A DNA stretch of 38,249 nt, from NCBI GenBank assembly GCA_902517495.1, contig CABYCO010000011.1:1-38249 (forward strand), in the 5' to 3' direction. Of the stretch, positions 1-38,249 are shown piece by piece. This DNA comes from an uncultured Pelagibacteraceae bacterium (GTDB lineage Bacteria; Pseudomonadota; Alphaproteobacteria; Pelagibacterales; Pelagibacteraceae). Numbering within the stretch: the first letter of the stretch is position 1; every line of letters starts with the position of its first letter. Both the position numbers and the translations under genes were made by a program. The notes beneath the pieces are model-generated. The model made no database searches and was not told the origin of the DNA. It saw only the letters and a list, made by a program, of their open reading frames with translations.

Positions 1-1
1 T

Positions 2-577
2 AATAAAAAAATTAATATTATGGGCATACTCGACGACAATAAAAAATTAAGTAAAAAAAAAATTTCCTCAATTCCAATACTTGGAAAAATCAATGAAATT
101 TCTAAATTTAAAGATGAACACTTTTTTTTAACAATATTTTCATACCAAAATAGGTTTTTAAGAGACTTGATTATAAAAAAAACAAAAAAATACCATAAAC
201 AATTTATTAATGTTATTCACCCAAATGCAATAATAAGCAAAAACTCTAATATTGGATTAGGTTGCATGGTAAGTAACAATACGAATATTCATTTTGGAGC
301 ACAAATTGGTAATTTTACAACAATTTCTCCATGTGCTTCTGTTGCTCCATATGCAAAAATAAATAAAAATTGCTTCATAGGACATTCGGTTGTTGTTTCT
401 AGTAAATCTAAAATTGGCAAAAATAGTTATTTAGGTTTTGGAAGTTCTATATTAGAAAATATTAAAATTGGGGAGGGTAGTAGAATTTTACCTAATACTA
501 TTGTAAATAAAGATATTACTAGAAAAAGAGGAGTAATTTTTGGATCTCCATCAAGAATTATAGCTTTTGATATTTAG
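2..577 (+). CDS. NeuD/PglD-like sugar O/N-acyltransferase, 5' end outside the window
   Basis: The protein is a left-handed beta-helix (hexapeptide) acyltransferase of the NeuD/PglD type. These enzymes acetylate amino sugars or nonulosonic acids in the cytoplasm with acetyl-CoA. The first ATG is at 20, but the frame is open to the window edge, and the residues just after it (GILDD, then IPILG) match the inside of the family's N-terminal nucleotide-binding-like domain. The true start is therefore upstream and the gene is 5'-partial. Counting from the ATG, hexapeptide repeats run from about residue 67 to 170, and His91 lies near the usual catalytic-histidine position. It sits 13 nt before the small gene and PseI, so a role in acetylating a nonulosonic-acid precursor is an inference from context. 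The substrate is unknown. Confidence 0.8.
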   Translation, partial: NKKINIMGILDDNKKLSKKKISSIPILGKINEISKFKDEHFFLTIFSYQNRFLRDLIIKKTKKYHKQFINVIHPNAIISKNSNIGLGCMVSNNTNIHFGAQIGNFTTISPCASVAPYAKINKNCFIGHSVVVSSKSKIGKNSYLGFGSSILENIKIGEGSRILPNTIVNKDITRKRGVIFGSPSRIIAFDI

Positions 578-590
578 TTTTTAAAATTAT

Positions 591-791
591 ATGAAAAAAA
601 AGAATACAGATTATTACAATAAAATAATCAATAAAATTGAAAAAATAAGAGGGAAAAATAATACTAATTGGATGAATATATTAAGACTTTCATTTAAAAA
701 TGATCCAATAGCAACTTCTAGGATTTTATCTAAAATTTATTTAGATGATAACAGGATAAGTAAACTTGCCAAAAAACTTACAAAAAAATAG
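591..791 (+). CDS. Small basic protein of unknown function upstream of pseI
   Basis: A 66-residue, Lys/Asn-rich, probably helical protein with no signal peptide or membrane segment. Visible features are a central NTNWMNILRLSF stretch and a C-terminal ISKLAKKL helix. It begins 13 nt after the acyltransferase and its last 26 nt overlap the start of pseI, so the genes are probably translationally coupled. The composition is protein-like and the start is a clear ATG. I know no biochemical function for it. My impression that similar short proteins accompany NeuB-family synthases in marine genomes is from memory only. It may be an accessory or stabilising partner of the synthase, which is an inference from position alone. 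Confidence 0.6.
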   Translation: MKKKNTDYYNKIINKIEKIRGKNNTNWMNILRLSFKNDPIATSRILSKIYLDDNRISKLAKKLTKK

Positions 792-1842
792 ATCTTTAAA
801 AATTGGGAAATTTAATTTTAAAAAAGGAAAAACGTTTATTGTCGCTGAATTATCCGGCAATCATAATGGATCATTTAATAGAGCTAAAAAACTTTTAATA
901 AAAGCCAAAGAAAGTGGAGCAGATGCCGTAAAGCTTCAAACTTTTAGTGCAGATTTGATTACACTAAATTCAAAAAAAAATGACTTCAAACTTGACTATT
1001 TAAATAATAAGGAATGGAAGAGATATAAAACTTTTTATTCCTTATATAGTAAGAGTTCTACACCTTGGGATTGGCATCCAAAATTATTTGATTTAGCTAA
1101 AAAAATTGGTATTGAAATTTTTTCCTCTCCATTTGATGAAACTGCAGTAGATTTTTTAGAAAAATTAAAGTGTGTAGCATATAAAATCGCATCACCAGAA
1201 ATAACCCATATTCCTCTTATTACAAAAGTTGCTAAAACTAAAAAGCCAGTGATTATTTCTACTGGACTAGCCTCATTAGAAGATTTAGATCTTGCTATAA
1301 ATACCCTTCGAAAAAATGGATGTAAAAAATTATTTATTTTAAAATGTAATTCTAGTTATCCAGCGCCAATTATAGAAAGTAATTTAAAAAATATTCAGTT
1401 TTTAAAAAACAAATATAATTTACCAATAGGACTGTCCGATCACACTATTGGAGATAATTCAGCTGTAGTTGCTGTATCACTTGGTGCAAAAATTGTTGAA
1501 AAACATTTTAATTTGAAAGATAATCTGACTACAGTAGATTCTTTTTTTTCCTCCAATCAAAACGACTTTCAATTAATGGTAGATAAAATTAGAATTACAG
1601 AAAAAACTTTAGGAAATTATGAGTATACAATCTCGAAATCATCAAAAAAAAACTTTGCATCCAGAAGATCTATTTTTATTTCAAAGAATATTAGAAAAAA
1701 TGAGAGAATAACCAAAGATAATATTAAAGTTGTAAGACCATCATTTGGTCTACATCCAAAATTTTTTCTTAAAGTCCTAGGAAAAAAAGTAAATAAAAGT
1801 TTAAAACACGGTGAAAGATTAAAAATAAAATATTTAAAATAA
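766..1842 (+). CDS. pseI: Pseudaminic acid synthase PseI (NeuB family)
   Basis: This enzyme condenses a 6-deoxy-2,4-diacetamido hexose (6-deoxy-AltdiNAc for true PseI) with phosphoenolpyruvate to form a nine-carbon nonulosonic acid in the cytoplasm. The NeuB TIM-barrel covers residues 20-285. It carries the PseI-type AELSGNHNGS motif (27-36), KLQTF (56-60) and FSSPFDETAVDF (119-130). The likely metal-binding histidines are His226 (SDHT) and His247 (EKHF). A C-terminal SAF (antifreeze-like) domain follows at about 300-358, with RPSFGLHPKF. The length of 358 is close to normal. No ATG fits upstream of the conserved region, so TTG at 766 is the best start, and it overlaps the small gene by 26 nt. 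The choice of Pse over legionaminic or neuraminic product rests on the motif style and on neighbouring pseB and pseC. Confidence 0.9.
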   Translation: MPKNLQKNRSLKIGKFNFKKGKTFIVAELSGNHNGSFNRAKKLLIKAKESGADAVKLQTFSADLITLNSKKNDFKLDYLNNKEWKRYKTFYSLYSKSSTPWDWHPKLFDLAKKIGIEIFSSPFDETAVDFLEKLKCVAYKIASPEITHIPLITKVAKTKKPVIISTGLASLEDLDLAINTLRKNGCKKLFILKCNSSYPAPIIESNLKNIQFLKNKYNLPIGLSDHTIGDNSAVVAVSLGAKIVEKHFNLKDNLTTVDSFFSSNQNDFQLMVDKIRITEKTLGNYEYTISKSSKKNFASRRSIFISKNIRKNERITKDNIKVVRPSFGLHPKFFLKVLGKKVNKSLKHGERLKIKYLK

Positions 1843-1981
1843 AAAATAAAAGTTATATTTAGTTTAATAAAAATTATTTAGTTGATATAAAATAATAATG
1901 TAATTTTTTACTTAAGATTATGATTTTACTATTAATTAGAATTTTGGAAAATGGAAAAAATATCATATAAAGCTTTACATA
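1843..1981 (+). promoter_or_regulatory. Intergenic gap before pseB, probable promoter region
   Basis: This 139-nt stretch is the longest non-coding gap in the window, in a locus where most gaps are under 20 nt. It probably holds a promoter for pseB and the genes after it. One weak candidate is TTGGAA at 1944-1949 and TATAAA at 1966-1971, with a 16-nt spacer; a transcript from there would begin almost at the ATG at 1982. In such AT-rich DNA these matches mean little. I see no hairpin followed by a T-run to mark a terminator for pseI. Confidence 0.3.
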
Positions 1982-2992
1982 ATGTCTTTTTTAAAAAATA
2001 AATCCATTCTTATAACTGGTGGAACTGGTAGTTTTGGAAAAGCTTTTTGTTTAAGGTTATTAAAAGATTACAAAGATATAAAAAAAATAATCATATTTAG
2101 TAGAGATGAGTTTAAACAATTTGAGATGGAGAAGTATATTCCAGTAACAGATGTAAATCCTAAGGTGAGATATTTTATTGGAGATATAAGAGACGAGAAA
2201 AGATTAAATAGAGCTATGGAAGATGTCAATATTGTTATCCATGCAGCTGCATTAAAACAAGTTGATAAAGCTGAATATAATCCTCAAGAATACATTAAAA
2301 CAAATATCACTGGTGCCCAAAATGTTATTGATTGTTCAATATCAAATAATGTCTCTAATATCATAGCATTGTCAACTGATAAAGCTTCATCACCAATTAA
2401 TCTTTATGGAGCAACCAAGCTATGTTCTGATAAATTATTCTTAACTGCTAATAACATAAAGGGAAAAAGAAAAATAAAATTTAGTGTTGTTAGATATGGA
2501 AATGTAATGGGAAGCAGAGGTTCAGTTTTGCCTTTTTTTCTTAAACAAAAAAACACTCTGCCAATTACTGATTTAAGAATGACTAGGTTCAATATAAGTT
2601 TAGCGGATGGTGTTGAAATGGTTTTGTGGGCACTTAGAAAAAATATTGGTGGAGAAATATTTGTGCCAAAAATCTCAAGCTTTAAAGTTGTTGATCTTGC
2701 AAAAGCTGTTAACAAAAAAGCTAAAATAAAAGTAATTGGAATTAGACCGGGCGAAAAAATACATGAAGAATTGATTTCAGAATATGATGGAATGAAAACT
2801 ATTGACCTAAAAAATTATTATGCAATTATTAATAACTTTTCTGAAAAAGAAATTGTGCAATACATAAAAAAAACAAATGGAAAAAGAGTAAAAAAGAATT
2901 TTACATATAATAGTTTAAATAATAAAGATTACCTATCAGTTTTAGATTTAAAAAAAGAAGTCAAAAATTTTATTTCAAATTCGAAAATATAA
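1982..2992 (+). CDS. pseB: UDP-N-acetylglucosamine 4,6-dehydratase (inverting), PseB
   Basis: An extended SDR enzyme that catalyses the first step of the CMP-pseudaminic acid pathway: UDP-GlcNAc to UDP-2-acetamido-2,6-dideoxy-beta-L-arabino-hexos-4-ulose. Seen in the sequence are the NAD(P)-binding GGTGSFG (13-19), the FlaA1-type SRDEFKQFEM (40-49), HAAALKQV (87-94), the active-site STDKA (131-135, with Asp133 and Lys134) and YGATK (142-146, Tyr142 and Lys146). The length of 336 is normal for PseB/FlaA1, and there are no N-terminal membrane segments, which rules out the large PglF-type dehydratases. It follows a 139-nt gap and is 16 nt ahead of pseC. Only the details of the downstream product are inferred. 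Confidence 0.93.
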   Translation: MSFLKNKSILITGGTGSFGKAFCLRLLKDYKDIKKIIIFSRDEFKQFEMEKYIPVTDVNPKVRYFIGDIRDEKRLNRAMEDVNIVIHAAALKQVDKAEYNPQEYIKTNITGAQNVIDCSISNNVSNIIALSTDKASSPINLYGATKLCSDKLFLTANNIKGKRKIKFSVVRYGNVMGSRGSVLPFFLKQKNTLPITDLRMTRFNISLADGVEMVLWALRKNIGGEIFVPKISSFKVVDLAKAVNKKAKIKVIGIRPGEKIHEELISEYDGMKTIDLKNYYAIINNFSEKEIVQYIKKTNGKRVKKNFTYNSLNNKDYLSVLDLKKEVKNFISNSKI

Positions 2993-3008
2993 TAAATATA
3001 GATTTTAA

Positions 3009-4172
3009 ATGATAAAGAAAAAAGTTTTATTAAACTATGGATCGCAAAATTTAAATAATTTAAACTTTAAGAAAATATCTCAAAATTTAATTCAGCAAAC
3101 AATTACTAATGGAAATAATTGTTTAAAATTTGAAAAAAATATTTGTAAACTTACTAATTCAAAATTTGCTGTTGTTTGTAATAATGGTACTTCAGCTTTA
3201 ATGATGTCAATATTGTCGCTTAATATTAAAAATCCAATAGTAATAATACCAAATATAAATTTTGTAGCATCATCTAGTATATTGGCGCTAATGAAGGCTA
3301 AAATTATTCTTTGTGACGTCAATGTAAAAACTGGAATGGTCGATGAAACGTGTTTAATCAGTATTTTAAAAAAATGTAAAAATAAAAAAATTAAACCTAA
3401 TTTATTTATTCCAATCCATTATGCTGGTGATATTTTAAATATGAAAAATCTAAGCATAATCTGCAAAAAAAATAATATAAAAATCATCGAGGATGGGTGT
3501 CATAGTTTTGGGAGTAAAAGTATTCAAAAAAATCAAAGTTATACTGTTGGTCATTCAAAATATTCAGAAATGACAACATTTTCATTTCATCCTGTTAAAA
3601 ATATTACAACAATAGAGGGTGGGGCAATAACAACTAATAACAAAAAATTATATAGAAATTTATTATTGTTAAGAAGTCATTCTTTAGAAAAAACCTTCAA
3701 GTCAGACCCTTACAAAATGTTAAATCCGAGTTTGAATTTTCGAATGGCAGAGATTAATGCTATTATTGGTATAGATCAGTTAAAGAAATTGAGTTACTTT
3801 AAAAAATATAAAAATAATCTAGTCAAAGAATATTTAAATAAATTTAAAAAATTAGAAAATTTTTTTACACCAATAAATTTTATTAAATCTGAAATCTGTT
3901 GGCATATATTTGCTATAAGATTAAAGAATAAATATTTCAATAAAAAAGAAAAATTTATGAACTATTTAAATAAAAATAATATTACAACCCAAATACACTA
4001 CAAACCTATTTATAAACATAATGTTTATAAAAAATTTATAATTTTAAGTGAAAGTTATAATTCGGATATATTTTATAGGTCACAATTGACCTTACCATTG
4101 CATACACAAATGACAAAGAATGAGATTGAGTATGTTTTCAAAAAAATAAATTTATTTTTTTCATCTATATGA
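3009..4172 (+). CDS. pseC: UDP-4-keto-6-deoxy-HexNAc aminotransferase PseC (DegT/DnrJ/EryC1)
   Basis: A PLP-dependent sugar aminotransferase that takes the PseB product and adds an amino group at C4, normally from glutamate. Fold-type I features are the NNGTSAL phosphate-binding stretch (58-64), PIHYAGD (135-141), IIEDGCHSFGS (159-169, Asp162 for the PLP ring) and FSFHPVKNITTIEGG (191-205), in which Lys197 should bind PLP. The SFHPVK..TT.EGG pattern is typical of PseC. The length of 387 is normal. Its stop overlaps the next start by 4 nt (ATGA), indicating coupling. PseG, PseH and PseF are not visible in the window and may lie upstream. Confidence 0.9.
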   Translation: MIKKKVLLNYGSQNLNNLNFKKISQNLIQQTITNGNNCLKFEKNICKLTNSKFAVVCNNGTSALMMSILSLNIKNPIVIIPNINFVASSSILALMKAKIILCDVNVKTGMVDETCLISILKKCKNKKIKPNLFIPIHYAGDILNMKNLSIICKKNNIKIIEDGCHSFGSKSIQKNQSYTVGHSKYSEMTTFSFHPVKNITTIEGGAITTNNKKLYRNLLLLRSHSLEKTFKSDPYKMLNPSLNFRMAEINAIIGIDQLKKLSYFKKYKNNLVKEYLNKFKKLENFFTPINFIKSEICWHIFAIRLKNKYFNKKEKFMNYLNKNNITTQIHYKPIYKHNVYKKFIILSESYNSDIFYRSQLTLPLHTQMTKNEIEYVFKKINLFFSSI

Positions 4173-5131
4173 TGTTAGATAATAATTGGTATGGTCATAG
4201 ACGGATATTGGCAGAATACTGTAACATAAAAGATAATCCTTCTTTTTCCTCAATTCAACATGGATGGTCTCCTTACTATAATCTTGGAAACTTTGGAAAA
4301 AAAAAAAATAATTTTTTCCCATATTTATGTTGGTCAAAAAAAGTAGAATTAAATTGTAGGAAAAAAGGAATGTCAAATATTTATGCAATTGGATCACCTT
4401 TTTTATATCTATGCAAAATATTAAATAAAAACATAGAAAAAATAAAATCAGAGGGTACTATTCTTTTTCCACCTCACAGTACTCCAATTTTATCTGATAA
4501 TACGACTGATCATTTAAAATTAATAAAAAAAGTAGAGAGCGAATGTTCACCACCCTATACAGTTTGTTTTTATTATTCAGATTTTATACATGATAATACA
4601 TATCTTTATAAAAAAAATAATTGGAGAGTTGTCACGTGTGGATCAAGGGGAAATAATAACATGTTATATAATCTTTATCGTGAGCTGAATATACATTCAA
4701 CCATGGTGAGTTGTGATATTTCGACTGTAAATTTTTATGCCATGTATTTGAAAAAAAAAACAAAAATTTTAAGACAAGAAAATAATTCAGCATTCTCCAG
4801 AAGATCATATGATAATCTTAAAAAAATTGATAATGCAAATTTTAACAAAAAAAAATATGAAGAGATGTTACAAATCCAAGAAAATTTTGAAAATCAGTTA
4901 TTTTTAAAATATCCATCGATTGTGAATAATTATTTAGATCAAGAAAATGGATTCAATTTAAGCAAAGAAGAGTTAGGATTTAACGATTTAAAAATTCCAG
5001 AGGACCTAATTAAATTACTCGGATGGTCAAGCCTATCAAAAAAATTAATATCAAAGGTTATGTACAAGTATTTTAATTATAGATATGGCTCAAAGATTAG
5101 AACAGGAGAGACTGAAAGATTTGCATTTTAA
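4169..5131 (+). CDS. Unassigned protein in the nonulosonic acid locus, possibly a GT-B-like transferase
   Basis: I do not recognise this 320-residue soluble protein with certainty. It has no signal peptide or membrane segment. Visible motifs are SIQHGWSPYYN (28-38), LCWSKK (53-58), AIGSPFLYL (73-81) and LFPPHST (99-105). QHGW, a sugar-binding-like IGSP and a PPHST loop recall GT-B-fold polysaccharide transferases of the CDP-glycerol or KpsS type, but the resemblance is loose and the protein is short for that fold. It is translationally coupled to pseC (ATGATG, 4-nt overlap), so it may transfer or process the nonulosonic acid. A 12-base A-tract lies at 4297-4308. A 58-nt gap separates it from the methyltransferase gene. 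Confidence 0.65.
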   Translation: MMLDNNWYGHRRILAEYCNIKDNPSFSSIQHGWSPYYNLGNFGKKKNNFFPYLCWSKKVELNCRKKGMSNIYAIGSPFLYLCKILNKNIEKIKSEGTILFPPHSTPILSDNTTDHLKLIKKVESECSPPYTVCFYYSDFIHDNTYLYKKNNWRVVTCGSRGNNNMLYNLYRELNIHSTMVSCDISTVNFYAMYLKKKTKILRQENNSAFSRRSYDNLKKIDNANFNKKKYEEMLQIQENFENQLFLKYPSIVNNYLDQENGFNLSKEELGFNDLKIPEDLIKLLGWSSLSKKLISKVMYKYFNYRYGSKIRTGETERFAF

Positions 5132-5189
5132 AATAAACCAAATAAATTATGAGGGTAAGTCTGTATTATTAATGTAATAATTAAATATT

Positions 5190-5819
5190 ATGTCAATATC
5201 GCAAAAAAAATTATTTCTTAAATCAGAAGGTGACAATTATTTTTTAAGAAATCAGGAAAAAATACTTAAAAAAGATTTTTCAAAAGATAAAATTACAAAA
5301 ATTCTAAAATCATATCTAAAAAAAAATTCAAAAAAAAAAATTCTAGAAATTGGATGTTCAGCAGGATTAAGATTAAGTTATTTGAAGAAAATATTTACAA
5401 AATCTGATTTTTATGGAATTGATCCTTCAAAAAAAGCAATAAATAGTAATAAAGATAAGTCAATAACACTTAGAGTAGGAACAGCAGATAATATAGCTAT
5501 GCTAAAAAAATACGATTTTATAATTTTTGGATTTTGTCTTTATGTCTGTGATGACAATGATTTATTCAAAATAGCATCTGACACATATAAATTGGCAAAT
5601 AAAAATGCTTACATAATTATTGAGGATTTTGATACTGGTAAAACTATTTATGAAAACTACAAACATAAAAAAGATTTAACTGTAAGAAAAATGAATTATG
5701 CAAAAATATTTACATGGCACCCAAAGATAATTTTAATAAAAAAATATTTTTATAAATTCAAATGGAAACTTAAATCACAAAAAGATAATATTTCAGTGGT
5801 AATTTTGAAAAAAAAATAA
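5190..5819 (+). CDS. SAM-dependent methyltransferase, class I
   Basis: A Rossmann-fold methyltransferase of 209 residues. The SAM-binding motif I is ILEIGCSAG (51-59), followed by the acidic YGIDPS (75-80) at the end of strand 2 and a motif around FIIFGFCLYV. The N-terminal FLKSEGDNYFLRN resembles small methyltransferases that I associate with nonulosonic acid and other sugar clusters. It probably methylates a sugar, or carries out a C- or N-methylation on an intermediate, in the cytoplasm; the substrate cannot be read from the sequence. Its stop shares bases with the ATG of the next gene (TAATG). An 11-base A-tract lies just before motif I at 5330-5340. Confidence 0.82.
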   Translation: MSISQKKLFLKSEGDNYFLRNQEKILKKDFSKDKITKILKSYLKKNSKKKILEIGCSAGLRLSYLKKIFTKSDFYGIDPSKKAINSNKDKSITLRVGTADNIAMLKKYDFIIFGFCLYVCDDNDLFKIASDTYKLANKNAYIIIEDFDTGKTIYENYKHKKDLTVRKMNYAKIFTWHPKIILIKKYFYKFKWKLKSQKDNISVVILKKK

Positions 5820-6673
5820 TGAATTTTGGACTAGGCGCAGCTAATTTTGGATCTTTTTATGGGTCTTATCAATATAAAAAATTTAGCAATACTGACATTA
5901 AAAAAATTATTAATATATCACAAAAAAATAAAATTAATTATGTTGATACAGCAGAAGATTACCGAGGATCTCATAAAATAATAAAAAAAAATTTTTCAAA
6001 TTTTTTAATTATTTCAAAAATAAAAGTTAATCAAAATAATAAAAATTATGAAGTCGACCTAAAAAATAGAGTTGTAAAGCTTAACAAAAAATTTGGATCT
6101 AATCTATATGCTATCTTGATACATAATTTTGATAACTTAGGTATTAGAGCAATTAAAAATTCTTTAAATATTTTAAAACAGGCAAAAGATAGTAGATTAA
6201 TTAAAAAGTTTGGAGTTTCAATATACGATCCAAATAAATTGAAAAATTTAAAAAATATTCGGCCAGATATAATCCAAGCTCCTTTGAATGTTTTTGATCA
6301 AAGATTATTATCTACTAAAATATTAAGAAAGATTAAAAGTCAAAATATTGAATTACATGTAAGGTCGTGCTTTCTTCAAGGAACATTAGTGCAAAATAAA
6401 TTACCAAAACACCTACAAAAGTATTCAAAGGTATTCAATCAATGGATGACACTTTGTAGAATTTATAAAATCAGCCCACTTAAGGGTTGCATTGATTTTA
6501 TTAAATTACATAAAAAAAATATTCGTTTTTTAATTATTGGATTTAACACAATTAAGCAACTTGACGAAATAATAAAAATTTATAAAACAAAAAACAAAAT
6601 TAATTTAAGTGTGTATAATAAATTAAAAAAAAAAAATATTAAAATTATTGATCCAAGAAAATGGCAAAAATAA
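5819..6673 (+). CDS. Aldo/keto reductase family oxidoreductase
   Basis: An NAD(P)-dependent TIM-barrel reductase of 284 residues. All four catalytic positions of the family can be placed: Asp43 and Tyr48 in VDTAEDY (42-48), Lys67 in ISKIKV (65-70) and His102 in ILIHNF (99-104). The end of the protein contains IIGFNTIKQLDEI, the usual cofactor-binding region. It is coupled by a TAATG junction to the methyltransferase and overlaps the next aminotransferase by 13 nt, which suggests that reductase and aminotransferase work on the same sugar intermediate. The substrate is not known. It may also act as a sugar dehydrogenase that produces the keto group for transamination. Confidence 0.88.
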   Translation: MNFGLGAANFGSFYGSYQYKKFSNTDIKKIINISQKNKINYVDTAEDYRGSHKIIKKNFSNFLIISKIKVNQNNKNYEVDLKNRVVKLNKKFGSNLYAILIHNFDNLGIRAIKNSLNILKQAKDSRLIKKFGVSIYDPNKLKNLKNIRPDIIQAPLNVFDQRLLSTKILRKIKSQNIELHVRSCFLQGTLVQNKLPKHLQKYSKVFNQWMTLCRIYKISPLKGCIDFIKLHKKNIRFLIIGFNTIKQLDEIIKIYKTKNKINLSVYNKLKKKNIKIIDPRKWQK

Positions 6674-7992
6674 AAAATAAAAAAAATTCAGGCCAAAAGT
6701 TATGGTTGAAAGGAAAAAAATATATCTTAGGTGGAAATATGTTATTGTCGAAACGGCCAAACCTATTTTTACCAGATCTCTGGCCAACTTATTTTTCAAA
6801 AACTAAATCTTGTTTTATTTGGGACTTAGACAACAAAAAATATATTGATATGTCTTATATGGGCGTAGGTACAAATATATTGGGATATAACAATAATAGA
6901 GTTGATAGAGAAGTAGAGAGAGCAATTAAAAAAGGGAATATTTCTACATTTAATGCACCAGAGGAAGTTGAATTAGCAAGAAAATTAATTTCAATGCATA
7001 AATGGGCTTATAAAGCTAAGTTTGCAAGAACGGGGGGTGAAATAGCTTCTGTAGCAATTCGAATTGCTAGAAATTATTCAAAAAAAAATAAAGTAGCTAT
7101 TTGTGGATACCATGGATGGCATGATTGGTATTTATCAGCAAATATAAATAAAAAGTCATCCTTAAAAAATCATCTTTTTGATCAATTAAATATAGGTGGT
7201 GTGCCAAAAGAATTTGGGAAACTAACTTTTTCCTTCGAATATAATGATTTTGATAGTCTGTTAAAGGTCTATAAAAAAAATCCAGATATTGGAGTTATAA
7301 TTATGGAGGTCAAAAGAAACTTTAATCCAAAAAAAAATTTCTTAAAAAAAATAAAAAATTTCTGTACTAAAAATAAAATAGTACTGATTTTTGATGAATG
7401 CACATCTGGTTTTAGAGAAAATTTTGGTGGATTACATTTAAAATATAAAATAATTCCAGATATAGTATTATTTGGAAAAGCATTAGGAAATGGTTATGCC
7501 ATTACGGCTCTTCTAGGAAATAAAAAGGTAATGAAAGAGGCTAATGATTTATTTATTAGTAGTACATTTTGGACAGAGAGAATTGGAAGCGTTGCTGGAC
7601 TTGCAACTCTAAAAGAGATGAAAAGAATAAAGTCTTGGAAAAAAATAACAAAAATTGGAAAAATTATCAAAGAAAAATGGAAACGTATTTTTGACAAATA
7701 TTTAATTGAATATGAGATTAAAGGCCTAGACTCGATAGTATCGTTTGAGTTTAAAAGAAAAAATTTTAATGTATATAAAACCTTTATTACACAAGAGATG
7801 TTAAAAAAGGGAATTTTAGCCAATAATTCAATTTATGTAAGCATAGATCATGATAATAAAATCTTAAAAAAATATTTTGTAGAATTTGAAAAAGTGATTA
7901 AAAAAATACAAATCTTAGAACAAAAAGGAATAAAATTGGAAAAGCTCTTAGAAAGCAAAGCATCATCTCTAGGCTTCAAAAGATTAAATTAG
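6661..7992 (+). CDS. Class III aminotransferase (glutamate-1-semialdehyde aminomutase-like)
   Basis: A PLP-dependent class III aminotransferase of 443 residues. Seen: the N-terminal KKYILGGNMLLSKRP stretch typical of the GSA-aminomutase branch, ARTGGEIAS (122-130), GYHGWHDW (149-156), IFDECTSGFR (243-252, Asp245 over the PLP ring) and FGKALGNGYAITALLG (271-286), where Lys273 should bind PLP. True HemL is a haem-pathway housekeeping enzyme; divergent sequence and this location point instead to an amino-sugar role. The gene starts inside the aldo/keto reductase end (13-nt overlap). It ends 7 nt from the convergent cytidylyltransferase gene. The inferred role is amino transfer to a keto-sugar in the second nonulosonic or deoxy-sugar pathway. 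Confidence 0.85.
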   Translation: MAKIKNKKNSGQKLWLKGKKYILGGNMLLSKRPNLFLPDLWPTYFSKTKSCFIWDLDNKKYIDMSYMGVGTNILGYNNNRVDREVERAIKKGNISTFNAPEEVELARKLISMHKWAYKAKFARTGGEIASVAIRIARNYSKKNKVAICGYHGWHDWYLSANINKKSSLKNHLFDQLNIGGVPKEFGKLTFSFEYNDFDSLLKVYKKNPDIGVIIMEVKRNFNPKKNFLKKIKNFCTKNKIVLIFDECTSGFRENFGGLHLKYKIIPDIVLFGKALGNGYAITALLGNKKVMKEANDLFISSTFWTERIGSVAGLATLKEMKRIKSWKKITKIGKIIKEKWKRIFDKYLIEYEIKGLDSIVSFEFKRKNFNVYKTFITQEMLKKGILANNSIYVSIDHDNKILKKYFVEFEKVIKKIQILEQKGIKLEKLLESKASSLGFKRLN

Positions 7993-7999
7993 TTTAAAG

Positions 8000-8719
8000 C
8001 TATTTTATAAAATTTTTATTTTCTTTAAATAAAATTCTAGCTTTTTGAAGATCTTGATAAGTATCCACATCTGCTGCATAGAAACCCTTTATTAAGTATC
8101 CGTATATTTTTTTTCCTGAAAGAGATTTTTTTTGAGGTTTAAAATTTATTTTAAAAAATTCAAAATTTCCTGCTTGAAAATATGATTGTGGCAATTTTTG
8201 TCTAGGAATATTGTAGTGCTCATATAATCCGCTATTTATAATGGGTTTAATTAAATTACCTCTTTTTTTCCACATCCGGTATGGTGTCTGAGGGGCAATG
8301 GTAATTGCTCTCATAGAATCGTGCTTTGATGCTTTGAATTTTTTATATGCATCGTTTATAATATCGTAATTTCTGAAAGGGGCAGTGGGTCTTAGTATTA
8401 CACCATACTTAAATTTTATACCTTTATTAAAAAAATAGTTTATTGAATGATTTACAAATGTAATGTCAGTCGCAAACTTTCCAGAAATATTCTTAGGTCT
8501 CAAAAAAGGAACTTGGTGTTTTAATTTTTCAACAATTTTTTTTATTTTTTTGCTGTCCGTTGAGCAGATAATTATTTTGGATTTATCTCTAATCTTTTCA
8601 CCTGCTTTTAATGAGTAATAAAGTAAAGGTTTGTTTCCTAGTTTTTCTATATTTTTATTTTTTAATCCTGTACTACCACCTCTAGCTGGCACAATCACTA
8701 ACAAGTTTTTTCTTATCAT
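8000..8719 (-). CDS. Acylneuraminate cytidylyltransferase (NeuA/PtmB-like CMP-sugar synthetase)
   Basis: This enzyme activates a nonulosonic acid with CTP to give the CMP-sugar donor. The GT-A-like nucleotidyltransferase fold is recognisable from PARGGSTGLKNKNI (11-24), FLRP (72-75), LRPTAPFR (109-116) and the late PRQKLPQSYFQAGNFEF region. The length of 239 residues fits the single-domain PtmB/LegF/NeuA type. It is coupled to the upstream SDR gene by a TAATG overlap at 8719, a pairing like ptmA and ptmB of Campylobacter. It ends 7 nt from the aminotransferase on the other strand. Whether it activates the product of PseI, of the second synthase, or both cannot be told from sequence. Confidence 0.88.
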   Translation of the reverse strand: MIRKNLLVIVPARGGSTGLKNKNIEKLGNKPLLYYSLKAGEKIRDKSKIIICSTDSKKIKKIVEKLKHQVPFLRPKNISGKFATDITFVNHSINYFFNKGIKFKYGVILRPTAPFRNYDIINDAYKKFKASKHDSMRAITIAPQTPYRMWKKRGNLIKPIINSGLYEHYNIPRQKLPQSYFQAGNFEFFKINFKPQKKSLSGKKIYGYLIKGFYAADVDTYQDLQKARILFKENKNFIK

Positions 8720-9480
8720 TAAATAATATTAGTCGCTCCTCCATCTATTATAAAGTTTGAACCTGTAGTATAAGTATTCTTTTCAGATATAAAAAATTCT
8801 ATATATTCATTATATTCATTTGCACTTGCCATTCTTAACATAATAGTTTTATTAGAATAATTTTTTGAAAAATAATGATCTTGCTTTTTATTTTTTACTC
8901 CTCCAAAAACAAGACAATTAACTTTAATATCTGTTCCACTATAAAAAGCAGCTAAAGATTTTGTAAAACCTAAAATTCCAGACTTTGCAACTGAGTATTC
9001 TATTGGTTTTGTGCCAAAGTATTTTTTTTTATTTTTGGCATAAATATTTTGATTTGGGCCAACTAAACTATATATTGATGAGATATTTAATATTATTCCT
9101 TTATTTTTTTTTTCAAAGTGTTTCAAAAGATGTTTTGACATTAAAAATGATCCATTAAGATCAACACTAAGTCCTTTTTTCCAAATCTCATAACTATAGT
9201 TTGAAAATTTATATCTACTGAGCTTACCCTCAACTTTTGGATTTGAGCTTGCATTATTAATCAAAACATCAACTTTACTTTTCATCAAAACACTTTTAAT
9301 TGTTTGAATAACAGAATTCTCGTCAGTAATATCGCATCGATAATAATTCTTTCTTCTTATATTTTTTAAGTCTAAGCAAAACACTTTATGTCCTTTTTTT
9401 TCAGCAAATTTTCTAAACGATCTGCCAATTAATCCCTCAGAACCAGTTAGAACGATATTTTTGGGTGTTGTAGTCATCAA
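8719..9480 (-). CDS. Short-chain dehydrogenase/reductase (PtmA-like position)
   Basis: A classical SDR of 253 residues. The cofactor motif is VLTGSEGLIGRSF (10-22), NNAS is at 75-78, and the catalytic residues are Ser134 (NISS), Tyr162 and Lys166 (EYSVAKSG). The C-terminal TGSNFIIDGG is the usual SDR ending. It is immediately upstream of, and coupled to, the CMP-sugar synthetase, so it probably oxidises or reduces a precursor of that sugar. In Campylobacter an SDR (PtmA) is paired with PtmB in the same way; equivalence is an inference. Its ATG is only 24 nt from the divergent ATG of the second synthase gene. Confidence 0.85.
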   Translation of the reverse strand: MMTTTPKNIVLTGSEGLIGRSFRKFAEKKGHKVFCLDLKNIRRKNYYRCDITDENSVIQTIKSVLMKSKVDVLINNASSNPKVEGKLSRYKFSNYSYEIWKKGLSVDLNGSFLMSKHLLKHFEKKNKGIILNISSIYSLVGPNQNIYAKNKKKYFGTKPIEYSVAKSGILGFTKSLAAFYSGTDIKVNCLVFGGVKNKKQDHYFSKNYSNKTIMLRMASANEYNEYIEFFISEKNTYTTGSNFIIDGGATNII

Positions 9481-9504
9481 AAATATATATATACGTGTCT
9501 AGGA
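9481..9504. promoter_or_regulatory. 24-nt divergent spacer between the SDR and neuB-like gene
   Basis: Two start codons on opposite strands are only 24 nt apart, and the spacer is mostly alternating A and T. Two normal promoters cannot fit side by side here, so at least one must lie inside the other gene or the two must overlap. AGGA touches the + strand ATG, which is too close to act as a normal ribosome binding site. No operator symmetry stands out. Confidence 0.35.
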
Positions 9505-10371
9505 ATGAAAACAAATCAGAATTTAAAAAAATTAAAAAAACCCTTTTTAATTGCTGAAATTGGAATTAATCATAATGGCAGCATTCAGCTTGCAAAAAAA
9601 TTAATAGATTTAGCAGCAAGATATAAATTTGACTGTGTAAAATTTCAAAAAAGAACTCCTGAAATTTGTACACCGGAACATCAAAAAGGTGTTATTCGAG
9701 AGACCCCCTGGGGACAAATGACTTATCTAGAATATAAAAAAAAAATAGAATTTAATTTAAGTGATTATAAAATAATTGATAATTACTGTAAAAAGAAAAA
9801 AATTAAATGGTTTGCATCTTCTTGGGATAAAAACAGTCAAAAAATTATGAGAACTTTTAATAGTAAATTAAATAAAATAGCCTCTGCAATGATTACTAAT
9901 TTAGATTTTTTAAAATATGTAGCATCAGAAAAAAAAAAAACATTTATTTCTACTGGGATGACAAGTATTAAAGATATTGAAAATGCAGTAAAAATTTTTA
10001 AAAAAGCCAAATGTCCATTCGTCCTTTTACATTGTGTATCAACGTATCCTTGTCCAGAAAAAGATTTAAATTTAAATGTAATAAGAACACTAAAAAATAA
10101 ATTTAAGTGTGAAGTTGGATATAGTGGACATGAAAGTACTGTTTCTCCTTCAGTCCTTGCCTGGTATCTCGGTGCAACAGTGATTGAGAGGCACATCACT
10201 TTAGATAGATCAATGTGGGGCACGGATCAATCAGCTTCTTTATCAGAAGAGGGAATAAGAAATCTGACAAGTGTAATTTATAAAACCCCGGAAATTTTAG
10301 GAAATGGTTTAAAAAAGTTTTCTCATAATGAAAAAAATATTTCAAAAAAATTTCGATACTGGGAAAATTAG
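9505..10371 (+). CDS. Second NeuB-family nonulosonic acid synthase, without SAF domain
   Basis: A PEP-dependent nonulosonic acid synthase of 288 residues. The NeuB barrel is shown by IAEIGINHNGS (16-26), VKFQKRTPEI (45-54), IRETPWGQMTYLEY (64-77), FISTGM (147-152), HCVSTYPCP (176-184), YSGHE (206-210, His209) and the ERHITLDRSMWGTDQ region (228-242, His230). It ends right after the barrel, so the C-terminal SAF domain found in PseI and classical NeuB is absent. This shorter form is a known subgroup, so it need not be a truncation. It is the only + strand gene between 8000 and 14460. It has a 24-nt divergent junction at its start and a 1-nt convergent junction at its end. The product sugar is unknown. 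Confidence 0.87.
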   Translation: MKTNQNLKKLKKPFLIAEIGINHNGSIQLAKKLIDLAARYKFDCVKFQKRTPEICTPEHQKGVIRETPWGQMTYLEYKKKIEFNLSDYKIIDNYCKKKKIKWFASSWDKNSQKIMRTFNSKLNKIASAMITNLDFLKYVASEKKKTFISTGMTSIKDIENAVKIFKKAKCPFVLLHCVSTYPCPEKDLNLNVIRTLKNKFKCEVGYSGHESTVSPSVLAWYLGATVIERHITLDRSMWGTDQSASLSEEGIRNLTSVIYKTPEILGNGLKKFSHNEKNISKKFRYWEN

Positions 10372-10372
10372 A

Positions 10373-11311
10373 TTAGACTAATTTAAAAGTTTTGAGCATT
10401 TCAAATGAACTTACAATGTTAGGTTGAATTCTTTTCTTATTTTTTATTGCACTTATAAAGTACTTTATTTCTTCAACAAATAAATCATTCCTTTTAAATT
10501 TTTTAAATTTTTTTATTTTCAAAGATTTTAACTTATTAATTGAGAGCTCATTTTTATAATAATCAAATTCTAGGACACCATCAGTTCCATATATATTCAA
10601 TTTTCTAGTAGGCTTTTTTTGTAAATAATCTAAATGAATATTTCCAATAATATTACCTCTAAATTCTACCAATATATCAACAGCACTTTCAGCATTTATT
10701 TTAAGTGAATTTATTTTACTTTTAATTATGTTAACTTGTTTCACTTCCCCAAATAGATATTTAGCTAAATCCAGATCATGACTTAGTGTAAGTGCTGCTC
10801 CACCCCCCATACTCTTATTGGCAGCATAGCTTTTTTTGTAATTTTCATTTTTGTGCCAATAAGGCAAGTATTCACCCCACATAAAATTAAAATGAAAAAT
10901 TTGCCCTAAAGATTTTTTTTTTAAAATGTTTTTTATTATCTTCATAGCTGGATGAAATCTCATCATATAACCAACCATATTAATATTATTTGGATATTTT
11001 TTTATTATATTTTTTAAGGTCACAAGTTTTTTTCTATTATACCCAACTGGTTTTTCTAAAAATATATTGATATTTTTTTTTATTAACTTAATTGCAGTTA
11101 TTTCATGTAGATGTGTTGGATTACAAACTATTGCTAGATCTATTTTCATTTTTAATGCTTCATCAATAGTTTTAAATATTTGAATTTTTTTAAACTTGAC
11201 TGGTATAAACTTTCTAGCAGATACAATTAATATATCTTTGTAACCTAAATTTATTAAATTATCTAAATGCCTTTGACCAATTGAACCTAATCCACAGATT
11301 AAAATCCTCAT
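10373..11311 (-). CDS. Gfo/Idh/MocA family NAD(P)-dependent oxidoreductase (pair 1)
   Basis: A two-domain sugar oxidoreductase of 312 residues. The N-terminal Rossmann motif is ICGLGSIGQRH (5-15), CNPTHLH is at 63-69, and the family's conserved EKPVG is at 86-90 with the catalytic-lysine position at Lys87. A later GGGAALTLSHDLDLAKYLFG region belongs to the C-terminal substrate domain. Members usually oxidise or reduce hydroxyl or keto groups on sugars or inositols. It lies 7 nt after the radical SAM gene and is probably cotranscribed with it. The pairing suggests that it reduces or oxidises a radical SAM product, which is an inference. It ends 1 nt from the convergent synthase gene. Confidence 0.86.
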   Translation of the reverse strand: MRILICGLGSIGQRHLDNLINLGYKDILIVSARKFIPVKFKKIQIFKTIDEALKMKIDLAIVCNPTHLHEITAIKLIKKNINIFLEKPVGYNRKKLVTLKNIIKKYPNNINMVGYMMRFHPAMKIIKNILKKKSLGQIFHFNFMWGEYLPYWHKNENYKKSYAANKSMGGGAALTLSHDLDLAKYLFGEVKQVNIIKSKINSLKINAESAVDILVEFRGNIIGNIHLDYLQKKPTRKLNIYGTDGVLEFDYYKNELSINKLKSLKIKKFKKFKRNDLFVEEIKYFISAIKNKKRIQPNIVSSFEMLKTFKLV

Positions 11312-11318
11312 TTGATGG

Positions 11319-12371
11319 TTAATTTCTGGGAATTTGATTATTTGGGTATATTAAATTTACACAGTCATTACATGTTTTATCTAAATAGAATTCTCCTCTT
11401 TTATGAAGATCTCTAATATTATTCATTTTTTCAGAATTCCATGCTTTGTGAATTGCACCTTTTTTTCCTATTTGGCCAATGATTAGATTTTTATTAAAAC
11501 TCACACAACATGGCGCTATAGACTGATTTTTTATAACAACTCTCTGAAATGGTTGAACACATTTAAATTCATTAATGGGCTCACTGTTTAATTGATCTGT
11601 GGAGTAATAAATTTTATATTTATCAATATTTGGAGTTGGTGGGACATAAGTTTGAACTGATATCATATCCACTTTATTCTTCCAAAAATTTATAAAATCA
11701 TCTAATTCGTGTTCATTTTGTTTCATTTTGCAAAAACTTACACCTACTAATGGTAATTTATAATTACCTTTAGCCCTTAATTCTAAAAAAGTTTCTATGT
11801 TTCTAATAACTCTTTCTAAAGGAATGCTGCCAACTCTTACTTTAGAATATGTTTCAGGAGTATGCGCATCTAAACTAAATCTCAATCTAGTCAAGCCAGA
11901 GTCAAGTACTTGAGAACTTCTCTTACTTGTTAAGGCGGATCCATTATTATTAAGCATTATATCAATGAAACCCTTATTATGTGCATACTCAATGTATTTA
12001 TGTAAATCTTTAATTAAAAAAGGTTCGTTATTTCCCTGTGGCTCCATTGAAGGACAATTATGCTCTGATCCTTCATCAATAATTTTTTTAAAACTATCAA
12101 AATTTATATAGTCTCCCTCGTAATATTCCTTAACTTCTGCAGGTGTTCCAATTATACAATGCGGACATTTATAATTGCACTCTTGATTCATATCCAAATG
12201 AAGAAATAGTGGGAAATCTGTAACTATCTCCATGTTGTTTGCTTTATCCCACTCATCTCTATAGTCACTAAATTTTTTTCCAATTATTTCAGCAAGTCTT
12301 AAATTAACATCCTTCTCTGAACTAAGTGTTACTACTTTACCATCAGTTGTATATGAGCTTTTTTTTGTCAT
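11319..12371 (-). CDS. Radical SAM/SPASM enzyme (pair 1)
   Basis: A 350-residue radical SAM protein. The [4Fe-4S] SAM-cluster motif is CNYKCPHC (Cys65, Cys69, Cys72). A second, SPASM-type cluster domain is indicated by Cys271, Cys288-Cys289, Cys334 and Cys337. Between them are PQGNNEPFL (111-119), in the place of the usual GGEP, and RFSLDAHTPETY (164-175). The GGEP-like motif is therefore altered (NNEP). It starts at a TAATG overlap with the upstream Gfo/Idh/MocA gene. SPASM enzymes act on peptides or on small carbohydrates and aminoglycosides. With no precursor peptide or protease nearby, a sugar substrate is more likely here. The reaction is unknown. Confidence 0.85.
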   Translation of the reverse strand: MTKKSSYTTDGKVVTLSSEKDVNLRLAEIIGKKFSDYRDEWDKANNMEIVTDFPLFLHLDMNQECNYKCPHCIIGTPAEVKEYYEGDYINFDSFKKIIDEGSEHNCPSMEPQGNNEPFLIKDLHKYIEYAHNKGFIDIMLNNNGSALTSKRSSQVLDSGLTRLRFSLDAHTPETYSKVRVGSIPLERVIRNIETFLELRAKGNYKLPLVGVSFCKMKQNEHELDDFINFWKNKVDMISVQTYVPPTPNIDKYKIYYSTDQLNSEPINEFKCVQPFQRVVIKNQSIAPCCVSFNKNLIIGQIGKKGAIHKAWNSEKMNNIRDLHKRGEFYLDKTCNDCVNLIYPNNQIPRN

Positions 12372-13309
12372 TAATAAATTTTTTTTAAAAGATATTTATT
12401 TGATAGAATAGACAATTGATTTTCTTTCTTTAAAAATTTTTTTTTATTATCAACTACTTTAATAAAATATTTAACACTTTTTCTCAATGAATTATCGTAA
12501 TCTTTTTCTTGTTGAAAACTCTCCTTAAATAGTACTTTAGGAGCAGAAAAATAACCCTTTTTGTCAAAAGTGTCCCTAGGTCCTCTAAAAATTATATATT
12601 TATTATTAATTTCCAATATACCATTTTCATATATAAAATTAAATTTTTGTTCATAAGGAGAAGTGTAACTAGTAAAACAATCAACTTGACCAAATTCTTT
12701 TAAAATTATTGAAAAATAAGCATTATCAGGTGATTTTTTTTTTAAAAAACTATCTAATTTTGTTTCAATTTTTTGAATCTTAAAATTATTTAAAATTAAG
12801 TCTATTAAATGAATACCCAAAACTTCATAAACACCTTTTCCTTGCTTATTATTTCTCCAGCTATTTCTAAATTTTTTTTTCGTTGCTAAACCATGTCCAA
12901 AAACAATATTTCCATACAATAACTTACCAAATTTATATTTTCTTGTTTTTTTTATAGATTCATTAATTTTAGAAAATCTGTAATTATAATTAAAATAAAC
13001 TCTTGAAATATCTGTATTTTTTAAAAAATTTAATTGATTTAGTTTATCAACTGGTGGCTTTTCACAAAATATGAACCTATTTTTTTTTAATGTTTTTAAA
13101 TATTGAAAATGTGTTGAATTTGGTGATAGGATAAAAATAGTATTGCACTTTTGTATATCTTTAAAATCATTAGAAATAATTTTATTTTGATCAGTTTTAT
13201 ATTTTATTTTAAAAATTGTTTCTATATTTTCGTTTAATGATTTTAGTATTTTAATTATTCTTTTAGCTTGAGAGCCATACCCTATTAGTCCAATTTTTTT
13301 GGAATTCAT
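12371..13309 (-). CDS. Gfo/Idh/MocA family oxidoreductase (pair 2)
   Basis: A 312-residue oxidoreductase whose N-terminal nucleotide-binding motif is GLIGYGSQAKR (7-17), with SPNSTH at 62-67 and the conserved EKPP at 83-86. It is clearly different in sequence from the other Gfo/Idh/MocA protein in this operon although of the same length, so it is not a recent duplicate. Both ends use one-base TAATG overlaps with the two radical SAM genes, so its translation is tied to theirs. The inferred job is NAD(P)-dependent oxidation or reduction of a sugar handled by one of the radical SAM enzymes. Confidence 0.82.
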   Translation of the reverse strand: MNSKKIGLIGYGSQAKRIIKILKSLNENIETIFKIKYKTDQNKIISNDFKDIQKCNTIFILSPNSTHFQYLKTLKKNRFIFCEKPPVDKLNQLNFLKNTDISRVYFNYNYRFSKINESIKKTRKYKFGKLLYGNIVFGHGLATKKKFRNSWRNNKQGKGVYEVLGIHLIDLILNNFKIQKIETKLDSFLKKKSPDNAYFSIILKEFGQVDCFTSYTSPYEQKFNFIYENGILEINNKYIIFRGPRDTFDKKGYFSAPKVLFKESFQQEKDYDNSLRKSVKYFIKVVDNKKKFLKKENQLSILSNKYLLKKIY

Positions 13310-14460
13310 TAATTAAATTCTATACCACACCTATCACATGGGGTTACTTTTGTTCTTTTTCCTTCAAGATGTTTTTCTCTTAATTCTTCAATAGCTCTTC
13401 CATTCCAAACTTCTAAAATAGATTTTTCTTTTACATTTCCATAACTTAAGTAGCTCTTATAATCAGCGTCACACGGATTTACTTTTCCATCATGCCATAC
13501 ATACATTCTATCCCATAAAAAGGAGCATGGGCTTTTAACATTCTCTAATATTGAATTATTATAAGTATCCCACCTCTCAACAGGATCTGAAACAGAAACA
13601 TTGTCACTTATTGGTTTCCAAAAATCCTCAAATTTTTTTCTATCTAAATCTTTATAAAAATCTACGCCCGAAATTCTAATCTCAGTTTCAGCATCTTTAT
13701 AAAAATCATTTCTAATTGAATAAAGAAGTTTGACATTACTTACTATTTTTTCATAATTAGCATTTTTTCTAAGTTCCTCAAATGTTTTTTTTTCATAATG
13801 ATCTGCAGATATTACTACAGTTGAAACATTTGATTTATAAATTTCGTGACATATTTTTTCATCTAAACGTGTAGCATTAGTATTAATTTTAAATTCAAAT
13901 ATATTTTCTTTTTTAGAAATGTAATTTAACATTTCACAAAATTGAGGATGCATTGTGGGCTCACCTCTACTTGCTAAAGTTATAGCCCCAACACCTATTT
14001 TATCTGCTTCATCAACAACTTTTGTAAATAGATCCCACTTCATTATTCCCATGAACGGTTTTCTTGTAAAAGTAGTGTCTATTTGAAAACACATTGGACA
14101 TCTTAAGTTACATGCTGCGTTGGGTTCAATTAATAAATAAGGGGGAAAATTAAATAGTTTTTTTCTACTACTTGCTAAGTAAAAATTATATCTAAATTGA
14201 AGATATTTTAATACCTTTTTCAAATCGGTAAACCGTGAAACTTTAAACATTTCCACATAGTTGAAAAAATCTAAAGTTTCTTTCTCATGACTAATTATTT
14301 CCAGAAATTTTTTATCATACTTTCCCAAATCTATTGTTTTAATTAATTGTCTTAATTCTGATAAAATATCTCTTAAATTAGACATGTTTAATCTCTGGCC
14401 AATTATTCTTTGGCCATAATTATTCATATATGGAGCTATCTTGTTTTCAATTTCTGACAT
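13309..14460 (-). CDS. Radical SAM/SPASM enzyme (pair 2), first gene of the - strand operon
   Basis: A 383-residue radical SAM protein with an N-terminal extension of about 105 residues that I cannot assign. The SAM-cluster motif is CNLRCPMC (Cys117, Cys121, Cys124), with ASRGEPTMHP (163-172) as the GGEP-type motif. SPASM-type cysteines are Cys312, Cys330 (in a NPCDADY context), Cys375 and Cys378. It is the first gene of a tight - strand series (radical SAM, Gfo, radical SAM, Gfo) and starts 58 nt from the divergent ABC transporter gene. The sequence differs strongly from the other radical SAM protein, so the two probably catalyse different steps. A sugar substrate is inferred from context only. 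Confidence 0.86.
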   Translation of the reverse strand: MSEIENKIAPYMNNYGQRIIGQRLNMSNLRDILSELRQLIKTIDLGKYDKKFLEIISHEKETLDFFNYVEMFKVSRFTDLKKVLKYLQFRYNFYLASSRKKLFNFPPYLLIEPNAACNLRCPMCFQIDTTFTRKPFMGIMKWDLFTKVVDEADKIGVGAITLASRGEPTMHPQFCEMLNYISKKENIFEFKINTNATRLDEKICHEIYKSNVSTVVISADHYEKKTFEELRKNANYEKIVSNVKLLYSIRNDFYKDAETEIRISGVDFYKDLDRKKFEDFWKPISDNVSVSDPVERWDTYNNSILENVKSPCSFLWDRMYVWHDGKVNPCDADYKSYLSYGNVKEKSILEVWNGRAIEELREKHLEGKRTKVTPCDRCGIEFN

Positions 14461-14518
14461 ATTCTAGGTATACATTAACGGTGTTTATATATATTTAAAT
14501 ATTTAACATATTTTTACA
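14461..14518. promoter_or_regulatory. Divergent promoter region between the radical SAM operon and the export operon
   Basis: These 58 nt separate two outward-facing operons: the radical SAM series on the - strand and the 17-gene run on the + strand. Promoters for both are expected here. The sequence is nearly pure A and T with TATA-like steps in both directions, so several -10-like boxes exist and none can be singled out with confidence. Confidence 0.4.
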
Positions 14519-16273
14519 ATGGATAGTATATTAAATCTAAGGTCATTATTATCAGATAAACTTAAATTTCAATCCATATTAGCAGCGTTTCTAATGATAA
14601 TTGTGTCAATTGCTGAAACATTAGGTATAGCTTTGTTGGTTCCTATATTAACTTCTTTAGTTAGTTCTAAAAATTATGTTTTAATTTTTTTAAAAGATAA
14701 TTTTGAGGCTTTTGAATTGATTTCAAAAAATAATTTTATTTTATTTAGCTTTATTCTAATAATTATAATTTATGCTTTTAAAAACTTATTCTTACTATTT
14801 TTCTTAAATTTTAGGTCTTTCTTCGAAGCAAATTGTCAAAAATATTTTTCAAATAAATTATTTGAAAATTATTTAAATAATTCTTATGAGTTTCACATGT
14901 CCAATAATTCATCAATACTATTGAGAAATATTACAACTGAAACAGATAATATTAAACATGCATGTAATGCAAGTATTTCATTGCTTGCAGAAATATTTAT
15001 CCTATTTGGAATAATTTCTTTTTTACTATTTTTTGACTTTAAATTTACAATAGTGTTACTAATTTTATTATCAATAGTAGCTGGCTTCTTTTTGATTTTG
15101 ATTAAACCAAAAATAAATTCTTGGGGTAAGAAAAGACTCGATGAAGCTGGAAAAATAAATAAAAAGGTAACCGATAGTCTTCAAAATATTAAACTAATAA
15201 AACTTTGGAAAATTGAAAAAAAATTTTTGGAAAATTTTTATACAAGCAATTCCAATAGAACTGAAATGGTACGAAAATTAAGTTTCTTTAATGGAGTGCC
15301 TAGAATTTTTTTTGAAAGTATTTTAATTTTTGGAATATTAACTTTCTTTTTATTTTCGTTCTTTACTGGAAAGTTAGTATCCGAAATTTTTATATATCTT
15401 ACTGTTTATGGTGTATGTGCCTTAAAAATAATACCTTCATGCAACATTATTTTTAATTCAATAATTTCAATTCAGTTTACCAAACCATCTATTGAGAAAA
15501 TTATAAGCGAATTTGATAGAAGCCCCAATATAATAAATAAATTGGGTAGAGAAGAAATTTTAATGAATTTTGAAAATAAATTAAGTTTGCAGAACGTAAG
15601 TTATTTGTACCCAAAAACTAAAAATAGTGTCTTAGAAAAAATTAATATAGAAATTTTTGAAGGTGAAAAAATTGGTATTTTTGGACCTAGCGGAGCAGGC
15701 AAAAGTACATTTATAGATTTAATTATGGGTATAATAAAGCCCTCTAGTGGAGATATACTCGTCAACGATAACAAACTATTAAATCATTTTGATTATTCAT
15801 GGAGAAAAAATATAGGTTATATTCAACAAAATATATTATTGTTTGATGATACACTGATCAGCAACATAATTTTAAATTCAAACAATGATTTTAACCAAGA
15901 CAAATTAAATATCGTATTAAAAAGATCTAAAGTTTCAACTTTCGTTAGTGATTTACCTGAGGGTTTAAAAACAAATTTAGGGGAAAGAGGTCTAAAAATT
16001 TCTGGGGGACAAAGGCAAAGGATTGGTATTGCAAGAGCTCTTTATCATGACCCTGAAATACTTATATTAGATGAATCCACTAACCAACTTGATGCAAAAA
16101 ATGAAAAAGATATTATTCAAGATATTTTTAAAGAGTTCAAACAAAAAACTATTTTAATGATCTCCCACAATTATGAGTTACTTAAAAAATGTGACAAAAT
16201 CATTCATATGGATCAGGGTAAGATTATCAATATTGAAACTATCAATGAAAAAAAAAATATTAATAATAATTAA
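14519..16273 (+). CDS. ABC exporter, fused permease and ATPase, PglK/MsbA-like flippase
   Basis: A half-transporter of 584 residues: an N-terminal membrane domain with about six hydrophobic segments (roughly 18-48, 72-98, 152-200 and 262-310) and a C-terminal ATPase. The nucleotide-binding domain has Walker A GPSGAGKS (389-396), a Q-loop near IQQN (435-438), signature ISGGQ (494-498), Walker B ILILDE (514-519) and the H-loop histidine His550. The type fits lipid-linked oligosaccharide flippases (PglK) or MsbA. The polysaccharide context favours flipping of an undecaprenyl-linked glycan across the inner membrane. It is the first gene of the long + strand operon, and its last 29 nt overlap the next gene. 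A general lipid exporter is the alternative. Confidence 0.88.
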   Translation: MDSILNLRSLLSDKLKFQSILAAFLMIIVSIAETLGIALLVPILTSLVSSKNYVLIFLKDNFEAFELISKNNFILFSFILIIIIYAFKNLFLLFFLNFRSFFEANCQKYFSNKLFENYLNNSYEFHMSNNSSILLRNITTETDNIKHACNASISLLAEIFILFGIISFLLFFDFKFTIVLLILLSIVAGFFLILIKPKINSWGKKRLDEAGKINKKVTDSLQNIKLIKLWKIEKKFLENFYTSNSNRTEMVRKLSFFNGVPRIFFESILIFGILTFFLFSFFTGKLVSEIFIYLTVYGVCALKIIPSCNIIFNSIISIQFTKPSIEKIISEFDRSPNIINKLGREEILMNFENKLSLQNVSYLYPKTKNSVLEKINIEIFEGEKIGIFGPSGAGKSTFIDLIMGIIKPSSGDILVNDNKLLNHFDYSWRKNIGYIQQNILLFDDTLISNIILNSNNDFNQDKLNIVLKRSKVSTFVSDLPEGLKTNLGERGLKISGGQRQRIGIARALYHDPEILILDESTNQLDAKNEKDIIQDIFKEFKQKTILMISHNYELLKKCDKIIHMDQGKIINIETINEKKNINNN

Positions 16274-17624
16274 TTCTGAACTTTTTGTAAGAAACTATTT
16301 AAAAACAAATTCTTTTAAATATCTTGAAAAAAATTTTCGAACATATTTTCTTGCTAACAAAGAAATAAAAGAAAAATCAGTCTTTAAAAAAAAAAAATTT
16401 TTAGGATTTTTTAATTATCAAGAAAGTGACAAAATTTTTATCAGTAGAATAATGAATATATCTATGTGGAGACATAGAAATAGATCAAAATCTTTTTTAT
16501 ATAGAATAAAATGGTTTTCACAAATAGATTTATACGAGTTAAAAAATAATTTTTCATTTAGCCTTTTGAAAAAAAAATTAAAGAAAATACTTCAAGTACT
16601 TAAATTAAATTTATATATTAGGTTAATTGGAAATAAAATTATTTACCCATTTTTTGAGAAATTTTATATTGAAAGAATTAATGTTTTACAATCATTAGAA
16701 AAAAAAATAAATAAATTAAAACCAGATTTGATAATTTTTCCAACTCAAAGCCAAACAAAAGCTGATTACGATATTGTAAAAATATGTAAAAAAATAAATA
16801 TAAAGACATTTTTTTTAATAGACAATTGGGATAATTTATCTGATAAGTCTATTATCTATTTTAAGCCTGATTTTCTAGGAGTATGGGGTCCACAAACCAA
16901 GAAGCATGCAATAAAAATACAAAATATAAATTCAAATAAGATATTTAATTTAGGTACACCTAGGTTTGAGCATTACTTTGATGCTAGAAAAAAAAAAATA
17001 CATGATATTTTTAAATTCAAATATATTTTGTTTCTGGGAACAGCCTTAGAATTTGATGAATTCAGGATTTTAAAAAAAATAAATGAGATTCTAAAAAAAA
17101 ACGACATGCTCAAAGGCATAAAATTAGTCTACAGACCTCACCCATGGAGAATGTCAAAAAAATCATTTAACTTTAAAAAGTACAGTAATATTATACTAGA
17201 TCCTCAAGTTGCTAAAAATTATTACAAAAAACAAATTAATTTGTCATTCCAACCTGACTTAAATTATTATCCAAAATTAATCAAAAATTGTGAGTTTGTT
17301 GTAGGGGGTCTAACCTCAATGATTATCGAAAGTTTAATAATGTATAAAAAGTATCTAATTACATCAATTCCAGAGAGGCAATTTAATAATCAATATAATT
17401 CACTTAACTTCCACACTCATTTTAAAGAACTTCGATATGTTACTAATATCCATTTTTGTAAATCAATGGACAGTTTTGAAAAAACATTTTTTTCTATGTG
17501 GAAAAATAGATCAGTTCGAGATATAAAAAAGACTGATTTAGAAAGAAGTTATTTTTTGCATTATGGTAACAAAAAATATTCTAAAAGAATTTTTGAAATA
17601 ACAAATAAAATTTTATATAAGTAG
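16245..17624 (+). CDS. Surface carbohydrate biosynthesis protein, GT-B-like
   Basis: A 459-residue protein when started at the ATG at 16245, where the sequence MKKKILIIINSE looks like a first Rossmann strand. A longer reading from 16173 would lie entirely over the ABC gene and is unlikely. Motifs seen are LIDNWDNLSDKS (about 192), LGTPRFEHY (about 240), RPHPWR (about 297) and GGLTSMIIESL (about 352). The RPHP and TSMIIE loops are typical of GT-B-fold capsule or CDP-glycerol-type transferases, in which the second motif binds the donor phosphate. It probably transfers a sugar or polyol phosphate to the lipid-linked glycan in the cytoplasm. Donor and acceptor are unknown. An 11-base A-tract lies at 16988-16998. 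Confidence 0.72.
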   Translation: MKKKILIIINSELFVRNYLKTNSFKYLEKNFRTYFLANKEIKEKSVFKKKKFLGFFNYQESDKIFISRIMNISMWRHRNRSKSFLYRIKWFSQIDLYELKNNFSFSLLKKKLKKILQVLKLNLYIRLIGNKIIYPFFEKFYIERINVLQSLEKKINKLKPDLIIFPTQSQTKADYDIVKICKKINIKTFFLIDNWDNLSDKSIIYFKPDFLGVWGPQTKKHAIKIQNINSNKIFNLGTPRFEHYFDARKKKIHDIFKFKYILFLGTALEFDEFRILKKINEILKKNDMLKGIKLVYRPHPWRMSKKSFNFKKYSNIILDPQVAKNYYKKQINLSFQPDLNYYPKLIKNCEFVVGGLTSMIIESLIMYKKYLITSIPERQFNNQYNSLNFHTHFKELRYVTNIHFCKSMDSFEKTFFSMWKNRSVRDIKKTDLERSYFLHYGNKKYSKRIFEITNKILYK

Positions 17625-17626
17625 TC

Positions 17627-18376
17627 ATGAATAAATACCTAAAAACACTTTTTAAAATATTTAACATTGAGAAATACATTTTTATAATTATCGCAGTAGT
17701 GGTATATTCAAGTTATGCTTATATATCTGAAAAATTTGATGGGTCTGCGGTTAAGGGAAGGTTTACTGTTAATATTGGCAAATATCATACAATAGATTTT
17801 AAAAAAGGATTACAACTAACTCCTATTGAGGATCCTAAAACATTATTTTCCTATCTTGAGTCTTATGAATTTTTTGAGAGTATTGATCAGAAAAAGTGTC
17901 TAATTAGTATGGTTGATATCTCAAGGAGGAACTATATCGTTAGATTGAATGACATGTATGTTGAGGTTATTTTACGATTTCGAGATCGAGAAAATGTTTT
18001 AAACTGCTTAGATTTAATTAGAAAAAAAATTGAAGAAAGGCATGTTAATTTGTTCAAAAATTACATTGATACAATTAATTTTCAAATTGAAAATTTACAA
18101 TCAATATTTGAGACAAATCAAACTGAGCTTCCAACAGAAAAACTCCAGAATAGCAGCATAATGGAAATGCAACAAAATATTACTCCACTTATTCTTCACA
18201 GAAATAGCCTGCTAAGAACATATGTGGCAACTAATTTTCTTAATCAAAGAACTTATCTTGTTCAGAGTCTTTATTATGGAAATATTCTTATTGGTATTAT
18301 TTTATGTTCAATAATTACCATAAGTTTATTTGTAGTTTACATTTTTATTAAACATCAAAAAAAATTAGATTTTTAA
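17627..18376 (+). CDS. Wzz-like polysaccharide co-polymerase (chain-length determinant)
   Basis: A 249-residue inner-membrane protein with the two-helix layout of Wzz/PCP-1 proteins. One membrane segment lies near the N-terminus (about 17-34) and one near the C-terminus (about 215-241). Between them is a periplasmic domain of about 180 residues containing a probable coiled-coil stretch at about 135-165. It lacks a C-terminal tyrosine-kinase domain. Proteins of this topology set the chain length of Wzy-polymerised glycans. It is shorter than a typical Wzz and I see no firm family motif (no clear Pro-rich second helix), so the call depends on topology and on nearby wzx- and wzy-like genes. Confidence 0.6.
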   Translation: MNKYLKTLFKIFNIEKYIFIIIAVVVYSSYAYISEKFDGSAVKGRFTVNIGKYHTIDFKKGLQLTPIEDPKTLFSYLESYEFFESIDQKKCLISMVDISRRNYIVRLNDMYVEVILRFRDRENVLNCLDLIRKKIEERHVNLFKNYIDTINFQIENLQSIFETNQTELPTEKLQNSSIMEMQQNITPLILHRNSLLRTYVATNFLNQRTYLVQSLYYGNILIGIILCSIITISLFVVYIFIKHQKKLDF

Positions 18377-18379
18377 AAA

Positions 18380-19447
18380 ATGCTTCTACAAACAGTATAT
18401 CCAGGACTTGGAGGTGCTGGCACAGTTGCTTTTGATCTTGTAAAATATTTGTTTATAAAAAAAGTTGAAAATCAGATATGTTTTTTTGGAAATGAAAAAA
18501 TATCTGAAGATTATAAAAAAGAGCTAAAAAAAAATAAATTACATTTCCATCATATAAGGTACAACTTTTTTCTAATAGGAAACTTAAAGTTTTTAATATT
18601 TTTGTTCAAATTTAAACCAAACAAAATTTTAATGCATAATTACCTAATACTTCCTTTGCTAATTTACAAATTATTCTTTTCAATAGATATATTTACTGTA
18701 ATTCATACATCACCACATAAATTAGAGCAAACATGTAAAAAAAACTTTTATTTTAAAAAATTACTTGATCTAATTTTTATTTTTTCGAAAAAAATTATAT
18801 TTGTAAATAGAACAAATTCTAAATTGAAAATATTAAAAAAATTTAATAATAAAATTTTGATAATACCAAATGCTGTAGATACACAAGTATTTAAAAATAA
18901 GCCAAAAAAAAAAAATAAATTTACTAGCTTAGGTATGGCATTAAGGTTTACAGAAAAAAATAGAGTAGATATATTGTTAGATCTTTTACAAAAACTTAAT
19001 AATAAAAAAATTCATTTTAAACTTTTTCTTGCTGGAGATGGAGAGGATTATAAAAATATAAAAAACAAAATATTCATAAATAAACTATCAGGTTTCATAA
19101 AACTTGAAGGAAATTTAAATAAATATAAGCTTGCTAAATTTTATAACAAATTAGATATATATATTCACCTTTCAGATTATGAGTTTATGAGCACATCTCT
19201 ACTTCAAGCAATGTCTTGCGAATTAAGAATTATAGCATCAAACTTGTATGAGAATAAATTTATAATTAAAGCTTCTAAAAAAAATCTCTTTGTAAAAAAT
19301 AACATCAATTATATTGCTTCAAAAATTGAAAATTTAGTTAAAAATAAGAAAATAAGATCAACTGTAACTGAAAATAGAGCTTATGTAAATTTCAACAATA
19401 GTATGTTTAAAGTTGGAGAAAAATATCTTAAAACCTTATCGTTATAA
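18380..19447 (+). CDS. Glycosyltransferase family 4 protein with altered EX7E motif
   Basis: A 355-residue GT-B retaining glycosyltransferase. The N-terminal PGLGGAGTVAFDL matches the glycine-rich acceptor-domain loop, IIPNAVDTQVF (about 167-177) is the typical inter-domain hallmark, and LAGDGED is in the donor domain. The usual E-x7-E pair reads Glu-x7-Gln around residues 265-275 (EFMSTSLLQ), so the second glutamate, which normally contacts the donor sugar, is replaced. It may still be active. It starts 3 nt after the Wzz-like gene. Its role is probably to add one sugar of the repeat unit on the cytoplasmic face. An 11-base A-tract lies at 18904-18914. Confidence 0.82.
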   Translation: MLLQTVYPGLGGAGTVAFDLVKYLFIKKVENQICFFGNEKISEDYKKELKKNKLHFHHIRYNFFLIGNLKFLIFLFKFKPNKILMHNYLILPLLIYKLFFSIDIFTVIHTSPHKLEQTCKKNFYFKKLLDLIFIFSKKIIFVNRTNSKLKILKKFNNKILIIPNAVDTQVFKNKPKKKNKFTSLGMALRFTEKNRVDILLDLLQKLNNKKIHFKLFLAGDGEDYKNIKNKIFINKLSGFIKLEGNLNKYKLAKFYNKLDIYIHLSDYEFMSTSLLQAMSCELRIIASNLYENKFIIKASKKNLFVKNNINYIASKIENLVKNKKIRSTVTENRAYVNFNNSMFKVGEKYLKTLSL

Positions 19448-19455
19448 ACTATTTT

Positions 19456-20421
19456 ATGAAATATATTATTACTGGTTGTGCTGGATTTATTGGAATGCAT
19501 GTAGCTGAAGAGATTCTAAAAAAAGGAGATAAAGTACTCGGATTTGACACTTTAAATAATTATTATTCGACAAAACTTAAAAAAAAAAGATTACAAATCT
19601 TAAGAAAATATAAAAATTTTTCTTTTCATAAATTTGATATATCAAATAAAAAAATTATAAATATATTTAGCAAGTTTAGACCACATAAAACTATCCACCT
19701 AGCGGCTTTTGCAGGAGTAAGACATTCAATAAAAAAACCCCATGATTATATAAATACTAATATTTTAGGTTTTTTGAACATTCTTGAAGGATGTAGACAC
19801 TCTGGATGCAAACATCTAATATATGCAAGTAGCTCTAGTGTTTATGGTTTGAATGATAATAAAATTTTTTCTGAAAAACAAATTTGCACAACGCCATTAA
19901 GTTTATATGGGGCATCAAAACTTTCAAATGAACATATGGCTCACTCTTATAGCCATTTGTTTAAGATACAAACTACTGGTTTAAGATTTTTCACAGTTTA
20001 TGGTCCTTGGGGAAGACCAGATATGGCACTTTATATTTTTACTGAGGCAATCCAAAAAAGAAAACCATTACCACTTTTTAATTCAGGTAAAATGTCGAGA
20101 GATTTCACATTCATCGAGGATGTTGTTCAATCAATACTAAAGATTAATTACAAAAAAATTATTAAAAAGGGAAAGGGAATTTTTAAAATCTATAACATCG
20201 GTAGAGGAGAGGAGATAAAATTAATTGATTTTATCAAAGAGATCGAAAAAAATCTTGGTAAAAAGGCAAAAATTAAAAATCTTCCTATGCAAGCAGGAGA
20301 CGTAAAATCCTCAAATGCAAATATTAGTAATTTATTCAAAGATTATAAAATAAAACCAAAAATCAGCTATAAACTTGGAATTAAAAAATTTGTAGATTGG
20401 TATTTAGATTACTCAAATTAA
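19456..20421 (+). CDS. UDP-glucuronate 4-epimerase (NAD-dependent extended SDR)
   Basis: This enzyme interconverts UDP-glucuronate and UDP-galacturonate. It has the extended-SDR cofactor motif TGCAGFIG (6-13), HLAAFAGVRHSI (81-92), which is characteristic of the glucuronate epimerase (CapI/LpsL) branch, SSSSVYG (125-131) and the catalytic YGASK (Tyr151, Lys155). RPDMALYIF and the RDFTFIEDV stretch downstream also match this branch. The length of 321 is normal and no N-terminal membrane anchor is present. It supplies a uronic acid building block in the same operon as a UDP-HexNAc dehydrogenase. Specificity for GlcA rather than GlcNAcA (WbpP type) is likely but unproved. Confidence 0.88.
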   Translation: MKYIITGCAGFIGMHVAEEILKKGDKVLGFDTLNNYYSTKLKKKRLQILRKYKNFSFHKFDISNKKIINIFSKFRPHKTIHLAAFAGVRHSIKKPHDYINTNILGFLNILEGCRHSGCKHLIYASSSSVYGLNDNKIFSEKQICTTPLSLYGASKLSNEHMAHSYSHLFKIQTTGLRFFTVYGPWGRPDMALYIFTEAIQKRKPLPLFNSGKMSRDFTFIEDVVQSILKINYKKIIKKGKGIFKIYNIGRGEEIKLIDFIKEIEKNLGKKAKIKNLPMQAGDVKSSNANISNLFKDYKIKPKISYKLGIKKFVDWYLDYSN

Positions 20422-20427
20422 CTTATC

Positions 20428-21549
20428 ATGAATGTATTACATCTGATAACATCTCTCAATAGAGGAGGTGCGGAAAATCACCTTACTTGTTTGATTAGAG
20501 GACAGTTAGAAAAAAAAATTAATGTATTTGTAGTATATTTGAAAGGAGATGGTTATTGGGTAAATTATTTAAAATCTATTGGAGTAAAGGTTTTAAAGCT
20601 AAAGGAGTACAATTTCTTCTCCCAAATAAGTGTTATAAAAAAAATAATTAAAATAAATAATATAAATATAGTTCATGCTCATTTACCTCACATGGAAATA
20701 TTAGGTTTTGCGTCATTATTTGGAAATAAAAATTTAAAATTTATAATTACAAAACATGTTGATAATGACTATTTCGGTGGATCGCAGATTAAAAAAAACT
20801 CAATAATTTCCTCAATTATATCACTTGGTATATATTCAAGAGTAAATAAAATAATTGCTATATCAAATTCAGTAAAAAAATTTTTAATAAAAAATAGCTT
20901 TATAAATATTAAAAATAAAATTAAAGTTATATATTACGGTTTGGACAAATTTTATATAGATAAATGCTTAAGTAATAACAGAACAAAATTTAAACCTAAA
21001 TCCAAATTGACGTTTTGTTTCATAGGAAGACTTGTTAAACAAAAACAAGTTGATCAACTAATACTATCATTTAATAATTTTTATAAAAAAATCGAAGATC
21101 ATGAAAATAAATATGGATTACTAATTGTTGGCTCTGGTCCAGAAAAAAAAATGTTAATTAATTATTCAAATGAATTGGGAATAAATGATAAAATAACTTG
21201 GAAAAATTTTACAGATGATGTTGGTTCTATCTTTCAAGAAATAGATGTTTTTTGTATTAACTCTTCATTTGAGGGTTTAGGATTAGTAATGTTAGAGGCA
21301 ATGGCTTATTCAAAACCTATAATTGGACCTGACATAAGCGCTATTCCTGAAGTTATAAAAAACAATATCAATGGATTGACAGTTAAAGCTGGAGATACAA
21401 ATGAATACACAGATGCAATGATAAAACTTACTAATGATCAAAAAAGAGATCTGCTTTCAAGAAATAGTTATAAAATTCTTAAAGAAAATTTTAATTTTGA
21501 TGTTATGATTAGTAAAGTAAGTGCAATATATAATGAAAAAAATTTATGA
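20428..21549 (+). CDS. Glycosyltransferase family 4 protein
   Basis: A 373-residue GT-B glycosyltransferase. The N-terminal NRGGAEN loop (11-17) is a hallmark of family 4, HAHLPH lies near 85-90, FIGRLVKQKQVDQL begins the donor domain, and the complete E-x7-E motif EGLGLVMLE lies near residue 281. No membrane segments. Its stop overlaps the following methyltransferase start by 4 nt (ATGA). It probably extends the repeat unit on the undecaprenyl carrier. The donor sugar cannot be read from the sequence. Confidence 0.9.
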   Translation: MNVLHLITSLNRGGAENHLTCLIRGQLEKKINVFVVYLKGDGYWVNYLKSIGVKVLKLKEYNFFSQISVIKKIIKINNINIVHAHLPHMEILGFASLFGNKNLKFIITKHVDNDYFGGSQIKKNSIISSIISLGIYSRVNKIIAISNSVKKFLIKNSFINIKNKIKVIYYGLDKFYIDKCLSNNRTKFKPKSKLTFCFIGRLVKQKQVDQLILSFNNFYKKIEDHENKYGLLIVGSGPEKKMLINYSNELGINDKITWKNFTDDVGSIFQEIDVFCINSSFEGLGLVMLEAMAYSKPIIGPDISAIPEVIKNNINGLTVKAGDTNEYTDAMIKLTNDQKRDLLSRNSYKILKENFNFDVMISKVSAIYNEKNL

Positions 21550-22370
21550 AAAACGCTTTTCAAAAAGTAATTCAGGATTTTGGAGATGAGTGGGATAAGT
21601 ATGATTATTCAGACAATAATAAAGAGAATCATTATTTATTTAAGAAATATTTTGATATTTATCCATTCAAAAAATTTAAACTTAAAAATTATAGATGTTT
21701 AGACGTAGGATGTGGTTCAGGAAGATGGGCAAAAATTTTATCTAATAATGTTAAACATTTAACATTATTAGATCCAAGTTTGAAAGCAATTAATGTTGCA
21801 AAAAAAAATCTCAAAAAGAAAAAAAATGTAACTTTTATCAATAAGAGTGTTGGTGATATGAAGTTTGAAAAAAAATTTGATTTTATATATTCTTTGGGAG
21901 TTCTTCATCACTTGCCAAATATTAATGAAGCATTAAAAATAATTGCTACAAATTTAAAAAAAAATAGACCTTTTTTAGTATATCTTTATTATAACTTAGA
22001 AAATAAGCCATTATACTACAAAGCTATTTGGAAATTTTCAGATATTCTAAGAAAGAATATTTCTAGACTTCCTTTTAAAATAAAATTTACTTTGAGCATT
22101 CTTATAGCTTTTTTAATTTACTACCCTTTTGTAATTGTAGCTAAAATTCTGAAAAAAATAGGATTAGATCCTGAAATCATACCTTTAGGTCAATACCATG
22201 ATAAATCATTTTATGTTATGAAAACTGACGCTTTAGACAGATTTGGAACTCGTTATGAAAAAAGATACTCAAAAAAACAAATTAAGAAATTACTTGAAAA
22301 TAATGGATTTAATAATGTTAAATTTTCTAAAAAGGAACCATATTGGCATGCTATTGCCATAAAAAAGTAA
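21546..22370 (+). CDS. SAM-dependent methyltransferase, class I
   Basis: A 274-residue methyltransferase. Motif I is LDVGCGSGRW (52-61), then TLLDPSLKAINVA at strand 2, and a YSLGVLHHLPN motif of the Methyltransf_11 type. After about residue 160 a hydrophobic stretch (about 185-205) occurs, followed by an extra C-terminal region with YHDKSFYVMKTDALDRFGTRYEKRYS-type conserved character. The second half resembles carbohydrate-locus methyltransferases that have a membrane-associated insert. It probably methylates a glycan sugar. It is coupled to the preceding glycosyltransferase by a 4-nt overlap, so methylation of that enzyme's product is plausible. Confidence 0.83.
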   Translation: MKNAFQKVIQDFGDEWDKYDYSDNNKENHYLFKKYFDIYPFKKFKLKNYRCLDVGCGSGRWAKILSNNVKHLTLLDPSLKAINVAKKNLKKKKNVTFINKSVGDMKFEKKFDFIYSLGVLHHLPNINEALKIIATNLKKNRPFLVYLYYNLENKPLYYKAIWKFSDILRKNISRLPFKIKFTLSILIAFLIYYPFVIVAKILKKIGLDPEIIPLGQYHDKSFYVMKTDALDRFGTRYEKRYSKKQIKKLLENNGFNNVKFSKKEPYWHAIAIKK

Positions 22371-22379
22371 TATATAATT

Positions 22380-24359
22380 GTGTGTGCTATATCTGGAATA
22401 TTATCAAAAAATATAGATGAAGATAAAATAAATTTTATTAATAATTCGATTTTAGCTCAGCATCATAGAGGACCAGATAGCTCTGGAACATATAAAAATA
22501 ACAAAGTTGCCTTCGGCCATAACAGGTTGGCTATTTTAGATCTTTCTAAAAATGGCTATCAACCTATGATTTCAAAATCTGGAAGATACATGATTACTTT
22601 CAATGGTGAAATTTATAACCATTTACATCTACGAAGAACTTATTTAGGTAGAACAAACTGGAAAGGTACATCAGATACTGAAACACTATTAGAGCTTATT
22701 GATAATACTAATCTAAAAGAAACACTAAACCTGATTGATGGAATGTATGCGTTTGGTTTATGGGATAATAAATTTCAAGATTTATACTTGGTAAGAGATA
22801 AATTTGGAGAAAAACCCCTTTATTATGGTAAGTATAAAAATAGCTTGATCTTTGGGTCAGAATTAAAAATATTTGAGTATTACAGAAATGATTTAGAAAT
22901 AAACTTCGAATCCGTCAGTAACTATTTAAACCTTTCTTATATTCCATCACCAGAAACAATATATAAAAATATTAATAAATTAAATCCGGGCTCGTTTGCC
23001 AAAATAAGCAGTAGGTTGGTAAATGAAAATTATAATGGAGGTTTTCAAGAAATTAAAAGTAACAAAGATTTTAAAATAGAAAAATTTTACAATCCAATTA
23101 AAAATAATTTTGAAATAGATCAAACGAAATCCTTCACTAATTTCAAAACTTTAATAAAAAAAAATTTGGAAAGTTCTGTACAACAAAAAATGATATCTGA
23201 TGTTCCAATTGGTGTTTTCCTCTCTGGTGGTATAGACTCCTCACTTATAGCATCTATAATGAAAAATTATTCAAGTGACAAAATAAATACATTTACCATT
23301 TCCTCCAATAATATTAATTTTGATGAGAGTAAGAGAGCCAAAGAAATTTCTAAATATTTAGGTTCCTCCCATCATAGCTTAGAGGTAACTAAAAAAGATC
23401 AATTAGATATAGTTGATGATTTAAGCTCTATATATGACGAACCTTTCTCTGACAGTTCTCAAATTCCTTCAATAATATTGAGTAAATATACAAAAAAATA
23501 CGTAAAGGTAGCTTTAACTGGCGATGGTGCAGATGAAATATTTTATGGATATAATAGGTATATTTATAGCAAATCATTATGGAAAAAAGTTAAGTATTTA
23601 CCAAAAAATATAAAAAAATTAATTTCAAATATTATTTATAATATTCGACCAGAAAATTGGATTCATTTTCAAAATTTCTTAAACAAATTCATTTTGACAA
23701 AAAATTCTTTAGAGTTGCTAGATGAAAAAATGTACAAAATTGGAGACTCATTGAATAATTCAACTAATATTCTCGAAAACTACATGAGTCATTTGATGAT
23801 ATGGCAAAAAAATGAAAATATTTCAAATTTTAAAATAAATAATAATCTTGAAAAAAGATTATTTTCCGAAATTGATGTTAATGAAAATAATTTTGATTAC
23901 CATGTAAATATGTTAGATATTAAAAGTTACTTACCAGACGATATCCTGGTCAAAACTGATAGAGCCTCAATGAATTTTGGTTTAGAAACAAGGGCTCCTT
24001 ATTTATCGAGTGATTTAGTAAAATTATCAAACCAAATGCCTATTAATTATAAAACTGATAAAAAAAAAGGAAAATTAATTTTAAGAGAATTATTGAAAGA
24101 ATATCTTCCAAATAAATTAACTGATGGCCCCAAAAAGGGATTTAGTATACCTATGAATGATTGGTTAAATGATAGCTTAAAAGAATGGGTAGAAGATTAT
24201 TTAAATAGTAGATTAGTACTAAATAATAATTTTATTAATCATCAAATAGTTAAAAAATTTTGGACTGATCATAAAAAAGGAAAAAAAAACTATCATAAAA
24301 GATTATGGAATATTTTAGTTCTTCTAAATTGGTTGGATAAAAAAGGTTTTTCAATTTAA
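22380..24359 (+). CDS. Glutamine-hydrolysing asparagine synthase-like amidotransferase (AsnB family)
   Basis: A 659-residue two-domain enzyme that hydrolyses glutamine and uses the ammonia plus ATP to amidate a carboxylate. The GTG start at 22380 puts Cys at position 2, the required N-terminal nucleophile. RGPDSSG (30-36), NRLAILDL (48-55) and FNGEIYNH (74-81) belong to the glutaminase domain, and FLSGGIDSS (280-288) is the ATP pyrophosphatase loop. Length and domain order are normal for the family. In polysaccharide loci such enzymes (for example WbpS in Pseudomonas) are credited with turning uronic acids into uronamides. The neighbouring UDP-HexNAc dehydrogenase makes that reading attractive. 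Housekeeping asparagine synthesis is the alternative. Its stop overlaps the next start (TAATG). Confidence 0.9.
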   Translation: MCAISGILSKNIDEDKINFINNSILAQHHRGPDSSGTYKNNKVAFGHNRLAILDLSKNGYQPMISKSGRYMITFNGEIYNHLHLRRTYLGRTNWKGTSDTETLLELIDNTNLKETLNLIDGMYAFGLWDNKFQDLYLVRDKFGEKPLYYGKYKNSLIFGSELKIFEYYRNDLEINFESVSNYLNLSYIPSPETIYKNINKLNPGSFAKISSRLVNENYNGGFQEIKSNKDFKIEKFYNPIKNNFEIDQTKSFTNFKTLIKKNLESSVQQKMISDVPIGVFLSGGIDSSLIASIMKNYSSDKINTFTISSNNINFDESKRAKEISKYLGSSHHSLEVTKKDQLDIVDDLSSIYDEPFSDSSQIPSIILSKYTKKYVKVALTGDGADEIFYGYNRYIYSKSLWKKVKYLPKNIKKLISNIIYNIRPENWIHFQNFLNKFILTKNSLELLDEKMYKIGDSLNNSTNILENYMSHLMIWQKNENISNFKINNNLEKRLFSEIDVNENNFDYHVNMLDIKSYLPDDILVKTDRASMNFGLETRAPYLSSDLVKLSNQMPINYKTDKKKGKLILRELLKEYLPNKLTDGPKKGFSIPMNDWLNDSLKEWVEDYLNSRLVLNNNFINHQIVKKFWTDHKKGKKNYHKRLWNILVLLNWLDKKGFSI

Positions 24360-25459
24360 TGATATTAACACTCACAAATTTTTTGTTCTATAATTTAATT
24401 TTCTTTGTATTATACAAACTCAAAAAAATTCAACTAAATCTTTTAATTTTATTTATCTTCTTTTTATCAAGTGTTTTTTTTATTAATGGATTTTTGATGG
24501 AACCAGGATATATGCCCGACCAAGATGCATATCTTCTACTTATGACGTCCATTAGAAAACTTAATTTTTACTTTTTGGAAGAATTTCACTTAAATCTTTC
24601 AGATAGAACTTTCATAGCATCTGGTTTTATGACTCTTGTTCCTGCAATATTTATAAATAGTATTACAGATATAGCTTTATCTCAAAAATTTTTATATTTG
24701 ATTACTTTACTCTACCTTTATAAAAAAAAAACTCTTAACAACTATAGCTTTGCAGTTCTTTTTTTTCTTCCAAGTATTATTTTGTATACTGGACTAGCTT
24801 TAAAAGAAAGTTTACTATTTTCTTTAGTCTCACTAGGATTCTACTTTTCGGTAAAGAAGAAATTTTTTTTTTCAATATGCTGTTACGTAATTCTTGCAAT
24901 AATAAAGCCCTTAGTGTTTGCAATGTGTATAAGCTTTAATCTTTTTTATTTAATCTTTTTTCATTACAAGATTTACTTTAATCTTAAAATTGTACTTTTT
25001 ATTTTAATTGTTATAATAGGTTTTCTTGCTGTTCTGCTTAATATTGAAATAATTAATTCTGAGTTGAATCAAAGACGATTAATAGAGTCAATTTATGATA
25101 GAAAATTAGAGGCTCCAATTGCTGTAAATTTGACTGATATAAAGTCTTTATCATCACTTTTTGTATTTTCATTTGGTAATTTTTTATTCAACCCAAATAT
25201 TATTTCGTCGAGTAATTTATTTCAATTTATACAATCATTAGAAAATTTATTTGTATTAGTATTGCTTTGTTTCAATTTTGCATTTTGTTATCGATTGAAC
25301 AAATTTAAGGCTGTATTTTGGACATCTTTTTTCTTAATTGGTATGTTTGTGATTGGTAGCACAGTGTTTAATGCTGGCACACTTTCAAGATGGAAAATAG
25401 AGATTTTATCTTATTATATCTTTTATATTAATTACACATGCTCAAAGCTAAAAATTTAA
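24359..25459 (+). CDS. EpsG/Wzy-like polysaccharide polymerase, multi-spanning membrane protein
   Basis: A 366-residue protein that is mostly hydrophobic, with about eight to ten membrane segments. A periplasmic-looking loop after the second segment contains MEPGYMPDQDAY (47-58). PSIILYTGLALKESLL (138-153) followed by IIKP (181-184) resembles the P-x-GxxLKE and (R/K)P pattern of EpsG and certain Wzy polymerases. Such proteins join repeat units on the periplasmic side. Sequence conservation is low in this class, so the call depends on topology, that pattern and the locus. It overlaps the AsnB gene by 1 nt and the next glycosyltransferase gene by 22 nt. Confidence 0.65.
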   Translation: MILTLTNFLFYNLIFFVLYKLKKIQLNLLILFIFFLSSVFFINGFLMEPGYMPDQDAYLLLMTSIRKLNFYFLEEFHLNLSDRTFIASGFMTLVPAIFINSITDIALSQKFLYLITLLYLYKKKTLNNYSFAVLFFLPSIILYTGLALKESLLFSLVSLGFYFSVKKKFFFSICCYVILAIIKPLVFAMCISFNLFYLIFFHYKIYFNLKIVLFILIVIIGFLAVLLNIEIINSELNQRRLIESIYDRKLEAPIAVNLTDIKSLSSLFVFSFGNFLFNPNIISSSNLFQFIQSLENLFVLVLLCFNFAFCYRLNKFKAVFWTSFFLIGMFVIGSTVFNAGTLSRWKIEILSYYIFYINYTCSKLKI

Positions 25460-26592
25460 AGATTGTATATATAATAAATCATGCATCCTTCTTCGTTTCG
25501 CATAGAATCGAATTATTACTAAAAGCAAAAAAATTAATCAATGCTGAAGTATATTTAATTATAGGTAAAGCTGGAAGTAACAAAATGGAAAAACATGCGC
25601 TTAAGTATTTGAAAAAAAAAAAAGTAAAGTATTTTCAGACCTCATTTGTGAGTTCTTATAATGGCATAATAGCAGATATAAAGTCTTTATACCAGATATA
25701 CAAAATTTTAAAAAAAATAAAGCCAGATATTGTTCACTCTGCCTCTCCAAAAGCAAATTTTCTCACAGGCTTACTGTCTATTTTGTTAGACTCAAGGTTT
25801 TATATTTTCTCAGTTTCAGGCATGGGATATCTTTTTACCAAAAATAAAAAAAAAATGATCGAAGTAATTTTAAAAAATTTTTATAATTTATTATATTTTA
25901 TTTTAAAAAAAAAAAAAAATATTTGTTTCATACTTCAAAATAAAGCTGATTTTAATTATTTTAAAAATAAATTTGGGAAAGGTAAAATCGTTTTAATACC
26001 TAGTTCGGGTGTAGATCTAAAAAAATTTAAGTTTGAAAAAAAAAAAACTAATTTAGTTATAATGCCATCAAGAATCCTTTATGACAAAGGAGTTAGCGAA
26101 TATTTCAGGGCAGCCAAAATATTAAAGAAAAAATATAAAAATTGGACTTTCAAATTAATTGGAGCAGAGGACTATAATAATCCGACTTCTGTACCAGTCA
26201 GTGAACTAAATAATTGGCAAAGAAAGGGTTATATAAAGTGGGAAAGTTATAAAAATAACATTAGACAAATTTATCAAAATGCTTCAATTGTATGCTTGCC
26301 CTCTCACAGAGAAGGTTTTTCAAAAGTTATATTAGAAGCAGGTGCCGCAAGTTTGCCAATAGTAGCCTCAAAAATACCTGGGTGTCAGGAGGGAATCTTA
26401 GATGGAAAAACTGGATATTTATTTAAAGTTAAAGATCACAAAGATTTATCTTTAAAATTAGAAATACTAATTAAAAACAAGCAATTAAGATATAAGTTTG
26501 GTAAGAACGCACATAATTTTGTGAAAAAAAATTTTGAGGTATCGAAAATCAATAAAGATATTATAGATTTATATATAAAATGCTATGAGTAA
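25438..26592 (+). CDS. Glycosyltransferase family 4 protein rich in A-tracts
   Basis: A 384-residue GT-B glycosyltransferase. It starts at an ATG inside the end of the polymerase gene (22-nt overlap). FVSHRIELLLKAK near the start and HSASPKANFLTGLLS are features of the WbpH/PglA-like family 4 branch. SGVDLKKF is the domain-linking hallmark, and the complete E-x7-E motif EGFSKVILE is near residue 291. The gene carries four uninterrupted A-runs: 12 bases at 25612-25623, 10 at 25846-25855, 15 at 25905-25919 and 12 at 26036-26047. All encode lysine-rich surface patches. It overlaps the next gene by 8 nt. The donor sugar is unknown; related enzymes often add HexNAc. Confidence 0.88.
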   Translation: MLKAKNLKIVYIINHASFFVSHRIELLLKAKKLINAEVYLIIGKAGSNKMEKHALKYLKKKKVKYFQTSFVSSYNGIIADIKSLYQIYKILKKIKPDIVHSASPKANFLTGLLSILLDSRFYIFSVSGMGYLFTKNKKKMIEVILKNFYNLLYFILKKKKNICFILQNKADFNYFKNKFGKGKIVLIPSSGVDLKKFKFEKKKTNLVIMPSRILYDKGVSEYFRAAKILKKKYKNWTFKLIGAEDYNNPTSVPVSELNNWQRKGYIKWESYKNNIRQIYQNASIVCLPSHREGFSKVILEAGAASLPIVASKIPGCQEGILDGKTGYLFKVKDHKDLSLKLEILIKNKQLRYKFGKNAHNFVKKNFEVSKINKDIIDLYIKCYE

Positions 26593-27868
26593 AAAAAAAC
26601 TTATTTTAATTCAACTTAACGAAATTAATTTTCATATATTCAAAGAAAAATTAAAAGGTCTTACAAATTTCACAAAAGTGACAAACCTAAATAAATTAAA
26701 AACTTTTTCAGAAGAAAGTTATGATCTGTTGGAGCCCTGGATACAGTGGGTGTCAGTCTATACAGGTAAAGATGCTAAAAACCATAAAATATTTAGATTA
26801 GGAGACTATAGTTTTGACAATAAACAAATATTTAAATTATTAGAGGAGCAAAATTATAAAGTTGGCGCTATTTGCCCTATGAATGCTTATAATGATCTCG
26901 AGGATCCAAAATACTTTTTTCCTGACCCATGGTCAGATACACCCTCTGATGGAATTAAATTTTACTCAAAGTTATATAACACATTGTCTCATTTAGTTAA
27001 CAATAACTCACAAAACAAAATAACTTTTAAATCTTTCTTCATATTTTTATTTTATTTAATTTATTTTATGCAATTTAAAAATTTAACTAGTTATGTAAAA
27101 TTATTATTTGGTATTATTTTTTTAAAGAAAAGTTGGAACAAATCCTTAATCTTTGATTTATTTTTAAACGATTTTCATGTTTATAATTTAAAAAAATTTA
27201 ATCCAGATTTCTCAAGTATTTTTTTTAATGCTGGCGCACATATTCAACACCATTATTTTTTAAATATGGTAGGAAAATCTAATTTAAATCCAAAATGGTA
27301 TATTGATAGTAAAAAGGATCCCTCTCAGGATCTTTTTAAAATTTATGATAAAATTTTAGAGAATCATTTAGCTTTAGCAGATAAATATGATTTATTAGTA
27401 CTCACAGGCTTAAGTCAAGACCCATGCCTAAAACCATCAATTTATTACAGGTTAAAAGACCATAAAAAATTTTTTAGTAAATTTAATATAACTTTTAAAG
27501 AAATATTGCCCAGAATGACTAGAGATTTCACAATGATTTTTGAAAATAATGAACAAGCTAAATCTGCAGAAGAAAAAATTTCTAAATTCTTAACTTCAGA
27601 CGGAGAAAAATTATTTGGTACAATTGATAATAGAGGTAATTCTTTATTTATAACTTTAACTTATGCAAATGAAGTAAAAAAAGATGATAAATTTTTCTAT
27701 AATGATAAGTTAATTGACATTTATGATGATTTTGTTTTTGTAGCAATTAAAAATGGTATACATGACCAAAACGGATACTTATTTACCTCGATGAATGTTG
27801 ATCAAAATGCAGATAAAATTCATATAAAGGAGTCTTTTAATTTAATAAAAAATTACTTTAAAATTTAA
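26585..27868 (+). CDS. Alkaline-phosphatase-fold protein, type I phosphodiesterase-like
   Basis: A 427-residue protein resembling the type I phosphodiesterase/nucleotide pyrophosphatase branch of the alkaline phosphatase superfamily. It opens with a hydrophobic strand ILIQLNEIN (7-15), followed by EPWIQWVSVYTGK (50-62), where the nucleophile region would be, AHIQHHYF (218-225) with a likely metal-binding histidine group, and LVLTGLSQDP (271-280). The first metal site has Asn-Glu in place of the usual Asp-Gly, so it is a divergent branch. A hydrophobic stretch at about 150-180 could touch the membrane. I recall similar proteins in other polysaccharide loci, but their activity is not known to me. 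It may transfer or remove a phosphate-linked group on the glycan. Confidence 0.6.
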   Translation: MSKKKLILIQLNEINFHIFKEKLKGLTNFTKVTNLNKLKTFSEESYDLLEPWIQWVSVYTGKDAKNHKIFRLGDYSFDNKQIFKLLEEQNYKVGAICPMNAYNDLEDPKYFFPDPWSDTPSDGIKFYSKLYNTLSHLVNNNSQNKITFKSFFIFLFYLIYFMQFKNLTSYVKLLFGIIFLKKSWNKSLIFDLFLNDFHVYNLKKFNPDFSSIFFNAGAHIQHHYFLNMVGKSNLNPKWYIDSKKDPSQDLFKIYDKILENHLALADKYDLLVLTGLSQDPCLKPSIYYRLKDHKKFFSKFNITFKEILPRMTRDFTMIFENNEQAKSAEEKISKFLTSDGEKLFGTIDNRGNSLFITLTYANEVKKDDKFFYNDKLIDIYDDFVFVAIKNGIHDQNGYLFTSMNVDQNADKIHIKESFNLIKNYFKI

Positions 27869-27871
27869 AAA

Positions 27872-29101
27872 ATGAAAAAAATTTGTATTGGAGTAATAGG
27901 ACTAGGTTATGTTGGCCTACCTCTCTCCATATCTTTACAAAAACACTTTGAAGTATATGCTTATGATAAAGATAAATCTAAAATTAATGAATTAAACAAT
28001 AATCATGACAGAAATGGACAATTTTCAAAAAGAGAATTAAAAAATTGTAAAAAAATAAAATTTTTTGAAGACATAATGTCTTTAAAAAAATGTAATACAT
28101 ATATAATTGCTGTGCCAACACCAGTTGGAAGAAAAAATAAGCCAAATTTAATTTTACTCAAAACTGCAACTAAAAATGTATCTAGAGTTCTTTCTCAGAA
28201 TGATACAATAATATATGAGTCTACAGTATATCCTGGAGTAACCGAGGATGTATGTGTTCCAATTATCGAAAAGATTTCTAAATTGAAATTAAATCATGGT
28301 TTTTATTGTGGATATTCACCTGAAAGAATTAATCCTGGAGATAAAAAAAATACTATAGAAAATATTATTAAAATTACCTCAGGATCCAATCTGAAAACTT
28401 TAAATTTTGTAGATAAAATTTATAGAAAAATAAGCAAAGTTGGCACTTACAAAGCTAAGAGTATTAAAATTGCAGAAGCAGCTAAAGTAATAGAAAATGC
28501 ACAAAGAGACATCAATATTGCTTTTATAAATGAAATAAAAATAATTTTTGATAAATTGAATCTTGATATATTTGAAGTCTTAAAAGCATCAAGAACAAAG
28601 TGGAATTTTTTAAATTTTTCCCCAGGTTTAGTTGGAGGCCATTGTATTGGTGTGGATCCTTACTATCTATCTTATATTGCGGAAAAAAATAATCATAATC
28701 CAAAAGTAATTTTATCTGGAAGAGAAATTAATGATAAAATGTCTAAATACGAAGCAAAAAGATTTTTAAAAAAAATAAAACAACCTAGAAGTTCTAAAAT
28801 ATTAGTTATGGGAGCTACATTTAAAGAGGACTGCAAAGATTTAAGAAATAGCAAGGCTGTTGAATTGATCAAATATTTAGCGAAAAACAATCCAAATATT
28901 TATGTATTTGATCCAGTTGCAAATCCTAAAGATCTAAAGAAGATATTAAAAAATAATATTTTATATTCGACAAAAGGTATGAAATTTGAGGGTATTTTTT
29001 TAGCAGTGAAGCATAACTATTTTATTAAGATGGGTATGACAAATATAAAAAAATTGTGTAATGAAAACGGATATATTTATGATTTTAAAAAAATATTTTA
29101 A
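27872..29101 (+). CDS. UDP-N-acetyl-D-hexosamine 6-dehydrogenase (WbpO/TviB/WbpA type)
   Basis: This enzyme oxidises UDP-GlcNAc or UDP-GalNAc to the uronic acid using two NAD+. Features: Rossmann motif GVIGLGYVGLP (7-17), AVPTPVG (80-86), YESTVYPGVTE (115-125), YSPERINPGD (148-157), ENAQRDINIAFINE (208-221) and GGHCIGVDPYYL (255-266) with catalytic Cys258. The INPGDKKNT wording matches the WbpO/VipA (UDP-GalNAc) branch better than UDP-glucose dehydrogenase. The length of 409 is normal. It is 3 nt behind the phosphatase-like gene, and its end overlaps the oxygenase gene. Together with AsnB it could give a hexosaminuronamide. The exact substrate is inferred. Confidence 0.9.
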   Translation: MKKICIGVIGLGYVGLPLSISLQKHFEVYAYDKDKSKINELNNNHDRNGQFSKRELKNCKKIKFFEDIMSLKKCNTYIIAVPTPVGRKNKPNLILLKTATKNVSRVLSQNDTIIYESTVYPGVTEDVCVPIIEKISKLKLNHGFYCGYSPERINPGDKKNTIENIIKITSGSNLKTLNFVDKIYRKISKVGTYKAKSIKIAEAAKVIENAQRDINIAFINEIKIIFDKLNLDIFEVLKASRTKWNFLNFSPGLVGGHCIGVDPYYLSYIAEKNNHNPKVILSGREINDKMSKYEAKRFLKKIKQPRSSKILVMGATFKEDCKDLRNSKAVELIKYLAKNNPNIYVFDPVANPKDLKKILKNNILYSTKGMKFEGIFLAVKHNYFIKMGMTNIKKLCNENGYIYDFKKIF

Positions 29102-29828
29102 AAAAAATTTATTTATAGAATTTGTATCAAATATATACTGCTTTTTTTCATCAAATATTGAAAATATTTTTTTTAGAAAAAATATTGTTAATAAAAAATT
29201 ATTAATTGATGGTTTTAATATGTATTTTAATATCCACGATTTTGAGATTAAAAAATTCAAAACAGAAAAAATTAATTCTAATAAATATTTATCAAAATTT
29301 ATTTTTAGTGAAAAAGATATAAGAGATATTATTTATCAAATATTTGTAAAAAATGATTTATGTAACCTAATTTATTCTGAAACTGGATACAAATATTCAA
29401 TAGATTTTTGTACAGCTTATGAGACAAGACATATTGATATGGATGACCAGAAATATAGATGGTTTGCAAATCACTGGCATAGAGATAAACCATTTTCTAA
29501 AAATACTCTTAAAATTATAATTCCAATGGAGACAATAACGGAGTCCCATGGTGGGATTGAAATCAAAAAAAAAAAAAATGATGTCGATTTTTTTAAAATG
29601 GTGTCAAAAACACGGGATTTATTAGCCTTCTTTCCTAATAGATGTTATCACAAAGCCGGAAATCCTGACAGTAAACTAATAAGAAAACAAATTATGTTTC
29701 AATTAAACCCCTCAAATGAATGGAAAATGAATGAAAAAATTTCTAACAGACAATATTTTACTGAACCAAAATTTCCTTTATTAACCTATTTATTTGACAA
29801 GAAAAAAAAACTTAACGAGCTAATTTGA
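29061..29828 (+). CDS. Putative 2-oxoglutarate/Fe(II)-dependent oxygenase (PhyH-like)
   Basis: A 255-residue protein with the facial-triad pattern of non-haem iron dioxygenases: His140 and Asp142 (HWHRD), a distal His197 (CYHKAG) and Arg208 (IRKQIMFQL) for 2-oxoglutarate. Strand-like IIIPMETIT and HGGIEI stretches between them fit a double-stranded beta-helix of the phytanoyl-CoA hydroxylase kind. It probably hydroxylates or otherwise oxidises a sugar or lipid part of the glycan. The start is uncertain: ATG at 29061 overlaps the dehydrogenase by 41 nt and ATG at 29079 by 23 nt. A 14-base A-tract lies at 29565-29578 between the two halves of the core. Confidence 0.68.
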   Translation: MKTDIFMILKKYFKKNLFIEFVSNIYCFFSSNIENIFFRKNIVNKKLLIDGFNMYFNIHDFEIKKFKTEKINSNKYLSKFIFSEKDIRDIIYQIFVKNDLCNLIYSETGYKYSIDFCTAYETRHIDMDDQKYRWFANHWHRDKPFSKNTLKIIIPMETITESHGGIEIKKKKNDVDFFKMVSKTRDLLAFFPNRCYHKAGNPDSKLIRKQIMFQLNPSNEWKMNEKISNRQYFTEPKFPLLTYLFDKKKKLNELI

Positions 29829-29835
29829 AAATTTT

Positions 29836-31104
29836 ATGAATAATTATTTAATAAACTTAGCAAGTTTATTAATTGCGTCTATACCCTTACTGTTGATGAC
29901 AGGACCTCTTCTTCCAGAGTTATCATTATTTTTCTTAATAATTCTTTTTTTTTATTTAAGTTCTTATAAAGAAAAAAAAATATTTTTTACAAGTTTATAC
30001 TTTAAAATTTTTATAATATTTTGGGCAATTTTAATTTTAATATCCTTAATCAATTTAAATTTAACAAGCTTTTACAAAAGTCTCTCTTATCTAAGATTTG
30101 GTTTATTCTTTATTTCAATTCAGTATTTCGTAACTAAAAATGATAAAATTTATAAATATATATTTATTTCACTCTCCGCCATCATCACTTTTCTATTTAT
30201 AGACGGAATGCATCAATTTATTTATAAAATTAACCTTTTTGATATAGTATCAATTGATCATCCAAGAATATCAAGTGTATTTGGCGAAGAACTTGTTATG
30301 GGAAGCTTCACCACAAGATTTTTACCAATTTTTTTATCATGCTACTATTTTTATTATAGCAAAGTAACAAATCTCAAATTTTTTACATTTCTATTGTTTA
30401 TATTTTCTATAGTAATTATAACGATATCTGGGGAGAGAATGTCTTTAATATTTGGGATTTTTGTTAGTGTTTACTCTTTCATATTTATTATTGATAAATC
30501 AAAATTAAATATTTTTATTTCATCTATTTTAATATTATCTTTATCACTAATTATATTTATAAATAAAGATCTAAAAAATAGGATAATTAATCAGACCTTC
30601 GATGAAATGGGTTTGTCTGATGACAAAAGTTATCAAAAAAATTTTGCAGTTGAGGATCCCATTTTTAATGGGATATATTTTGTTTCCCCAGCACATCAAT
30701 CTTACTACAAAACTGCATTTAATATGTTCAAGGATAAACCATTTACAGGCCATGGTTTAAAATCTTTTAGAATAAAATGTCTTGATAAAAAATACAGTGT
30801 GAATAAAGAAAGTTGCTCAACTCATCCTCATAATACATATATTCAGTTATTAGCTGAGACGGGTATTTTTACATTTATAATAGTTTTTTCAATTTTTTTA
30901 ATACTTGTGAAGAATTTAATTTTAAACTTGTTTAACAAAAAATTTATAAATAAATATGAACTATGCTTAATGTGTGCAGTTTTAATTACTATTTGGCCTC
31001 TAGCCACAACTGGAAGTTTTTATAATAATTGGCTCTCAATTATTTATTTTTTTCCTTTGGGTTTATTTAAAAATAAAATAGTAAATATCAAAGTAGATAG
31101 ATAA
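29836..31104 (+). CDS. O-antigen ligase/polymerase family protein (Wzy_C)
   Basis: A 422-residue membrane protein with about ten to twelve hydrophobic segments. The large periplasmic loop carries the Wzy_C family marks PFTGHGLKSFR (302-312) and STHPHNTYIQLLAETG (328-343), including the HPHN group at 330-333. SGER at 198-201 provides the conserved arginine seen in WaaL-type ligases. The family includes both ligases that attach the glycan to lipid A-core and polymerases. Because a second polymerase-like protein is encoded earlier in the operon, a ligase role is reasonable but not certain. It is 7 nt behind the oxygenase gene and 1 nt ahead of the wecA-like gene. Confidence 0.86.
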   Translation: MNNYLINLASLLIASIPLLLMTGPLLPELSLFFLIILFFYLSSYKEKKIFFTSLYFKIFIIFWAILILISLINLNLTSFYKSLSYLRFGLFFISIQYFVTKNDKIYKYIFISLSAIITFLFIDGMHQFIYKINLFDIVSIDHPRISSVFGEELVMGSFTTRFLPIFLSCYYFYYSKVTNLKFFTFLLFIFSIVIITISGERMSLIFGIFVSVYSFIFIIDKSKLNIFISSILILSLSLIIFINKDLKNRIINQTFDEMGLSDDKSYQKNFAVEDPIFNGIYFVSPAHQSYYKTAFNMFKDKPFTGHGLKSFRIKCLDKKYSVNKESCSTHPHNTYIQLLAETGIFTFIIVFSIFLILVKNLILNLFNKKFINKYELCLMCAVLITIWPLATTGSFYNNWLSIIYFFPLGLFKNKIVNIKVDR

Positions 31105-31105
31105 A

Positions 31106-32146
31106 ATGGTTAACTATTTTTTTTTCTTTTTGATTATATTTTTTATCAATTTTTTATTATTTTATAACACTGAAATCATTGCAAAAAAATTAAATATTTT
31201 TGATAAACCATCTAAAATAAAACATCAAAAAATAAAAGTACCATCAATAGGAGGTTTGTACTTATTCATAAATTTAATTTTAGCAATTTTATATTTTTCT
31301 TTTATTGATTTTAGAATATTTGCAGATACTTATTTTATATATGACTTAAAACAGCTATTAATTTTTTTAATTTTATTAATCTCCATTTTTTTAATAGGGT
31401 TGTATGATGATAAATATAATCTTTATGCAAATACAAAATTAGTATTTTTAATACCATTATTATTTTTAATTGTTTATGTAGATGAGGGATTAAAGGTTGA
31501 TACCTTATCATTCACTTTTAATTCTTTTGAATTAACTCTTAATAGAACATCAACTATTTTTTCTGTTCTGTGTTTGTTAGCTTATTTGAATTGTATAAAT
31601 ATGTTTGATGGTATCAACTTACAGACTTCATTGAATGTAATCTTGATTTTGCTTATTTTTCAAATATCTATTAATAGATTTGATCCTCTTCTGTTTACAA
31701 TTATTTTATTCTTGTTACATTTTTCCTATTACAACTATAAATCAAAAATATTTTTAGGAGATAGTGGGACACTGGTACTAGCTTTTTTATTAGGTTACAT
31801 ACTGATAAAATCCCACAATATTCTTTTTATAAAAAGTGATATAATATTTTCTTTCACAATTTTTCCAGTTATGGACATGATAAGATTAACATTTAAGAGG
31901 ATAATTAAAGGGAAACATCCATTTGTTGGTGATAATGATCACATTCACCACAGATTAATGAGAAAAAAGAATCTAAGATTTGCAATTCTAACGACTTTTA
32001 TTTCGATTGGGATACCATTAGTGATTAATGTAATTACAGAATATAAGTACTCAATTTATTTAATCACATTATCATTCATATTTTATATTTTTATAATAAT
32101 ATTCACCAGTGATAAAAAAAATAATTTATCTATTTTCAAGCAATAA
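31106..32146 (+). CDS. WecA/MraY-family undecaprenyl-phosphate sugar-1-phosphate transferase
   Basis: The initiating transferase, which moves a HexNAc-1-phosphate (or similar) from UDP to undecaprenyl phosphate on the cytoplasmic side of the membrane. 346 residues with about ten membrane segments. Family motifs are PSIGGLYLF (46-54), LYDDK (99-103, the Asp pair), NMFDGIN (165-171), FLGDSG (216-221) and HPFVGDNDHIHHRL (271-284), the last being typical of the WecA branch. It is followed by the flippase gene with a 38-nt overlap. With the flippase, polymerase and ligase it completes a Wzx/Wzy-type pathway. Confidence 0.92.
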   Translation: MVNYFFFFLIIFFINFLLFYNTEIIAKKLNIFDKPSKIKHQKIKVPSIGGLYLFINLILAILYFSFIDFRIFADTYFIYDLKQLLIFLILLISIFLIGLYDDKYNLYANTKLVFLIPLLFLIVYVDEGLKVDTLSFTFNSFELTLNRTSTIFSVLCLLAYLNCINMFDGINLQTSLNVILILLIFQISINRFDPLLFTIILFLLHFSYYNYKSKIFLGDSGTLVLAFLLGYILIKSHNILFIKSDIIFSFTIFPVMDMIRLTFKRIIKGKHPFVGDNDHIHHRLMRKKNLRFAILTTFISIGIPLVINVITEYKYSIYLITLSFIFYIFIIIFTSDKKNNLSIFKQ

Positions 32147-33401
32147 AAGTTATTATTATGTTTTGGTAGGACTTTTTGCTTCAGCAATATTATCTTTTTC
32201 TTCCAACGTATTACTAGCTAGAAATTTTAAACCCGAGGAATATGGTCTATTTTTTTCATTGCTAACTTTAGCTATGTTATTTGCAAATTTAAATGTATCT
32301 GGAATTCCGCTTTATTTACAGGATCTAATAAGTAAAAATATATTTAAAAAAAACTCATATTATGGAAAGATTTTATTATTAATAATTTTATTATTTTCTG
32401 CCATTTATTATTCGTTTTATTTTTTATGGATTTTTTATGGTCCAAACGACAACTTGAATATTTTAATATTATATATTTTTTCTTTTTTAATCATCTTTCA
32501 ACCATTTATCGAAATGTCAAAAGCATTGCTCCAAATTGACTCTCAATTTAAAAAATTATCAATTCTTAATTTTTTGATAAATTTATTAAGATTTTTATTA
32601 CTAATTTTCTTAGTTTTATATTTTTCAAAATTTTTAAATTTATTAAACGTGAGCTATGTTTTTGTAGCTTCAACTGTAATTCCATTCTTTATTTCTATTT
32701 ATATTTTTTTTAATTATTTTAATATTAATTTATCAAATTTTTTTAAGTTTGAAAAAAATATTTTAAGAAGTTTAAAAAATTCATTAATTAATATTAAATT
32801 TTATTTTTCTAGTAATATTCTTTATTTTATCTTCATCAGTACAGATATATTAGTTATAAAATATTTTTTGTCAGATTTTCATGCAGGTATTTTCTTTGCT
32901 TCATTTTCAATTATTCTGGGTATGCAGTTGTTTAGTGAAGCAACAGTCAGAACATTTTCATACCAGTACTTCAAAAAAAGTAAATTTAACAAAAATAAAT
33001 TAAAAATTTTTCTTAAAAAAAATATTTTATTCTTACTCAATATTTCAATTCCCATGTGTATATTTGTATTTTTTTTTTCAGAATTGATAATAAATATTTT
33101 ATATGGAGAAAATTATAAATACTCTTCTAAAATTTTAAAAATATTAATTTTTATTATACCTCTTAAGCTTATAGCAACGAATCTATCTTTATTAGTTATT
33201 ACGATTAAAAAATCATTATATAATACAGTCGCAATGTTGATAATTACATCATTTAAAATACCCCTAATGATTTTATTAATTTCATTTTTTGATTTAATAG
33301 GAGCTGTATTTAGTTTAATAATAATTGAGATATTTTATTTGATTATATTGAATTTTATAATTAACAAATATTTTTTTTTAAAAAGAACAATATATGGATA
33401 A
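32109..33401 (+). CDS. Wzx-like polysaccharide flippase
   Basis: A 430-residue protein with about twelve hydrophobic segments evenly spaced over its length, the layout of MOP-superfamily (PST/Wzx) flippases. The N-terminal part has the typical short amphipathic start, SNVLLARNFKPEEYGLFFSL (31-50), which matches the first helix pair of RfbX/Wzx, and a later segment with ISTDILVIKYFLS. It moves undecaprenyl-linked repeat units to the periplasm. The best start is GTG at 32109, which overlaps the wecA-like gene by 38 nt. A later TTG start (about residue 19) would cut into the first helix. It overlaps the next gene by 8 nt. Confidence 0.87.
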   Translation: MIKKIIYLFSSNKSYYYVLVGLFASAILSFSSNVLLARNFKPEEYGLFFSLLTLAMLFANLNVSGIPLYLQDLISKNIFKKNSYYGKILLLIILLFSAIYYSFYFLWIFYGPNDNLNILILYIFSFLIIFQPFIEMSKALLQIDSQFKKLSILNFLINLLRFLLLIFLVLYFSKFLNLLNVSYVFVASTVIPFFISIYIFFNYFNINLSNFFKFEKNILRSLKNSLINIKFYFSSNILYFIFISTDILVIKYFLSDFHAGIFFASFSIILGMQLFSEATVRTFSYQYFKKSKFNKNKLKIFLKKNILFLLNISIPMCIFVFFFSELIINILYGENYKYSSKILKILIFIIPLKLIATNLSLLVITIKKSLYNTVAMLIITSFKIPLMILLISFFDLIGAVFSLIIIEIFYLIILNFIINKYFFLKRTIYG

Positions 33402-35202
33402 TAATGTAATTTTTTTCTCTTCTTTAGAATGGAATACTCAAAGGCAAGTGGTCCACGAATATTGTGAGTATCTTGCAAAAAAAAAAATTAACGTTCTATT
33501 TATTGAAAATACTGGCGTAAGATCTTTTGAACTTAAAGATAGCAGAAGACTTGGAAGAGCTATTAAGAATTTTTTTAAGTTACGAAATTTATTTTATAAG
33601 GTAGATGATAATATAACAATATTTAGGCCTATTTATGTACCTTTTTTTCAGTATTCGAGTTTAATGGTTTTTCTAAATTCATTTATAATAAATTTTTTTA
33701 TATCAATCTGGGTTAAAGGAAATAATATTTCTAATTTTAGTTGTGTATCTTTTTTGCCTACACCGTTAATCCAAAATCTAATTAAAAAGTTAAAACCAAA
33801 AAGTTTAATATACTATTGTATTGATAATTTAGCCTTAAAATCTTCTAACTATGAAATATTTAAAAAGTACGAAAATAACCTTTTTAAAATCGCAAATCTA
33901 GTAATTTGTACCTCACGTATTTTAGAAAAAAATGCAAAAAAATTTAGTAATAATGTAATTTATGTACCAAGCGGAGTTAATTATAAAAAATTAAACTTTT
34001 ATGAAGATAATATAAATATTGCCGAAAAACTATTCTTTGAAAATCTTAAAGGCACAGTTTTTGGGTATGTTGGAGCCATAAGAGATATAATAGATTATAA
34101 TTATATAAAAAAAATAATCAAAGAAACAAAAAACTCTTATTTTGTTTTTGTTGGGCCGATAATTACTGAGCCACCTAAAGAAATCCAAGTTATGTCAAAT
34201 GTATTTTTTATAGGACAAAAAAATCATAACCAAATTCCGTCATACATCAGTAAATTTGATATTTGCCTTATACCATATCAGAAAAATGATTTTACAGATG
34301 CTATTTATCCTACAAAGATTAATGAATATTTAAGTCTTGGAAAACCAATAGTATCAATTCCAATATACGAGGTAAATAAATTTAGTAAAGAAAACTTTGA
34401 TATTATTAACTTTCTTGACTTAGGCCATAACATAGAAGATCAGATAAAAAAAATTCTAGTCAAAGATGAGCATAAAATTAAATTAAGAAAAGAAATTGCA
34501 CAAAATAATGACTGGAATAAAAGATTTGAAATAATTGAAAGTAAACTAGATGAAAAAATAAAAAAAAAACAAATAGATTGGGACAACTATATTTCTTTAA
34601 AAACTAAAAAATATCAAAAGTATTTTTTAAGATTTTTTTTAATATTTGCCATGAGTATCTTTATATTTACAAATGAAAGTATTAAATTATTAGCTGCAAA
34701 AAATTTAATTGTAGATAACAAAGATTTTAAATCTGATACGATTGTTGTATTTAGTGGATATGGAAATTCAAAATATCATAATTTTGAGTACAGACAAAGA
34801 ATTAAAGATGTTGAAGATTATCTTACGAAAAATAATGTAGAAAATATTTTAATTTATGGGAGAAATAAAATTATTAATGAAAATGAAATTATTGCAAGTT
34901 TTTTAGTCAAAAAAGGATATAAGAATAATTTAATTTTAATTAACGATAAACTCAATAATACCATGGAAAACGTTAATCTTGTGAAAAGAGAATTAGATAA
35001 GATCGACGTAAAAGAAATAGTATTTTTTAGCTCACCATTACTTTACAAAAGAATTGAAATGTTGTGGAAAAAAAAAGATAAACAAATAAAAATATATTTT
35101 TATAATTCAAATATTTTAAATAATAAAAAAGATATTAATGGTTTTATTATACTTTACGAATATTTAGCTATTTCTTATAACTTCTTAAGGGGATGGATTT
35201 AA
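33394..35202 (+). CDS. Glycosyltransferase fused to a membrane-anchored DUF218 (YdcF-like) domain
   Basis: A 602-residue two-part protein. Residues 1-390 form a GT-B glycosyltransferase similar to TuaH-type enzymes: FSSLEWNTQRQVVHEY (8-23), YYCIDNLA (140-147), VPSGVNYKKL (191-200), FGYVGAIRD (223-231) and PTKINEYLSLGKP (306-318). A basic linker leads to one membrane segment at about 409-426. Residues 447-600 look like a DUF218 domain: DTIVVFSGYGN (448-458), ILIYGR (485-490), NTMENV (522-527) and EIVFFSSP (541-548). DUF218 proteins (YdcF, SanA, ElyC) are linked to envelope glycan or lipid-carrier metabolism, with no settled reaction. No stop or frameshift lies between the parts. The fusion suggests that the two activities meet at the membrane. 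Confidence 0.82.
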   Translation: MDNNVIFFSSLEWNTQRQVVHEYCEYLAKKKINVLFIENTGVRSFELKDSRRLGRAIKNFFKLRNLFYKVDDNITIFRPIYVPFFQYSSLMVFLNSFIINFFISIWVKGNNISNFSCVSFLPTPLIQNLIKKLKPKSLIYYCIDNLALKSSNYEIFKKYENNLFKIANLVICTSRILEKNAKKFSNNVIYVPSGVNYKKLNFYEDNINIAEKLFFENLKGTVFGYVGAIRDIIDYNYIKKIIKETKNSYFVFVGPIITEPPKEIQVMSNVFFIGQKNHNQIPSYISKFDICLIPYQKNDFTDAIYPTKINEYLSLGKPIVSIPIYEVNKFSKENFDIINFLDLGHNIEDQIKKILVKDEHKIKLRKEIAQNNDWNKRFEIIESKLDEKIKKKQIDWDNYISLKTKKYQKYFLRFFLIFAMSIFIFTNESIKLLAAKNLIVDNKDFKSDTIVVFSGYGNSKYHNFEYRQRIKDVEDYLTKNNVENILIYGRNKIINENEIIASFLVKKGYKNNLILINDKLNNTMENVNLVKRELDKIDVKEIVFFSSPLLYKRIEMLWKKKDKQIKIYFYNSNILNNKKDINGFIILYEYLAISYNFLRGWI

Positions 35203-36017
35203 TTTTTTTCTAGCTGGAAACTAATTGCCTTACGATAGCTCTCAAAACTCATTTTTTTAAAACCGTGAAAAAAATTCATCTTACTGTTATATATCAAAGC
35301 AGAATTTTTTATTGTCTTAGGTACAAATATTAATTTTTTAAAATCAGGATCATCGTAGATTCCTGTTGAACCAGATTCTTCTGCATTCTCAGACCCATCT
35401 ACAAAATATATTATGTTAACAAGATTTCGAACGTGGATATCATCCACTGTAGTATCTTGATGAGGAATCAAAAATGAATCTTTTTTAGCCGAGGAAGCAA
35501 CAATCGAAAAAACTTTATATCCGGTTTCACCAAGAGATTTATTAATTTGAATTTCAAATTCTTTGGAAATTATAAAATTATAAAATTTTGTAATAGCTAG
35601 ATTTTTTTTAAAATCATAAGAATTTGTAAATTGTTTATTCAAATATCTAAAACCAAAATTATAGTTTTTTAACGGACTATCTGCTGCATAAAAAAAACAA
35701 TTATTTGGCCAATAATTATTTATATGCTTATAACATTTATCTGTAAGAAAATTTTCAATAAAAAAATAACCTGAATCTTTAAATTGCTTTCTTGTGATTA
35801 AATTATTAATTTCTTTAAGATTAAAACTTATTTCATGTTCATTTTCAGCACGAATAAATTTTTTTTTTACTTTATTATAAAAGTTATAAAATTTATTTTT
35901 AGTATATTTAATATTTTTTAAAATTTTATTTAGTACTAAATTTTTTTGATTATATAATTGTCCATAATAATTTTTATTTGCAAATTCTTCTTGTTTTTTT
36001 GAGTAGTTTACAGCCAT
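35199..36017 (-). CDS. 2-oxoglutarate/Fe(II)-dependent oxygenase
   Basis: A 272-residue protein with a basic, probably helical N-terminus (1-70) and a C-terminal double-stranded beta-helix. The iron ligands can be placed at His186 and Asp188 (IPHQD) and His251 (FFHGF), with Arg262 (YRKAISFQL) for 2-oxoglutarate. LVNIIYFVDGS and GSTGIYDDP lie between. The pattern fits small prolyl-4-hydroxylase-like or glycan-locus oxygenases and differs from the oxygenase at 29061. The substrate is unknown; hydroxylation of a sugar or its acyl group is an inference from location. The gene converges on the fusion gene with a 4-nt overlap and diverges from the next gene across 99 nt. Confidence 0.75.
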   Translation of the reverse strand: MAVNYSKKQEEFANKNYYGQLYNQKNLVLNKILKNIKYTKNKFYNFYNKVKKKFIRAENEHEISFNLKEINNLITRKQFKDSGYFFIENFLTDKCYKHINNYWPNNCFFYAADSPLKNYNFGFRYLNKQFTNSYDFKKNLAITKFYNFIISKEFEIQINKSLGETGYKVFSIVASSAKKDSFLIPHQDTTVDDIHVRNLVNIIYFVDGSENAEESGSTGIYDDPDFKKLIFVPKTIKNSALIYNSKMNFFHGFKKMSFESYRKAISFQLEKN

Positions 36018-36116
36018 ATCAATATTTATTTATAATTTATTTTAAAAAACTTATTGATTAGTTAGTATATAATTATTAATCAAATTTTATGCAAATTAAA
36101 TATATATGTTTAAATT
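36018..36116. promoter_or_regulatory. Divergent intergenic region with an interrupted inverted repeat around TATAAT
   Basis: This 99-nt gap lies between the start of the oxygenase (-) and the start of the GT-like gene (+), so both promoters are expected here. A perfect TATAAT occurs at 36068-36073. It sits between two 7-base inverted arms, TTGATTA (36054-36060) and TAATCAA (36077-36083), separated by 16 nt. The arms could be a regulator site, but no well-placed -35 box for this TATAAT is visible, and chance matches are common in such AT-rich DNA. Confidence 0.35.
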
Positions 36117-36911
36117 ATGAAAATTTCTTCTTTAAATAATATAATTAAAAATAATTCAATAGCCTTGGTAATTATCTCTTCATATGAAAGATCATATTTG
36201 TGGCATGATATTTCATTGTATTGGAACCGGTATAACAAAAAAGTCAAAATTAAAAAATATATTTTTAGCAATTATTCAAAAAAAAAATTTCTTAACGGTT
36301 TTCAAATATTAGCAAGTGATCAAGATAAAAACTGGTCTAAAAGAAATATAAATAATCTTAGTAAAATAAAGGAAAAAAATATAATTTTGTTACTTGATGA
36401 TTTTTTATTATATCAACAAACGAATTATTCAAATCTCTCAAATTCTTTAAATTTTTTTTCTAAAAATAAAATCAAATACTTAAGGTTATCACCATTTCCT
36501 TATGACAATATTCAAAGCGATAAAAATATATACTTGGTTCCAGATTATGCATTTCATAAGATAAATTTACAAATTTCAATTTGGAATAAATCATTTCTTA
36601 AATGTTGTCTTAAAAATTCAAAAAATCCATGGAGTTTTGAAATAAATAATTCTTATAAACACAGAAAAAGTACAATTTTTTCTACTAACTTTGTTAATTT
36701 TTATTATTACGAAATTATTAATAAAGATTTATTAATTCCTTTTTTGCCAAAAATTATATTGAAAAAAAAAATTATAAAAAAAATAAAAAAAAGAAAGTTA
36801 TTACAAAAATTGACTTTCTTTTTTGGATTACTTAAATTCAAGCTATTATATGCTTTACCACACAAATTTAGATATAATTTTATGAAAAAGAGACTTAAAA
36901 AAAAAATTTAA
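36117..36911 (+). CDS. Putative GT-A-type glycosyltransferase, small
   Basis: A 264-residue basic protein. After a strand-rich N-terminus with SIALVIISSYERS (14-26) there is IILLLDDFLL (89-98), where the Asp pair takes the place of a DxD metal site. LRLSPFPYD (122-130), LQISIWNKSFL (151-161) and NPWSFE (170-175) follow. The late W-x-K/R-x-x-L and NPW-x-x-E pattern is one I associate with small GT-A glycosyltransferases in bacterial glycan loci. The C-terminal 60 residues are strongly basic with a hydrophobic patch and could bind the membrane surface. It stands alone on the + strand between two - strand genes. Donor and acceptor are unknown. Confidence 0.6.
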   Translation: MKISSLNNIIKNNSIALVIISSYERSYLWHDISLYWNRYNKKVKIKKYIFSNYSKKKFLNGFQILASDQDKNWSKRNINNLSKIKEKNIILLLDDFLLYQQTNYSNLSNSLNFFSKNKIKYLRLSPFPYDNIQSDKNIYLVPDYAFHKINLQISIWNKSFLKCCLKNSKNPWSFEINNSYKHRKSTIFSTNFVNFYYYEIINKDLLIPFLPKIILKKKIIKKIKKRKLLQKLTFFFGLLKFKLLYALPHKFRYNFMKKRLKKKI

Positions 36912-36920
36912 TCTACTTTT

Positions 36921-38129
36921 TTAATGCCCACACGCTTTATAATATTTATTAAGAGATGTCATTAAATATATTATGTTAAAAGTTTCGAAATTTGATAATT
37001 TGTATTTTAAAGAATTTTTAAAACTATGTTTTATTTTTGGAGTCAAAAATTTATATATTTGAGAATGACTTAAATTATTAATATTTTTTTCTAATATTTG
37101 TATTGAATTCTTAACACTATCATTATTTAAATAATATCTCATCCTATCATATCGACTATGTAGTAAAAATTTTTCTTTAGAGGAATCATAATGTTTATTC
37201 CAGTATTTACTATTTATAATCATTTCATTCATTAATACTTTTTTAAAATTAGATTTATTTTTGAATTTATTTTTTTTTTCAATACTTTGCATTAAGATAA
37301 CTGATCTTGAATAAGAATAAGTCAATTCAGGACCAACTTTTAAAAATTTAAAATTATTATCTACCAATTGTTTTAAAGTCTTTAAGGATTGGTAATCAGT
37401 AGAGTGAGCCTCATAAACAAAATTATTTTTAATACTAAATTTTTTTTTCTTTTTAAAAGTACCTAAATCAGGAATAATCGCTGATTTATTTAAATATTTC
37501 ATCCCAGCCTCGACCACTAGTCCAAATTTATTTTTATATGGTGCTTTTTTATTAAAAATTTTTGTATAAAAATTGAATTCATTGATAATTTTATTTAATG
37601 AAGTTTTTTTAATCTTTTCTTTTTTATCGCTTCCAGCAATGGGGACTTCAGAACCAACAACAAAAAAAATTAAAGAACTTTTCTTAATTATTATTTTTTG
37701 AAATAATTTTTTTGTTCTCACGAAAACTTTTTTAATATTAAAGGTTTTATCATCTGCACACTTAATAGATGTATCAATATGAATTTTACAAAAACCATTT
37801 TCTATATAAGAATTTATCAAAGAGATTGATTTCCTGAGCGATATTTTTGATACATCATCCTTCCAAGGCAAAGGTCCAAGATGATCTCCTCCTAAAAAAA
37901 CTTTATTAGTAAAATTAATCTTTTTTTTAAGTATTCCTAATTTTTTACAAAAAATTTTGGGTGTCATTTTTGTATACCCACCCTCTTGATTAACTTGATT
38001 TGATGTACATTCGATTAAACAGGGAAAATTATTTATCTTACAATAAATTAATATTATTTTAATAACATCCATATTTGATGTACAAAATGATGGTAAAGAT
38101 TTATGTTCTAAAATTTTATTTAATCTCAT
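36921..38129 (-). CDS. D-tagatose-bisphosphate aldolase GatZ/KbaZ-like subunit
   Basis: A 402-residue protein with the GatZ/KbaZ signature: IECTSNQVNQEGGYTKMTP (39-57), FLGGDHLGPLPW (78-89), KIHIDTS (115-121), GSEVPIAG (159-166), EAHSTDYQ (240-247), KVGPELT (264-270) and a DRMRYY group near 325. In the galactitol and N-acetylgalactosamine pathways GatZ/KbaZ is usually regarded as the non-catalytic partner of the GatY/KbaY class II aldolase. Here no GatY/KbaY, sugar kinase or PTS gene is visible, and the setting is a glycan locus. It may therefore have its own aldolase-type activity making or cleaving a ketose phosphate for a rare sugar. Its start overlaps the end of an upstream - strand gene by 14 nt. 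Confidence 0.85.
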   Translation of the reverse strand: MRLNKILEHKSLPSFCTSNMDVIKIILIYCKINNFPCLIECTSNQVNQEGGYTKMTPKIFCKKLGILKKKINFTNKVFLGGDHLGPLPWKDDVSKISLRKSISLINSYIENGFCKIHIDTSIKCADDKTFNIKKVFVRTKKLFQKIIIKKSSLIFFVVGSEVPIAGSDKKEKIKKTSLNKIINEFNFYTKIFNKKAPYKNKFGLVVEAGMKYLNKSAIIPDLGTFKKKKKFSIKNNFVYEAHSTDYQSLKTLKQLVDNNFKFLKVGPELTYSYSRSVILMQSIEKKNKFKNKSNFKKVLMNEMIINSKYWNKHYDSSKEKFLLHSRYDRMRYYLNNDSVKNSIQILEKNINNLSHSQIYKFLTPKIKHSFKNSLKYKLSNFETFNIIYLMTSLNKYYKACGH

Positions 38130-38249
38130 TTCGAAAATATTTTTCCCAATATTTTATTTCATTATACTCATTTAAAGTTCCGATGTGGTTATAATTATCT
38201 AATAAAATAAATCTAAATTTATATCTTTTCTCATTTAATAAAAAACTTA
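38116..38249 (-). CDS. 3' end of a further - strand gene, partial
   Basis: On the - strand a frame is open from the window edge and ends at TAA (38118-38116), giving 43 residues that end in YWEKYFRNEIK. Its last 14 nt overlap the start of the GatZ/KbaZ-like gene, the same close packing seen throughout the locus. The other two - strand frames have stops close to the edge. The fragment is too short to identify. IGTLNEYNEIKYWEKYF recalls the end of a sugar nucleotidyltransferase, but that is only an impression. Confidence 0.45.
   Translation of the reverse strand, partial: SFLLNEKRYKFRFILLDNYNHIGTLNEYNEIKYWEKYFRNEIK

Follow-up and report, generated by a model that had tools for sequence, protein, structure and literature searches.

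Four adjacent genes in a SAR11-type genome alternate between radical SAM proteins and Gfo/Idh/MocA oxidoreductases, which raises the question of whether each radical SAM protein and its neighboring reductase form a module that modifies a sugar. The genes lie in a 38,249-nucleotide stretch (the window) from the genome of an uncultured Pelagibacteraceae bacterium, for which a preliminary description had proposed two such modules inside a nonulosonic acid locus. As outlined below, one of the two pairs behaves as a conserved unit and the other does not.

Organization of the locus

The predicted open reading frames and their Pfam assignments bear out the four minus-strand genes and their order: radical SAM, Gfo, radical SAM, Gfo. 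Pfam and NCBIfam matches likewise support the nonulosonic acid setting, with a NeuB synthase (PF03102, 234 bits in Pfam), a cytidylyltransferase (PF02348, 63 bits in Pfam), an SDR oxidoreductase and a class-III aminotransferase. The features discussed here are as follows.

766 to 1842, + strand: NeuB1, a full-length synthase with a SAF domain, separate from NeuB2
1982 to 2992 and 3009 to 4172, + strand: PseB-like dehydratase and DegT-type aminotransferase, respectively, named from sequence resemblance
5190 to 5819, + strand: methyltransferase with weak likeness to a pseudaminic acid-associated methylase
5819 to 6673, + strand: aldo/keto reductase (PF00248), a domain type also present in EpaA
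6661 to 7992, + strand: class-III (HemL-like) aminotransferase
8000 to 8719, − strand: PseF-like cytidylyltransferase (CTP_transf_3)
8719 to 9480, − strand: SDR oxidoreductase (adh_short_C2), the domain type of EpaB
9505 to 10371, + strand: NeuB2, a short NeuB-family synthase with no SAF hit, convergent with GfoB
10373 to 11311, − strand: GfoB, a Gfo/Idh/MocA oxidoreductase of a subfamily other than that of GfoA, 312 aa
11319 to 12371, − strand: rSAM_B, the second twitch-type radical SAM protein, 350 aa; Cys65/69/72 and Cys271/288/334/337
12371 to 13309, − strand: GfoA, a diverged Gfo/Idh/MocA oxidoreductase and the conserved partner of rSAM_A, 312 aa; K84 (EKP) and H167
13309 to 14460, − strand: rSAM_A, a twitch-type radical SAM protein, 383 aa; Cys117/121/124 (SAM cluster) and Cys312/330/375/378 (auxiliary cluster)
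14461 to 14518, no strand: 58-base divergent intergenic stretch, the likely start region of a four-gene operon

The one-base overlaps described for most junctions are present at two of the three, rSAM_A/GfoA (position 13309) and GfoA/rSAM_B (12371), but rSAM_B and GfoB are separated by 7 bases (11312–11318). The four-gene operon probably starts within 14461–14518; promoter-like sites in positions 7900–14700 did not rise above those in shuffled sequences, and neither did terminator-like sites in the same scan.

NeuB2 and the nearby SDR have a counterpart, compared here by description, in SfmA/SfmC of the Shewanella oneidensis flagellin glycan system, where a NeuB-domain protein of 290 aa shares an operon with an SDR-type protein resembling oxoacyl-ACP reductases (PMC3765264, section 5). 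Genes for a TPP enzyme, a methyltransferase and an ATP-grasp protein distinguish the Shewanella operon, for which the same section names no radical SAM or Gfo gene. NeuB2-like genes elsewhere have SIS_2 neighbors. A SIS_2 route feeding NeuB2 of this strain is unsupported because the window's own genome, which is 79% complete, contains no SIS_2 isomerase match.

Cysteines, families and folds of the encoded proteins

Both radical SAM proteins exceed the Pfam gathering cut-offs for Radical_SAM PF04055 (62.4 bits for rSAM_A and 39.2 bits for rSAM_B, with a cut-off of 29.5 bits) and for PF13186 (50 and 29.6 bits). The CxxxCxxC sites described at Cys117/121/124 of rSAM_A and Cys65/69/72 of rSAM_B are correct and do not vary across 19 aligned proteins for the first and 11 for the second. 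The cysteines described as SPASM-type have to be reassigned, since each protein instead has four further invariant cysteines (312/330/375/378 in the 19 aligned rSAM_A proteins and 271/288/334/337 in the 11 rSAM_B proteins). A twitch domain holds one auxiliary cluster and a SPASM domain two, as defined in PMC9012708, and the C-termini of both proteins fit a one-cluster twitch domain because of these four residues. Cys289 of rSAM_B is also near-invariant across the 11 aligned proteins.

The comparison with BtrN from the butirosin pathway (PDB 4m7t/4m7s) holds. BtrN is the best PDB profile match of both rSAM_A (E = 1e-21; runner-up 1e-10) and rSAM_B (E = 1.8e-26; runner-up 9e-18), and its CxxxCxxC motif and four auxiliary-cluster cysteines align with those of both families. 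The BtrN auxiliary cluster is fully Cys-ligated and is a likely electron acceptor in a reaction on a sugar-like alcohol (PMC9012708), and judged from the alignments the four invariant cysteines of the rSAM proteins may ligate a cluster of the same kind. The rSAM_A model matches BtrN with a joint-top Z score of 20.9 (rmsd 2.9, 232/246 residues). There are also differences: identity to the rSAM proteins is 17–19% over the fold, rSAM_A carries an N-terminal extension of ∼100 residues and has a dedicated Gfo reductase, and the aminocyclitol antibiotic setting of BtrN contrasts with the sugar-acid setting of rSAM_A. Fold likeness cannot serve as proof of function because, among the matches listed, BtrN ties with two peptide maturases, SuiB (Z = 20.9) and SkfB (20.6), as well as with DesII (20.1), another radical SAM enzyme. 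Nor is the match specific to these two families: a control, the outgroup twitch protein L133, also has BtrN as its best match, so that the BtrN match places the fold rather than the reaction. Among PDB profile matches up to E = 0.01, neither rSAM family has an entry named AprD4 or AprD3.

The ties with SuiB and SkfB are one reason to consider that the rSAM proteins are SPASM-type enzymes that mature either a peptide or a partner enzyme and that the sugar setting is incidental. The best NCBIfam score of both proteins is also to a maturase family, that of a tungsten enzyme (TIGR04317), but at 96.8 bits for rSAM_A and 78 bits for rSAM_B the scores fall far below the cut-off of 380. No NCBIfam cut-off was reached among the best 25 of 41 families for rSAM_A or the best 25 of 28 for rSAM_B, and the grouping with peptide-modifying SPASM enzymes that, in the preliminary description, would count against the proposal is not borne out by these family assignments, although by fold peptide maturases tie with BtrN. 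Together with the one-cluster twitch form of the C-termini and the sugar-acid genes that are the lasting neighbors of rSAM_A, these scores make a maturase role very improbable.

On the reductase side, GfoB scores 46.6 bits against GFO_IDH_MocA PF01408 and GfoA a marginal 25.5 bits (gathering cut-off, 24); GfoA reaches no NCBIfam cut-off. Gfo/Idh/MocA chains fill most of the 50 matches listed in a fold search with the GfoA model (Z = 17.4–18.8, identities of 9–18%); the top four are Gal80p, a transcriptional regulator that has this fold, tied with many oxidoreductases. GfoA thus shares the fold and the PF01408 assignment of oxidoreductases such as GnnA, WlbA, KijD10, RgNanOx and the inositol dehydrogenases, but is remote from them and seems to lack the usual catalytic Asp. 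The catalytic triad of the superfamily is Lys/Asp/His, with the Asp usually four residues before the His. The EKP lysine motif is found in both Gfo proteins, as described, and in GfoA K84 of this motif and H167 are invariant in 7/7 aligned proteins. A valine occupies the position where the Asp is expected, with an acidic residue one place earlier in six of the seven proteins, which an alignment shift could explain. The deviation bears on the mechanism of GfoA rather than on its fold.

Conservation of the two pairs

Judged by neighbor conservation, the proposal of two radical SAM/Gfo sugar modules is supported for the first pair (pair A, rSAM_A–GfoA) and fails for the second (pair B, rSAM_B–GfoB). 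A Gfo gene lies directly downstream of rSAM_A in 9/9 top-scoring loci (the window among them, and two on IMG/VR contigs), a score group that rests on a profile built from these nine paired loci and whose 537/435-bit cut is partly a matter of construction. Of 147 family genomes, five contain a close rSAM_A (E < 1e-120), and GfoA (E up to 1e-12) is found in exactly these five, a full coincidence with a chance probability of 1.9e-9, or 5.5e-8 without the window's own genome. Distances between rSAM_A proteins track those between their GfoA partners (Mantel test over 8 loci: r = 0.98, p = 4e-4). The expected co-occurrence with neuB is also found: NeuB lies in the analyzed stretch around 7 of the 9 paired rSAM_A genes and elsewhere on the record for one more, giving 8/9, and the sole exception is a 14-kb contig (L027). 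Pair A is a conserved two-gene module, co-inherited and tied to ulosonic-acid loci.

Two comparisons that do not depend on the profile of paired loci, identities to the window protein and a tree, show that pairing does not follow relatedness exactly. The unpaired L086 is closer to the window rSAM_A (46% identity) than the paired L088 (42%). In the rSAM_A tree, which was built on the wider stretches and left out short 4-kb loci that are mostly duplicates of these, eight of the nine paired loci fall in one group of 11, with a weak fork (91/31) joining the eight; the paired L088 groups with unpaired loci, so that pairing requires at least two changes. A scan of genome contigs with rSAM_A yielded three loci, with one good relative (L003).

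Pair B presents a different picture. None of the four close relatives of rSAM_B has its own Gfo gene nearby (0/4), and among the loci compared the rSAM_B–GfoB pairing is seen only in this window; we therefore reject the view of two equivalent pairs. rSAM_B probably represents another BtrN-like enzyme, and the reductase GfoB was probably recruited locally. The absence of a conserved partner for rSAM_B is what would be expected if both pairs were chance neighbors within a gene-shuffling surface-sugar island, but the 9/9 adjacency of pair A and its identical presence in 5/147 genomes make this explanation for both pairs barely credible.

Two of the nine paired rSAM_A loci (L091 and L092) are on IMG/VR contigs. 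L092 is phage-like, with a lytic tail/endolysin-type protein, an RNA ligase, a phosphoesterase and a GIY-YIG protein; it also carries an EF-Ts-like gene, which is unexpected in a phage. No phage hallmark gene was found among the ORFs scanned for L091, and its Gfo protein has only a weak profile relationship to GfoA (probability 5%), which by this comparison assigns it to another Gfo subfamily. A tblastn search with rSAM_A against 50,697 phage records (E = 1e-8) gave no match, so the virus link rests on the two IMG/VR contigs. A viral search with GfoA confirmed, among the matches listed, the distant locus L112 alone, and missed the L092 copy.

Exchangeable partners and the proposed reaction

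A carbonyl-using enzyme recurs downstream of rSAM_A beyond the paired loci. The downstream gene is a Gfo, an SDR, a PLP aminotransferase or a TIM-barrel isomerase in 20/23 loci of the clade, compared with 3.7 expected, where the partner classes were picked after inspection, genes <150 aa were skipped, and the random-gene null ignores the relatedness of the loci, which share descent throughout, the held-out ones too. A cytidylyltransferase lies directly upstream in 11/23 (2.1 expected from a null of the same kind); both counts, like the tree and the score groups behind the 9/9 figure, exclude the short 4-kb loci. When the classes were fixed beforehand, 8/8 held-out relatives (L064–L071, the eight non-duplicate loci among the short 4-kb ones) fitted, with four SDRs, three aminotransferases and one isomerase downstream, and all eight have the cytidylyltransferase directly upstream. 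Four further relatives outside the family, and outside the tree, have an SDR (one), a HAD hydrolase (one) or a radical SAM-like ORF (two) downstream. The downstream classes fit a ketone that is passed to exchangeable partners.

Our preferred reading, which we hold tentatively, is that rSAM_A and GfoA act together as a module of two tailoring enzymes in a pathway to a CMP-activated ulosonic acid, with oxidation to a ketone followed by reduction with inversion. Acting on the acid sugar or on a precursor of it, rSAM_A would be a BtrN-like twitch dehydrogenase in which the 5'-deoxyadenosyl radical abstracts hydrogen at a carbinol carbon and the second [4Fe-4S] cluster accepts the second electron, which gives the ketone. 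GfoA, encoded by the overlapping next gene, would then use NAD(P)H to reduce this ketone from the opposite face. Overall, a hydroxyl center would be inverted in one direction only, driven by SAM, making the module a radical counterpart of two-oxidoreductase nonulosonic acid inverters such as EpaA/EpaB. That prophage-encoded system of Acinetobacter baumannii makes the 8-epimer of Pse by means of EpaA, in which a CTP_transf_3 domain is joined to an aldo/keto reductase, and the SDR EpaB (PMC12053666). Pair A resembles EpaA/EpaB in consisting of two linked genes, in including one reductase type, in its link to nonulosonic-acid metabolism and in phage carriage, and the CTP_transf_3 domain that EpaA fuses to its oxidoreductase recalls the CTP_transf_3-type gene often found directly upstream in the rSAM_A clade. 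The similarity is one of logic alone, however, because EpaA/EpaB combines an aldo/keto reductase with an SDR and has no radical SAM protein, whereas pair A combines a radical SAM protein with a Gfo.

A radical deoxygenation would use the same two genes differently: rSAM_A would dehydrate a vicinal diol, as AprD4 does to paromamine, and GfoA would reduce the resulting ketone, as AprD3 does, to yield a deoxy sugar. AprD4/AprD3, which carry out C3' deoxygenation in apramycin biosynthesis, share with pair A the scheme in which a radical SAM enzyme acting on a sugar has its own NADPH-dependent reductase (PMC5461906), and deoxy sugars already occur among nonulosonic acids, Pse being one (PMC3765264). 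However, a redox-neutral dehydration of the AprD4 type would need no electron acceptor, yet the four auxiliary cysteines are invariant in both rSAM families; this conserved site would fit oxidation better than it fits a diol dehydratase, and we consider deoxygenation unlikely.

The ketone might instead be made mainly for amination or another change, with some other task for GfoA, for instance the oxidation of another position or the recovery of a side product. BtrN feeds an aminotransferase. Aminotransferases also adjoin the radical SAM gene here: a DegT aminotransferase lies downstream in the sister loci L030 and L087 and upstream in L086, and a class I/II aminotransferase follows in L034, L036, L064, L067 and L068. 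The window itself has class-III and PseC-like aminotransferase genes. Counted alone, however, downstream aminotransferases are not clearly enriched in the 23 loci (4 vs 1.6 expected, p = 0.06), and the pairing and co-inheritance of GfoA and rSAM_A argue for one common intermediate. This branch-point role for pair A seems to us rather improbable.

A broader reading is that, in SAR11 bacteria and some viruses, a clade of BtrN-like radical SAM enzymes serves as a modular 'ketone maker' in the tailoring of CMP-activated acid sugars: a single radical oxidase scaffold, often with a cytidylyltransferase upstream, whose partners would invert (Gfo or SDR) or aminate (PLP enzymes) the oxidized center. 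Within it, rSAM_A–GfoA would be the most firmly fixed version, using SAM to epimerize a surface acid sugar in one direction, and phages could carry it to re-dress their hosts. We regard this broader reading as possible, still on the doubtful side of even, and hold it slightly more firmly than before because each of the eight held-out loci agreed with it.

SAR11 bacteria rank with the most abundant organisms of their kind on the planet (PMC7029224), and their surface sugars are likely to be among the first things that phages meet. Among the papers listed in a search of the open-access literature, none was found to describe a radical SAM enzyme in a nonulosonic-acid pathway. The exchange of partners within one rSAM clade makes the proposed reaction testable, as the same oxidized intermediate would be expected with each partner. 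If pair A works as proposed, it would provide a handle on the origin of new acid sugars and on the viral trading of the tools that make them.

Layout of the locus

The window spans its contig from end to end (positions 1-38249), has a G+C content of 24% and belongs to a genome of 1.05 Mb in 46 contigs. Its closest named relative at this locus is the uncultured Pelagibacteraceae genome AG-470-I07 (60% identity), and we therefore take it as a SAR11-type surface-sugar island. The four ORFs of interest, two radical SAM (rSAM) genes each followed by a Gfo/Idh/MocA gene, lie exactly where the preliminary description had placed them.

The four ORFs and the adjoining synthase gene
13309-14460, minus strand: rSAM_A, radical SAM protein, first ORF
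12371-13309, minus strand: GfoA, Gfo/Idh/MocA protein, second ORF
11319-12371, minus strand: rSAM_B, radical SAM protein, third ORF
10373-11311, minus strand: GfoB, Gfo/Idh/MocA protein, fourth ORF, its end abutting NeuB2
9505-10371, plus strand: NeuB2, short NeuB form, no SAF match

One-base overlaps join rSAM_A to GfoA and GfoA to rSAM_B, and a 7-base gap separates rSAM_B from GfoB. Past NeuB2 are genes for an SDR, a PseF-like cytidylyltransferase, a class-III aminotransferase, an aldo/keto reductase and a methyltransferase. A second NeuB lies farther out, so that the island holds two types, one with a SAF domain match (766-1842) and one without (9505-10371). At the island end is a GatZ/KbaZ-like tagatose-bisphosphate aldolase subunit (36921-38129, minus strand).

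Related loci from other genomes or IMG/VR contigs carry a transketolase and/or SIS_2 isomerase beside or near short NeuB or rSAM_B-like genes (L003:6635-8503; L117:9447-11776; L124:4680-7021; L048, L049, L050, L196), a hint that aldose phosphates, not UDP-GlcNAc-derived sugars, are the substrates of some short NeuBs. Directly beyond GfoA in L028 (2933-8635, minus strand), a 1,900-aa ORF carries a NeuB domain close to its N-terminus as its sole Pfam match; it may be an ulosonic-acid synthase within a giant fusion protein. A winged-helix gene (about 100 aa) sits beside a 165-167-aa protein, which had no Pfam match in the one copy scanned, in 6 of the 25 loci listed (L028, L029, L039, L048, L051, L052).

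Conservation of the two pairs

Among 147 genomes of the window's family, rSAM_A is matched in 5 at E below 1e-120 and in 24 at E up to 1e-20, and GfoA (E up to 1e-12) occurs in exactly the same 5 genomes. When the rSAM_A search was widened to 397 genomes, 27 had matches at E up to 1e-55, adding one further paired locus, L088. In a neighbour survey of 152 loci and 2,407 ORFs, all nine best-scoring rSAM_A sequences (window counted) have a Gfo gene downstream, one gene away in eight and two in L092, where an 88-aa ORF intervenes. Eight of these nine Gfo proteins group with GfoA; that of L091 belongs to another Gfo subfamily. Across the eight loci with GfoA, its protein distances track those of rSAM_A (r = 0.98, Mantel p = 4e-4). 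B12-binding radical SAM genes also occur beside or near the pair (L028:10784-12388, L029:14233-15918).

The 397-genome search with rSAM_B returned the window, four relatives (L039, L083, L082 and L029; 43-68% identity) and five weaker matches. No Gfo lies closer than seven genes to rSAM_B in any of the four relatives, and the Gfo in L029 is the partner of that locus's own rSAM_A; L039 and L083 are near-copies of each other, leaving about three independent cases. In 299 genomes sampled across the phylum, rSAM_A has matches (E up to 1e-25) in 10 and rSAM_B in 5, the window's genome counted in each. Of the two tandem pairs proposed initially, rSAM_A–GfoA holds up as a conserved module, and rSAM_B–GfoB is not conserved among the close relatives of rSAM_B.

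In a tree of 61 rSAM sequences, eight of the nine paired rSAM_A proteins fall in one group of 11 (98/91). The other members of that group, the close relatives L086, L087 and L030, adjoin a DegT aminotransferase and have no Gfo beside them. The fork uniting the eight is weak (91/31). The ninth, L088, is sister to 11 unpaired sequences, so that pairing needs at least two changes, perhaps two losses of an old pair or two gains.

Two IMG/VR contigs carry rSAM_A. L092, which encodes rSAM_A (44%) and GfoA (30%), lies on a 106-kb contig that also has genes for a lytic tail/endolysin-type protein, an RNA ligase, a phosphoesterase and an EF-Ts-like protein. Elsewhere on that contig a SIS_2 isomerase gene adjoins a short NeuB, and SDR and cytidylyltransferase-like genes are close by. 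L196 belongs to the same phage-like contig. L091, on a 47.8-kb IMG/VR contig, reads cytidylyltransferase, DegT aminotransferase, SDR, rSAM_A (50%), Gfo, NeuB. No rSAM_A match was found among 50,697 deposited phage records.

Possible exchangeable partners of rSAM_A

Nine of the 23 members of the rSAM_A clade are followed by a Gfo gene, five by a classical SDR, four by a PLP aminotransferase and two by a TIM-barrel isomerase, leaving L089, L038 and L086 (the last with its DegT aminotransferase upstream). These classes, picked after inspection of the 23, account for 20 of the 23 downstream genes, where the gene content of the individual loci would predict 3.7; Gfo and SDR alone give 14 against 1.8, and aminotransferases alone 4 against 1.6 (p 0.06). 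With the classes fixed, all eight held-out relatives L064-L071 (36-40% identical to rSAM_A) fit, with four SDRs, three class I/II aminotransferases and one isomerase, although they are not eight independent events because they are kin to other members (about 56-70% identity to sequences among the 23). Four relatives outside the family have an SDR (L203), a HAD hydrolase (L202) or an rSAM-like ORF (L204, L205) downstream.

A cytidylyltransferase lies directly upstream in 11 of the 23, against 2.1 expected, and in all eight held-out loci; those 11 fall among the 12 sequences of the group formed by L088 and its sisters. L064-L071, L031-L038, L055 and L089 show a cassette that recurs in this bacterial family, in which an extended SDR and a cytidylyltransferase precede the rSAM_A-like enzyme and an SDR, a class I/II aminotransferase or a TIM-barrel isomerase comes after it. 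Within the stretches retrieved, NeuB is present at 7 of the 9 paired loci and 4 of the 14 unpaired ones; for L092 it is found elsewhere on the same record.

Fold and candidate reaction

In alignments of 19 and 11 proteins, each rSAM family shows the SAM-cluster triad and four further invariant cysteines, the arrangement of twitch enzymes. In a PDB profile search BtrN ranked top for each family (1e-21 and 1.8e-26), and its cysteine sites lined up with theirs. The rSAM_A model (pLDDT 78) matches BtrN at Z 20.9 with 232 of 246 residues aligned, and SuiB, SkfB and DesII tie with it. A distant twitch protein used as a control, L133, also has BtrN as its top match; the fold class is therefore firm and the reaction is not.

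The GfoA model (pLDDT 74) has the Gfo/Idh/MocA fold (Z up to 18.8); the regulator Gal80p fills its top four matches, level with many oxidoreductases. In alignment GfoA retains the EKP lysine and a histidine. The usual catalytic motif of these enzymes includes an aspartate; this appears to be absent from GfoA in the alignment, making its chemistry uncertain.

The most likely reading is that rSAM_A would oxidise its substrate to a ketone, which GfoA would then reduce with inversion. BtrN, a twitch enzyme, is described as oxidising a cyclitol alcohol, its auxiliary cluster having four cysteine ligands and being the likely electron acceptor, unlike MoaA, whose auxiliary cluster has an open site (PMC9012708). 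The main rival, by analogy with AprD4/AprD3 (PMC5461906), is that the pair would catalyse deoxygenation; the conserved auxiliary-cluster cysteines would favour oxidation over it. Among enzymes acting on this kind of sugar, the closest precedent with experimental tests is the phage-borne pair EpaA/EpaB. Its two proteins, one a fusion of CTP_transf_3 and aldo-keto reductase domains and the other an SDR, are reported to convert pseudaminic acid to its 8-epimer (PMC12053666). The likeness lies in the order cytidylyltransferase, radical SAM, SDR/Gfo, with the radical enzyme in the oxidase seat, and the EpaA/EpaB domain types (aldo/keto reductase, cytidylyltransferase, SDR) occur in the window as separate genes.

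The main text of a Vibrionaceae survey (PMC7371886) contains neither 'radical' nor 'Gfo', and in searches of 5.39 million open-access full texts we found no radical SAM enzyme described in a nonulosonic-acid context. Within that literature, what seems new here is the presence, in a probable nonulosonic-acid pathway, of a reductase-partnered enzyme resembling the twitch radical SAM dehydrogenases.
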